This document shows positions 1 to 64,000 of a stretch of DNA of 64,000 bases, piece after piece. This stretch comes from Branchiostoma floridae (lineage: Eukaryota > Chordata > Leptocardii > Amphioxiformes > Branchiostomatidae): assembly GCF_000003815.2 (NCBI RefSeq), contig NC_049981.1, positions 20,886,505 to 20,950,504 on the forward strand, read 5' to 3'. The notes beneath the pieces are model-generated. The model was not told the DNA's origin, did no database searches, and worked only from the letters and a program-made list of their open reading frames with translations. The position numbers were made by a program, and so were the translations under genes. How positions within the stretch are numbered: position 1 is the first letter of the stretch; the number at the start of each line of letters is the position of its first letter.

Positions 1-3000
1 GAATTTCTATTACAACACATGGTAATGATATTTTCCACGGCAAGGTCTTTTTCCAACCCTCAGAGGTACTCCGGTAATAGCTTTAGTAAAATATTCTATT
101 GTCAACTGACCCTGTAACCTCCAGAAGAAGCAACTTTTTAATGACCCCTATTTAGACATATGAGGATAGTCCCACAACCATATACGACCGTGACCCGGGA
201 GCCAATGTAATAAATAGAAAGCCTGTACTTAACGTCATGATGTGTTTCATGAAGGACACTCACAACGAAAAGTCCATTATACATTCCTCGGTAATGGCCC
301 CAGCGCCCGGGCGGTCCATGGCCAAGTGCGCACTGTTACTTAGTGGTTGAATATGGCACCGGCGCTAGGATATAATCAGAAGAGCCAGGGGGTTAATGCT
401 TTTATACATGCTTAATAAGGATACTAATAGCTATAGGCTGCAACTGTCGAGAACGTTAACAGCATTTCTCGTTAGTTTTCGTTATTGTCGGTCGTCTTGA
501 AAAATAAAATGAATTTGTCAAAAGTTGTTTTTTACATTAGACGTGCCCCTTGCTGTTGCCGTGAGTAGCAAACGTTTCACATCGACCAAATTCGCATATC
601 CTGGTCCCCTTTAGCTGCTGTTATCAAAGTAGTTTCGACTCATTGTCGTTTATGTATCTCTTGGTAAATCAGGCGAAATGGAACCGTGTCCCTTATGACA
701 CGGAAATGAAGGCAAGACCTCACTGGCACTAGGCATAGAGTAACGGTAATGATCATATAGCGGTTCTAAAGTTACCATCGTTGGATTCCTCAGAGTGTTT
801 TCTTGGAAAGATTCCAATATGTATGTGACTCTTGGGCATCCTATCTGGACCGTATGTAGTGACAAGAGACCTATCTCGTGGATCGAAAAGAACTTCTAGA
901 CAAATGTTCTGTCAACTCTGAGAGCATTCTCGAAAGGGAATATTCGTCAACGTGGGTTTTGTACTGCTTTTATTGTCGTCAAAAGACATGCTGTAGACAA
1001 TGATCAATGATCATGACCTACAAGTCAACAACACACATCCATCGTGAAAGCTACCACGGGGCAAAGAGTCTGTGCAACGAGAAGAGTTAGCCCAGTGTTC
1101 TCGTAATGGTCACAACTGCTCACATAAAGCACACGTCACAAACTATATTTACAACCAGACAAACGTCAGTACCAACAGACTCCTTCAGGAGTAAAACTGG
1201 TAATCTAATGTCTTGTCTTGTCTAAGCATCGACTCGCACACAGAGATCGCCTTGCATTTGCCTTTTCTATCTTAGTCTTGTTGCCAAGTGAGTCACCGGG
1301 CTTCTTGTTAGATTAATGCTGGTATCGATCGGTGACGGTAGTGTCGGGGGTGCTACATCAACTTCGGTCCGCCTCCCGCGTCAGGGAAAATTACTCTCGT
1401 GTGTCAAAACAGCCAACTTTTAAAAGACCGAATGTTAATGTGAATGTCGCAGTGACAGATGCACAATCAGCCGTATTGATCGCAAGTTACACTAAGATCT
1501 GAAGGGACACTTTGGTGTAACGGTAACTTTGTTTTTTTATCACTGCTTACGTACTATATGTTCTAAGAAGCTAATGCACTGTAAATACTGTTTTGTTAAA
1601 ACTATCATTGGCACAGCAATTTAGTGGATGTTCTTAAACCTCCAGTTCCACAGTAACCTGTTCCCTACCATTTTATTAATTAAGACGTTCTGGTAGTATT
1701 ACAGTTGCACACTGTCAATCAAGCAGTCGAAGGGAATACCCCATCCTGACGTAAGTGTATTGCTGAACATACGCAAGATGCGTCCAAAAAGAGTCCATCT
1801 ACACAGGTACACCAGAATTTCGGTCGGTCAGGTGACCCCGGTATTGATTTAAAAGTTTCAATTCTAGACTAAACATGGACAGAAATACCCATGAGCCAGG
1901 GCTGAAGACAAGCTATCCATTATACCATCCAAGGGCGACCAGAGTCAGTTGCTGGCATGTCTGGCGATCAGCAAGCCTGCATGAAATGTGTGACCAGCTG
2001 CACCACAGATGTCCGATAACGATGATGAGGCTCCCTCAGAATTACATGTACACTCACGTTTGCGTATCGGGACTATTAACTTACCAAGCACTAAATTCTA
2101 TTTACAGTGGATAAGATTCACAGTCACACTCAATATTACGCATGATCTACTCGCTAACAAGCTTACACGTTTTGATGTGATAGTTTGCAATGGCTAAAGC
2201 AGTCAGTTATCATATGAATACAATATTGCATGTAGATTCACGTTTGCCATGCAAATGAACACAATCAACAAGAAATACCCGATCTTATTATGAACCAGAT
2301 ATTTTCAGATCAAAAACCAGGTCATTTGATACAAACAAAACGTCAAATAAAGCGGGCAGAATTTTGTGCGATGTGATAAATAGACCATACTTTCTGCACA
2401 ATTACACCGCTTCCATTACAGTCATTGCTGTACAAGACAATACGTACGTGATGCCATCTAAGTACAGAAATTATGTATTGATACTTCAAAAATAAACGTT
2501 GTGATGCCTCTTGCGTACATATAGTGGCCCTAAAATTCAAACAGCCTGGATGGCTCGAAGACCTCAATCAAAATTACTGCCCGCCTTGCGAGACATTATG
2601 GTTACGTAATACGTCGTTACGTTGTCCTGAGCATGTAATTTATGAAAGCTTTGCATGCTACGAACTCTGTGCTGCAAACAACGCCATGGTGCTAAGTAAG
2701 TGTTGCGCAGTCTGAATAAAAGTTCTAAACTGGAACTATGCGGCTCCAGATGTATTGCTGCCTGAAGGATGAATGCAGACAATGTGCTTTTGTCTGCAGG
2801 GTTGTTGACAGTTTGGAAAATAATACGCATGGAAGTTGGGAGAGGCTGATACATTTTTGCACAGACGCAAGAAGAATGTCAGCCAGCAAGGGGGTACGTT
2901 ATGTACCAAGTATATCATTTTCACTGGATGAAATAAGCAAGTTTTCATAGGATTGTTGATTACCATGAAACAGTGGGAAACTTTTTTCAATAGAATTGTT

Positions 3001-6000
3001 ATTCAGACATTTTAAAAGGTTACCTCTATACCTCTTGATCAAACATCTTCTCCCAGCAATCGCATCTTTATGCACCGTGTGCTTTCATGCTTGATTTCCA
3101 GAAAGGGTTTTATAACTATTTTATATCTTTCATGACATTTAGACGTTGGTCCAGAAATGATATCATTCTTCGCAGGAGTGACCTCTGCTTTGTGTTTTCT
3201 GCCCTGTTACTTGAAATGTGTGCGTCACCGATAGATATGGTGATGACTTCAAGTATAATAAAAGTAATGCCAATTTTCCAGCGTGGCCATGAACCGTTTT
3301 ATTGTCTATCTCTGGGGGGAGATAAGGTGATCGGCATTGTCATTTAAGCCCATCACAGCCGTTCAACACATCACTCGTCAAACAGTTAAAGCCCACATCC
3401 CGTCAGCTACATTGGTTTGCTAGATGAAACATGTCTTTGTAGCACAATAGGCGTGTTGTGGTTCAATGATAATTGATGATGCGTCTTTTCAATTCGACTG
3501 TCAGTCCAAATGCTTGTATCTTGGCACATCTCATGGGAATTATCAGAGGAAACGCTGCGGTCTATCCACCAGATTATCTCAAACGTCACGCTGATTGGGT
3601 TATTTGCTGACGTAACACAAAATATTTTCACCCCAGAGCCAAGATAAGTGTTTAGGAATGGTAATGCGCAGTCGGATATATGACTAGTTTTTTTGAAACA
3701 AAGTTGACAGAATTTTGACCTTAAGGTTGTACAGGCCTAGACTTTTTTTACTCACTACCCCCATTTAAAGAAGGCAAAGTTTTGAAATATGTGTGCACGT
3801 GTCCGGTGTAATATCTTCAGACCCTCTAGATTGATATTGATATAGACTGATATTTTACATGTGGGTGCAAGTTCGCCCCCCCTCCTCCTAGCGGCTTGCT
3901 ATGGAATTGGAGGGGCTTTTTTGTTAAAGTCTTTCATTTTCAGTTGCATATTACCAGCTGACCAAGACCATCTTACAAGCCACGCAATGTAATGAGCATT
4001 GGATCGTGTAAGGAGCATTTAATAATGTAAAAAATCAATTCAGACTCGATAGAAGGGAAAAGATTCCACCGACTTATAAAGTGACGAATGCAGTGATTTA
4101 CATCCACATCTACAAAGATTCCAGTTCACCATTTATCGCAAGTTCCTCAGCAGACGGGTCAGACTGTGATGGATATACATCCCACTCCCAATTCGCTATC
4201 GAACGGGTAACTGAATAGAGAGGAAATGAAACGAAGAACTGTGATCTATCAGGAACTCGGAAACATGTAGCTAAGGTCAAAAGTGCCTTCTGATACTGAG
4301 AGGATGGAGCAAATCAAATGAGGAGCATCCATCACATCTTAATAGTATAAATTGAACCTACGAAAGTCACTGTACATGGACAATACCGAATGCATAAATC
4401 ATTATCTTGACGCCAAACCTAGTCAGAAATTATAAAGTTGATTATTATGGTGAGGATGATCTCATTTCCACTGAAAGAGTTTACCCGTTGGATCATATTA
4501 AAGGTAACTGTAATCATATTGTTTACAGATGAGGTGAAGGGATGTTTTCAAACGATAGGTTTTGGAATTACATTTGAACTGATGGTACAGTAAGCCAGTG
4601 GTCACCGTAGTAGGCTTGGGATTGCACGAGTTCGACCTATCAAAAAAAAAAATTGTTCCCGATTACGAACCGTACAAAAGAGGGTTGGTAGGTTGAATTC
4701 TCATTCTCATTCTCAAATACAGTTTAAAAATGCAAAATGCACAAAAAGAAGTTTTTCAACATCATCTTTCAATAATATATGTTTATGCGGTGTATTGACA
4801 TTAAGGGCGGCTAGGTTTTTTTGAGTCTGTTGATATCAAGTTTCTACGATTCTACAACGTTCTCATTACACATCTCTTTAATGAAAAAAGTATATGTCCC
4901 TGCTCAGTGATTAGCTACCAAAAAAGTCGGCAGGTTTTTGCTATACATTGTTAGGTAATAGGAAACATCATTTTTATCCCAGTACTTTTCCCGCACTGTT
5001 GTCCTTGAGTAATTAATCTCGCCTGAGCCTGCGTGATTGGATTTTGATCCTGCTCAGGCGCAGGTGGTAGGTACTTCGATAACGGCCATGGAAAGTGTCT
5101 TGGGGACATTTGACATTTGCGCACTTTCTCATTATCGTGTTCCAACGGCGCCTAAAGTGTTCAAATGAATAGACCTGATCCGCTCCTGTGCGCGTTCAAC
5201 AATTGGAGGGATTTGATGAGGTTGCGTTTGTAGGATCTGTGGATATCTCTGAGTCGACGTTTTATTGGGTTTAGCTAAAGTTCTTAATTGACTGTGCTGG
5301 TGCTTGATTAATAACTTGACATGATCTCGTTGATTTTAACCTTATCATTTATGACAATATTCTGATTAGTTGAACAATATAAATTGACATTAAATGATTT
5401 AAAAACATCTAAAAGTAGCCGATTTTGATACATCTCTTCTATTTTGTTTTATTCAAAGCGGGGAGGTTTTGATGTTCTCTTAGTCATAAGTTGAATACAA
5501 TAAATATGCAGAATGTATTATAGAAGAAATACTTTAAGCATATTGCACTGTCTGTTCCCTTGTGTTCATAAGGATCTGAAAATAAATGTTGCTTTGTATC
5601 AACATATACTTGATAGGTTAGTTGATGTTTGTATATGCTAATAACGAATGTTTGATTTGACTTTTGTTCATGATCATGACCTAGTGCATCTGTCTCATGC
5701 GCAACGGATCGCATAAATCTAATGTATTAATCGGTGTCTACATTGTTCGCAACTGTGATACACACAGTGCAGTGCTACAAGAACGCCAGGCAATGATGTC
5801 CACCTATAAACTGTAAAGATCAAAACTGTCGACATTAATGGTGGTCAGAAAAATTGTTGAACCACGGTACTGTCTGACCTTACTGACCTCTTGACGTGAT
5901 ATGTTATAGATCACTGACTGTGTTATTGCCATCACGTACAGGCGCTTTGTTTTAGGTGTGTCTTTTCGTTGTGTTCTTGCGTGTCAGTAATTATCCGTAT

Positions 6001-7400
6001 ACACTGTCAGCAGAGTGGCAGGAAATGAGTTGGAAGATGGTGTTACCTGGCAAAGTTTCATCTAACCCGAGTGACAGGAAGTATCAGACATGACAGGACA
6101 TGGGGTTAACGGGAGAGTCTACTGATTCATAGGGAGGTATTATTTTTGATCCGATTGTGTTTCGAATTATTTTCCATATGCTAGTCACTTTTTCCATAGA
6201 GTGACAGGAAGCGATCAATGGCCATATGTGATGACAATCAAACCTGATTTGCTTGATGAATGAACTACGATTAAACAGGACAAAGAAGAAGCTCTAAATA
6301 CAGTCCACGGACTCCGAGGCATGGGGTCCACGAACTCTTGTTCAGCAATGTGCTTGGAAGCAGCTTCATTTGCTTTGTTACAGGTGATCTATAACTGTCA
6401 ACAAGTTCAAGGATATGAAATCAAGCGTTGTTATTTTGGTTTTTATTTTGGTTTCCACGTCACGCAATATGTTGACATCATTTTCACTTGCGTAGTGTCA
6501 CAGTCTGCATAGATTGACTGACAGTAGTGTAGGTTTGACTCCCCTGGATTCAAGCAAGACGTGACACTATGTACAAGCACTGTAAAGTATCGCGTCGTGG
6601 TTGATTCTGGGTGCCATATATTGAGCAAACCTGACATATCTCTTTTCAAGTCCAGTTGTATTTCCTTGTTCAATGTGTCTCCTAAAAGCCTGTCGGATTT
6701 GCCCTTGTATTGAGATGGATTACCACCGTCTCCTATTACCACTCCCATTTGTCTGACAACCAATTCCTATTTATGCTTTCTTGTTCATTTCGAAGGCGTC
6801 CAAGTAATTATACCGGCTAGTGTTACACCCACTCTTAAAATACTACCACCTTCACGTCCACTCGAGCTCATATTTACGACTCTAGTCTTTCATTTATTTC
6901 ATTCATTCATCAAGAAAAGACTATGATACTCACACTGCATGTAATGAACACTGCCACTCTCGACTGAATTAAAGGAACAGCACATCATGACGATATTGGA
7001 ATAAATGCCTTTTTGTAGGTTTCCGCAGTCAACCTATATCAATGTTGAAACTTTTCTCATGATTTTGTTAGCCTTTTGTTAGCTGTTGTATTCCTGGGCA
7101 TATGCGAAAATGCTACCGAAACATGAAAGGCAATGACTAGCTAGGATATGATCTTACATGCTTAAAAGCTTTCGCTTCCATTTATGCGAAATTGATAGGA
7201 AGCCTGGTATGTCTTTATTCCACCTTCCGTTTCATGTTGTCTTGTTAGTATTCGGTTATATATATAAAACGTACGCAATCCAACGAAAAAGAAAAGGAAC
7301 AGAGAGTGAACGTATCCACCACTAAGTGTTAAGTACTGTAGGCGTCTTGACAGATGTAAAGGCCTTCTAATCATATACAACCCGGCTCTCCACTCTCATG
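1..7400. other. gene-poor stretch, nothing recognised
   Basis: No open frame here is longer than about 106 codons, and none has a recognisable motif, signal peptide or convincing pair of splice sites. Base composition is ordinary AT-rich intergenic DNA. A short (ATTCTC) run lies at about 4697-4714. A motif like GAGTGACAGGAAG recurs at about 6015, 6070 and 6200 without forming an array. Short exons of a gene could be hidden here, because single small exons cannot be seen by eye. Confidence 0.5.
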
Positions 7401-7404
7401 GTTA

Positions 7405-7935
7405 TCATTACCTTCGCCAGAATAGCAAGGTTATGTTTTGAGTCTTGTGTCTCTATATGTAGGTCAACAGCATACAACTAGAGTAGCTGTAGATGGACAT
7501 TCATGATATTTGGTATTTGAGTAGCAGTTACAGAAACGAAGGTCCTGTTCGAAAATAGTTCACCTGGCAATTTCCGTCGGAACTGCAGCGAGGCGAGTGT
7601 GTGCGTGTGTATGTTTGCGTACAAGATAACTCGAGACGTTGTGGATCGTTTTGCATGATTTTTGGTAGTAATGTGGGGGGGGGATGAAGGTCAGGGACAT
7701 TGTCTCTTTCTTGCTCCATAAGTAATGTAGATCAGATCAACAAATACAGCTGTTTGGTGTTTATTTTTCCAACAAGTCAAGTAGCGTGGTCATGTTTATT
7801 TAAGACAGTACAATGACAGACGCACGTGAAAACAATGTCCATTATTCTATTTTGACCTTTGCCAAGAAGGTTATGTTTTGAGATGTATTTGTATAGTCCA
7901 TGACCTTCAAAGTCTTTGATAAAGGCACTCCCCAT
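7405..7935 (+). repeat. copies of a dispersed GT-rich repeat family
   Basis: Two neighbouring stretches share a pattern: a start like ATTACCTTCGCCAG / GACCTTTGCCAAG, then AAGGTTATGTTTTG (about 7430 and 7868), a GTGTGTGCGTGTGTATG run (about 7600), then AAGATAACTCGAGACG (about 7624) and TGATTTTTGGTA. The same ordered words, diverged, recur in either orientation near 24.9, 25.4, 26.4, 28.0, 34.7, 43.7 and 45.9 kb. No protein is encoded. The order of words and the spread of copies indicate an old mobile or otherwise dispersed family. Class unknown. Confidence 0.5.
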
Positions 7936-8066
7936 ATACTAAGCCTTGATTACTTGGCGATGTGTTTCGTGGAACTCTAGTATAAAATTGCTTTTAAAGC
8001 CGATGTGCCCACTCTGTATTTGTTGCTTTTCAAGTCACTTGCCTTCCTATACTTCTAAATGAAAAC

Positions 8067-8792
8067 TTACGTTGAGTCTAATAGTATGCTGATTCGATTG
8101 TATGGATGGCATCCTCTCGGAACTCGATGCGAGCGTGCTATAAAAGATGTTTGGGGGAAAAAGTTGCTGCCTTTGTAATGAAATCTGAGTGGTCAAAATG
8201 GCTAAACATATGACTTAGCACACAGATTATGGTATACAGAACAATAGATTGCTAATTTGTGTTCTTTTATATCTTTTCCTTGAGCTATGAATGGACCGTT
8301 CCATTCGAGCGCCATATCGAACAAATGGAACCCCTGTTTTATTCATAAATCTCGGTCAAAAACAGCGTTAGCGGGACAGAGATTGCTGAACAAAATGCTA
8401 CGCCTTCTTTGTTGAAGACTACGTGCCCAGCTACTTTAGTTGTTTTGGGAAGGATGGGTAGGATGCGTATGTAAAGGAGGGTAACATGTTACATGTATGT
8501 GACTGTGATCCCTACCCACAGGGATTATGGTGTTTGGCTAGAACGGTTCACTGGCATTTTGCTACATAAGTATCTGTTTTCCAATATTTTCTTTGCAATT
8601 TGCGGCATATATTTACTGTTAACTCGTTTTGCATCTGGTAAGGAGCGGTATGACGCCAACGGTGCATTATAACACCTAATGTCTCCGCTACTTGCACCTG
8701 CTTTGTAAGATTTACAGTATGGTCGAGAATTTTACTATTGATGCGAGCGCGCGGATGTCATCCATATAATGAAATCAGTAGGTCTGATGTAA
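8067..8792. mobile_element. non-autonomous element with terminal inverted repeats (family X, copy 1)
   Basis: The left end runs from about TTACGTTGAG to GATTGTATGGATGGCATCC. The right end reads GGATGTCATCCATATAAT and ends near GATGTAA. The ends are inverted copies of one another with substitutions. A second copy lies at 22990-23865 and a right half at about 39590-39725, each ending in the same GATGTCATCCAT block. No transposase frame is visible, so it is a MITE-like derivative. The DNA just outside (7980-8066 and 8795-8883) is itself a diverged direct repeat of about 90 bp, so the true unit may be larger. The superfamily cannot be assigned. Confidence 0.55.
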
Positions 8793-8889
8793 TTGTGCTT
8801 AAAACCGCACATGCTGCTACTGCAGCTGTTGCTTTCCAAGTTGAATGCCTTCCTATAGTTTTACATGCAAATTTACCCTAAATCCGCCC

Positions 8890-9860
8890 CCCCCCCGAAT
8901 AAACTGGCACGGTAAGCGATTGAAATGGTAAGAAACTGATAAAGTTCCTAAAATATGAGCACGCACGCGGGAATCATTTATAAGCGTTCAGAATTTAATC
9001 AGGACATATAAATCTGGCGCGTCGTCAAAGGCTTTCGATAGAGAAAGAAAATTAAGAAATTTGTCAAGTCTCAGGTAGACGAATATACAGGATTAGGGTC
9101 GAGGGTTACTTTCTGTTCTATGAAGATATCTTAATCCGTCTTCCTTTTGAAGCCGTAATTACAAATAACTTTCACTATCTACGTGCCTAATGCTACAAAG
9201 TCTTGTGACTTAGCACGTAAATGATCACAACCCAGGTTGCTGTGTTTCACTGATCGAATGAAATACCGTAGAAAATAAAAGTTAGAACAGGAAATTTGAT
9301 TTGGTTTCGGACAAATTCTATTTGAGAAGAAGGAAATTACAAACTTTGATTGATGAACGATTGCAAAACATTGTTATACATATTCATTGGTTTCTGTATA
9401 TTTTGTAACGCACAAAGTCTTTATAAGCTTGGCTGTTGTGCTGGATTATTTTGCATCGCAACTCAATTTCAAGGCAGAAGCTGGCTATTAATATTGCGAA
9501 GAAGTTATCAATGGACCTTTGTTAGAAAAATGTAAAGAAAATACAAAGATTACGAAACGACGATATGTTAATTGATAGACATCCACTGTCATTCTCAAGA
9601 TATGGTTTCTTTTCTCGTGGGTACAGTATAATTATCCAGTTATTCTGCCTTGTCCTATCAAGATTGTTGAAAAAATTACAATATTCAAGGAATATGGTTG
9701 TGACCTATATTTCTCGTAAATACATTTGTCTATAGAGTAAAGGTCAACAAAACTTTGAGTGGCATGTTTGCTTGCGGAATGACGAATATGAAGAAGTTAT
9801 GAAGAATATGAAGAAGTTATGAAGAATATCTAAGACGATTCTACCAAAAGATAACAGTAC
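8890..9860. other. intergenic stretch, nothing recognised
   Basis: A C9 run at about 8887, then AT-rich DNA with no convincing coding frame. At 9785-9830 a short direct duplication of GAATATGAAGAAGTTAT is the only local structure. Confidence 0.4.
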
Positions 9861-10085
9861 ACCTCAGAAGCTTAAGCTTGTCCCAACAACGTCCCAAACA
9901 TTGGAGGTGATGAAATCTGGAAGTGTGCCACGTTAAGGGAACCTTTTATCTCAGAACTCTGTCCTAACAACGTCTCAGTGGACACACAAAGACTACAGAA
10001 AAGGCCATAGGTAGGAAATCTAAAAAGATGTCACCAGAAGGGAACATTCCATCTCAGAACTTTGTCCTAACAACGTCCCAGGTGG
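9861..10085. repeat. three diverged tandem units of about 87-103 bp
   Basis: The block CTCAGAA...GTCC(C/T)AACAACGTC(C/T)CA occurs at about 9863, 9950 and 10053. The intervening DNA (AAGGGAAC.., GGTGATG..) is partly conserved. It looks like a short, decayed tandem repeat with no coding content. Confidence 0.5.
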
Positions 10086-10465
10086 ATACGTAGAGAATGT
10101 AAACAGCTGCTGAGCGGCACCATAACGAGTAGGACGAGTCGATGATGTATTGGGGAAGCGTTATTTTAATGATGTCCTACCGGACTATAGGCCACCGTAG
10201 AGACCAAATCAGCATCTGTGACCATGGGTTAGTTTGCTACAGCTAAGTGACTTTCTTCATTTGTCATCCGCACACGCCTCATGCTGGAACTTGCTACCCA
10301 ATGTAAAACAAAAGAGGCGCGGGCAATTTTCTCGCAATGTTTTATTCAATGTAGACAATGTTTGGTATAATGCCAGATCTCCCAATTGATTTGCGGAATC
10401 CACAAAATACACCAACCTATTCCAAACTTTTCTGACAGTTTCGGAATACATACCGCGCTATGTAT

Positions 10466-10640
10466 AGCCATACAAGAGTTGTGAGGCTTGTACAACTTGC
10501 ATTTTACATGGCAATACAAGAACTGGGCGACCTTACACAACTTGCATCCGATTAAATGGCCACACAAGAGCTGGGAGACCTTGCGCAACGTGTATCTTGC
10601 ATCATGGCCATGCAAGACCTGGAAGACATTGTACATCCTA
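10466..10640. repeat. minisatellite of about 44-48 bp, four units
   Basis: Units beginning ATGGCC(A)(T/C)ACAAGA start at about 10466, 10510, 10557 and 10605. They share ACAAGANCTGGGNGACCTT and CAACTTGCAT. Because the last periods are near 48 bp, the + strand reads as a 16-residue repeat (W..K.W.TL.NL) inside a 100-codon open frame (10488-10790). That frame is probably a by-product of the repeat, since the first unit is out of register and no conserved protein is recognised. Confidence 0.6.
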
Positions 10641-11335
10641 CAAATGATAATGAAAAATGTTTGCCGTACTCTTGAAGATCAACCAAGAGCAATGAATGAC
10701 ATGGTGTGCATGAAGAGCGTTATGCTCGCCATGCACGTCCGAGACACTAACTGGACTAGATTGATCGATGGCTTTATGAATGCAGAGTAACCTGGTGTTA
10801 TTCAGGTTTATGTTGCATGTGTGCCTTACTTCCATTCCAAATGGAACCTTAATGAATGTGATGAATTTACCAACAAATGCCATAATATCTTTATGTTCGC
10901 TACAAACTTGCTAGAGCATTTGTATGCTCCATCTCTGTCTTAGTTCTATTGGTGCAGTTATAGACTCTATTTCTGTCTCTGTTCTGTTCTTTGCAATATA
11001 TTAGGACGTTTTACACACACTGACTTCTTTCTCATAACACAAAAGTCAGATTAATGATTTTATCAAGCGTTCTATTATTACAAACGTAAGAAAACATGTA
11101 TACTTAAAATGATACTGGCAGCCAGTCTCCACGGGAAGACAATTACCTTGCAGAAATTGGAGAAGACCGTTCTCCAATAACATCTCTCTATCTTCATTAA
11201 TTCCGTGAGCTTTAAGTTCTCAGCGGTCTGCAGAAGCCGTTGCATCTCATTTAACACTGACATGAGGTAACACATCTTAACATCGCATTGAAATGGACGG
11301 GATTGGCACTAAGGTGCATAGACAGCCCCGGACAT

Positions 11336-11486
11336 GTCCGTGTAGCTCAACTGGCAGCAGCCTAACTGTTGAAATACTGGTTCAAAATGTTTGGCAACTG
11401 GGGAGTCTCCAGTTCAACCCTGGGTTGGGCATGTTAATTGGAGTTGCACACATATTTCGGAAGAGATTCAAAATTGGGGTCCCGTG
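11336..11486 (+). mobile_element. tRNA-derived SINE (head and body)
   Basis: GTGTAGCTCAACTGGCAGCA resembles a tRNA A box, and the downstream CCAGTTCAACCCTGG has the B-box core GTTCAACCC. The body continues to AAATTGGGGTCCCGTG and then meets the 3' tail of a LINE lying on the other strand. It is not an intact tRNA: the spacing of the boxes is too long and the arms do not fold. Confidence in the tRNA origin is fair. The family name is unknown. Confidence 0.55.
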
Positions 11487-12131
11487 TTCTTTATTTCTTT
11501 ATTTGGATTTATCACAGAGAAAGGGGAGGGCAAAACAGGTGCACCTTTAAAGGCTGCCCTCCCGCACATAAAAACACATACATGTCACAACATAGACTAT
11601 ACAATAGTATATACAATGGTAGCATTAAAGGACATTATCAAAATATACATTCGTAACTAACATTAGGCGAAATCATGGTACAATGGCACAAATTTGAAGA
11701 AAAAAAAAGCGAGCGAAAAACTAGCGCGGTCTTGATGCTAGCCAAGAACTGCAACCACAGCAAGTGGTCCAGGTACAGGGAAGATCGATACAGCAGATGG
11801 TAATAAATCTGTTGTATGTAGCCTTCAAAAGTTTTCATTTAAATGGTGTTACGTCAGACTGATGTGCTGCTAACTCGCCAAAACAACGCAGGTCAGCAGC
11901 CAACTTATTCCAGATAGTCACCAATCTGGGAATGTACGTGCGACTGAATGCTGACGTCTTAGATCTAATGGGGGTTGGCATAAAGGATCTAAGACTACTA
12001 GTCGGCCTTGTGGGAAATGGCACATATTTCTCCACAGTTGACCTTGATCTGACAGAAAGCAGAATGTCACACACCTCCCGCCTGTACGTGAGTGGTAGCA
12101 GTTGTAGTGCGGTCAGTCTTTCCTTGTAAGT
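11487..12131 (-). mobile_element. 5'-truncated LINE (CR1/L2-like): reverse transcriptase C-terminus plus 3' tail
   Basis: Read on the minus strand, 12131 down to about 11836 encodes about 98 residues without a stop. It starts TYKERLTALQLLPLTYRREV and later reads SRTYIPRLVTIWNKLAADLR. This is the conserved end of CR1/L2/jockey-type reverse transcriptases (YKERL..L.LLPL.YRRE, then P.....WN.LP). A stop codon lies just upstream, so only the extreme C-terminus remains. The non-coding 3' part extends to 11487 and ends in AATAAAGAAATAAAGAA, a short-repeat tail typical of this LINE group. The fragment is 5'-truncated and inactive. No target-site duplication was found. Confidence 0.8.
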
Positions 12132-12139
12132 TCAGTCGG

Positions 12140-13640
12140 TAGACTGGAGATGTACAAGGAGTTACCTCCAGCGCCTTAAAGGGGAAGCAACCCATCCCTG
12201 TAAAAACTCACACAATCAACTGAAATAGCAAGGGTACTCGCTGTCCCACATGTGTGTTCCACTAGGTACTACAAAGGTCTGAACGAACAGACTACAACAC
12301 AACGTTAATATAGACCGTTAGGACATGTAAGGGAAGAAGAACGATAGAAGCTGCTGATGCCAGGTGTGAGACAAGCAGAGTGAAGTTATGATCAATCTGT
12401 CTTGGCCCTTTGATGTTTGAGCACAAGGCCAACACAAAGGATTCAATTTCACCTTCAACAAAAATGTTAATGTTTTACATGTAGCTAGTCTGTGTGTCAG
12501 CGGATAAGATAACTATATAATGATGCATCTTAATACTAGTCAGTACTACGGTACTGCAGCGTAGCATCTGGTTTTGATATCTCGTGTTCTGGACATGACG
12601 GGGCCGTTAGTTGTGGGTGACGGATAGTGCAGGAACTCACACACGTGTATGAGACACACGTCCATCATGACAGATGTGTTTTTTTGGGTACAAAATGTAT
12701 GCAAGGACAGCTTATGGGGTAGCACATGGAAAGTGCCATTGCAGAACACCATCTTATTTCTCAGTAATATTTCCCCAAAAGTAAAATCACACACACGGGA
12801 GTCATTATCTGCTGAAACGACAATATATTGTGCGCGTACTTCTGCTGTGGGAAAATTAGTAAGTGTGTATTATGGGATAACAATGGATTCATGTATCTTA
12901 AGCTCTATAGTAAGGGTTAACACCATTGAAAGCATAAGGTCAGTCGACATTCGTCACAAAGTAAGCGGGGGTAAATGCAGTGTACCTATTTATTCGCCAC
13001 AGCGCGCATTTACGAAGAACCTACCAGATTCTGTCTTTGAAGCTGTTAATTCGGATTGTGGATTCAATGGGTTTTTTTTACCGAAGGTTCGTGTTATCTT
13101 ATCGCATTTCATCAGAACTGCATGGCCTACAGTTGCGGCGGAGCAATCTGTCGTAGTCTTTACTTTATAGATTTTATTATTACTGTCACAACAAAATATA
13201 GGATGGATGCGTTCTATGATAACCGTATTAAATGCAAACATAGCTTCAGTTTCAGCATAATGAAGTAAATCAACAGAGCAAGTGGATCATGAAACATTTG
13301 ATTGTTTAGAATATATGTATAACGACGTATGTATTATACATACTAACATCCCATTCCACATTAGAGGCTACCCAGTTGCAACCGGGCGTTTAACAGCGCT
13401 CAACGAACGGTATAGATAAGGAAAAACGAATCTTTTTATGCTTTGTATGTTTGTAGCCCTATCAAGGCACTGTAAGGTACGGTAGCAGGAGGGAGGTTTG
13501 TAGTATTTGCGGTTAAAAAATTTAAAATGAAATCCAATTATGAATTCAAGTGTTACACAAATCCAGTTCAGGTCGCAGCGAGGTTGCAACGCGATCACCG
13601 TCTGGTGACCAGGGGGGCAGACTGACGGTCGCCGTCTTGG
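12140..13640. other. intergenic stretch with one unassigned 173-codon frame
   Basis: The frame at 12649-13170 (+) is one of the longest gap-free non-galactosyltransferase frames in the window. It has no recognisable domain, signal peptide or family motif, and its length is compatible with chance in AT-rich DNA. The rest of the stretch shows no repeats or splice-site pairs that I could support. Confidence 0.3.
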
Positions 13641-13644
13641 AATT

Positions 13645-14980
13645 ATCAACCGCTCTGATAATTGAACAGAGGATTACATTCATGATTTAATTCGAATGAT
13701 GCTGTCATCGTAAGAAAATTAATTAAGATTTTTCTGATTGATGAGTCGTTGGAAATTAACATTGCAGTGACGATTTTTGCGAACAAAATCTTGTAGGATT
13801 AATGTCGCTCTGATAATTAGATCAGGGATTAGTCTGATCCATTCCTTTTAATGATTATGTCGTGATGAAAAAAAATCAAATAGGATTGTATGATTGGCCT
13901 GTGGGTAGACATCAACGTTGCTGTGACTATTTACTGCATATAGAACTACCGAAAGTTCGCATAGGACTGATTTCGCTCTGATAATCGAACGATGGATTAC
14001 TATTATATCCGTTCATGTTTAATGGCGATGGCATCTAATGGTGCTATTGCCATGAGACAATTATATCAGTTTATATGATTGAGCAGTGGGTAGAAAATAA
14101 CGTTGCAGTGACAGCTTACAAACAAACCTGCTTACTGCAAACTGCAACGTAGGACTGATGCTGTTCTGGTAATTAAACAGAGGATTAATATCTCATCGCC
14201 ATCATCAGTTAATCTAAGGATGCTGTCTTAAAATATGATAGATAATGTTGTTTGATCGATGAGTAGGTAGAAGTTACCGTTGCAGTGATGTTTTGCAACA
14301 GACTTTGGTTTACATACCATTTACATATAAAAATTCACATAGCCTGGTGTTACTCCTGAGAATTAAACAAGATTGCTATTATCAGTTCATCAAATGGTGC
14401 TGTATTTGTAAAAAAAATGATACTGTTTCGTGAAAAAATTAACAGTATGATCTATCATTGCGCATTATGTGTTCATATAGGACTGATGTTACTCTGATGA
14501 CTAAATCAATGATTAGTCTAATCCGTTCATCTGATGATGCGGTCATCATAAAAAATCTAATCAAATTCGTGATTGATGAACTGGTGAAATTAATATTGCG
14601 GTGGCCATTTGCGAACAAGCGAAGAACTACATAAGGGATGGGAACAACCTGCAACTTGTCAGACGCTTTGTTAACCTGGCAGCAAGTTATGGCAAGCACG
14701 AAAGATGCATTATATAATTCCTACAGGATGGATAGAAATTAACGCTCGAGTCATGATTTACAAACAAACTTTGCCTCACGCTGAGCTGCATGAGATGGGC
14801 GGAATGAGAACAAGATGCATCCTGTCAAGTGTTTTGTCAACCAATCCATCAGTTAGGACATGCACAAACAAGAATCATATGCTTGTAAGAAAAAAAAAAG
14901 AAAAAAAATTGTTTTTATAAAAATTGGCAAACAAACTGCTTCGCTTAAAACTGCATAAGGAATTAGGATACAATTTGAAC
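13645..14980. repeat. diverged tandem repeat (old satellite), period about 140-190 bp, six to seven units
   Basis: The sequence cycles through the same words in order: CTCTGATAATTGAACAGAGGATTA, TCCGTTCAT, ATGATGCTGTCATC, TGATTGATGAGT.GGTAGAAATTAACGTTGCAGTGAC, GC.AACAAAC, CTGCA..AGGACTGAT. The CTCTGATAATT block falls at about 13651, 13808, 13974, 14162 (as TTCTGGTAATT), 14350 and 14491. Weaker units continue near 14725 and 14925. Units differ by many substitutions and indels, so the array is old. No protein-coding meaning was found. Confidence 0.7.
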
Positions 14981-15047
14981 ATTTTGTCAGCCCGACAAGT
15001 TGCGACAACTAGTCATGGCAAGAACGGAGCACATATTACAGGCATAA

Positions 15048-15229
15048 TACAGTCAAACCTGTCTATAGCGGCCACTCAAGAGACCGGACAAATTTGGCCA
15101 CTATAGACAGGTGGCCTCTGTATAGAGGTGGCAACTTGTAGATAAAATACCCAAGGGACCGACAAAAAGTGGCCACTATGGACAGGTGGCCCCTCTGTAG
15201 AGGTGGCCCCTAATACAGGTTTGACTGTA
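15048..15229. mobile_element. 182-bp MITE with TACAGTCAAACCTGT ends
   Basis: The left end is TACAGTCAAACCTGTCTAT and the right end ACAGGTTTGACTGTA, perfect inverted repeats over 15 bp. The interior is a set of GGCCACTATAGACAGGTGGC-like words repeated in both orientations, so the element could fold on itself. The outermost TA on both sides fits a TA target site, as used by Tc1/mariner-type transposases. No coding sequence is present. A second, partial copy begins at 50999. Confidence 0.8.
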
Positions 15230-15357
15230 CCTGTTTACTACAGAGGCAGGGATAAAATACAAAAATGAGCTTAGGTTACATTCTGAAGGCTGAATCACTA
15301 TATCAGCCAGAAAATCAAATGCACGGATTGTTAAATTTTCTTAAATAGCAACCAACC

Positions 15358-15630
15358 AGTCGTCTTGGCGTAATGGATATTGTGTTTAACCCAGAGGGTT
15401 CGTATCCCCTAATATGCAACCTTTGTATTGCGCCCTTGGAAAAGGGTACTTGAAACGACTTTCCTCACTCCAGTCAGGTGTGTAAATGAGTAACTGACTT
15501 CAATTTGGGAAGCAAAAGGTTGAAGGAGAGGGTTGGGCTTTGTGTTCCGATACCGTGTCATAGAGAGGGGATAACATCTCCCCGCTCATATGGCCTTGTC
15601 GGACTATCTTAAGTTAACCTTTACCTTAAA
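15358..15630 (+). mobile_element. tRNA-derived SINE
   Basis: The head contains TGGCGTAATGG (A-box-like) and GGTTCGTATCCC (B-box-like) about 40 bp apart. The body follows with CCTTGGAAAAGGGTACTTGAAACGACTTTCCTCACTCC and GTGTAAATGAGTAACTGACTT. The same body words recur, diverged, at about 49920-49970. The 3' end is approximate (near CTTTACCTTAAATAG). The head is too diverged to be a functional tRNA gene. Confidence 0.7.
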
Positions 15631-15639
15631 TAGCAAATC

Positions 15640-18600
15640 CGACAACAAGCTTAAGCCATTTGTATTGAAAGGAATTTGACATGTAACGTTAATGATAGAA
15701 AAGGATCAAATGTGTTACGTTCGGGCTATTCTACCGATGCGTTTATCTGTACTCCATTCTCATGCGATACAAAAAACATACAGGAGCTAAATGAAGTCTA
15801 CAGCCGTAAATTAAACGTATAAACGTACACATGCACACGCACATTCGAGCACAGCCACAGGCAATCTTCATTGGGTAAATATATCTGAGTGGGGAGTGAA
15901 AGTTTTAAATGAAAACTATGCGGCCTCCCTAAGATGTTGCGTAGGTATGTGCGGCTGACTTCACATTATCCACCCTATTTACCTAAACAAATATAAATAT
16001 AAACTAGTATGCTGCCCCTGCCACTGGTCAAAAAATATCAATAATCTTAAAGTTAGAATCAAATCTATGATTATTATACAAATATGATATGTTCATACAA
16101 CGGCTGTTTCCCACTTGCCCTATTGTGGCGTTCGTAGTATTTAGAGTAAAAGAAAAGCACCGATATGTTCATAGATAGTAGTCGTAGATGTTCTGTGATA
16201 CTAAATGAATACATCCGTTGTGTTAATTTCTTTCCAGCCTTACCGTTGTGTTTGACTTGGCCAGTTTTACCGTTGTGTTTGACTTGGCCAGTTTTACCGT
16301 TGTGTTTGGCCTGTGTTACAAAAGTGCAGGGCTGACATTACATCGCTTAAAGAAAATAAAAGACCACATACCTTAGCACCTCCATCTTACCTTATGAGCA
16401 CGGAGACGTCCTTACCAATAGCGGCAGCAAGCTGGAACACGGAGTTATACCCGTATAAAGCAATATAGCTAATCACACCCAGCCAATGGTAGCTCGCTTC
16501 TGCCCTAGCCCCAGTACATGAATATCCTAACGATGGTGGTTGTTAGTGCTAGACCAGCACAACTTCCCTATACACCGTAAAGGAACGATTATTGACTAAA
16601 TTGGTTTACGTGCCTGTCCATCAAAGTGCAACTATAGTATGTTTGTACAAGGAAGGCAGTTAGGAGGCCGTGCTAGTGGACAAGGATGTCATCAGCTCCA
16701 GTTAATGTTGTTGACTGCAGAAAGTACGTAGGTCAGTCCCGCTCAGGGCACACTGATACATGGATGGCGTCCCAGTGTGCATGGATTACTGAGAGGCTGA
16801 TGGCTAAAAAACAAATTTATGCCATGAAAAATATCGGGAAATGGATAGTAATGATAAAATGCATATTTTCCTATCATTGAACATTTGATATTCATGTTCT
16901 ATGCCTACAGTGAAGGCAATAGTTCTGCCCCAACATTTCGCGCGCCCGCATCAGCTTTTTGGGCCCGAGGGTCCCAGAGGATATAATCCATATAATAGAG
17001 CCAGCGCTGCCTTACGTAAAGCACTGGTCGAGGAAGGCAGGATTTGATTTTCTTGCTACATGTACTCTTATCCTTGCATGTATAATTGAAGTATTAGGGT
17101 GTCCATTGCCCATATCTTCGGTTTATAAATATTTCATCTACACAGAAGTGCTTTCTCATGCTATAAATGTTTTATCTATACATAAGTGCTAACATGTACA
17201 CATACTGTGCTTGTAATAAGTCATGCGTTTACCGACTTTCTGCCTTATAGAAATATGCTTTTAAATATATCTAGAAAATGGTATAATTTCGTTATTCAAA
17301 AATTATACTGTTGTTTGATAGGTGAAATACATTGTATGTAGATATTTTCATCCATGAACCATCTCAGCTGTAGCCATCTTGAGTATGGGCATATCATATT
17401 GCATCTTTTTGTCTCGTAATATTTTTGTCTATGTTAAATGCATATAATTAATTGTTTATGTCTATTTTCAATCCAATGATCTAGATTCATGTTATGTTTT
17501 GCTTGTTATCATCTGGTTCATACTTGTCAGATTTCTATTTCGATATTTGTCTAAGTTTGAAGTGTTTCGCATAAGCTTTGTAGGCTTCTTCCATCCATTC
17601 TCCAGATTTAAAAAAAATATTTTTCTTTAACTCACTGTTATTGTTTTCTTATGTGCGAAGTTATACGTTTAACCTAAATATCACTGTAACGTAATTTGAT
17701 ATAAAGCAGTGTGTGAAAGATGTATATACATGTAACTGTACTACAGCTGCGTGTTTTGTTCTCATGACCAGTGATACACGAGCCAGATGTTCAGGCCGTA
17801 CAATGCAATCAAGTGGTCAATACATGCTAATGGGCCTTACATCATTTCATAACAGAATACAATGGCTGCATGTTAGCCTAGCTGTATCGATAGAAAAGTG
17901 GATCATATGTAGATGGATATGGATGGCGAGCTTTCTTTACTTCTAGTGATCTGCTGCACGTACTGGCGCCCGTCTGTTGTTTTGCTTTGATTCAGTTACC
18001 TTCCTGCGGGTGGCCTAAATCAATTCATTTTCAGAGGAGGTGTATATCAATCTCTGCCAATGTTACTACTAGGTGTCGTTGTGAATTTCTCTCAGTCCCC
18101 CTCCCCCATCATTTGTTGTATCTAAATGATGTTTTGATTAAGCCCGTTACAGATGAATGGTGATATTTTTGTTATGTCAGGAGTTGCTTGCAATCTATCT
18201 CAATTTTCTCCGTGCCTGCTGTCGGTTTAGGGCGCCATGTCGGCTCGTGTCTTAGATTCATGTCCTCATCTACCCCTAGCAAACTGATAATGCACACACG
18301 GGAGCAGTTCTTCATTCATAAAGCCGTCAATTCGACAACATAAGAACCCTCATAACGCGAAAGTAATTGCGTTCAGTGAAACGTAGTAGACGAAGATGCT
18401 GATGGATAACGAAAGTTCAATATAGTTGGCAAACCATAATCGCCAGCGGGACTCTGCATATCAGACGGCTCAATTTCCATGGAGTGACAGGTATGGAAAA
18501 ATTCCGCATGGCTCATTAGTAGCCTTGCTGATGCTTTTGCTGAACAGGCTTTTAAGATTTCATACACATTGACATACTGTGTTTATTGTGTTCATCTTAT

Positions 18601-19500
18601 CAGTAACGTATTACCGCCAGAGAGGTTATTTTTAGGTGACGTTCGTCGGAGTGTTTTGCCAACATAAATCCAGAAGTAGGGGTCAGGAAAACGATTCATA
18701 GGTAAAGTTCGATAATGAGCCTCTTTGGGGCTTTCTACGGTACTGCATCAGAACGCCCGGTGCTGGTATCATGTGTTCTGGACATTGCCAGGTCATTGAG
18801 CGGTACATGTAACCCCCTGTTTGGATTGCGAGCATTACTAAGATGGGTCTATATGTGGGCATTGCGTACGTGGGAATTCCCAATGGATTATCCGGAAGCT
18901 TTGATATATCAACTATGTTATTATTACATATTGTGACTGAAAGCTAGTAATTTACCACCCTCGCATTCCCATTACTCATGCTACGATGTTGGTGAAACCC
19001 GAGAGCCAGGGTCAGGGCCCTACCATACCTACGTCACTGATAACCGTGTTTTCTCCCAGCAAGCTTCAACCGAGGTCTGTAAGCATGCACAAAGTTTGGT
19101 GTTAGGAATGTTGATACGTGCTTGTATATAGCGTTGTCGTAATACTATGTTATAACACATGGTAATAAACTAACCAGTTTTGAACTAGAGTTCTGCCATT
19201 ACTATAGGATAATGGCCACATTGCCCGAACCACGTGAGCTACAGTCTGTGTGACAGGAGTGATAGATCGGCTGGAAGCTGGCTTCAAAGTAAAGGTGAAG
19301 AATAGACATCCAGGTAATTAGACACGCCAAGCAATCGCTTAGCATTTGGTATCCTAGAATAATGTACATCCTATAGCTTCTTACTTATTAGCTTGGTCTA
19401 TCTCCAAACTGAATGCCTCCATCAGGGATTTGATTTCCTTATTTCCATCATGAACATCATAAAACGCGTACCTCATGGCCTTGAAGTACATGGCTTCCTT
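15640..19500. other. intergenic stretch, one small minisatellite only
   Basis: Apart from the 27-bp repeat at 16241-16312, no gene, mobile element or array is recognised in this 3.9 kb. Open frames are 60-77 codons and lack motifs. Confidence 0.4.
16241..16312. repeat. 27-bp tandem repeat, 2.7 copies
   Basis: TACCGTTGTGTTTGACTTGG starts at 16241 and 16268, and the third unit, at 16295, reads GGCCTG at its end. The copies are almost identical, so the duplication is recent. Confidence 0.85.
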
Positions 19501-19519
19501 GTATGATCTTTAAAGGTGA

Positions 19520-19590
19520 AAGTGGTGTGAGGAAAGGACCTCTGGGCTCTGGGCCAAGCGCTCTTCAGTTACACCACACGACCCTACGAT
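19520..19590 (-). mobile_element. possible tRNA-SINE head, degraded
   Basis: On the minus strand GTGGTGTAACTGAAGAGCGC and then CTTGGCCCAGAGCCCAGAGG resemble the head of the SINE at 59459-59642. No clear B box remains. It lies next to the palindromic element at 19611. Confidence 0.35.
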
Positions 19591-19610
19591 CTGTCACAAA
19601 ATATCGGTGC

Positions 19611-19786
19611 ATTTTAAGCACATGCATGTGTAAATCGTGGGTCATTTTTTTTACCAAACCTGAGTTAAATTGGATATTTATGTACGCTAAATTTACGGTA
19701 TGCTTAATTAAGGCGTGCGTAAATGTCGAATTATACTCGGGTTTAGAAAAAATGACCCAAGCTTTACGCATGCATGTGCTTAAAAT
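19611..19786. mobile_element. 176-bp palindromic (fold-back) element
   Basis: The left arm begins ATTTTAAGCACATGCATGTG and passes through GGGTCATTTTTTTTACC. The right arm is its inverse, through AAAAAATGACCC and ending GCATGCATGTGCTTAAAAT. The arms pair over about 85-90 bp with scattered mismatches and meet near the centre, so almost the whole element is one inverted repeat. Similar translations appear on both strands for this reason and are not genes. It is probably a fold-back MITE. No target-site duplication was identified. Confidence 0.75.
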
Positions 19787-20834
19787 TCGAATTTCCTACA
19801 GTGCTTGTACTTCCTTTTATCCATCTTGTTACCTTATAGGTAAGGAAAAAGCCGTGCACTTCGCTAAACTCTATTTGCATTTGTCTAAATGTTTTGAATT
19901 ACAATGACAGAATTTATGTCGAAATGATGGCATGAATGTAGCTTTTGCTTTCACAACTATCCATACTGGGATTCGGTAGAACTTTTAAAGTGTCCTCTTC
20001 ACTTTTCATGTCCGTCCTTTAATCTAAGACTAGACAGATGTCGTCTAGAATAGCCCTTTTAGGAGGCCTGTTTACGGTCTGCCACAGACGATGAATATCT
20101 ACTCAGTCTCCAAAGTGCGTTTGAACTCAGGTAAAGTGGCATACCTCCCTGTAGGACAATTGGGGGACATTACATTGGTCTAATTGGTAGGCGGGTCTAG
20201 CTGTGACTTTTATTTGCAGCAATGAATCTAAAACACAGTAAAACATCACCTCTGGTAATCGAATTTCCAAATAGATTCATTAGGTTAAAATGGAATAATT
20301 TTCTGCTTGGCTTCTCTTAAAGACAAAAATTGGGTCACTAAAGGTTAGTTTGACAAACACAGAGCCTTCTCTTTGCCCAGAAACAGTTTCCACAATCTAT
20401 ATATCGCATTTTGGTGGAAAATTGATTCGCATGTGAGCCTTCTAGGCCACACCACACCATTGATTGAGTAATTAGTAACGTAAATTATGGTGTATCTTTC
20501 GGTTATTGGGAACCTGATTGTTTTGATTGCTGCTTATAAGTAGGGCACCAGTAAACAGAATATGATGACGTTGGCAATTCCGTAGGGAAGACGATCGTGC
20601 CCTCGCCGAATCGATCAAATTTTGATAATTTTGAAAGGTTATCCGCTACATAAACATCACAACCATTACCGTACAAAAGACACCAAACCAAACCAAACCA
20701 AAAAGACTAAAATCAGCCTGAGAACTTTAAAATAAAATAGAAAAACAATATGGTGGTTTATGCAATTTGACATATCTTGTTCGGGCGTTCGCAGCTTCCT
20801 GAATGTATTTTGCATTACGTTCGAGCCATCGGAC

Positions 20835-20995
20835 CGAAAAATTCGTGAGAAATACCCCTCATCACCACCTCATCTTTCCCCATCATCTCCATAACGGCGT
20901 CTTTCAACACCGTCCAATGTCTTCCAAATGGGGCAGTCCCAAAAGAAATGATTAGTTGTTGGAAGTCAAAGCCGTCAAAATGTCATCGGATTTGA
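20835..20995 (-). mobile_element. degraded LINE reverse-transcriptase remnant
   Basis: On the minus strand one frame reads FWDCPIWKTLDGVERR and another reads TVLKDAVMEMMGKDEVVMRG from the same stretch. A FWDCP..W...L.DAV....GK pattern is typical of the end of many LINE reverse transcriptases, so the two frames look like one protein split by a frameshift. Flanking DNA has further stops. Assignment is by eye and tentative. Confidence 0.4.
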
Positions 20996-20999
20996 AAGT

Positions 21000-22980
21000 C
21001 AAATCCTCAATAAGCGGTATGAAGGTCGAATGATCTTCTAATCAGCATGACGTAATTCCATTAGGAGAATGCACTTTCATTTCTGGCAGTTTTCTTGATA
21101 GGAAGGTTCTGAAAGCGTTTTACACACCGGTAATCTCCGCTTTAGTAAAGATCTATTTAACTTCGCCATTTGTTGCCTTGGGAGCATGTAAACAGCGTAG
21201 CGTTTCTTTCTTTTTCTCAAACCAACGCATTCCAAATTGATCCACTTTTTGATGATTTGCTTGTTGATAGTCTGCTACTTTCCACTGCACAATATACTAT
21301 CTTAGCTTACCTTAAAGTGTAAGTAAAGGTCCTACATTATTCACTGTTAGAAACAGTTTTACACGTTTTACAGTTAAAAACTTTTTACACGTGCTTTACA
21401 CGCGTGTATAAGCAACTTTCATGAGTAAGTGAGATATGAGCTACTCTTGAAAACAATTTTGAAGTGTACAAAAGGCAAATGTCTTGAGCACTGGCGCAAT
21501 AGTACCAAAGCATTTACCAACTAGAGGTCCACGACCCCATGTCTTCGCCAAATGATTCTACCTTCACAATTCTGTATTAATTGTGATATTCCTTAATTTG
21601 CAAATAAGTTTCTCATTCGCATAAATCATATAAGTTCATATTTTCCTCCACCCAAATAAAAGACAAAAGATTTGACAGACTTGTATATCACTAAGATACC
21701 TTAATAGTCAAATTGTTGTTTAATCATACCTTTAAGTATAAAACGGAAATCCCCTATTTAGGGTTTATCCAAAGAATTTGCATTATGACGTCATGATTAT
21801 GTCATATTACGTCATCTTTCCCTGAAAATTTGGTGATCATATCCCAATCCGTTTTGAAATTGCGAGGGTGGGGGGTGGGGGCAGAAGAGAGCCCCCGGTC
21901 CCAGGAATCCCATAAAGCCAGGTCTAGATAGGGTAAATGCAAGGAGGTTAAAAAAATTGATTTTTTTAACCTCCTTGGTAAATGTCATTACGCTAGGGTA
22001 ACGAACCTGATCATGAATGGCCAAAACGTCGTGGTCTATGGGCGTCCTTTTACATCTATTACATTGATTTATTTCCGTGTCGACTACACACACACTCACA
22101 CCCCTTGCCTTGGTGCCTAACTGTCTGAATCTGTAGACAAGAACAACTACTTAGGGCCTAGGAAAATGTTGTCTCCGGTTACTCGTCCGATAATGGCAAA
22201 AACCTGCCGACACTGGCCTTTTTTGTCTTTTGCTGACAATCCCTACTCTTACGTACGTACCGATTTCATTTTTCTCGGGACCTTAATCGGAAACAGAGCA
22301 TCTTTTTGTTGGGCCTCACTGATCATCATCCCGACTAAAAGGTCGAGCCATACTCTTCGGCAAGGTCAAAACTGTACGCCTGGCCACATAGTTTCTTTCG
22401 TAGCCCATTCTATTAACAAATTCTGGAAGGATTTCCATTCATATATTATTGATAGAATCATGTTATCTACTTTCCTTCATTATTTTACCGTGCCTTGCTT
22501 TGTATATGCGAGCTATTTCATGAATAAGTTAGTTCGTCATTAAAAAAGTATCAAAGTACCTGACTTGGATTCCCCATTTGGATGGGTGGAAAGTAAAAAG
22601 CCGCCTTAAGAGAGCTGACCTACTCAACCGTCCTTGTCACTGCGTTACGCTTAAGACTTTTGGGACTACGGCGGCAAAACATCAATCTTCAACAGGGACC
22701 CCCAAGAAAAGATACATCTTGCTTACCTTAAGATTACGCGACTGTCGGCCGCCAGTAGTTCTTCCCAGGGGATGTCAATTTCTAAACTTATCCGCTGATT
22801 GCGAGAGGAATGTTCTGCTAGATCGTTCCTCAGGAGAATTGCAAACTAATTGGCACAGACGCCACCACTATAGAAGCTAATGTCTGTTCCTTTTCTACAC
22901 CAGCATGATTGTCACTCATAACTACAGCAAAGTAACCAACTGAGATCTCCTATAAGATAATACCCAGACTATAGCCCTGT
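21000..22980. other. intergenic stretch with one short perfect hairpin
   Basis: No gene was recognised. ACGTCAT is repeated several times around 21785-21815. The perfect inverted repeat at 21940-21977 is listed separately. The frame at 22166-22543 (+, 125 codons) has no motif and is treated as chance. Confidence 0.4.
21940..21977. repeat. perfect 18-bp inverted repeat with a 2-nt spacer
   Basis: CAAGGAGGTTAAAAAAAT is followed by TG and then its exact inverse ATTTTTTTAACCTCCTTG. GGTAAATG flanks both sides (21932-21939 and 21976-21983), as a direct repeat that partly overlaps the stem. It could extrude as a cruciform or be the product of a head-to-head junction. Confidence 0.85.
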
Positions 22981-22989
22981 TGCAGGCAA

Positions 22990-23865
22990 TTTACATAAGG
23001 CCATGCTGATGTGATTATATGGATGCCATCCTCTGGGAACATCAAAACTGATGCGTGCCAATAAAAACGTTTGAATTAGGGCTGGGTATCGGTACAGCGT
23101 ACCGGTACAAAACCCTTTTTTTTCACTGGACCGGTCCAGAAAAACCGGACCTGAAAAAAATGGTGGACCGGATGTTGGACCGATTGGAAAAGGAACAGAT
23201 TGTTTGATCAGGCATTCACACGTTTTGGGGCTTACCGGTCGAAGAAAATAACAAGAGCGAAGTAGAGTACAGTCTATAGTCATTTCTACCAACTTTTACA
23301 GTCAATCGTACAGAGCAGTTAGTCTTGTAGGATATAAAAACACCAGTGGGAGCCGAATACTAAACAAAAGAGATTCTTTGTAGCAAAATGGACCATTGTT
23401 TTGAGTATCGTCCATTCACATGATGCCACATACTGAATCAGGTCCAGGTTCAGGTCCGGGCCTGGACCTGATCCTCTGGACCTGAACTGGACCTGGACCG
23501 GAATTTTCTGTACCGGTACCCACCCCTAGTTTGAACAAATAAAGTTGCATTCATTATGAAATCTAAGTGGCCAGGAAGGTTGAGCAAATGACTGAACACA
23601 AAGAATATGTAAACCGCACAATAGATTCTCCATTTTTGTTTTCTCACATCTTATTTTTTCACATCTTATTCACACCTTGGAAATGACATTGGCATCCTAT
23701 GCCATTACTTTACATTTTCTTGTATTTTTTTTCACAGTTTACGCCATGTATTTAGCTACTTTGTACGATTTACTGTATGGTTGAAAACGTTTAGGGGAAA
23801 CAGCCGAAAATTAATGCGCGTGCAGATGTCATCCATACAATCACATAAACATAGCCTGACGTAAG
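22990..23865. mobile_element. TIR element of family X, copy 2, interrupted by a hAT-type MITE
   Basis: The left end, TTACATAAGGCCATGCTGAT then GATTATATGGATGCCATCC, is mirrored at the right end by GATGTCATCCATACAATCAC and CTGACGTAA. The interior matches 8067-8792 in order (for example AAGTTGC, ATGAAATCTAAGTGG, ACAATAGATT, ACTGTATGGTTGAAAA). A region of about 280 bp present in copy 1 (about 8280-8560) is missing here. The element at 23077-23528 has inserted into it, so this copy is the older of the two. Confidence 0.6.
23077..23528 (+). mobile_element. 452-bp hAT-type MITE (copy 1)
   Basis: The ends are TAGGGCTGGGTATCGGTACAG and CTGTACCGGTACCCACCCCTA, imperfect inverted repeats of about 21 bp. 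It is flanked by 8-bp direct repeats GTTTGAAT (23069-23076) and GTTTGAAC (23529-23536). An 8-bp target-site duplication and short ends like these are the signature of hAT-superfamily elements. The related uninterrupted sequence at about 8143 has a single GTTTG at the matching place, which supports the insertion point. The interior is rich in GGACCGGTCC-like palindromes and carries no transposase. Confidence 0.8.
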
Positions 23866-23879
23866 AGGCGTCATATCCT

Positions 23880-25430
23880 CAAGTAAGATAGCAATCCAGG
23901 ACTGGTGTCAGCAAAAGTTCGTTTTTTCCTAGAGCTATATCTTATATAGTAGAGTACCGTATGACATACTCACTAGTTTTAAGGAACGCTTTCAGCTATA
24001 TATGCAAAGGTTAATTGTGACAGGTCGTTCAGTGTACGTTCCCTTCACTTTAAAGATAACAGTTAGTTTCTAATAGACAAGGTTGTTGAGTATCCTAATC
24101 ACCATTCATGACCCCGTACAAAGTCAGACTCCGGTTGATATATCGTACAGTCACACCCCATGTGAATATTTTTACAACCTTTCTTCCAAAATGCGGGGGA
24201 TGAAATGGACTTGCAACTGGATTGATGTTATCTGTACGTGAGTTGAATGTTCATACATTCAATCAATATATGCCACCCAAACTAGCATAAAACTGTCATA
24301 CAGTGAACTTCACACACCTCCTTCTTAAAAAAGCTTTGCTCTGGGACGCAAGCAAAGCATATCGTTGTGACTTCGATGCTCTGTAATATTTTGCAAATTG
24401 CTTTTGTTACACTCAATTCGATTGCTTAACCATTCATTTCCCCTAAGACCTGTCCTGTCTGAAATATGTATCATTACTCATAGTGTACACCTGTGCTGTA
24501 AAGTAGATTGCAGATGGTAAGCTGCCAGCTTCTTTCTTAATTAATCTGCATTGCATTATCAATACAAATGTATAGTGGGATAGATTTCCCTATTGCTTTG
24601 CTATTTGCATCTACTTCCTGATTTGCAAGAGCGGAAATATCAAAGATTTGGTCAAGCGCATATCTTTCATCACCAGTATTATGTGAAAACTGTGACTGGT
24701 AGATTGCGCAGTGTTGTAGCTGAATGAGGGACACTCAACATTTCTGACGTTTGGTTTCATGCTAAAACTAAGTGTTGTCTGTACACATCATGCTATAAGG
24801 AGAGCATGTCCAGAATAAAGGTACAAAGCAAAGGCCGAAAGGTCTGCAGTACCAAGGAAAGTACCCAGGAGGCCAATAATGACCTATGTACGGTACATAC
24901 AGAATATCACCAAAATCTATCCAGTCGTTCTTAGATTATGCTGACAACAGACATCTAGAAACACTTACACACACGGAAACAATATCTCCATTCGTCATGA
25001 AGGTAATAGTGATTGTGTTCCAGGTCTGTAGCACAAGTTGTTCCAGCGAAGGAGCCCATGGAAACTGAACTTACGCCTGTTGGTCATTAAAAGTACTAGC
25101 AGGAGTTGACTAAACGACATTTTACTACCTCGCTTAGACCCTTACAGAATGATTTATTCCAGCTGACCTGTAGTGTAAAGGAATCTACGCGTAATGCACA
25201 GCACAGCAGGAAATTGGCTGGTTAAGCAACAAGTCGCTCTCATCAAAAGATGGCGCTTGAGGAGGACGCCATCACCATATTACTTGTGCTGAAGGTACGA
25301 TATTCATGCAAACCGAATTGGCACTAGAAACATGAAAGTCCTCAATCAATACAAATAAGCCAAAGGGTTGTACGCAGTATAAGTTGTGTGGGAGAGCCCT
25401 TATACAGCAGACATTTTCCATCTGTCGAAA
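23880..25430. other. intergenic stretch with a weak dispersed-repeat piece
   Basis: Around 24893-25000 the words ATATCACCAAAATCTATCCAGTCGTTCTT and CACTTACACACACGG match, in reverse orientation, the dispersed GT-rich family described at 7405. Nothing else was recognised. Confidence 0.4.
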
Positions 25431-25439
25431 ATATCATCG

Positions 25440-25660
25440 AGATATCAAAGCCTGAAGTTCTGCTGCAGTATCAATGAAAGCAGCCCAAATTCTAATCAAA
25501 GGACATGAGCTAACATCACATCAAGTTTCATGATAATAAATCAATAGCCTCTTCCAATAATGATGCACAATACACATTCATACATACATACATACATACA
25601 AACAATAAAGGTTACAGAAAACACAAACGTCTTGGCGAAGGTGATTAAAGCAACCTACCT
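25440..25660 (-). repeat. dispersed GT-rich repeat, reverse copy with ACAT microsatellite
   Basis: CATACATACATACATACATA (25579-25600) is followed by GAAAACACAAACGTCTTGGCGAAGG, the inverse of the CCTTCGCCAAG...TTTTGT words at 7405. The element is non-coding. Confidence 0.5.
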
Positions 25661-26434
25661 GTGATCATAGTCGTTCTAATCAAGCTTTTTGGATGTCTAA
25701 GTTTTTTCCTATGAATTTCCTTGAAAGAAATTCTTGTAGTGTAGGTCACGCACAGTGCCCAATTTCTTTAGCGAAATCTGAAGATGATATACGCATATCT
25801 ACAGTAGAGTGGTGCACCTTAATTTAGCAAAGCTAAAAGCTTTTCCGCGGTGGCCTTTCGCAAAAGGTTCGCTTTATCCAGACGAATTACATCTCCACAC
25901 AGGCGGTAAGGCTGCATTAAGAGAAACGAGTGCGTGGGAAATTGGTTGAAGAAGACCGATATTGCCAGCTTTAATACTGTGCTGTCGTTGGCTGTTCTCC
26001 AATCACGGCTTGGTAAAGTTGTCCTGCTTCTTTAGAATGGCCGGACGTCATAGAAATACATAAAGTATGACTAAATAGTCATATAAAGTATAACTAGCAT
26101 TGGGCATTATTTCCCCTGGACGGAGGTGACCATGTCATTTTAAGTGAATACCGTAGTTGAATGCTTATCTCACTCCAAAATAAAATAAATTGGGACCTGT
26201 GGAATGAATCCCTGGCAAATCATTAGTAATAACAATCTTTTGGCCAAGGGTACTCCGAGGTAGGTGAAAGGGCAGGTAGGTCCATCTCGTTTTACTACGG
26301 TTTGTTCGACGTAAAGCACCTCCAGAGAGCGTAATTTCAAATTACGACCGCAATATTCTACGTACTACCTCGGTATGTATTATTACAACAATCATATACA
26401 TCGTAATGGTCAGGTTCAAGGTGACAATCGCCCC

Positions 26435-26530
26435 TTCCACCTTCCTCCGAGAGGAAGGTTAACTTCCCAAGGGGGTACTGTTTTTGCCTTGTATATTTGT
26501 TCCTATAACTCAACATGCACACAATCTGTC
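26435..26530 (+). repeat. short hairpin and adjoining dispersed-repeat piece
   Basis: ACCTTCCTC-CGA-GAGGAAGGT (26438-26458) is a perfect 9-bp stem. The downstream AAGGTTAACTTCCCAAGGGGG and TGTTCCTATAACTCAACATG resemble the start of the GT-rich dispersed family. Low-scale structure, assigned tentatively. Confidence 0.35.
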
Positions 26531-26539
26531 GTGTACTTA

Positions 26540-28010
26540 CAGTTTATGACGATTACAGTAAAAAGAATGGTGGTAAAGAAGATAAATAAGAAAACAATGT
26601 CCTCACAGGGACGAGAGGTGCGAGAATCAATCGTCTGAACAGACGTTTGTTGGAAACCAAGTAAGCAAGCACCAACCGTATCTTAATACCTTACTGTAGA
26701 GGCTGCATAGCACTCTGAAAGCCTGATAAAAGAAACACATTTAAGGGTGGTACATGTATACGCTTCCTGGCACTTTAAGTCAATGGGTCACTGCATACGT
26801 CACGTGTGCGCAACGCCTGTACACGTGCGCTACATGATTGGTCATTTGAACCCAAAAAGGCTGCAGCTAGCTGCAATACGGTCCGCCCAAAATACCCAGA
26901 TTAAATCAAAACAATGATCGACACAAGAGTTACAACCTTGTATGTTTTCATCAGATAAAACGTTAGTTTTGTCAATTTTGGACGCCATACTTGAAGCGAA
27001 TATTATCCGCTCATGGTTATCACATAAACAAACTAGAGTTCGGGGACCTCATACCTCCATGAAATATTTATTGCTTTTTTGTGGATGGTATGTATGTTTA
27101 TAGTCGGTTGTATTTGAGAGTAATGGTTATAAATGTTATGGGAAAGTAGTGGTGTATTTATTTAATGACACAGAGGATGTCCATCTGATTAGTAATTATT
27201 AAAATGGGACACTTAATTGTGTAATGTGCGTTTAAGAGGTCGACGGCATATGGTAGCGTGGTGTTCCTTAAGCTTGATGTTTGGCATTTAAACTGTCTAA
27301 GGTTGTCAGCATTATTGAGGTTCGACTATGCGCCTCAGAGCGGTGTGGTGGGAGGAAGTTGGGAAACTCAAAAAGAAGAAGGGATGTGGCCAACTTTAGT
27401 CAGATGGTGATTTGATTTTCCAACAATATGTCATAACATCAGCTGTTCACACGGTACAAAAACGAGATGCACACTTTCCTCTGACAGCCCTACACCAACT
27501 GTAAGATGAAAACTTGGCGACAACCCTGTCTGCTAAAAAACAAGTACCATTGGCTACGAAAGAGACAACTAACAACTGTCCCTTATCGTAACAAAATCAG
27601 AACATCTGTATCGCCCATAAAACTTCTGACACCCAACCCAGATGAGAGGACCTAATGGCATTTTAATCACCATGTCACTCAAATCAGCAGTACAGTATGT
27701 GAGACATCCATACCTGTTAAGCATTACCGTTAAATGTAACTCAACTTCTTACAATTATACTTACGCTTCACATCTCCATGATATCCTAAGCAGACATAAA
27801 TAAAACTAATTATCATATTCAAAAAACCTCGGGGTTCCCCAAACAGCTGTCACCATCTGCTTGGAGCTAAGCCCATTAACAAACACATAAAGCACGATGC
27901 CTGTACCAATATATCTCAAATATAGGGGTGATTTCTGATATTATTACATCAATTATAACGACAGATACGGCTCCCAAAATCTCATCGATTCAAGCTGTCA
28001 TCACACCCCA
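26540..28010. other. intergenic stretch, nothing recognised
   Basis: AT-rich DNA without supported genes or arrays. CACGTG occurs near 26801, but with no context that would make it a regulatory call. Confidence 0.4.
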
Positions 28011-28019
28011 CCAACACAA

Positions 28020-28130
28020 CAAGTATGAAACCAATCCATCTAGCCGTTCTTGAGTAATCATCTACACAGACAGAGACACATAACAGAAAATATAACCTCC
28101 ATTCCATGACATTTCATGGAGGTAAAAAGC
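28020..28130 (-). repeat. dispersed repeat copy, reverse orientation
   Basis: ATGAAACCAATCCATCTAGCCGTTCTTGAGTAATC, ACACAGACAGAGACACATAACAG and AACCTCCATTCCATGACATTTCATGGAGGT follow the same order, inverted, as the family at 7405. The end forms an inverted repeat (ACCTCCAT...ATGGAGGT). Confidence 0.5.
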
Positions 28131-28139
28131 TGCCCAGTC

Positions 28140-30250
28140 GTTACAAATGTCTCTTCTTACCAGAAAAATGTAAAGTCAAAGGCAACAGGTGTATGGGCTT
28201 CTTTGTCACAGATAGCGACCTGGAATGTGCATTGGGGAATGTGTATTGCGATCAGTGCTGGGAGGCTTTATCCTTTCCTCTTTTATACGTCTTACAGACT
28301 ACTGGATTGACTTAGCCTTCCCCTTGTCTTGATGTATTCAGCATGTCGCTCTGCCAAGAACACCTCCTACAATTTATCCCTCCGACACCAATTAACGTTA
28401 TTACGCTTATTTGACTAAACGCCATCGACCATAATTGAACACACGCCCCCAAATACGTGCGGCAGGTGCTGAGACTGAGAAAATAGCGAAGTGGGTGATG
28501 GAGAAGTGCAATTAGCGTTTATGAGAATCAGGAATCAATTTGGATAATGATTGGAGCCTGTTACCAGCTCTGGGTTTGAAAACAAGGATCCTGGTGTGTT
28601 AGCACTATATATATCTAGGTCGCATAACGTTATACATTTTAATGTCGAGGCAAGACAGCGAGTATTCACTGAAGCTGCCGCACGTTCATGACCTCGCTGC
28701 GGACGATGGGTTTGACAGAGCTCAACAAACTGTATTGCATTAAAAGCAAGACTTAGTGTTTTAGGCTATATATGTTTTGATGTCTTTTTTGGTATGCTTG
28801 TACGTTTTCATTCTCATTATAAAATTAGGGGAACACACAAATTCAATTCAGGACGCAGCGACGCTGCCAACATGCCTCAGCCCAGTGAGATACCTGTTTA
28901 CTCGTAGCTGACATTCTATTATGTCACAACAGCTGTGTAGTCTTACATGTTCTGTCGAAAATGAAATTTCGTTAGTAGCAAATTGTTCTTCAACTTTTAT
29001 AATAGCACTTTCCGTCGTTACACCGCCATACTGGAGACCAATGTATGGTGCAGCAACAAGCGCTTTGGTGATAAAGTCAAGGTTGTTTGTGCTTACGTAG
29101 TGTCTAATCTAGAATGCGCAGTGATTGAAATTCCATCTCCTCCCCATGTTGAGAAGTCGCAAAAAACACATGCCACTTTGCAAAAAAGTGTTTACTTGAC
29201 ATAAACATCTGTAAGTATTTGTTAGGCACAGTGTTAAAGGATTATTGAGTTGCTTACAAATCTTTATGGAAAGTACAAATGTGTAATTGGAATTTAATTG
29301 GTCACTTTACTCGGTGCATCAAATCTTATCGACAATTGCCATTAGCCTTAATCTAAATGTCTTGGTGTTCAATCAGAAGGTCCTCTGAATATATCACTGC
29401 GTGTCTTATTACATCTGTCATACACGTTTGAAAACGTGTTGATAAATTGCAGTATGCAATATTTGCTTTTCATCAGGCATCATGAGGCTATTTTTCAAGA
29501 TTGTCTGGCTTAGAAATGAAGTATTTGTAAAGGCAACGCCAACTGTTAACTGTATATATTGTTGATCGAACGAGAGTTTGATATAGTAACGCCTCCTGGC
29601 AGCTGGATGAAATAGTACACACACACAATTGAATGTACGATGCCCTGTTGTACAGCATCCGCTAGGAGCGCTTTGTAGTCTGAGGTCACAGCACAGTCAG
29701 AAACGGGAGTTTCATGGTTGAGTAGCACTTCGTGACGGGTGCAATCATCTCTTATATGGCGTGACAACAGTTACTATATATAGTGTTCATAATATGATTC
29801 ATGTTTTGATCGTATTTGATCTGTTTAGCTATAAATATACCAGGGGGTTAAACAAAACACTAACTCCATGGCCTTCGTCAAATGATGTTAACCTTTTATA
29901 GTGACGTGTTGTAAGTTTCCATTGATTATGCGCAACCCAGATAAGGTTCTCAGCCGCCTAAATTGTATTAGCTGACCATCCTCTCTACCCAAATTGCAGA
30001 AGTTGTCCCCAAAATTAATGTCTTAACAAAGATACTTGCTTGTGTCATAAATAGGTAACTGCTATTATATATCCAAATCCAAATTCACTACCTTTAACCG
30101 TCTACGGTGTCATATTACGTTTTACATCGATCAGACGTAACCTTAGGATGTGACACGAACAAATGGCTCTAATATGAAATACTGGACAACTTTCTTGCCT
30201 GCTCACCCTTCCTTGGTACCGAAGAATATAATAGAGAAGGTTGCAAGACT
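28140..30250. other. intergenic stretch upstream of the galactosyltransferase cluster
   Basis: No supported gene. Frames are at most 73 codons. A TATATATAGTGTTC-like stretch near 29775 has no associated exon. Confidence 0.4.
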
Positions 30251-30397
30251 TCAGGATAACGAACTCCGTTCTGTCATTCTTGACTTGTTGAGATACTGGT
30301 GTCACCTCTAGGACGAGGATGAACTGACCTGAACATAATGTACCCCGTGAGAAAGCAAGCTATACAATGTATACATAGTGGAACAACCGGCACCAGC

Positions 30398-30465
30398 ATA
30401 GCGCGTGTCAAGGCCGGGCAGAGTTTAAAGGCCGGTCTGACTTTTGTCACATATCGCGGCACCAG
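30398..30465 (+). pseudogene. relic copy of galactosyltransferase exon 1, unit 1
   Basis: GTGGAACAACCGGCACCAGC followed by ATAGCGCGTGTCAAGGCC aligns with the real exon 1 start of copy B (GTAGAAGAACCATCATCACC then ATGGTGCGGGTGAAGGCC). The start codon is now ATA. A sister relic lies at 34424, and the real exon 1 of this unit should fall inside the gap at 31007-31522. It is a decayed duplicate exon, not expected to be translated. Confidence 0.6.
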
Positions 30466-30710
30466 TCACACTGCCACATCGGTGTGATTTAAACATTTTG
30501 CTAAATTGCTGAATATTCGTTCTTCCTGCACCGATAGGTAGGTGAGAAATGGAGGAGTTGTATGTTTGTTTTAGAAGGATGATTCGCTGGCATTTCGTTC
30601 CGATTTAAAATGTATGTAATGACCTAACTTTGGTTGGTGAGAGAGTGAATAGCGAGAGTGGGTAAGTTGGGAGAAAACGCCCTGCAGGTAGACATTGTCA
30701 AGATTGGTGT

Positions 30711-30996
<286 letters not shown>

Positions 30997-31006
30997 TGCA
31001 TGTGGT

Positions 31007-31522
31007 NNNNNNNNNNNNNNNNNNNNNNNNNNNNNNNNNNNNNNNNNNNNNNNNNNNNNNNNNNNNNNNNNNNNNNNNNNNNNNNNNNNNNNNNNNNNNN
31101 NNNNNNNNNNNNNNNNNNNNNNNNNNNNNNNNNNNNNNNNNNNNNNNNNNNNNNNNNNNNNNNNNNNNNNNNNNNNNNNNNNNNNNNNNNNNNNNNNNNN
31201 NNNNNNNNNNNNNNNNNNNNNNNNNNNNNNNNNNNNNNNNNNNNNNNNNNNNNNNNNNNNNNNNNNNNNNNNNNNNNNNNNNNNNNNNNNNNNNNNNNNN
31301 NNNNNNNNNNNNNNNNNNNNNNNNNNNNNNNNNNNNNNNNNNNNNNNNNNNNNNNNNNNNNNNNNNNNNNNNNNNNNNNNNNNNNNNNNNNNNNNNNNNN
31401 NNNNNNNNNNNNNNNNNNNNNNNNNNNNNNNNNNNNNNNNNNNNNNNNNNNNNNNNNNNNNNNNNNNNNNNNNNNNNNNNNNNNNNNNNNNNNNNNNNNN
31501 NNNNNNNNNNNNNNNNNNNNNN
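31007..31522. other. assembly gap, 516 N
   Basis: The run of N removes the first 30 codons expected for exon 1 of galactosyltransferase copy A and its promoter. From the layout of copy B the missing exon start should lie near 31433 if the gap size is right. Confidence 1.
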
Positions 31523-32519
31523 CAACTTTTACGTTTTGAATCACATCGGAATACATATACAACAGAAGGTAAACCCAGTCATGCATTCATTCATTCATTC
31601 ATTTCTCATTCATTCATGTACGATCATGCATTCATTCATTCATTTTCACTCATTCTCTCATGTATTCACTCATTCTTTCATTGACATTCCTTCATTCATT
31701 TATTCAGTAGTCATCAACCCACATCCTTACAAACTCGTCATCAACAACCCCCGGAAGTGCAGCGGAAGTGACGTATTCCTGCTGGTCTTGGTTACATCGG
31801 CGCCGGAGAACCGCGCTCAGAGGTCCGCCATCCGACAGACGTGGGGGAACGAGAACAACGTGCCAGGAACCGTCATTAAAACTCTCTTTGCGGTGGGAAA
31901 ACCGGGAAAACCCTCCATACAACACAGTCTGGAGGACGAAAACATGGTCCACAGGGACATCATCCAAGAGGACTTCGTCGATTCCTATAAAAACTTGACT
32001 CTCAAGACCGTCATGTGTCTAAAATGGGCCTCCCAATTCTGTCCCAACGCCAAGTTCGTTATGAAAGCTGATGACGACACATTTGTGAACATCTTTAACT
32101 TAGTAAAACGTTTGAAGTTCACGGTGCCAGGGGAATTTGTGACAGGGTATGTTTTCACCAACACAAGACCAGTTAGAGCTCGATATGACCGTTGGTACGT
32201 AAGCGAGAAAGAGTATCCCCGGGAGACCTTCCCGAGATACCCCTGTGGATTCGCATACGTCATGTCCAATGACGTCACCGGCGTAATCTACCGGACCTCT
32301 TTGACCTTGAAGTACATTTTTCTTGAAGATGTTTTCTTGGGACTTTGCTTAGAAAAACTAGCAATCGACCCCGTGCACGACACTCGCTTCCACCATTCAG
32401 AGACAACGCCATCTTGCGAAACTGGTAAAGAATGGATCGCTTTTCATTTGATTAAAACTCGGTACGATATGATTAAGGCGTGGCAGGACGTCACCAGTTG
32501 CGACGCATCCCTGTCTTAG
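31523..32519 (+). CDS. beta-1,3-galactosyltransferase-like protein (GT31), copy A, 5' end in gap
   Basis: The family transfers galactose (or N-acetylhexosamine) from a UDP-sugar to a glycan acceptor as a type II Golgi membrane protein. Exon 1 survives only as its last 46 bases (31523-31568, QLLRFESHRNTYTTE). The donor is G|GTAAAC and the acceptor TTTATTCAG|TAGTC, giving a phase-1 intron. Exon 2 is 31708-32519. Together they encode 285 residues; about 30 are missing. The catalytic exon shows the GT31 hallmarks KCSGSDVFLLVLVTSAPENR, AIRQTWG, the DxD-containing KADDDTFVN, YPCGFAYVMS and EDVFLGLC. One NLT glycosylation site is present. The acceptor lies in a CATT microsatellite. Acceptor sugar and ortholog cannot be told from sequence. 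Family assignment is firm. Confidence 0.93.
31581..31706 (+). repeat. (CATT)n microsatellite ending at the exon 2 acceptor of copy A
   Basis: ATTCATTCATTCATTC runs interspersed with CTCATT and ACTCATTC fill the short intron (31569-31707) and provide the pyrimidine-rich stretch before the AG at 31706-31707. The same arrangement occurs in copy B. Confidence 0.85.
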
Positions 32520-32812
32520 CTTGAATTAGATCGCCTTTAAAAGCTTTTATGACACTTTGCATGGGAAGATGTGCTGAATTTTTTGTGAACATATTCTACT
32601 AGAGTATAATCTCCGGGCCGGGAATGGGGTTAAGGCCATCTTCATACAATATAATACGTGCATCTGACATTGTTAGACGTTCTTCGTTAAAATTACATAT
32701 GCGATTATCTATGTTTAAAAACACAGTGCCCTCTGTAATAATGTTAGACTTATTGTATATTATATGATCTATTGTATGAGTCCTGGAAGATTATTGAGCT
32801 AAAGGGAATCTC

Positions 32813-32818
32813 AATAAA
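32813..32818 (+). promoter_or_regulatory. possible polyadenylation signal of copy A
   Basis: AATAAA about 295 bases after the stop codon of copy A. It lies in the roughly 900-bp segment that is absent from the downstream unit, so the two genes may end differently. Confidence 0.4.
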
Positions 32819-33940
32819 CTCAAGAATCACATTTGCATAATTGGTATCCGTTAATGTTCGAACTGCCACAGACTTCATGTTACATGTATCCGATCAGTCA
32901 GTCAGTCTTGATGGAAAACATTGCAAATAAAGCGCCGATTCGCATAATTTTTCAATCATTATGTACGTAATCTCTTTTAAGCTACCTGCGTACTTGATAT
33001 CATAGAAATACATCGTTTTTGTCTAGTTATTCTCTTTTAAAGATTTGGACAGAAATGTCCCTGTAGTTCTAGAGCAAGCTGCTAGGAGACCCAAACATAC
33101 ATCACACATCACTCTTCCTTACATCACAAGCTAGGTACGAAAATTAGACTAGAAACGTTAACTAGAATGATTTTATTCTATAGTTAGACTTTCACATTCT
33201 AAAGGGAAAGACAGATTTATGTATATAGAACTGATGGATGTTATAAGAAATGAGATTTGATATTCTTATTGTAATGTAGCGCCAATTTTAAACAACAAGT
33301 AGTATCATAATAGTAGTTTTTAACCAATTGTAGATATGTAATATTATAGAGCTGTATTTGTCTTTGATGTCTGTCAGTGATTCAGTCCGAGTTGTATTAC
33401 TTTGTTGAACTTAACTACATGTACTAGTTAACTGCTAGACTGTCATTTTGAATGTTCGAATCAATAAAAATCAATCATCAAGCTATCTGCCACAAAAAAC
33501 TGCTGTAGTAGCAAGGTCACATACCAAAATGGGGAAAAAACACAATTTTCTTCCAGACACCTACCCACATACATTGTAACATCTGCTTTTGATTTTAAAA
33601 AGTTTGGTAAGTATATAGTGGTATTTCCGGTCAGAGGCAACAGAGGTGGTATGTTAATGGAGGACTCGCTTTGCAAAGGGGAACTGACAGCTTCATAAGC
33701 ATAGTGTAATACCGAAAGACACGATTTCCATTGCAGCAAAGGCCAAATAACTAGCGTATAAACGGTTTTGTCAAACTAAAGAGTTAGACTGATCGCTTAA
33801 CGGGCAGCAATGATATTTTTATGGCTAAAGGTTTCGTGTAAAGTAATAAGTTTTAGCAACCTTACAGATAAGCGTGGTGGATTTTGTAACGTCAATAACA
33901 GGACCACAAGTTATGTACAATCCGAGGGACATCCCTAATA

Positions 33941-34170
33941 TCCCTGTCACATTTGGCGAAAATCGATCGGACGACGATTCTGCCCCAATCGCTCGAGCCT
34001 CGCTTATAATAATCACTTTATTTCACAACAATTGTACAAGGTACAAAGTAAGGCTTATATGTGACAAGAACGGTTTTCAGGTAAAAAAATACGCGAAACC
34101 CTCTGTCAATTTTAGATATGCCCGATCTTCCATCGATACGCCCGAAGATCGTGGATAATGTGACAGGGGT
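33941..34170. mobile_element. 230-bp MITE with CCCTGTCACATT ends
   Basis: TCCCTGTCACATTTGG at the left and AATGTGACAGGGGT at the right are inverted copies. AATA/ATAA flanks are compatible with a short AT-rich target site. It sits between the two duplicated gene units and has no counterpart after unit 2. The 94-codon frame crossing it is not a gene. Confidence 0.65.
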
Positions 34171-34423
34171 ATAATCGGAGCTAGGTACTCATTTTCACCT
34201 GTTGTAAAGTTCCATTCCCAAGGAAATGACATCGGAACCTGTCAAAGATTCGAACTTATTATCTCCCGGTTCTGAGTCTACAACCATAACCACAGGACGA
34301 GACACGTGCTTGACAGGTACTTGTAGGGATACTAGTGTCGCCCCTCGAACGAGGATGAACTGAACTGAACGTAATAGTCCTTGTGAAAACATGTTACATA
34401 AAAGTGGAACAACCGGCACCAGC

Positions 34424-34500
34424 ATGGCGCGCGTCAGGGCCGGGCAGAGTTTGTAGGCCGGGCTGACTTCTGTGTTTCATACCGCAGGATTCCTCTACTC
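34424..34500 (+). pseudogene. relic copy of galactosyltransferase exon 1, unit 2
   Basis: GTTACATAAAAGTGGAACAA and ATGGCGCGCGTCAGGGCC match the 5' leader and start of real exon 1 at 35510 (GTTACATAACAGTAGAAGAA, ATGGTGCGGGTGAAGGCC). Similarity continues to GCAGGATTC. An in-frame TAG at 34454-34456 ends translation after 10 codons. It lies 1.09 kb upstream of the functional exon, which points to an earlier partial duplication. Confidence 0.7.
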
Positions 34501-34659
34501 ACTTCAGTTTGCGGCACCAGTCACCCTCTCACACAGCCACACGGGTGGGATTTTCACGTTTTGCCGAATTGCTGAATATTCGCTCTCCCTGTGCCAATAG
34601 TTAGGTGAGGAATGGAAGTGTTGTGTGATTGTTTTAGAAGGATAATTCGCTGGCATTCC

Positions 34660-35030
34660 ATTATCTCCATGCACAATGGAGATATTGTTTTGGATGTGTC
34701 TGTGTATGCGTCTTTGTGTGCGTGATTTTCCGGATATTTGTGGTAAGCATAATTGAAGTACCTTCTGGATGGATTGTAATTATTTTTGGTACTTAGTAGA
34801 CAGAGGTTGGGAAGACGAAGTTTAAGGCTAAGTTTACCCCCCTGCTGGTTGTAACCTTGGTACGGCAGCAGAACGTCGAATTTTCGTATCTTTTCACCTG
34901 GGTGTGCATGTCATGATCTTGGTACTTTGGTCGCAGATAGATTGTGATGTAGGGAAGAAATTGTGTAGGTTTGGGCCCCTTGTAGATTGCTCTGGAACTG
35001 CAGCTGTTCTTTTGTCAGAATCTTCCTAGA
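34660..35030 (+). repeat. dispersed GT-rich repeat copy
   Basis: TCTCCATGCACAATGGAGA (a hairpin), then ATATTGTTTTGGATGTGTCTGTGTATGCG and TTCTGGATGGATTGTAATTATTTTTGGTA, follow the family pattern (GT run, GGATGGATT, TTTTTGGTA). It separates the exon-1 relic from the real exon 1 in unit 2. In unit 1 the matching place holds the hexanucleotide tract. Confidence 0.5.
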
Positions 35031-35274
35031 AAAATAACTGAAAAACGTAACGATGTATTTTCTTAAAATCTAGTATGCAGTTAGCTTAGACAGTGATGTA
35101 CACAATGAAGTGCATATTACGCGAATTGGGACTTATAACAGCTTACGTAACAGCCCGTGGAACACCTTATGCATGTAATTATGTTTCCCGATCGGGAAGG
35201 CATATTGTTTTTGCTGGTATATCTTCTTCTGTTCTTCTTCTACTTTCTTCATAACCATCTTCTTCTGTCATGGG

Positions 35275-35282
35275 CCAATCAG
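35275..35282 (+). promoter_or_regulatory. CCAAT-box-like motif upstream of copy B
   Basis: GGGCCAATCAGAGC carries a canonical CCAAT core about 235 bp before the ATG at 35510. No clear TATA box was seen between them. The motif alone is weak evidence. Confidence 0.3.
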
Positions 35283-35509
35283 AGCTTAGAACAGCCGCCG
35301 ATATCAGTACATGCACATAGGAAAATAATGATACATGTTGAAGCAACTATGTCGTTTTAGGCGACGCCTCAGGGCCGAGCCTGGCCTTATGGTGTAGAAT
35401 TTTGTGTGCAGGTACCTTGACAAAAGACTTGGTGGGAAACAAAAATGCCTTTCAAGTTATGTAACACTCTTCTTCACGGTTACATAACAGTAGAAGAACC
35501 ATCATCACC

Positions 35510-37498
35510 ATGGTGCGGGTGAAGGCCAGGCGGACTTTGAAGACACTCGTCATCCTGTGCGTCATCGCAGGATTCATCAACAACTGGTCATATGTCAGTC
35601 AGCTCTTACGCTTTGAATCACACCGGAAAACAACTGAAGGTACACACTTAAACCATTACACCGGGGTGACATCAGGGGCAGTTTGCGGGAAAGAAAAGTA
35701 CGATACAAACATACATGAGAAAGAGAAAACAGATATGAAAAAAATGATATAAAAGAGAACATATAAAAAGTGCAAAAATCGTTTTTAAAACCCTTTGCCG
35801 GATATATCCGACACACATATACATGTCCTGTGTGCATGTGCCACACCCGGATATATCCGGGATAGCGTATTCCCCCGAAGTAGCAACTTTGCGCACGCGT
35901 AGTGCACGAACCCCGGAAGCTAGGGACTTCGGCCTTGTTCGTGGGGTTCTTTTTGGAGGTCAGCAGCCAACCCTGGCACTGATAGCATTTTATAGTGCTG
36001 GAACTCTGGCAGTTTCAGCACTATAAAATTAACAAGACCTCTCCAAGGCAATGAACTAAAAAGTTGGAAATGGTTGAGCACGGGCATTTAAGCATAATGT
36101 GAATATCTATTGAGATACTTTTTGACCGTAAATTTGGCTGCGGCATTTTCAGGCTCTACGAGTCGGGTTAGTTTGCTCATGATGTGTTATTCTTTTCTGG
36201 GTTATTCATTGGTTTTGGTTGTAGCCGGCTACTTGTACAGAGGCGGCTTTACAAGAAACCGGCTACTTGCAGAACTAGAATCACTGTGTGCTGTATCTAT
36301 TTGAGTTAGTAGCTTTGGTTATAGCTTCATTATTTGTCATAAGTCATCAATTCAACCAATTAGTCAATGAATCATTCGTTCCTTTTTTCAATTGCTACAT
36401 GGTGTAACAGCTGTACAATTGACTTCTTTTTCCTTCTTCATTCATTTACTCATTCATATCTCTCCTGATCAATCATTCACATTCATTCTTTCACTCACTC
36501 ATCTTTTAAATCAGTGTCTCATTAGTCTACTTATTCACCGACTCAGTCTCATTCATTCAATATTCATTCATTTACTCACTCATTTACTCATGCATTCCTT
36601 CCTTCCTTCTTTCCCTCCTTCCTTCCTTCCTTCCTTCCTTCATTTGTTAATTGACATTAATTAATTAATTCATTCATTCATTAATTCAGTAGTTATCAAC
36701 CCACATCCTTACAAACTCGTCATCAACAACCCCCGGAAGTGCAGCGGAAGTGACGTATTCCTGCTGGTCTTGGTTACATCGGCGCCGGAGAACCGCGCTC
36801 AGAGGTCCGCCATCCGACAGACTTGGGGGAACGAGAACAACGTGCCAGGAACCGTCATTAAAACTCTCTTTGCGGTGGGGAAACCGGGCAAACCCTCCAT
36901 ACAACACAGTCTGGAGGACGAAAACATGGTCCACAGGGACATCATCCAAGAGGACTTCGTCGATTCCTATAAAAACTTGACTCTCAAGACCGTCATGTGT
37001 CTAAAATGGGCCTCCAAATTCTGTCCCAGCGCCAAGTTCGTTATGAAAGCTGATGACGACACCTGTGTGAACATCTTCAACTTAGTAAAACGTTTGCAAT
37101 TCACGGTGCCAGAGGAATTTGTGACAGGGTATCGTTGTTACGCGAGACCGATTAGAGCCGTCGATGACCGTTGGTACGTAAGCGAGGAAGAGTATCCCCG
37201 GGAGACCTTCCCGAGATACCCCTGTGGATTCGCATACGTCATGTCCAATGACATCACCGGCCTAATCTACCAGACCTCTTTGACCCTGAAATACCTTTTT
37301 CTCGAAGACGTGTTCTTGGGACTTTGCTTAGAAAAACTGGCAATCGACCCCGTGCACGACACTCGCTTCCACCATTCAGAGACAACGCCATCTTGCGAAA
37401 CTGGTAAAGAATGGATTGCCTTTCATTGGATAAAAACTCATGACGGTATGGTTAAGGCTTGGCAAGACGTCACCAGTTGCGAGGAATCCCTGTCTTAG
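35510..37498 (+). CDS. beta-1,3-galactosyltransferase-like protein (GT31), copy B, complete
   Basis: Predicted 312-residue type II Golgi glycosyltransferase, the usual size for B3GALT proteins (about 310-330). Exon 1 (35510-35639) starts at ATCACCATGG, a good initiation context. It encodes a basic N-terminus (MVRVKARR) and a membrane anchor at about residues 10-24. The donor is GAAG|GTACAC and the acceptor AATTCAG|TAGTT, both phase 1. Exon 2 (36690-37498) carries the whole luminal domain: AIRQTWG (84-90), KADDDTCVN with the DxD metal/UDP site (DDD at 165-167), YPCGFAYVMS (about 220-229) and EDVFLGLC (249-256). One NLT site is seen. The residue after DDDT is Cys, where copy A and many relatives have Phe. 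Acceptor specificity is unknown. It is a tandem duplicate of copy A. Confidence 0.95.
35799..35861. repeat. two CCGGATATATCCGG palindromes in the copy B intron
   Basis: CGGATATATCCG (35799-35810) and CCCGGATATATCCGGG (35846-35861) are perfect palindromes about 35 bp apart, with a CACATATACATGT-type stretch between. No known factor is assigned. Confidence 0.7.
35987..36029. repeat. 43-nt hairpin in the copy B intron
   Basis: ATTTTATAGTGCTGGAACT and AGTTTCAGCACTATAAAAT pair over 19 positions with one G-U wobble around a 5-nt loop. It is unique to unit 2. It could be the remnant of a small MITE, or a structured RNA in the intron. The loop is short for a microRNA precursor. Confidence 0.75.
36440..36688 (+). 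repeat. (ATTC)n / (CCTT)n low-complexity tract before exon 2 of copy B
   Basis: Runs of CATTCATTTACTCATTC, then (CCTT)n at about 36597-36641, then ATTAATTCATTCATTCATTA lead directly into the acceptor AG at 36688-36689. The counterpart in copy A is shorter and lacks the CCTT block, so the tract has expanded independently. Confidence 0.85.
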
Positions 37499-38069
37499 CT
37501 TGAATAAGATCGCCTTTAAGCTTTTATAACACCTTGCATGGGAAGATGTGCTGAAGCTTTTGTGAACATACTCTACCAGAGTCTAATCTGCAGTGCTGCT
37601 CTGGGTCATGAATTGGGTTAAATCGTCAAATCTTTAACGTTATCTTTCTTGAGCACAAGATGAATAGCTCGTTTTCTATTCTATGGTGCCATCCCTTTCT
37701 CTTATGACAATTCATCGGGAGGGCGCAAGGCAGTAAAAAGATACAAATACAATATAGTAGGTAAATCGGACATTGTAAGACGTTAAAATTACCCAAGCGA
37801 TTATCCATGATACAAAAGATGCTGACATCGTTTTAAGATGCTCTAACGGTTAGCACGTAGTGACATTTCAGGTCAGAGACAACGGAGATGACTAATTTTT
37901 AGAAGACTCACGTTGTAAAGGAGAACTGACAGCTTCATGAGCACGGTGTAATGTCGAATGACACGATGTTCATCGCAGCAAAGGCCAAATAACTAGTGTA
38001 TAAACGCTTTTGTCAAGCTAGAGGCTTAGACTGATAGGCAGCAGTATGGCTAAAAGGTTTCATGTGTGA

Positions 38070-38075
38070 AATAAA
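38070..38075 (+). promoter_or_regulatory. possible polyadenylation signal of copy B
   Basis: The first AATAAA found after the copy B stop, about 570 bases downstream, at the end of the duplicated unit. Another AATAAA is at 38433. Neither can be confirmed from sequence. Confidence 0.25.
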
Positions 38076-38144
38076 AAAGCTTTTCCTCACAATTCATAAC
38101 TTATCGACAAACTTGTGATTAATCTATTGTCATCTATTGTAGTG

Positions 38145-38182
38145 TTTTTGTTTGTTTATTTATTTATTTGTTTGTTTGTTTG
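38145..38182. repeat. (TTTG)n/(TTTA)n microsatellite
   Basis: TTTGTTTGTTTATTTATTTA then TTTGTTTGTTTG just beyond the end of the duplicated unit. A complementary AAAC-rich run lies at 38447-38470, so the two could pair. Confidence 0.8.
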
Positions 38183-38679
38183 TATTGTAAACTACCTCGT
38201 GGCGTAACATGAAGAGTACTGAAGAGTAAACTTCATACCTGTACGATTTGATCCAGTCACACCGGCAAGAACCCCAGGCCTAATGTACTTTTGATGAGGA
38301 TGGTGGGTTCGTTAATGTGCTCTAGGTGTGACGGTCCCATATCACAAGACCTCGATCTTTAACGTCCTAATTGCTTCTCCCAATGGCACTACATCGGGAC
38401 CTGCGACCCGCGGGCCGATTTGAGCTTTCATGAATAAATGAAGGTTCAAACAAACAAAGAAACAAACAAATCTGTAGGCGATTCAAACCTTGTATCTTCA
38501 GGTTCTAAGTTAATGACTTATACTAACGTTACAACCACAAGTTTACATCTTATTCGCTCAAACCCTGAAACATACGCGAGTGATGTTTCAACTGTTGCCA
38601 TTGCGTATATAGTGAGAAGAACAACCACCGACAATGGTGACTTTTATGGTTTCCTCATTGCATAACAATCATTACAGTG

Positions 38680-39585
38680 ACGGAACGAGACGAGAGTGAG
38701 AATGGAGAAAATGAATTTGTACGATGTGTATATTCTGACAGCAAGGCCTTTGTCGATTGTACTAGTTCAACTTCTTAATTCTCGCTGCTTGAGACAGTTG
38801 TAAATGTACGGGCAGGTGACTCTGAATTGTAGGTATATACATATTTTTGCAAATTTCTACGTGCATATTTATTGGTATCTTACGTAATTAGATACACATC
38901 GATGAGATGCTTCAGATTTCCGGCGACCGTCACCTTGAAGTTGAAATAGAAACATATACGAAACCGAAAGACAAGGTGCTAAAATGGGTACTACTTCTCA
39001 CGTTCTTTCACACTTCCTCAAACGTTGTTTGGTCCATGTGTCTTACTTTCCAACCGACACGAGGTTAGGCTTCTAGATATTGATCAGGACAGTGACACAT
39101 GGCGCTGCCTCGAGGAGAATATGTTTCCCTCAGATAAAGGTAGACCCTCAGGGAGGTGCCCTAACATGGCACGCTTTGTCACACGCTCGAACTCACGGTG
39201 CTCCATCGCTAGTAGTCAGAAAGTGGTCAAGTTTTGATGAACGAATTCTTAACATATTCATCTGCAGAACATTCTTAGATAAGAAGTGCATTCATACGGT
39301 TTATGAACCATTCGTGCTGCGTGTTACAAGTAAACACTGGGAGACAGTTTTGTGTAATACTATGTACCTTCTGATTTTTCGCTACGCAAGACAGTATGCC
39401 ATGACTTGGTGCCCCCCCCCCCTTAATGCTCTCTTCAGAAGTTAATGATAAGTACCCAGAAATAAGAATCCAATTTTATGATATTTTGTCTTTCTTTTGA
39501 CAGTAATTTTATGTTGTTCTCGTCTCATGTGAGAAAGTCTGTGTCTAGCAAAATCCAGCTGATGTTTTTAGCTGGCACTTGTTAA
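38680..39585. other. intergenic stretch, nothing recognised
   Basis: Contains a C11 run (39412-39422) and no supported gene. Two overlapping frames at 39025-39445 have no recognisable motif. Confidence 0.4.
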
Positions 39586-39589
39586 TTGG

Positions 39590-39725
39590 CGTCATGTACA
39601 GTTGCTTTGTACGTTTACAGTTTGGTCGAAAACTTTCTTTTCTTTTCAATTGGATGAAAATTGATGAGTGCGCGGATGTCATCCATATAATACAATCAAC
39701 ATGGCCTTATAATTACTGTATGTGG
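39590..39725. mobile_element. right half of a family X TIR element (copy 3)
   Basis: GCTTTGTACGTTTACAGTTTGGTCGAAAA followed by GTGCGCGGATGTCATCCATATAATACAATCAACATGGCC matches the right ends at 8700-8785 and 23755-23860. The left end was not found, so the copy is truncated. Confidence 0.5.
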
Positions 39726-40165
39726 CTGACAGGGTACGGGCTGCTGTTTAACCTATATGTACCTCCAAGGCATTACTGTGGACTTGGGATGGGCTCTATA
39801 TCAGTGAAATACCTTACAGCTGAATTCTGCCGATACGAACAACTTTATTGCTCAGTATATGAGACATCGATTTTTTTTCTGGCCGTCAAAAGACGAAGAT
39901 GAAAGCTTGAAGACGTCTGGTAGGCAGGTTCTTGTTGACGCTGATTGAGAGTAACCTCGGAGCCTGAAACGGCACAAATAATATATGTGTATTTAAACAC
40001 TGGCATAGGAGATCCCTGAATGTAAACGAAGGCACGTAAATACTTAACATCTGGGACCGCATCTGCCAGTAGAGACCCCTATGATGCAGTGCACTGTGAA
40101 CTAGTAAGAATTGCCCTGAGGGTGATGAAAGACGGTCGTTCCGTATATTCCGTAGAATAGAACAA

Positions 40166-40761
40166 GACCCCATTCATACTCAGACAAAGCGATTCGGATA
40201 AAACATTTATTCGAATAAAAAATATTCTATCCGATCCAAAATTGCGTTCACACTCGTCTTCGGCAATCCGATTAGTGCGCCCTCAGTCTTATCCGAATGA
40301 AACATTAGGTTGAGGTCAAAGGGTATCGCCATTTCTTACAGCTCAAAATAGTGTTATCCACCAACTTTTGATGCTGTTGTTCCTCTGGAGAATGTTCTGT
40401 AGTCGTAGAAGGGAACGCAATCGACGGTCTTTGATCGCGAGAAGGTTTCACCGACAAAGTCTTCTGCATATTTGGCTAGCTGTAGTACAGCTCAGATGTA
40501 CGCCACCAGAGCGGCAGACAGAACGATCTGGGAGCGGGATTGGTGGAACAACATTGTGCTTTGAACTTTTTTGGAGTCGGACTGGCAGCAAAACTTCTAA
40601 TTGAGCAAACTCACCTTTGATAAGTTGCATCCTATCCACTTAAAGTGAATCCTATCCACTTGCGCATTCACACTGCCGAATCGTACGAATCGAGACTCCC
40701 CGCGGCGCAGTTTTATCCACTTTCCGGAGTTCTATCTACCTTCCCTAGTGTGAATGGGGTC
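40166..40761. mobile_element. 596-bp Harbinger-like element with transposase remnant
   Basis: GACCCCATTCATACT at the left and AGTGTGAATGGGGTC at the right are inverted repeats (14 of 15). The 3-bp flanks are CAA and TAA, one base from the TWA duplication used by PIF/Harbinger. ATTCACAC/CATTCACACT words recur inside (about 40252 and 40667). The interior holds a piece of Harbinger-type coding sequence (separate entry), so this is a deletion derivative of an autonomous element. Confidence 0.7.
40514..40633 (+). pseudogene. fragment of a PIF/Harbinger transposase, two in-frame stops
   Basis: The + strand reads RTIWERDWWNNIVL, stop, TFLESDWQQNF, stop, LSKLTFDKLH. The order WW..IVL.TF...DW..NFR.SK.TF is the conserved start of Harbinger (DDE_4) transposases. 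TGA at 40562-40564 and TAA at 40598-40600 replace sense codons. The catalytic domain that should follow is missing because the right terminal region starts almost at once. The fragment cannot encode an active enzyme. Recognised by eye, and the superfamily call is fairly confident. Confidence 0.65.
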
Positions 40762-41521
40762 TAAACATGGCGTCCAGTCTACCGTGGATTGGCCAGGCCC
40801 TCTTCGGGGCAGATGAGGTGTTCTGTCGCCGTGGTAGTCTTCCGCACCCGGTTGGGATTTGACGGGACAGGAGTTTAACTCGCCACTATTTAACTCATAC
40901 CATGTAAAACTCATACCGGCGGCTGAAAGATACCTGCCCGAACAGAGCCCGGATAATCTACGGTAGACTGGATACAAGAATACATGAGACTCGCCATGGG
41001 AAAACGAAGCTTGTTGAACGCACAAAAAACACAAGAACAACGTTAACATATTCAATTACAAATTTCATTGGCAGTTCCATCATTCATCCTAGCTGACTGT
41101 ATCACGCCATTGATATGTCACCCCATCTTTACCATTGTACAAGTGATAACAACCTGTAAGGTATCGCAATCCTCTTGGGTGCAGATGGGTTTCTTCGATA
41201 AGGATTCAACAAAACTTCTTTGAAGTAGGGTTGTAAGGATAAAAATGAAGAAAAAAATCAAATATCAAGTAGAGTGACGACATTCATCAGATATTACATG
41301 TAATCTGGCAGCATTTCACTTAACCGTCGCCATTACACAGACTTCCGTTGCTATAAAGTTAATTCTACAGCTTCATAACAAAAACCTAAAGGCTAGGCGA
41401 ACATAACTTTGCTTCCTAACTATGGATGCCTTGTCTTGATTCTGTGCAAACATCATTTATCACCCAACTGATGAACACGCGTGATAATACTACATTTTCA
41501 GGCTTATTAATAATATTCATG

Positions 41522-41621
41522 NNNNNNNNNNNNNNNNNNNNNNNNNNNNNNNNNNNNNNNNNNNNNNNNNNNNNNNNNNNNNNNNNNNNNNNNNNNNNNN
41601 NNNNNNNNNNNNNNNNNNNNN
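41522..41621. other. assembly gap, 100 N
   Basis: A run of exactly 100 N, the conventional placeholder for a gap of unknown size. Confidence 1.
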
Positions 41622-41982
41622 CATATAGATGAGTACAAGATTGCGAACGTAATACTTTGCATCTCGATGACAAAAATGCATCTAAGGCCTTTATCAGAAC
41701 AGCTCTCATTTGTCACCGTCACAATACCCCTTATCGGGACTTAGAAATACCAAGTAATAGTCATAATTCATAGATACGATGCACCAAACAATTTCCTGTA
41801 TATATCCATAAGCATTACTTATCTCTGAGGCAGTAAGTATTTTTATGATTATTACATTCAATCTTACATTCAATGTTACAAAGCTGTTTATTTTCATACC
41901 AGACTGCAATTTTGTCCTTTCGATATTGAACAGTAATGAGGTCCTCAGAGTTGGCGGACTTCAGACTCCTCATTCATTCACA

Positions 41983-42081
41983 CAGAGGGACAGAGAGAGG
42001 GAGAGAGAAGGGAATATAGAGAGTGAAAGTGAGGGAGAGGGGAAAGAGAGGTAGTAGGGGAAAGAGAGAGAGGAGGCAGGG
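41983..42081. repeat. GA-rich low-complexity tract
   Basis: Near-pure purine strand (GAGAGAGGGAGAGAGAAGGG and similar) over about 100 bp. It can form triplex-prone DNA and has no gene content. Confidence 0.85.
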
Positions 42082-42089
42082 ACACTAGT

Positions 42090-43725
42090 GGTGACGAAGT
42101 GAGTGGAGACCACTCGACGGTTGCCTGACAATGTTGTAGTGGCACGGATAATTTCACATGAACGACACCACTCAATTCAAGAGACGAGACGACTATTTTC
42201 GTGAATGGAGAATCGAACTCCCTTTACATTTACTATTGTATGCTCATCTTGCGTCACCAAAATCCTGACAAACTACCCTTGAATGACTTTGACAAACAAT
42301 AGCATACATTGAAGGGACGATTCAAGAATCAACGGTATCTGTAGGTCAATTGAATATACCGTTTGGGTATTAAAGGGGAAGTACATAAAAGTCAAATCTT
42401 TGCTTACGTGCTCTTAACAGGAGCCATTCTGACGCAATCTTTTAATCCGCTTCCTATGAGTTTGTTCCTTAGTAAATGACCATATGCAAGCTTCTCTGAA
42501 TTCTTAAAAACGTTGCAACAGCAAAACGTAGGTATGATTTATGAAGGCTATTTCGCAAGGTTCACTTGATGTAATTTCGCTCGATGCAAAACGATCATAA
42601 AAATCTAAATTTGTAAAAAATGTAAATTTGGAAGGCATATAAGTATGTAGGGTAGAGAGAATTGGTTTAAATTAAAGTATCCAAGTTAGGAGAACTGTTT
42701 GTGAGAAGACACGTAAGAGAATGTCGTAAAAAGAACGCACTCCGAAGATGTAACTTGTTCACCAGAATAGGATACGAATATTACATTGGCCCTTAACGAT
42801 TACATATGTTACACCTGCTCCCAATGCAATTTGCCACATGTAACGTTATACACGCTGGAAATCGATCAAAGAAGGCAATACTATCACTAATTATACCACC
42901 GCTGTAGAACGAAAAGTGGAACTAGGCCTCACAAAATGATTGGACACTTTTAAGAGACTTAAAAGTCTCCATTCCACCAGATGGCGATTGCTCTAAGACC
43001 CCACTGCGACCTACATCATAGGATTCGTGCTACCCTTGACTCCGAATAGAATGACTGAGAGTAGTCTTTTATCCATGGAGCTCGTTGCATGCTCTGTCCA
43101 ATCACCCGGTCGCAGATAGGTCGTTGTGGAATTTGGAAAGTGCTTACCTCTTGTCTTTAGTTTCGCTGGCATCTCCTGAAATGGGCAATTACCCCCCCCC
43201 CCCCACACACACACACAAACATCAACTTAACAATCTACTATCTACTAGCAGGTATATGTAAATGTGATTTATGAAATGGTACATGAACTTGCAAGAAATG
43301 ATCAGTACATATAAATATATACGTACAACTGCCTTATTTTCGTATCGTAAACCGAAGAAAACGGAAAATTTGGCACCCTGGGCAACCCAACTGGCACAGT
43401 AAATCTGGTAAATCTGAATTGGCTATAAGTCATGCCATAGATGTAGGCAATTCATCATACTCGTGCCAGTCACAACATAAAGACCATAATAGTTTATATC
43501 TAACAATTTATATCTAAAATGTAATAATCATAAAAGTTGAAAAATTATATTTTGCTTCACTTGAAAGTTAAAGGTTATAATTATTCATCAATGTAATTAT
43601 TCATCAGTGTCACTGACGAAGGATAGTGGATTCTATCCCCCAATATCATATCCCGTTGCTTGAGTAACTCCTTTTTGGCGTATTAATGTATGGTGTGCTG
43701 TTTTCCGAGTTGTTACCTCCGGGTA
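42090..43725. other. intergenic stretch, C/CA tract only
   Basis: A C13 run followed by (CA)n is at 43192-43220. No gene was recognised. Short direct repeats such as ATTATTCATCA (43580-43605) are incidental. Confidence 0.4.
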
Positions 43726-43734
43726 GGAGGTTCA

Positions 43735-43810
43735 CCTCCGGTGGGGATATTGCAATTGTCGATGTCTGTGTGTTTGTAGCGATATCTCAAGATCCTCTGA
43801 GTGGATTTGC
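43735..43810 (+). repeat. dispersed GT-rich repeat copy, short
   Basis: TGTCTGTGTGTTTGTAGCGATATCTCAAGATCCTCTGAGTGGATTTG follows the family pattern (GT run, ATATCTCAAGA, GGATTTG). The inverted words GGAGGTTCACCTCCGGTGGG lie just before it. The 160-codon minus-strand frame that starts at 44214 runs into this repeat and is not supported as a gene. Confidence 0.45.
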
Positions 43811-44543
43811 TTGTATTGTGACATATCGGTAGTCACTGAGATCTCGGTGATGCACGCACTGCGATCGAGTCTGGGTACCGTAGCAGTACTTGCAAGTGAT
43901 GCGGATAATACAACGACACTCACATCTGGAAGGTAGTGGGGTCTGATCGACACAGTTGTTGGTCGCCTGTAGTCTTTTAAGAGTTCTACAACTGCTTTGG
44001 TTGCTGACTTGTGTCGCAATGAACAAGTACCTGGACAGTAATGGAAACATGCTTTAAAGAAATCTTTTTTTTCTGATAAAGAGCATATGGAACACATTAG
44101 CCCATGCACAGGCGACAGAAACCATAATGACTTTACGGAGGGTTGTGTCCAATGGACTCTTGTTGGAGTTTGCCAAGAAAGTGCTGATGACTTGCACATC
44201 CCTGGGTGTTCCATGTAACGTAATAGGCGGGCATTAATCCCAGTGTGCTCTACTCATTTGATTGGACCATTCATCAAGTCAGGCTCTCGCTAATGAAACA
44301 CCTCTTGTGTTCAGCCCTATGTGACTTTGCCCCAGTTGACAATTCTGCGAATTTTATTAACCGTAAGATAGATGAGGACCAGTATCCAACAAAGCATCGC
44401 ATACAATTAGGTTCTGCGAACCAAAAACTAAGTACATAGACAAATAGGAAGCATGGGCGAACCGTTGCATCCCTGTGTCTTTTTTGTACTTCCATTGCTA
44501 TTGCGTCGATGATTTCACACGTCTAGTTGACCTTTCAGCCTAA

Positions 44544-45610
44544 AGCCCCGGTCACAAAGCGCGTACGATTCTTTGCGATTCCTTCCGATGCGCAGGATAA
44601 TCGCAGTGCGACGTAAGTCGGAAGAAAATCGGAAGCAATGGTTTAAGTATATAAAGCCGTGGTCACAAAGCGCGTAGTGCATCGTACGATGGGGTCATAA
44701 GAGCGTGCCTGCGTCAATCGCAGTGGATCATAGTAAATCGGGGAGCGTCGTATGGCGAAAAATAGAGCTGAAATGGATTTTGAACATGTTCAAAATTTCG
44801 CTATCGTCGTAAGATTTTATTTGCCCCCATAGCAGAGTTCATTACGGCAATTTTTGTCTACTGATGAGGTTATAGATTTATGATTTTTTAGCATGTTGTG
44901 ATGGTTTCAGTTTTCCCTGATATTGTCGATATTGACGAAAAGGGGAAATATATCAGTCGCAACTGCCACAGTCGCAACCAGAGAACAGCGCGCCACGCAC
45001 AGGTGATGCAGACAAATTGTTTGATCGCTTCATGCACGTGAGTTTATAATTAGATCAAATCTCAGCTCTCGTCGGTCTTGGGTCAGTTTACCATAATCGT
45101 AATAACCATGGGGACAACTCGAACATAAAGGCAGGCTCTATGAGTCGGAAATATATATGATATAATTCTTATCATTTGATTTTTGTATGATGGCATCTTT
45201 TTGTTGATAGCATATCATGATCATGACGATCTTCGAAAGAGCCTGACACGTAGAGCCGGCAAGCAGACCGAGATAACCATACCAGTACTCACGCTTGATT
45301 TGAACTTTTGCTTGTAATACTCTTGTTGTCATGGTCTTTTTAAATTTATTTTTACAGTTAAAGATATTATAGGAAGGTATTAAACAGCTATGTCCACATT
45401 TTGTTGGTTAAAGAAGCACAAAAGCGGTCAGACGGCTATACAGAAGAGACACAAGTGAAAAATCGTGCGACGCTGGAAAAATTTTGAACACCATCCGATG
45501 CGTTGCGATGGCTTGCGATGCTTACGATTTTCTTGCGATGTACTGCGCTCATCGTACGATATGCGGAATAGTCCATCGCAAGGAATCGTACGCGCTTTGT
45601 GACCGGGGCT
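44544..45610. mobile_element. 1067-bp Harbinger-type element, 28-bp perfect TIRs and TAA duplication
   Basis: AGCCCCGGTCACAAAGCGCG... (44544-44571) is matched exactly by the inverse at 45583-45610 over 28 bp. TAA flanks both sides (44541-44543 and 45611-45613), the TWA target duplication of PIF/Harbinger elements. A partial extra copy of the end lies at 44652-44690 (AAGCCGTGGTCACAAAGCGCG). TTGCGATG words repeat in the last 120 bp. ATTTTGAACATGTTCAAAAT at 44777-44796 is a perfect 20-bp palindrome. No transposase was recognised; a 64-codon minus-strand frame (45138-45332) is unassigned. The perfect TIRs suggest fairly recent activity. Confidence 0.85.
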
Positions 45611-45889
45611 TAACTCATCCTCTAGGTCACATTGTTATACTGTTCAATTACCAGTTCAATACATCCCTCATGTTAATCATTATCTCAAGTAGTTATCAGC
45701 AAAAAACAATGCGATTTATCAACCGTGCTCGAGTTATTTCCCTCCCAAGATAACAACAAAACGCCCAACTGCAGTTCAAAACTAGCCGTTCGGGGCCAAA
45801 ACGTACACCACTTACGCCCGGTCCCAAGAACTATTCACTACTAAAAGCCATGAACCCGGGGCGTGAGGAGAATCGACATCCAGCTTTGA

Positions 45890-46200
45890 AGCTCCGCTGC
45901 AGTACCGTAACTCGCCGCTAACAGGCCCATTATCGAACTTGACCTTCCTTTCTGTAACTCATCTACCAAATATCATGCATGTTGTACACGACCACACACA
46001 CAAACATACGCAGCCAGCTGCAGTACCAACAGGAAACGCGAGGTAAACTATTTTCGAACTAGACTTTTCTTTCAAAAACCACTACTCCAATACCAAATAC
46101 CATGGTGACCTATCAACAGTATCTCGAGTTCCATACACGCCCAGAACAAAGCTGCTCTTCCCTTGCACAACTGAAAACAAGATCGAATCGGCGAAGATAA
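45890..46200 (-). repeat. dispersed repeat copy, reverse orientation, two sub-units
   Basis: The pair of words TTCGAACTTGACCTTCCTTTC / TTCGAACTAGACTTTTCTTTC and CTACCAAATATCATG / ATACCAAATACCATGGTGACC recurs about 120 bp apart (45933 and 46052). CACGACCACACACACAAACATACG lies between them. The end GATCGAATCGGCGAAGATAATTT is the family terminus seen elsewhere. Confidence 0.5.
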
Positions 46201-46499
46201 TTTGATAAAAAAATCCGCTCTTTGCTAAGTTTTACATGATAACATCATACCTGTGCGGGTGTGATAATGAATGAAATTGCACGTACATGTTGCAAAGAAT
46301 CCGTTAACTCTTGTTCTGGGCGTCATCAAATCTGAACGGAAAACAAAGTTTCACATGGTACATGTATGGCACCTTTATGTATAAGTAAAGGATAAGATAG
46401 ATAAAAGTATTAATAGTAGCAAATCACTGTATAATTAAAAAAAAATAAAACTGTGATTAAACATCGTACAGTATGAGTATAACAAAGGTGCTCGACCCA

Positions 46500-46552
46500 A
46501 GTGGGTAACTGTTGGACACAGATATGCTATCTGTGTTTAACAGTTACCCACT
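46500..46552. repeat. 53-nt near-perfect hairpin
   Basis: AGTGGGTAACTGTTGGACAC... (46500-46523) pairs with its inverse at 46529-46552 over 24 positions. The only departures are two adjacent G-U pairs in RNA (GG opposite TT), around the 5-nt ATGCT. CCC/GGG outside extends the stem. Possible small fold-back element or hairpin RNA. Confidence 0.85.
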
Positions 46553-46559
46553 AGGGTTT

Positions 46560-48405
46560 AAAACGCATTGTGATATAGAATCTTTGCATATAAAACTGAA
46601 TCAATCACATCAAGCCATCGTTGAATAATTAGATAGGATGTGGTATCGGTGACTCTGTATCAATTTGCTGTAATGTGGGTCAAGCCATATCCATTGTTTT
46701 TAAAATCAGGATATGTAACGTTAAGGGATATCATGTCGTCGGGCAGTTTTGTCAAACAGCCATATTTTAGATATTTATACATTCAAATTATTGCAATTTG
46801 AAGCACCATCCATCCACTTGCTATCACTAAATACTGTTTTTCACAACACATATAAGTTACTCCATGTATAAAGGTGAATTACATCTAAAAATTCTGCGTT
46901 TCTTTGTATTCTTGCCACGACACCTTCCTATCTTTTGCTCAAGCGTTTACGGGTCAGGTTTCGTTGCAAACTTGGATGCAGATTCCGTGCAGAAAATTCT
47001 AGTATCGCCATCAGGTGATTCTCCTTAGCATGAAAGTTTGCTTGAAAGAAAAGAGAATAATGGTTTACAGGTTATCCTCAATGTCTAGATCAGATAAACG
47101 GCTACGTACATTTTGGTGACTTGACGTGGTCTCTATTCTACTCGGAGTTTGATACATAGATATTCGACACAGAGTAGGAGAATTAATGTCGTTCCCTGAA
47201 TTGGTGCGTAGGGAGGCACCTTTCTGACTACTTCTCATAAATCATGTGATTGTAAAGGTGAACAAACTTCACAGTGCATAAATTGCCGATGTACTGTGTT
47301 ACAATGTACCACTTAGTTGCATGTGTCTATCACCACGTCCGACGGCTAATTGTAAAACAAAGTAAAACTGTGATATATAGAATTGTATGCTTAAATTCAA
47401 AGAAGGAAAATTGGAATGTGTAGATAAATCAAAAGAAAAATGCTATTAGTTCTTAATCTATTTCTACTTAGAATATTTGATGGGTTTGAGATCTTTTTCG
47501 TATACGTATACAGTTGGAGAGGAATTTTTCAACACTGAATTCAACATTCAATTGTATTCAAATACTCAAATACTGATAAGTCGATGAAGGTTAGATATCC
47601 AGGTAATAATGATATGCGCAAGATAGTTTCTAGAAACCGGTCAGACATTGGACTATCTGAAAGGTTTCTTTACTTATTTAACTTACATATCAATTCATAG
47701 CACTAGGTTTGGTTTAAATACCATGCGGACTACAAACCTTGCTTATTGACTGCCGAAACGCAGTGGATGCTACCTGAAATGTCTGGCAATTTCCAATAAT
47801 CTTTCCAGCTGCTTGCTAACTGCAAAGGGATTACCTCACTAAAGCTTTGGCACGTTGGCAAGCTCGCTGCGTCCTAGCGATTTGACAAAGCACTAAACGA
47901 ATCTTTTGACGCTTTTTGCGTGTTTTTTTGTCGTTTTAGACATACGTGTAAGTTGTTGGTTTCGATTTAGAACGCAACAACGCCAACTTACCACCGTCCA
48001 GTGAGACGCCCGCTTTAATGTTGAGTGTTTGAAGTACCGCTCATTGTTTTCTCACCAATGACAATGTACATGCCTACCGCTAATTGAAGTACAGAGGGGT
48101 TAATAACACGTTATCAGGTAGAGCTGCTAATTGGCACAAATGCAATCGGTTGACTTTTATCAAGGGAATGAAATATTGAGATTGAATCATTCTGTGTTAA
48201 AGGGCGTGGGATAATGGGTGACATATGGTGGAGCTTTATTCAATTTAGCCCGGAGACGAGGGATTGTCTGCTCGCAAGAGGTAAAAAACGACAAGGTCAA
48301 ACGATAATCGCGACTTGAAAAAAGGATTCAATGTGTCAAGTAAATCAGTGCATTGAGAGATGGCAACATAATGTCCATCAGTTCTAGGCATCAAAGTTTA
48401 ATTGA
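46560..48405. other. intergenic stretch, nothing recognised
   Basis: AT-rich, without any reading frame of 60 codons or more and without identified repeats. Confidence 0.4.
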
Positions 48406-48421
48406 TCTCCATCTCTCAGAC

Positions 48422-48509
48422 TGGCTGACGACCGTCAGAAGTGGAGAACCTTTGTGGACAGTCAGACTGCCCCTACGGCTACCTAGCTATGGGACTGAGT
48501 GAGTGAGTG
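48422..48509 (+). mobile_element. extremely 5'-truncated LINE insertion with target-site duplication
   Basis: The + strand reads ADDRQKWRTFVDSQTAPTAT then a stop, closely resembling the last residues of LINE polyproteins (A.DR..WR..V). It ends in the tail (GTGA)n. It is flanked by 11-bp direct repeats ATCTCTCAGAC (48411-48421) and ATCTATCAGAC (48510-48520), differing at one base. Only about 90 bp inserted, so this is a 3'-end fragment of a retrotransposition event. Non-functional. Confidence 0.75.
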
Positions 48510-49084
48510 ATCTATCAGACATTGCGTGTGATTAAACTATTCCGATTAATTATCAGTAATTAACTACCTGCACCATCAGAAAGATTGAAATCCCCTTTAC
48601 AATCTTCTTACTTTCCTCTGTAGGCAAAGAAACACAACATACTATTTCTGTTTACCCAATGTAAACAGCACAGTAACTTGGTAGATACAGTTAGGCTCAT
48701 CCGAACGACTGACTTTGTACACTTTGTAACTTCAGCCATATAGAAAATGGAGTTCATTTTGTATTAGTGTACGGTGATAATCTGAATTATCTTTCCCTGA
48801 ATGCAGACTCACGGTCTAATTACAAACGGTGTGGTTTTGTGCATTCACTTCCATGTCTGTGTCTACTTCATGACGTCAGAGTACAGCAGTAGCCTAACAG
48901 ATGGCATGCGGACTGCCCATTCTACTGTTCCTCTGAAGATAAGGTGCGAGAACGCCAATCTGAAGACGTCGCTGAGGGGCACGTCTGATTTACCGTTCGC
49001 TTACACCAAGCAAAACGTGGACTCCGAGATGATCGTATTCGTGGCCTGAACGTCCCTCAACATACATTAGCTAACCCTGTCTAC

Positions 49085-49521
49085 TAGGGCTGGGTACCGG
49101 TACAGAAAATTCAGGTCCAGGTCCGGTTCAGGTCCAAAGGATCAGGTCCAGGTCCGGACCTGAACCTGGACCTGATTCAGTATGACTCATACCAATGGTC
49201 CATTTCACTACAAAGAAATCTGTCTGGTGGAGTATTAGACTTACACTGGCGTTTTAAAATCCTACAACGCTAACTCACTGCACCTGTACGATTGGCTGTA
49301 AAACTTGGTAGAAATTACTATAAACTCTACTCTACTTCACTCTTGTCATTTTCTTCCAACTGCAAGCGCCAAAACGTGTGAATACCTGATAAAATGATAT
49401 GTTAATTTTCTAATCGGTCCAACATCCGGTCCACCTAATTTTTTCAGGTCCGGTTTTTCTGGACCGGTCCAATAAGAAAAACCGGTTTTGTACCGGTACG
49501 CTGTACCGATACCCAGCCCTA
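49085..49521 (-). mobile_element. 437-bp hAT-type MITE (copy 2)
   Basis: Same family as 23077-23528, in the opposite orientation. Ends are TAGGGCTGGGTACCGGTACAG and CTGTACCGATACCCAGCCCTA. It is flanked by CTGTCTAC (49077-49084) and CTGTCCAC (49522-49529), an 8-bp target-site duplication with one substitution. The GGACCGGTCC, CAGGTCCAGGTCCGG and AACTTGGTAGAAATTACTAT blocks are shared with copy 1. No transposase. Confidence 0.85.
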
Positions 49522-49849
49522 CTGTCCACCGAAGGCTGTAACTGAACTTCGTTTGCATCACTAAGTGACCAAAGATTTGCCAGATTGCTTAACGGATTTA
49601 ATTTGTTTAAAGTTTGTGTGTTTCGATGTCTCTAAAACTCTGGTTTTATGTCTGGAATTGTGAATATGGAATCCAACTCTCTCGGCGATCGCCGTCTACT
49701 CGAAGGAAGAAAATTGTCCTGGACCTGAAACTATGTGCCAATGATGTTTGAAGAGCGTTAATGGCAAAAAGCCAGTGCAGATCTTATACATATTAACACG
49801 TTTGATACTTATGCTTCATACATCTATAAGAAATTGAAATCTCTTCTTA

Positions 49850-50110
49850 CTAACGATACAGCGTATGGCACTGGGTTCGAACCCCCTGATATGCTCCGAC
49901 ATTGTGTCACTGAGAAAGATACTTAACACTAATTTCCTCACTTCACTCGGATTAGAATGAATGCCTAGCTTAGACACTCCCTCGGACAGTTCGAGTTCGA
50001 GTTATGTAAAAGAACCCATATATCAAAAAGGGGTTCTTCCTGGTACGAGTGGTTTAATCAAATCTTTCCTGATATGCAGGTCATACTTTTTGATACAAAT
50101 CTGGAGTGTT
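49850..50110 (+). mobile_element. tRNA-derived SINE, second member of the 15.4-kb family
   Basis: GGGTTCGAACCCCC is a perfect B box. The upstream A box is weak (CAGCGTATGGCACT). The body AAGATACTTAACACTAATTTCCTCACTTCACTC matches the SINE at 15358 (TACTTGAAACGACTTTCCTCACTCC). The 3' end is approximate. Confidence 0.6.
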
Positions 50111-50639
50111 ACGCCATAAGGTGGTTTACCGGATTGCAATAAAACCAAAGAAAACATGATGTTCCTGATATTTTTTCCATAGAATACTGTATTACGAAAA
50201 TCTAGGTGTAGTTCCGATGAAATATAAAGAGACTCAGGGATGTAAATATCTCCCTGCGTAACAGAGGAGAGTTGATCCTTGGCTCTTTCGGGACCTTAGT
50301 TCAGACGGAAACCGTGTAAGATAAATCACCCTCGTCTGAAGCGTGCGGCGGCTGGTATTGATTCCGCTGAAATCATAACTGCTGGGCGCGACCTTTTGCC
50401 AGTTTGACATTCAAGTAGCACTATCACCCATTCCGCCGTATAACCCGGACCTAAAGTCGGCTACATGCAAAGACTTCCAAGGACTTTGTGAGGATTTACA
50501 ACGTCTGTTCCGGGAAGATCTCGTTAAAACCTCCTTATCTGACATTAGACACGGCGGAGAACGTGTCAGCTTAACCAAAGTTGTTTGAGAGAATTCAAGC
50601 GTTTTGGCACACAGCTCTAAAATCCACCCGGTGTCAGTA

Positions 50640-50850
50640 TGTATTGTATGTCGCCTTTTCTAACACCATTATACAGTCTGTGTTTAGGTAATTCGTCCCA
50701 CTGCAATTCCTACTTCAAAACCCTCTGGAGGCGTCTGTGTATATATAGCTTTTTGTTGTAAATGTTGTCTGTATGTATCCTGATAGCTGTTATGTATGTT
50801 TTACTGTGGGCCAGTTGGTGCCTGAAATAAAGAATGGCTGAATTGTAGAC
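50640..50850 (+). mobile_element. possible LINE 3' end
   Basis: TGTAAATGTTGTCTGTATGTATCCTG, TGTATGTTTTACTGTGGGCCAG and GCCTGAAATAAAGAATGGCTGAA look like a retroelement 3' UTR ending in an AATAAAGAATG tail, as does the LINE at 11487. The alternative is the 3' UTR of an unseen gene, with AATAAA at 50826-50831. Confidence 0.35.
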
Positions 50851-50998
50851 TTTGCCAATAATGCGATTTAGATAAAAGTAGAAGATGGGCGATAGTTTGT
50901 GTTAGACTGTAAACTGTATCGTATGGAGAAGATTGTACTTTTAATGGTGTCAAAGAATATTTCCATTCTCCGAATATCTAGGATGCAACGGATACACC

Positions 50999-51060
50999 TA
51001 CAGTCAAACCTGTCTTAGAGGACCACCCAGGGGAGAATTACACTGTACTAGGGGAACACT
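50999..51060. mobile_element. left end of the TACAGTCAAACCTGT MITE, partial copy
   Basis: TACAGTCAAACCTGTCTTAGAGGACCACCC matches the left terminus of 15048-15229. No right terminus was found downstream, so it is truncated or badly decayed. Confidence 0.6.
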
Positions 51061-51069
51061 ATGTTGCAT

Positions 51070-53590
51070 TTGCTCGAAAATGTTGTCTCTCTGGTTGTTT
51101 ATACTTTTCTGTAAACATGTTTTATATTTGTCACGATTTCCGACCCGTACCTAGCCCCTTGAGGCATGAGTGTACAACAAAACCTTCCCGCATACCAAAT
51201 ATCAAGACAATCAATCAAGGTCTTCTCAAGTTATGCTGCTCATCCACAAATATACAAACAAACTCTACCAAAAACATAATCTTCTTGGTAAAGGTCATTT
51301 CAGTCCCGTTTCTATAGGTTTCATTCTGTTACAAGATCCTTCACCGTCAGGATATCAAATGAATAGTCTGGCGTTAAATGTCAGACTTATTAGTTTGTCG
51401 TTTATGCAGGGCAATCTGATCATAAATTGGTGGCTATCGTTTACATTCATCAGTGAAAAGCACAAAAAAACGCCATTTGATATAGTACATACCACCATTA
51501 ACCCAATTTTGATTAACCATGTAATATGATTGACTGGAATATCAATACGACAAGTCATGATTATAAGAGATAGTACCAACCTTACTGAGGATATGAAAAT
51601 TCATCATAATTTCCCACACCGTCTTTGGTGTTTGCTATTCTTTTTGAATCTTTAGGATATTCTCTTACAGTAGAACTTTAATCAATGAGCAAAAGCATGA
51701 TTTCGTATATGCACGACCTTACATGTATTTCGTGCTGATAGGACAAGAAAATATTGCACTGTTAGCACACATGATGTTTTACATTGATAAACATTAGACA
51801 GACTGTCGTTTGCATATAGAAGAAAAATCATGTTGAGGACTTTTAGAAAACCATTTGTTATCTCAATTGGTGAACCTAACAACCTGATCAAAGCATTTAC
51901 GGGAGCATTTTCTTGTCTTTCAATAGAGCCTTTTAAGCCCTCATTGATCTCCGAGTTGGTCATTCGTGTGATTGGGGAATCATCAAGCTGTCAATAGGAT
52001 CATCGAATTTTCCGAGAATAGCTGACAAAGGCCTACTGATGAAAGTGATTGATGCTGTTCGTAATTTGTCGATACAAATTTCCCCGTGAACCAAGCAAAA
52101 AAAAATCGATTCTCAATGTCTGCAATTGCGATGACCAATCGTGACTCAATTATACATGGAAACGTTTCTCGATGGCCTGATAGACACAGAACAGACAAAT
52201 GAGTTGTAGACGAGAACAATGGATTTTCTTTAAACTTCAAGCATATGACACAAGCCAATATCCACCGGCGGTAAATAGATACTGTTGTTTTACCAATGGA
52301 CACTGTCTGGCCACCGGTAGATCTACTTCGAGAGCAGAATTTCAGGACGAGAATCTGTTTATTTTGCATGATACTTTCCGAGGTAGGGTTACAGGGTCCG
52401 TTGTCATCGGTACAGATGTGTTACATGATTTGTATACCTCAGGCCCGGAGCTTCAACTGCAGTCACATTTGAGTATTCCAATCTCTGTAACGCTGGGAGG
52501 TTCTCATTAAGCTCAATGAGCCGCCGACAATAAACGAGCGTCATTTAAGTCTACTCACCCGCAGCCACTTCTGAATCGGTACGTGATGAGAAAATCACAT
52601 GCCATGTCTACATGAACTTTAAGGGTAGTATATCTGTACTGATCGGTTATGCTTCCGGTAGCTGATGTGGCTCAATTTAAAACGAAGACGTAAGCACATT
52701 TCCTAGTTTCTACCAGACACCACACATACGGCATTAAGCTTTTTACATATCTACATATTATGTTAGTATTATGACCTTAGTATTATCATGATATCCGAGT
52801 AGCTACACTCACTCACACACTACAAGAAAACTTATTTTTACTTTGATGTTCCATTATCATTTTAATAAGACATGTCTGCCATATTTTGCTGATGAAATGC
52901 AACCCATTCCAAAGCACTTCATGAAAACTAAAACTGTTATTCACCAGGAGTGTTCCCTTTCAGCTTGTACTTAAGGATTTCCCACAGTGTGAAAATGAAT
53001 GTGCCTGGCTTTGAAAACAGACCAGTCGGCGGAGATGTCATTAGATCAGTATCCCACCGTCTGCGAACATGTGGAATGTCTCTTCATATCTCAATTCATG
53101 GCCCACTCTGACATTCCGCTGCCGTTTTGCAACGTTTTGGATAATTGCTATTTTGGTCTAGTTTGTACCTGTATAAGTAAGACTGACGCGTTTAGACTGA
53201 CGATAAAATATATCACGACTGTCTTCGTCGGAAAATCGATTGACCCCGTGACCTGAGACGTATCGATATATTACGTTATGTAGAGATGGGGACAGCTCCC
53301 GACTGACCCGGGTAAGGACGCTAAACCACGGGTCGAATAGGTGTTACTTAAGTAATGATTCTGTGTTCACCACCTGCCTGGTCATTTCTATTTTTTAAAC
53401 AACAGTCTACGGTACATTGGCTACAGAAACAATAAGTTGAATTTGATACCCCCCATAAGAAAGAAAAAGAACAAGAACTACAATACGTGCTACTGTTACA
53501 AACCCATAAGAAACAGATAGACAGATGTGCGGCAGAATTTTTCATATTGAGCTAGGGTTTCCCATATGGGTCTATATCCAATGTCAATAT
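51070..53590. other. intergenic stretch, nothing recognised
   Basis: Frames of 93-128 codons (51170-51529 +, 51983-52369 -, 52199-52510 +) overlap each other on opposite strands and have no motif. Confidence 0.4.
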
Positions 53591-53594
53591 CGAG

Positions 53595-53910
53595 TTGAAA
53601 TTGTAACCGTTTATTACAATGGTAGTATGACCGGTTATGAAACGGGTTGCTTGTACACAGTAGTTTAGCTGATAAATATTTCAGTATCATACCATTTCAG
53701 GTTGTCAGGTGCTTGCAGATATATAGTAAAATGCCTTATCACTTAGACCTTATGTGTCTTGAACTAGCAAACTTGATGTGGGAATGGATGTGTATAACGG
53801 GTAGAAATTGTAACTGTTAACCGTTTATCATGGTAGTACGACCAGTTATGAATCGAGAAACTTATGCTCAGTTTTATAGCTGATTGGCATTTCAGCACCA
53901 CTGTTTGCCA
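53595..53910 (+). repeat. direct duplication, about 100 bp, offset about 205 bp
   Basis: GAAATTGTAACCGTTTATTACAATGGTAGTATGACCGGTTATGAAACG (from 53598) returns as GTTAACCGTTTATCATGGTAGTACGACCAGTTATGAATCG (from 53814). AGTTTAGCTGATAAATATTTCAG pairs with TTATAGCTGATTGGCATTTCAG further on. An old duplication without coding support. Confidence 0.65.
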
Positions 53911-53919
53911 GAGGTCTCT

Positions 53920-55240
53920 TTTATCAAGGGCTACAGGGTTTACCTGGTATTCTTGGATCCCCAAAGTCTTGTTTAAACTGGCTGGAAGCGGAATTGGTTG
54001 CAGTACACACGTCTTAAACCTGTATGTCCATGGGGCACTCATTTTGGCGACTGGGAAGCTAAACAATATGAAATATACCGGTACTGATGTAGAAAAGTAA
54101 CAACATATTCAAACTGGCACCCATATTGCGCGGAGCAATAACTGAAACAGGTTAGGTGGTCGACGCCTTTGCTCAGCCACCAGGGTACGGATATTTGTTA
54201 TCCATTCCATTATTATACACCTGTCGACATCTAATTCACTGGAGAACATGTTGAATTGCATATGTCACTCCTGCCACTCATAAACCGATGTATTATTGTT
54301 GACCTGCTGAGGCAGTGCTGTACAGAATATTCCACGCACCATGAGCGTCCATTTTTCTTTCTCCTCTTTTGCAGCACTTCCTTTATAGTGTTTGCCACCC
54401 TTTGACATTTGAGGCCCCACGCTGTGTGCCTTTTCTTTCCTCCGTTTGATTAATTGCTAATCTTATCGTGACCTTGCATTGACTCTGTTGTGGGGACATC
54501 CGTCAGGCTCGGGAACTGTCGGCCTCCCGTTCATGGCTGCCGCTACATGCCGAGATAGGTGCGTTTAATTTAGTGCTGACGGTAGGCTTTTACTGTGCAA
54601 CCAGAGTATGTCCAGCTCATGGTTCATAGCCAAAACTTTGATTTTAATGAATGATAGCCTTTATGGTACATCCATCGGACTAGGTACAGTCACACAAATA
54701 TAAAAGTCGTAATAAAGTACATACACTGAAAAGACTTCTAACACTAAACCGGAATTTCAGGGGTTCTAAAACTAGTCTTAACACAAATAGGCTCGGCTTC
54801 TTCTCGTCTCTTTATGATGTCAAAAACACAGGCCTCTGGAACAATGCATATTGAAAGTACCAACACCTGAAAAGGCTGCATATTTCTGAAAAGGACTGAT
54901 TCTGGACTTGTAACGCTTGTTCATCTTTATCCTTGAGGTAACCTTTGTCCGTTATTTCTAAACACAGGGTATTTGTGGATATCAAGTCGACAGAAGGTGG
55001 TTTCAAATTGCAATATTTTTTCAGGATGGAACCATCGTCTGTTGACTTTAAGTTAGTACCCTGCGTTTATTTGAGTTGGCACCAATGGCTATCTATCTAT
55101 AGTTATTTGAGTTTGACGGGTGATTGCTCTGAAATGTCATTTCTAACACTTAAGATATATCAAAAACCATTTCATGACCGAAATAGAGAACATACGAAAT
55201 GTAAGAAATGCATATTTGCAGACCTGCAGCTACGCGAATG
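53920..55240. other. intergenic stretch, nothing recognised
   Basis: No gene or repeat could be supported. GC rises slightly around 54480-54560 without a reading frame. Confidence 0.35.
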
Positions 55241-55245
55241 CGTCC

Positions 55246-56107
55246 TTATACCCGCCTCACATTATATACGATCTTCGGACGTACTTTTTATTTTTTTATA
55301 CCCGCCTCACATTATATACGATCTACGCGATCGCAGGAAGGTCGGCTGATTTTAAGATCTTAAGATGGTCTTGCGTATTTTTCGCCCACAATCTGTCCCC
55401 CTCACATATAAGCGAGCCTCGTGCGATCGACAGTGAATAAATCTATGATAATGAACCTCCCATGACCTCTTGCACGCGGACAAGGGAACCCAAACGTTCC
55501 GCAAAAAAGGCAAGAGATCAATAAATGTTGCTTATTTTGTTGTCGGAATCTTTTAAACCAATGAATGGAATGCGCGGGCATAATAGAAATGACACAAGAA
55601 AGGAAAGTGTGTCACAAAGCCAGCCTACATACTGCCACAGGGGCCACAATGTTAGAATTACCCTCTCATTCCCAGAAATTCAATATTTGTAAACAATTGG
55701 AAGTCGGGTGAACGTCGCCCGAACGTCGCCCGGCTAACGGGCGTTCGCCATCCGATTTGCGCTCGATGATTAATAACTATGTCTGTGCTCGCCTATCGGT
55801 CTTCAATCGTTGGATTGACGCAAGACTATTGACCGATACCCTTGCGAGGTACGCACGATTTGCACGCACGATCTGCGACTCGGTAACGAGCTCTGCGATC
55901 TCGGAGATCTCCTTGCGACTTGTCTCTTATGTTAAGAACATGTTTCGCTGCACCGCGACCGTCGTAAGACTCCTGAAAATTGCCGGCGATCCCTAAAAAT
56001 CGCAAGATGATCGTGAGAACACCGGACGTCTTACTCACGAAAATGTCATTTAGAGCTCGTAAACTAGTCTTCCGATCGAATCGCACCTAATGTGAGGGGG
56101 ATATAAC
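55246..56107. mobile_element. TIR-bounded region with three left-end copies
   Basis: TATACCCGCCTCACATTATATACGATCT occurs at about 55246 and 55298 (a 52-bp direct duplication), and a variant CCCCCTCACATATAAGCG at 55396. The inverse, CGCACCTAATGTGAGGGGGATATA, closes the region at about 56085-56107. The interior is unusually GC-rich and CG-rich and full of CGATCTGCGA, CGATCGAC and CTTGCGA words. Probably a MITE-like or satellite-forming element with a duplicated end. No coding sequence was found. It stops about 180 bp before a promoter. Confidence 0.5.
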
Positions 56108-56282
56108 GACCCCTTCATTATCGAACGGTCGGCGGAAGGTTCACCTGTGCCCGCCGACCTTTTTAGTTTTCCTCGTTGCGATTTGGTTCCCAAGCGCACG
56201 TACGGGTTGAACACCAATCCTCCAATCACAGCCTCCATGTGAACATCATGAAATATTCATGACCGGTGGGGTTTCCGAGCTC

Positions 56283-56314
56283 TTTATAGACGAGCGCGTT
56301 CAGTTCGTTCATCT
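56283..56314 (+). promoter_or_regulatory. TATA box and initiator of the secreted-protein gene
   Basis: CTTTATAGA (TATA-like, from 56283) lies 28 bases before the A of TTCATCT (56308-56314), which fits the initiator consensus. This is the canonical spacing. It gives a 5' leader of about 120 bases before the ATG at 56433. Confidence 0.55.
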
Positions 56315-56432
56315 GGCGGTGTGCGAGTTTCTCAAACCTCCAGCCGAAACTTGTCTTCACCACTGGAACTTTGAGAACGCTGTTCAGCCTTAATTTCTGA
56401 GTAACTGGTCTTGCCTTGGCGAACACTTCAAA

Positions 56433-57649
56433 ATGTTTCCTTCATCTGAGACCAAGTTCCAAGCTCTGCTACTGATTGCCATAGTGTTGGCTGATGCTCA
56501 AGAATCAAGTGAGTACACTGATTCCTATCTTTTAATAGTTAGGTCAATCTTGAGTCACAGATTACATGTAGATAGTTACATGTAGAGGGTATGTTGAAGA
56601 TAATGCTATTGGGATGTTCCTGAAACTACCTGAAATTACCAACATCTACAAGCGTTGTATTAGTCCTGTAGACGTGCCACACTCCGAGGAGTAGCTGGCC
56701 ATCACGTCAGTACAGTATATAATAACATATAGAATGGTTTACTTCATTGGTATTCTGTAAATCTGCTAGGCTAAGCGCTACTGCTGAATGACAGTATCTG
56801 TTCATTATGCTTATCAAATGAAGCTATTTTCTAAAGTTATGCTGATACAAAAAGATAGACACACATTCATCGCACACACACAGGACAGAGGAAATTTTCA
56901 GCATACTTATCATCATCGAAACTCCATATGACGCCACATGTATCACCAACCATTCTTACTCGATGAGAATCCAATGAAGAGAAATTATTAATCAACTTAT
57001 GATAGATATCCAATTCTACAAGAGATGGTCTTGGATGAACACCATCTAATCTAATGATCATGAGATTTACCTTGTGTATTATTGATTTCATCTTTAAGTG
57101 CACGTGGTGTTATTTTCAATACCAGAACTATAAGTGTAACAGATTAGAGTGGTCTGTTCTTTTCAACAATATTATGGTACATCACTTTCGGGTAAAAGGC
57201 AGCGAGCACCGTAGAATACTGTAAATGCGTTTAAGTTCGCGGGGATTTAATTTCGCGGTACCGGGAAAATGGACTTTTCGCGGTGGTTTTAATTTCGGGG
57301 TAGCACCATGCACTGTAGTCTCTTACTGTTATGGAAAAATGTTCGCGGTGGTTTTAAATTCGCGGTGAAGCGGCCGCCGCGAAAACCGCGAACATCAATC
57401 CACCGCGAACATTTCTGCATTTACAGTTCTCGGAAGGTCGTCAAAATGACATAGATCCAGTTTAGCTCACTAAAGAGCTATCATTCCACCTGTCTTGACA
57501 GAAAGCACAGACGCTTTGTACAATATTCACAGGTTCGTTGTGCAGGCCAAAGTCCCCCAGTTCTGTTCGACAAGCACAATGAACAATGGACTAACGTATT
57601 AACGTCTCGTCCTAAGGGCTGCGACCCTTCTCAGTCACGTACATATCGG
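56433..57649 (+). CDS. unidentified secreted protein, first two coding exons
   Basis: Exon 1 (56433-56508) encodes MFPSSETKF and a hydrophobic core QALLLIAIVLADA, a typical signal peptide with cleavage likely just after ADA. It ends at the strong donor TCAA|GTGAGT, phase 1. Exon 2 (57546-57649) follows the acceptor TTGTGCAG and restores the frame, reading SQSPPVLFDKHNEQW, then TNVLTSRPKGCDPSQ and SRTYR. It ends at CGG|GTGAGT, phase 0. Together they give 60 codons without a stop and a single cysteine. Two consensus donors, matching phases and a TATA promoter make this a convincing gene start. Later exons were not found in the remaining 6 kb, where a long intron is possible. No family could be recognised. 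Confidence 0.65.
57218..57427. mobile_element. 210-bp MITE in intron 1 (TTCGCGGT-rich)
   Basis: ACTGTAAATGC at the left and GCATTTACAGT at the right are inverted repeats. Dinucleotide TA flanks the left and TT the right, compatible with a decayed TA duplication. The interior repeats GTTCGCGGTGGTTTTAA in both orientations and contains GCGGCCGCCGC, so it folds on itself. Non-coding, and lies inside the intron of the secreted-protein gene. Confidence 0.75.
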
Positions 57650-57715
57650 GTGAGTGGCACAGTCGGAAATGAAACCAACGGTCCAGAGGCAGGGCCGCTA
57701 ACCACGGAACTACGT
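57650..57715 (-). mobile_element. possible tRNA-SINE head, minus strand, at the start of intron 2
   Basis: The minus strand reads GTAGTTCCGTGGTTAGCGGCC, then CCTGCCTCTGG and GGTTTCATTTCC. These are spaced like A and B boxes of a tRNA-derived SINE. The B box is imperfect. It directly follows the donor at 57650. Confidence 0.3.
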
Positions 57716-57729
57716 ACGCTAGTTGTCAA

Positions 57730-59440
57730 TGTTTACAATATGTTACATATTTCACTGTCTCAGTCTGTCAACCTCAGGCAGTTTTTAAGTATTTATAGGC
57801 AGATACGGGGCGAGCAAGATCAATCCAGCTGTCCATCTTATTGGCTCGTTTGGTTATAACAACTGACCACGTGATTCCTTTAGTCTTTGAGATGTCTAGG
57901 GCTGAAGTCCCTCTGGATATGATCCCTTTTTACTGTGAATCTTCCTGACGTATTGACGTTACCTCAGGCAGTGGTGCCGACCTTGCTGCTATACGACGGC
58001 AATCGATGACTCAATGGTCATTAGCAAACGGGCCTGCATTTAGTGGTACAGTCTGCCTGCTGCCATGAGCAGAGACTTCAAATCATACTTAAGCCTGAAG
58101 AGTTACAGCTCCTTGGAGGGCATATTGCAAGCTGTCAATAATGTGTGGAAGAGATCAAAGGCTTGGCAATAATCCGTCAGTTCTCTGCCCGGACGTACGT
58201 AGATATGTCACCGGAGGCAGTAGATTCCTGATGATGAGACGTATCCTGACTGATTTCTGACATTTCTGGTCAAGATGTAGCCAGAGGCAGGGAATGGATC
58301 TGTTGGATTTCAGCTTCGATAAGAATCCGACACCACAGCTAAGTGGACTGCCAGGATGTGTCCAGTGGACCATCAAATGTTAAATAGAGACACTCGCGGC
58401 AATGCGGTTGCCAAGACTCATAAACTCTTCATTGTGGCTGTTTTGTATTCATGTGGTTTACAGGATCATTCAAGGCAATCTTCCCACCAAGCACGCTAGG
58501 GCAGGTAAAGTCACCTATTTAATATGGAGTAGTGGTAGAAACTCTTGAATAAAGTCAGTCTTGAAATATGTAAGTCATGACCGTTTGTTATCTGTTGAGG
58601 GCACGCATGCTGCTTCGCGACTAGCTTCCCATTCCAAACAGTGATCTTTGTCGAAAAGTCATTGCGAAATACGGGTTTTGTAGTGCTCCTAGTAATCCCT
58701 GGGAAACTAAATGGTCCGCAGCTGGCGCCTCGGAGCGATGTCCATTACCACTCCTGGCACGCCGGGGTTATACCTCTTCTGTAGTTACTTGCAGTTATTT
58801 TACTCAAGGCAAATCTTCAGGGTTTAAAATGATATTTTAGTTTTGCTTGCTCACTGGGAAACCTGAGTCAAAAGCTAGGCTAGCGCTGTCCGTCACAATT
58901 CAGGTCGCCCCACTCCCAAGGCCCAGATTTCTGTGTATGACTGTATACTTCAGCGAAAACAAGAGTAAACTCTTTGTCTGAGAGGTTTTATGCAGAAGTT
59001 TTGCAGAGGCTTTCTTGATTTTCTTGAATGTACTTTACGTACGAAACACTTTCAATAAAAAGACAGAAAATATAGAATGGGTGATAGAAAGAAAGAAAGA
59101 AAAGTAAGAAAACATATCTTTTGTAATATACTGACAGTGATCAATTGTATTCATCATTGTAATTCCTTCCTAAAGTCTAATGCTTTAGTATGATCCATCA
59201 TCAGTCACTGACTTAACCCTTTGATGAAGCAAGGTGCTACCGGATATTGCGAAAACGTTGTGCAGAGCAAAATTCGGTGAAGGTTTTCGCAAAATCCGGT
59301 GAAGGAGAGTGAGTGCAATTGAGAAACCATTTTGAGTCTGATGATCTGATATGCACTTGTTACCTCGTATTGCATATCCAGTAAACCGCCCCTTGAAGTA
59401 ACACACCAGGTTTGTACTCAAGAGTACAAGCTGCATATAC
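57730..59440. other. intron or intergenic stretch, nothing recognised
   Basis: No following exon of the secreted-protein gene could be identified. At 58060-58140 a frame reads MSRDFKSYLSLKSYSS, but it lacks a convincing acceptor in the correct phase. AATAAA occurs at 58549. (AAAG)n-like DNA is at 59088-59110. Confidence 0.35.
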
Positions 59441-59458
59441 GGAAATATTTATTTAACC

Positions 59459-59642
59459 ACACACACCGGGATGAATCCCCTTTTACCTGCTCCCATGGCT
59501 CTCCTCCGACGCGGGTCCTTCATCTAAAGTCCTATTCGAGGAACTGAAGTTAGGTACGTCAATGGGCCAAATTAGGAGATTCGAGCCCAGGACCTCTAGA
59601 GTCTGGGCCAAACACCATTCCACTATGCCACGTCGACGCCAC
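59459..59642 (-). mobile_element. tRNA-derived SINE, minus strand
   Basis: Minus strand: GTCGACGTGGCATAGTGGAA (A box TGGCATAGTGG), TTTGGCCCAGACTCTAGAGG, then CCTGGGCTCGAATCTCC (B box GGGCTCGAATC). The body is GAAGGACCCGCGTCGGAGGAG to CATCCCGGTGTGTGTGG. Good box spacing, but no intact tRNA fold. Confidence 0.7.
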
Positions 59643-59649
59643 TAATAAT

Positions 59650-61440
59650 CATTACATGTACTATAAAACAGATCATGCTTGTCATACAAACAGATGAGTA
59701 TATTAATATATATCGTTTATCGGTACCTCTGCAGTGTACCGTAACGCACACAAAATCATGACTAGTGGGTTAGATAATGAGCCGTAACGACACAGCCAAA
59801 CGAGTATCAATCCATTTAGCGAAGTGAAGTATCGGATAGATCAGCCGACGTAAACTGTTTGCGTGAAAATCGATAATGAAGCTCTTGATACTTTGAATCG
59901 ATATTCCTTGCGATACTTGTAATTTTATTCCCCCATTGTTCCTGAAGCCCAAAGGTCAAGTTAGTTTTCTCGCATGTCAACATTACTGCATTTTACAAAT
60001 TCAAAATCTCTCCAAACCAGTTTGGGGAATAGAATTCTATCGATTACAGTACACATTCTATTTACGTACGGCCAAAATTAACTTTAAGTTTTATTGCTCA
60101 GAAGTATCCGACATAGACTCATAAGTCTTAATCTACCAGGTATGTTTGTGAAAAATACGACGTTCCCGTCAAATGAAACTAGCTACAGGAATGTATAGCC
60201 CGATTATTATCATAATTTACCACATTAAACAGCTGGATGACTTGCAATCAGTTGCAGTATCCAGAGTGATTTGCAATCAGCACCGGCTATTGGCAGTTTA
60301 CCGGGAAGATTCTACACTGATACATGTATAAAATTATGGTTATCATCTTAGCTTCCAGAGTTACACATCTAATGAAAGGAAACATTTTCAACGGTAATTT
60401 TCTTTTACAATACATGGGCTGTCTTGTCTGTACGTTATAAAGCTAAATCATGGCGCTATGCGAGCATGAAGATCACCCATTCTACAGGCCGTGATGTTGC
60501 AGCAAACGTTGATGGATTGCCGTGTGTTAGATTTGCTGGAAGTCTCCCTCGGGCAACGTAACGTATGGATTATCGCTCCATCGCCTGAGATAGTGTGAAC
60601 TGCAACAGGATCCTTCTCCCAGACGCTTGTAAACCCATGTCCATTTTCCCTTCCATTCCGATATGAGAGATAATACACAACTGACGTCACTATCTCGGCC
60701 ATTAAACGTGTTTCCACATCCCGTTACGAACTCAATTTCAGGGTGATGTTCGTAAGTTGTCAAATGGTGAAAGATCTGGCCATTAACTACGTTTCACTCT
60801 GGAAATATCCAAATCCGTCTGTCTCAATCGATAGTAGAACTCCATGGTAGTGTCAAACCAAGTCGATATGATCTTAAGTACACAATTTCATGTGCGATAT
60901 GACTGGTCTTTAGACTTTGTCCAAGCTCACGCCAATACATGGTTTCAAGCTATGGCCATGGACAATGGCGTTCGTTAATTCCAATCACGTTACGTGCAAG
61001 CCACGGAGTCTCCCTGAACGGTGCACGGCCAATGGATTTAATGGATCGGAACGTAAGGAAAAGCGAGACTAATACCGCTCATATTTTGTACATCGTTTGC
61101 TGGACAGTCGACATCAATATGATTGATTCATTCGTGACAACATAACGGAACATTTGCATTTCCCACTGAGCATTGCTACTAACTATGTATTTCATTCCCA
61201 TTCTCTTCATGCGATATTTTAAAGATTACCTTTGCTACCTGCTTTAGATTAATGATACGTGTTATCATCCTGTGATCACTTTTTTTTTGCACCTCTTATC
61301 GACGAGAGGGAGACATCTTATAAAATCATGGAAGCGTTGTGGATGTGTACTTCGTGCGAAGTGCTACACGAATTAGGTACAGCGAGTTTCCTATGACTTA
61401 TCATGTTGAGATATGCTCAACCACTCGCAGCTAGACGTCA
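59650..61440. other. intergenic stretch, nothing recognised
   Basis: No supported gene. The two overlapping minus-strand frames at 60448-60763 have no recognisable motif. Confidence 0.35.
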
Positions 61441-61449
61441 TGCACGGCA

Positions 61450-62525
61450 CGAAAAACGGAATTTAAGCATGCTTAAATGATGCTTAACGTTGACGTATTT
61501 TCCTTCTTTACGGATCTATACATCTCTTATACGAGTACGTAAAGATTGGCGTTACGTAGTCTTTACGTAGGTGCTGATAGGTCCGTATTTTCCGGTTTTT
61601 TAAGTTGCCTTTCGGCAGCTTAAAGTTGTTGTAAATAATTACTAAAACTCATTTAAATTGCATTTAAATATTACGTTTATAAAAATTTAAGCATTGTTAC
61701 GGCTTATTTACGTGTGCGTAAAGATGATCATTAGGTGGCTTATAGGTGGGGATAGGTCCGTATTTTCCGTTTTTTTAAGTTGCCTTTCAGCAGCTTAAAG
61801 ATGTTGTAAATGTTTATTAAAACTCATTTAAATTGCAATTAAATACTACGTTTCATAAAACTTTAAACATCGTTACGGCTCATTTACGTGTGCGTAAAGA
61901 TGATCATCAGGTGCTTATAGATCCGTATTTTCCGGTTTTTTAAGTTGCCTTTCAGTAGCTTAAATATTTCGTAAATGATTATTAAAACGCCCTTAATACA
62001 TGTTTAAAGTTCACGTTTATCTCTTCTGAAGCCTTTATACTTGTCATATACGTGTGCATTAAGATGTTTATACTTTGTGTATTGGTGCCCTTTTAGCAGC
62101 TTAAAGTTGTCATAAACACTTATTAAAACACCCTCAATACATGTTTAAAGTTCACGTTTATTTCCTCTTAAGTCTTTTTACGTCTCATATACGTGTGCAT
62201 TAAGATGTTTATAAGATGTGTATTGTTGCCTTTTAGCAGCTTAAAGTTGTCATAAACACTTATAAAAACACCCTTAATACATGTTTAAAGTTCCCTTTTA
62301 TCTTCTCTGAAGCCTCTTTACGTCTCATATACATGCGCATTAAGATGATTTTAATGTGTCTATATTTGTCCTTTTAGCAGCTAAAAGTTGTCATAAATAC
62401 GTACTAAAACACCCTTAAGACATGTTTAAAGTTCCCTTTCTACGTCTCATATACGTGTGCATTAAGGTGATTATAAGGTGTGGATAAGTGTCGTTTTAGT
62501 GGGATAAAGTTAATCATAAGCACGT
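61450..62525. repeat. diverged tandem array, units of about 120-175 bp
   Basis: Units share, in order: TTTTAGCAGCTTAAAGTTGTCATAAACACTTATTAAAACACCC, TTAATACATGTTTAAAGTTC, TTTACGTCTCATATACGTGTGCATTAAGATG and TTATAAGGTGTGTATTG. The AGCAGCTTAAAG block falls near 61613 (GGCAGC), 61789, 61953 (AGTAGC), 62093, 62234, 62377 (AGCTAAAAG) and, decayed, 62496. Left units are about 170 bp with an extra GGTCCGTATTTTCCGG segment; right units are about 140 bp. This shows two sub-families grading along the array. Confidence 0.8.
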
Positions 62526-62572
62526 TTTAAAGCAAGAAAATACAATGGATGAAACTTTGAAATTTTATTGAA

Positions 62573-63083
62573 TTACGACAAAACATTACATGGAAAAGTA
62601 GAAAAAAACCTACAGCCTACTAGGTATTTGTGGCCTATCATTCTGATGTAGTCGGCAGTTGAAGCAATCACAACGGCTGTGCAATTCCGTGCAGCATCTA
62701 AGTCCACAGTCCCATTTCCAGTGTCGGGCGAAGCGTCACGGCGTAAGTTAAAAAGAGCACACAGTTCCATCTGGCCACCACAGGAATAAGAATCCGGTAA
62801 GATCTAGAGTAGTGGCCGATATGACTCGTGTTGTTGGATGGTCTTGGACTCTTGGAAATATTTGGACGCGAAACATGTTCAGCTTGCAGTCTCGGCTTCT
62901 ATTGATCCGGATGGTACAATGGTCGTGATTTCCCATTCTGTGTCGATTTCCAACAACATCAACTTGTACAGAATGATAGCCACCTCCTGTCTTTGCGTCA
63001 AATTCCGTCACCGGGGTCCTAGGCGGTAACAGCAGTGTCACGGCCACAATTTGCGGGTTAGAACAGGTCCAAACTTTCTTCAA
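62573..63083 (-). other. two overlapping minus-strand frames followed by AATAAA, unassigned
   Basis: The frame 63083-62748 (111 codons) overlaps the frame 62770-62573 (65 codons), which ends at a TAA followed three bases later by AATAAA. Codon use looks less AT-driven than the surroundings. There is no recognisable domain, the frames do not join without a shift, and the + strand is open here too. It could be a decayed mobile-element gene, a 3' exon of an unseen gene, or chance. Confidence 0.2.
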
Positions 63084-63479
63084 TACTTCTTTTCAAATGA
63101 ACGCCTGGAAAATAACCGCTCCTTGTGGTATGGTAAATTTGAACCCCCCACTCTTTTCTGCCATTGGATACATCCTATCACATGACACAGCCGCTGTGTA
63201 TGTATAGTATGCCGGCCACAGACGGAGGCGCGCCCCATGCGGAATGCGCGTACGAATTAACGCTGAATAAATTTACATCTAGCCTGCCCAAGCATATCAC
63301 AATAACCAAAACAAACACGGGGAACACGGGAAGACACTGCCTGTGTGTCCAGACTGTTCTTTCTTGACGCGTGCTTGTAGATAAAGAAATCATTCGTACA
63401 TTTACTTGTAGTAAGAAATGCTCGCCGTTAAATAGTAAGAAAAATATCATGATTAAACACCACTCACTACACAAAAGTA

Positions 63480-64000
63480 TAAGCTAAACAAAGAAGCTTT
63501 TAACGGGGGAGGTCTCACAGTGTTCGCTTAAAAGTGCGCGGATTCAAAGATTAAATATGTTGTATGTTCAACAGAAAAACGCAACATTTCATATAAGTTT
63601 TGGCAACATATAAGCTAAACGGGGGAGGTCTCCCCGTGTTCGCTTAAAAGTGCACGGATTCAAAGATTAAACATGTCGTATGTTCAACAGAAATACCCAA
63701 CATTTCATATACGTCTTGACAACATATAAGTTAAACGGGGGAGGTCTCCCCTAGTTCGCTTAAACTGCGCGGATTCAAAGATTAAACATGTCGTATGTTC
63801 AACAGAAATACGCAACATTTCATATACGTTTTGACAACTTATAAGCTAAACGGGGGAGGTCTCCCCTAGTTCGCTTAATCTGCGCGGATTCAAAGATTAA
63901 ACATGTCGTATGTTCAACAGAAATACGCAAAATTTTATATACGTTTTGGCAACATATAAGCTAAACGGGGGAGGTCTCCCTGTGTTCGCTTAAAAGTGCA
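63480..64000 (+). repeat. tandem array, 115-116 bp period, at least 4.5 copies, runs off the window
   Basis: The block CGGGGGAGGTCTC starts at 63505, 63620, 63736, 63851 and 63966. Each unit contains GTTCGCTTAAAAGTGCGCGG, ATTCAAAGATTAAACATGTC, GTATGTTCAACAGAAATACG and CAACATATAAGCTAAA. Units are about 95% alike by eye. The first (leftmost) carries an insertion before CGGGGG. No coding content, and it probably continues to the right. Confidence 0.95.

Follow-up and report, generated by a model that had tools for sequence, protein, structure and literature searches.

Exon 2 of two neighbouring galactosyltransferase-like genes of amphioxus (copies A and B) is a mosaic. Its first part is nearly identical between the copies, whereas the remainder has diverged as far as the flanking non-coding DNA. 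The reading with the best support, which we consider very probable, is that ordinary ectopic gene conversion has acted between tandem GT31 duplicates. A and B would have diverged first after the tandem duplication. Ectopic conversion would then have overwritten about 330-370 bp at the start of exon 2 in one copy with the matching sequence of its partner, and a second short tract would perhaps have overwritten about 77 bp further along. The unconverted parts would have retained their divergence, including that of a loop that is expected to touch the acceptor sugar. Gene conversion is a known process and GT31 a known enzyme family; among the open-licence literature matches listed, no title dealt with gene conversion of galactosyltransferases (GT31) in amphioxus.

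The gene pair and its duplication units

All coordinates refer to the window, the whole stretch of 64,000 nucleotides that was analysed (C3:20886505-20950504); the assembly searched has 513 Mb in 431 contigs. All gene features are on the forward strand. Copy A consists of the 3' end of exon 1 (31523..31568) and exon 2 (31708..32519). Most of its exon 1, including the start codon, is swallowed by an assembly gap of 516 N (31007..31522). Copy B has a complete exon 1 (35510..35639), which by eye reads as a short tail and a hydrophobic anchor, the arrangement of a type II Golgi enzyme, and an exon 2 (36690..37498). Both second exons are open to the stop codon and match Galactosyl_T (PF01762) with 167.3 bits (A) and 160.5 bits (B), above the curated cut-off of 23 bits. 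The genes lie in duplication unit A (30283..33793) and duplication unit B (34319..38035), with three flank blocks of unit A (30283-30447, 30466-30594 and 33616-33793) being about 80-84% identical to their counterparts in unit B. As judged from the sequence, A and B are tandem duplicates of one beta-1,3-galactosyltransferase-like (GT31) gene with a predicted enzyme function.

The best local alignment between the exon 1 remnant of copy A and exon 1 of B has 85% identity over 33 bp, which suggests that exon 1 is outside the homogenised tract. In a global alignment of this piece, 10 of 41 positions differ, with a poorly aligned end.

The step within exon 2

An earlier note on this DNA had claimed that the first 109 residues of the two copies are identical, with four nucleotide differences that are all silent, and that about 25 amino acids differ in the remaining 161, where a codon is missing in B. 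Codon counts on a global alignment bear this out. Codons 1-109 have no amino-acid change and four silent differences (31712, 31841, 31898 and 31907), while codons 110-270 have 24 amino-acid substitutions and one codon that is absent from B. The latter part holds 19.5 silent and 26.5 or 27.5 replacement changes, depending on gap placement. The dS between A and B is 0.056 in the 5' part vs 0.22 in the 3' part. The step between the halves is strong for replacements (p 1.4e-6) and is also seen for silent changes (Fisher p 0.007 or 0.020, due to differing alignment and rounding).

From the alignment of the copies, the codon counts and a segment scan (see below), the homogenised tract is placed at 31713..32033 in copy A and 36695..37015 in copy B. 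It contains three silent differences and no replacement, and silent identity extends to 32080 in copy A. The switch had been described as sharp, right after MCLKWAS. This is correct for the amino acids, as the first difference past the 5' part is at 32034 (Q/K), but not for the silent sites. These are devoid of any A-B difference between codons 67 and 125, so that the tract may end anywhere in 32034-32081. The 5' edge coincides with the start of the exon, where low-complexity intron sequence adjoins, and is not placeable.

The 3' part is patchy. In consecutive windows of 27 codons, the A-B dS is 0.41 (136-162), 0 (163-189), 0.32 (190-216), 0.06 (217-243) and 0.45 (244-270). A second patch of 77 bp (32361..32437 in A, about codons 219-243; 37340-37416 in B) is identical and is flanked by patches with denser differences. 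The densest A/B differences (32151-32186) are within the acceptor-side loop.

Which half has the unusual age is indicated by the flanks. The three non-coding blocks, which are on both sides of the genes, differ at 31 of 155 (20.0%), 21 of 129 (16.3%) and 34 of 178 sites (19.1%), overall 86 of 462; with 16-20% differences, the flanks have not been exchanged. Silent divergence in the 3' part (19.5 of 102.7 sites) is not different from that of the flanks (p 0.89), whereas that of the 5' part (4 of 74) is lower (p 0.004). Thus, the 3' half is as old as the duplication. At that age, and after scaling for the constraint on this half, 22.5 differences would be expected in the 5' half, with four being observed (Poisson P 2e-6). 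The apparent age of the 5' half is about a quarter of that of the duplication, with a wide error, and the tract is not fresh because four differences persist in it. Plain A-B identity misdates the duplication.

Downstream of the coding sequence, 94 aligned bases from the stop codon onward (mostly 3' UTR) differ at 8 positions (8.5%). This is below the level of the flanks.

Segment scan

A GENECONV-like permutation test was applied to sites variable among paralogs in alignments of 3, 6, 4 and 12 sequences (4000 shuffles, with a floor of 2.5e-4). In the case of conversion, a significant tract ending near 32036 had been predicted. For all sites, the best segments are codons 6-109 (3 sequences, p 0.002), 4-109 (6 sequences, p 2.5e-4) and 4-125 (12 sequences, p 2.5e-4), as anticipated. 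The four-sequence alignment (A, B and the paralogs C and D) departs from this, with codons 219-243 scoring best (p 0.004). The longest mismatch-free runs (in the order 3, 6, 4 and 12 sequences) are 219-243 (p 4e-4), 4-44 (p 0.015), 219-243 (p 2e-4) and 68-109 (p 0.011). When only third positions are used, the segments are 6-124, 4-124, 68-124 and 4-124 (p 0.010, 0.049, 0.057 and 0.030), and their longest runs have p 0.013-0.12 over the four alignments. The end of the main segment moves between codons 109 and 125 by alignment, and because the segments shift between alignments, the exact tract ends are uncertain.

Within the 3' half by itself, the run over codons 219-243/244 is conspicuous with all six outgroup sets (p 1e-4 to 0.002). 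At third positions of this half, p is 0.006-0.049, and four of the six sets favour codons 160-200/201 instead. The 77-bp patch is possibly a second short conversion tract. It is likely that more than one conversion event occurred.

Search for other donors and the direction of conversion

Searches of the assembly by protein, by family and by DNA showed no third close donor copy. Among the 13 DNA matches that were the best candidates, identity is above 83% for A (100%) and B (93%) alone, and the next long match among those scored has 77% over 687 bp. There is also no sign of an import from another subfamily into A or B: the partners A/B, C/D and C12a/C12b are unchanged between the halves when nearest neighbours are assigned half by half among 23 of the 29 family loci.

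The paralogs C and D polarise the A/B nucleotide differences of the whole exon as 19 derived in A and 18 derived in B, with 14 unresolved. Neither copy is clearly faster, so the direction of conversion is not readable.

Other pairs in the family

The family search of the assembly returned 30 matches, two of them fragments of a single locus. Three pairs are at least 85% identical across the domain: A/B, C12a/C12b and C6a/C16ps. C12a and C12b are an inverted pair about 6 kb apart, and they have a step as in A/B (dS 0.07 in the 5' half vs 0.23 in the 3' half; dN 0.025 vs 0.110). Their best segment is codons 20-133 (p 2.5e-4), and their silent Fisher test gives 0.027 or 0.007; outgroup-calibrated tests give about 0.001 for all sites and 0.06-0.10 for silent sites. 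C6a and C16ps (on separate contigs, with C16ps being broken) have the reverse step (dS 0.71 vs 0.22, p 5.5e-4). The more distant pairs C12a-C6b and C12b-C6b lean to the reverse step as well (p 0.04 and 0.03). C5a-C5b is near saturation, with the 5' half being more alike (silent p 0.058, replacement p 3e-9). A silent step is absent in C-D, C15x-C14x, C6a-C16z, A-C and A-C12a (p 0.37, 0.24, 0.85, 0.76 and 1). Mosaic divergence recurs in the GT31 family of this genome and is not restricted to one half.

Enzyme features and the acceptor loop

The best solved relative of both copies is human B3GALT5 (8zwp; E 5.5e-55 for A and 3.1e-50 for B). In the alignment, the lid Trp, DxD (DDD; B3GALT5 156-158) and xED (ED; 242-243) are kept in A and B. 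The loop Lys172-Thr217 of B3GALT5 is described, together with donor and acceptor contacts, in section 6 of PMC11969544. It aligns to codons 137-182 of copy A (32115..32252); the counterpart in copy B (37097..37231) is one codon shorter. A and B have the same residue at 16 of the 18 B3GALT5 contact positions that were mapped (His285 is outside the mapped part). The exceptions are K185 and E188, which align to V and T in A and to R and A in B, with the register of both being uncertain due to nearby alignment gaps. In that section, these two are the only mapped contacts assigned to the second acceptor sugar (PMC11969544). A and B differ most in the loop that is expected to read the acceptor, and these differences may change the choice of acceptor, given the predicted functions.

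Positive selection on the loop was considered, but we do not claim it. Loop dN/dS (codons 137-162 or, for A-B, also given as 137-182) is 0.58 for A-B, which is below 1, and 0.52 for C-D. The value of 4.6 for the C12 pair hangs on one silent change (Fisher 0.17).

Alternative explanations

The step might have arisen in the absence of conversion, if the donor-binding 5' half were far more constrained and the 3' half were free or positively selected. This was evaluated with same-genome paralogs as outgroups, C (C141) and D (C16:17.62 Mb, spanning just 72 of the 109 5' codons), which match A piecewise at 76-83% DNA identity. Constraint on the 5' half is real but partial: it lowers replacements (dN in the 5' vs 3' half is 0.114 vs 0.263 for A-C and 0.040 vs 0.132 for C-D) but not silent changes. 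Family-wide, the ratio of dN in codons 41-109 to that in codons 110-235 has a median of 0.73 over the 152 paralog pairs other than A-B; the lowest is 0.11 (C12a-C12b), so that none is below 0.1, while the ratio is 0 for A-B. Constraint alone, with the same step in other pairs, had been named earlier as what would speak against conversion. In these paralogs of the same genome, dS in the 5'/3' half is 0.74/0.67 (A-C), 0.78/0.74 (B-C), 0.87/0.91 (A-D) and 0.81/0.96 (B-D). The silent step of A-B is thus absent against C and D (A-C Fisher 0.88), and C-D runs the opposite way (0.70 in the 5' half, 0.52 in the 3' half). Scaled on A-C, constraint would leave the 5' half with 8.5 replacements and 14.1 silent changes, against the 0 and 4 that are seen. 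With C, D, C12a and C4 in turn as outgroup, calibrated Fisher tests have p 1.7e-4, 0.0044, 6.7e-6 and 5.6e-6 when all sites are used and, restricted to silent sites, 0.017, 0.11, 0.016 and 0.033, with incomplete independence because the A and B branches are common to the A-B and the A/B-to-outgroup differences that are compared. Support for conversion from silent sites alone is modest (p 0.007-0.11), which leaves some room for constraint. Strong recent selection on the 3' half, which the earlier note had offered as the alternative to a conversion tract, is not supported: the 3' dS equals that of the flanks, the 3' dN/dS of A-B (0.35) is ordinary (0.25-0.39 in C-D, A-C, B-C and A-D), and changes are split 19:18 between the copies. 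We regard an origin of the step without conversion as highly unlikely. The conversion tract, the other reading of the earlier note, agrees with the silent step, the age of the flanks, the outgroup tests and the segment scan. The 5' half of A-B is younger at silent sites, and the 3' half and the flanks share a neutral-like age. That conversion, and not a double crossover, produced this is our inference.

It is also improbable, and strongly so, that 5'-half reads of A and B were mixed or collapsed in the assembly. Two gaps (31007-31522 and 41522-41621) flank the stretch, and lancelet genomes are highly polymorphic (e.g., 4.39% SNPs in the Chinese lancelet, PMC4284660). However, exon 2 of both copies is within one gap-free stretch (31523-41521), four differences persist, and a similar step exists in a pair on another, gap-free contig (L011). 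A further possibility extends conversion: recurrent events may renew the half that binds the donor in neighbouring copies, with selection acting against tracts that would erase acceptor-loop differences. Of the three closest pairs, two fit (A/B and C12a/C12b, the latter with a step in the same direction), and K185/E188 are the only differing contacts among those mapped from PMC11969544. The reverse step of C6a/C16ps, the lean of the two C6b pairs, the weak outgroup-calibrated silent tests of the C12 pair and the A-B loop dN/dS, which does not exceed 1, argue against it. We consider it rather unlikely; given one reverse pair, a sparing of the acceptor half by conversion is to be taken as a lead and not as a rule. 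If it were true, these enzymes would use a common donor machinery, with an acceptor specificity particular to each. A recurring pattern would offer a natural experiment on how conversion and selection split an enzyme into shared and private halves.

Comparison with known systems

Ordinary ectopic conversion between tandem duplicates, as preferred here for A and B, has parallels in the Pcdh variable exons and in dog Ugt1 a7-a11, according to PMC1885805. As in these systems, the homogenised tract is within a duplicated exon and is supported by GENECONV-type statistics; unlike there, the homogenisation involves no more than two copies and about 330 bp of a single exon. A second likeness, also drawn from PMC1885805, is to the hypervariable acceptor pocket of UGT1/UGT2, where acceptor-side residues diversify and the donor side is common. 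In UGT1, the donor half is common via constant exons, whereas in A and B it would be common via conversion between separate genes, as we propose.

Intron 1 spans about 0.14 kb in copy A (31569-31707) and about 1.05 kb in copy B (35640-36689) of the tandem GT31 beta-1,3-galactosyltransferase-like genes. In both copies, it closes with CATT-type simple repeats, which lie directly upstream of exon 2. The homogenised tract, the 5' part of exon 2 that is alike in A and B, begins at the exon 2 start and adjoins these repeats. Over the segment that starts at the stop codon and extends into the 3' UTR (32517-32612 in A and 37496-37589 in B), the copies differ by just 8.5%, whereas the difference is 16-20% in the flank blocks, the non-coding stretches common to both duplication units.

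Elsewhere in the genome, contig C16 carries a broken GT31 copy (L051, at 16.075 Mb). The motif RDTWGD-SNI is repeated in frame within its 5' part, and in-frame stop codons follow downstream of these repeats. The 3' half of L051 resembles a GT31 paralog on contig C6 far more closely than the 5' half does. A second stretch of C16 (L010, 17.621-17.629 Mb) contains nested repeats (706-2952 of its reverse complement), among which a 68-bp stretch occurs four times. This stretch resembles the exon start of the outgroup paralog C, together with the bases just 5' of that exon.

The scan for tandem arrays, which was confined to positions 60000-64000 of the window, revealed three arrays (61576-63999) with periods of 175, 141 and 115 bp, the third of which reaches the window end.
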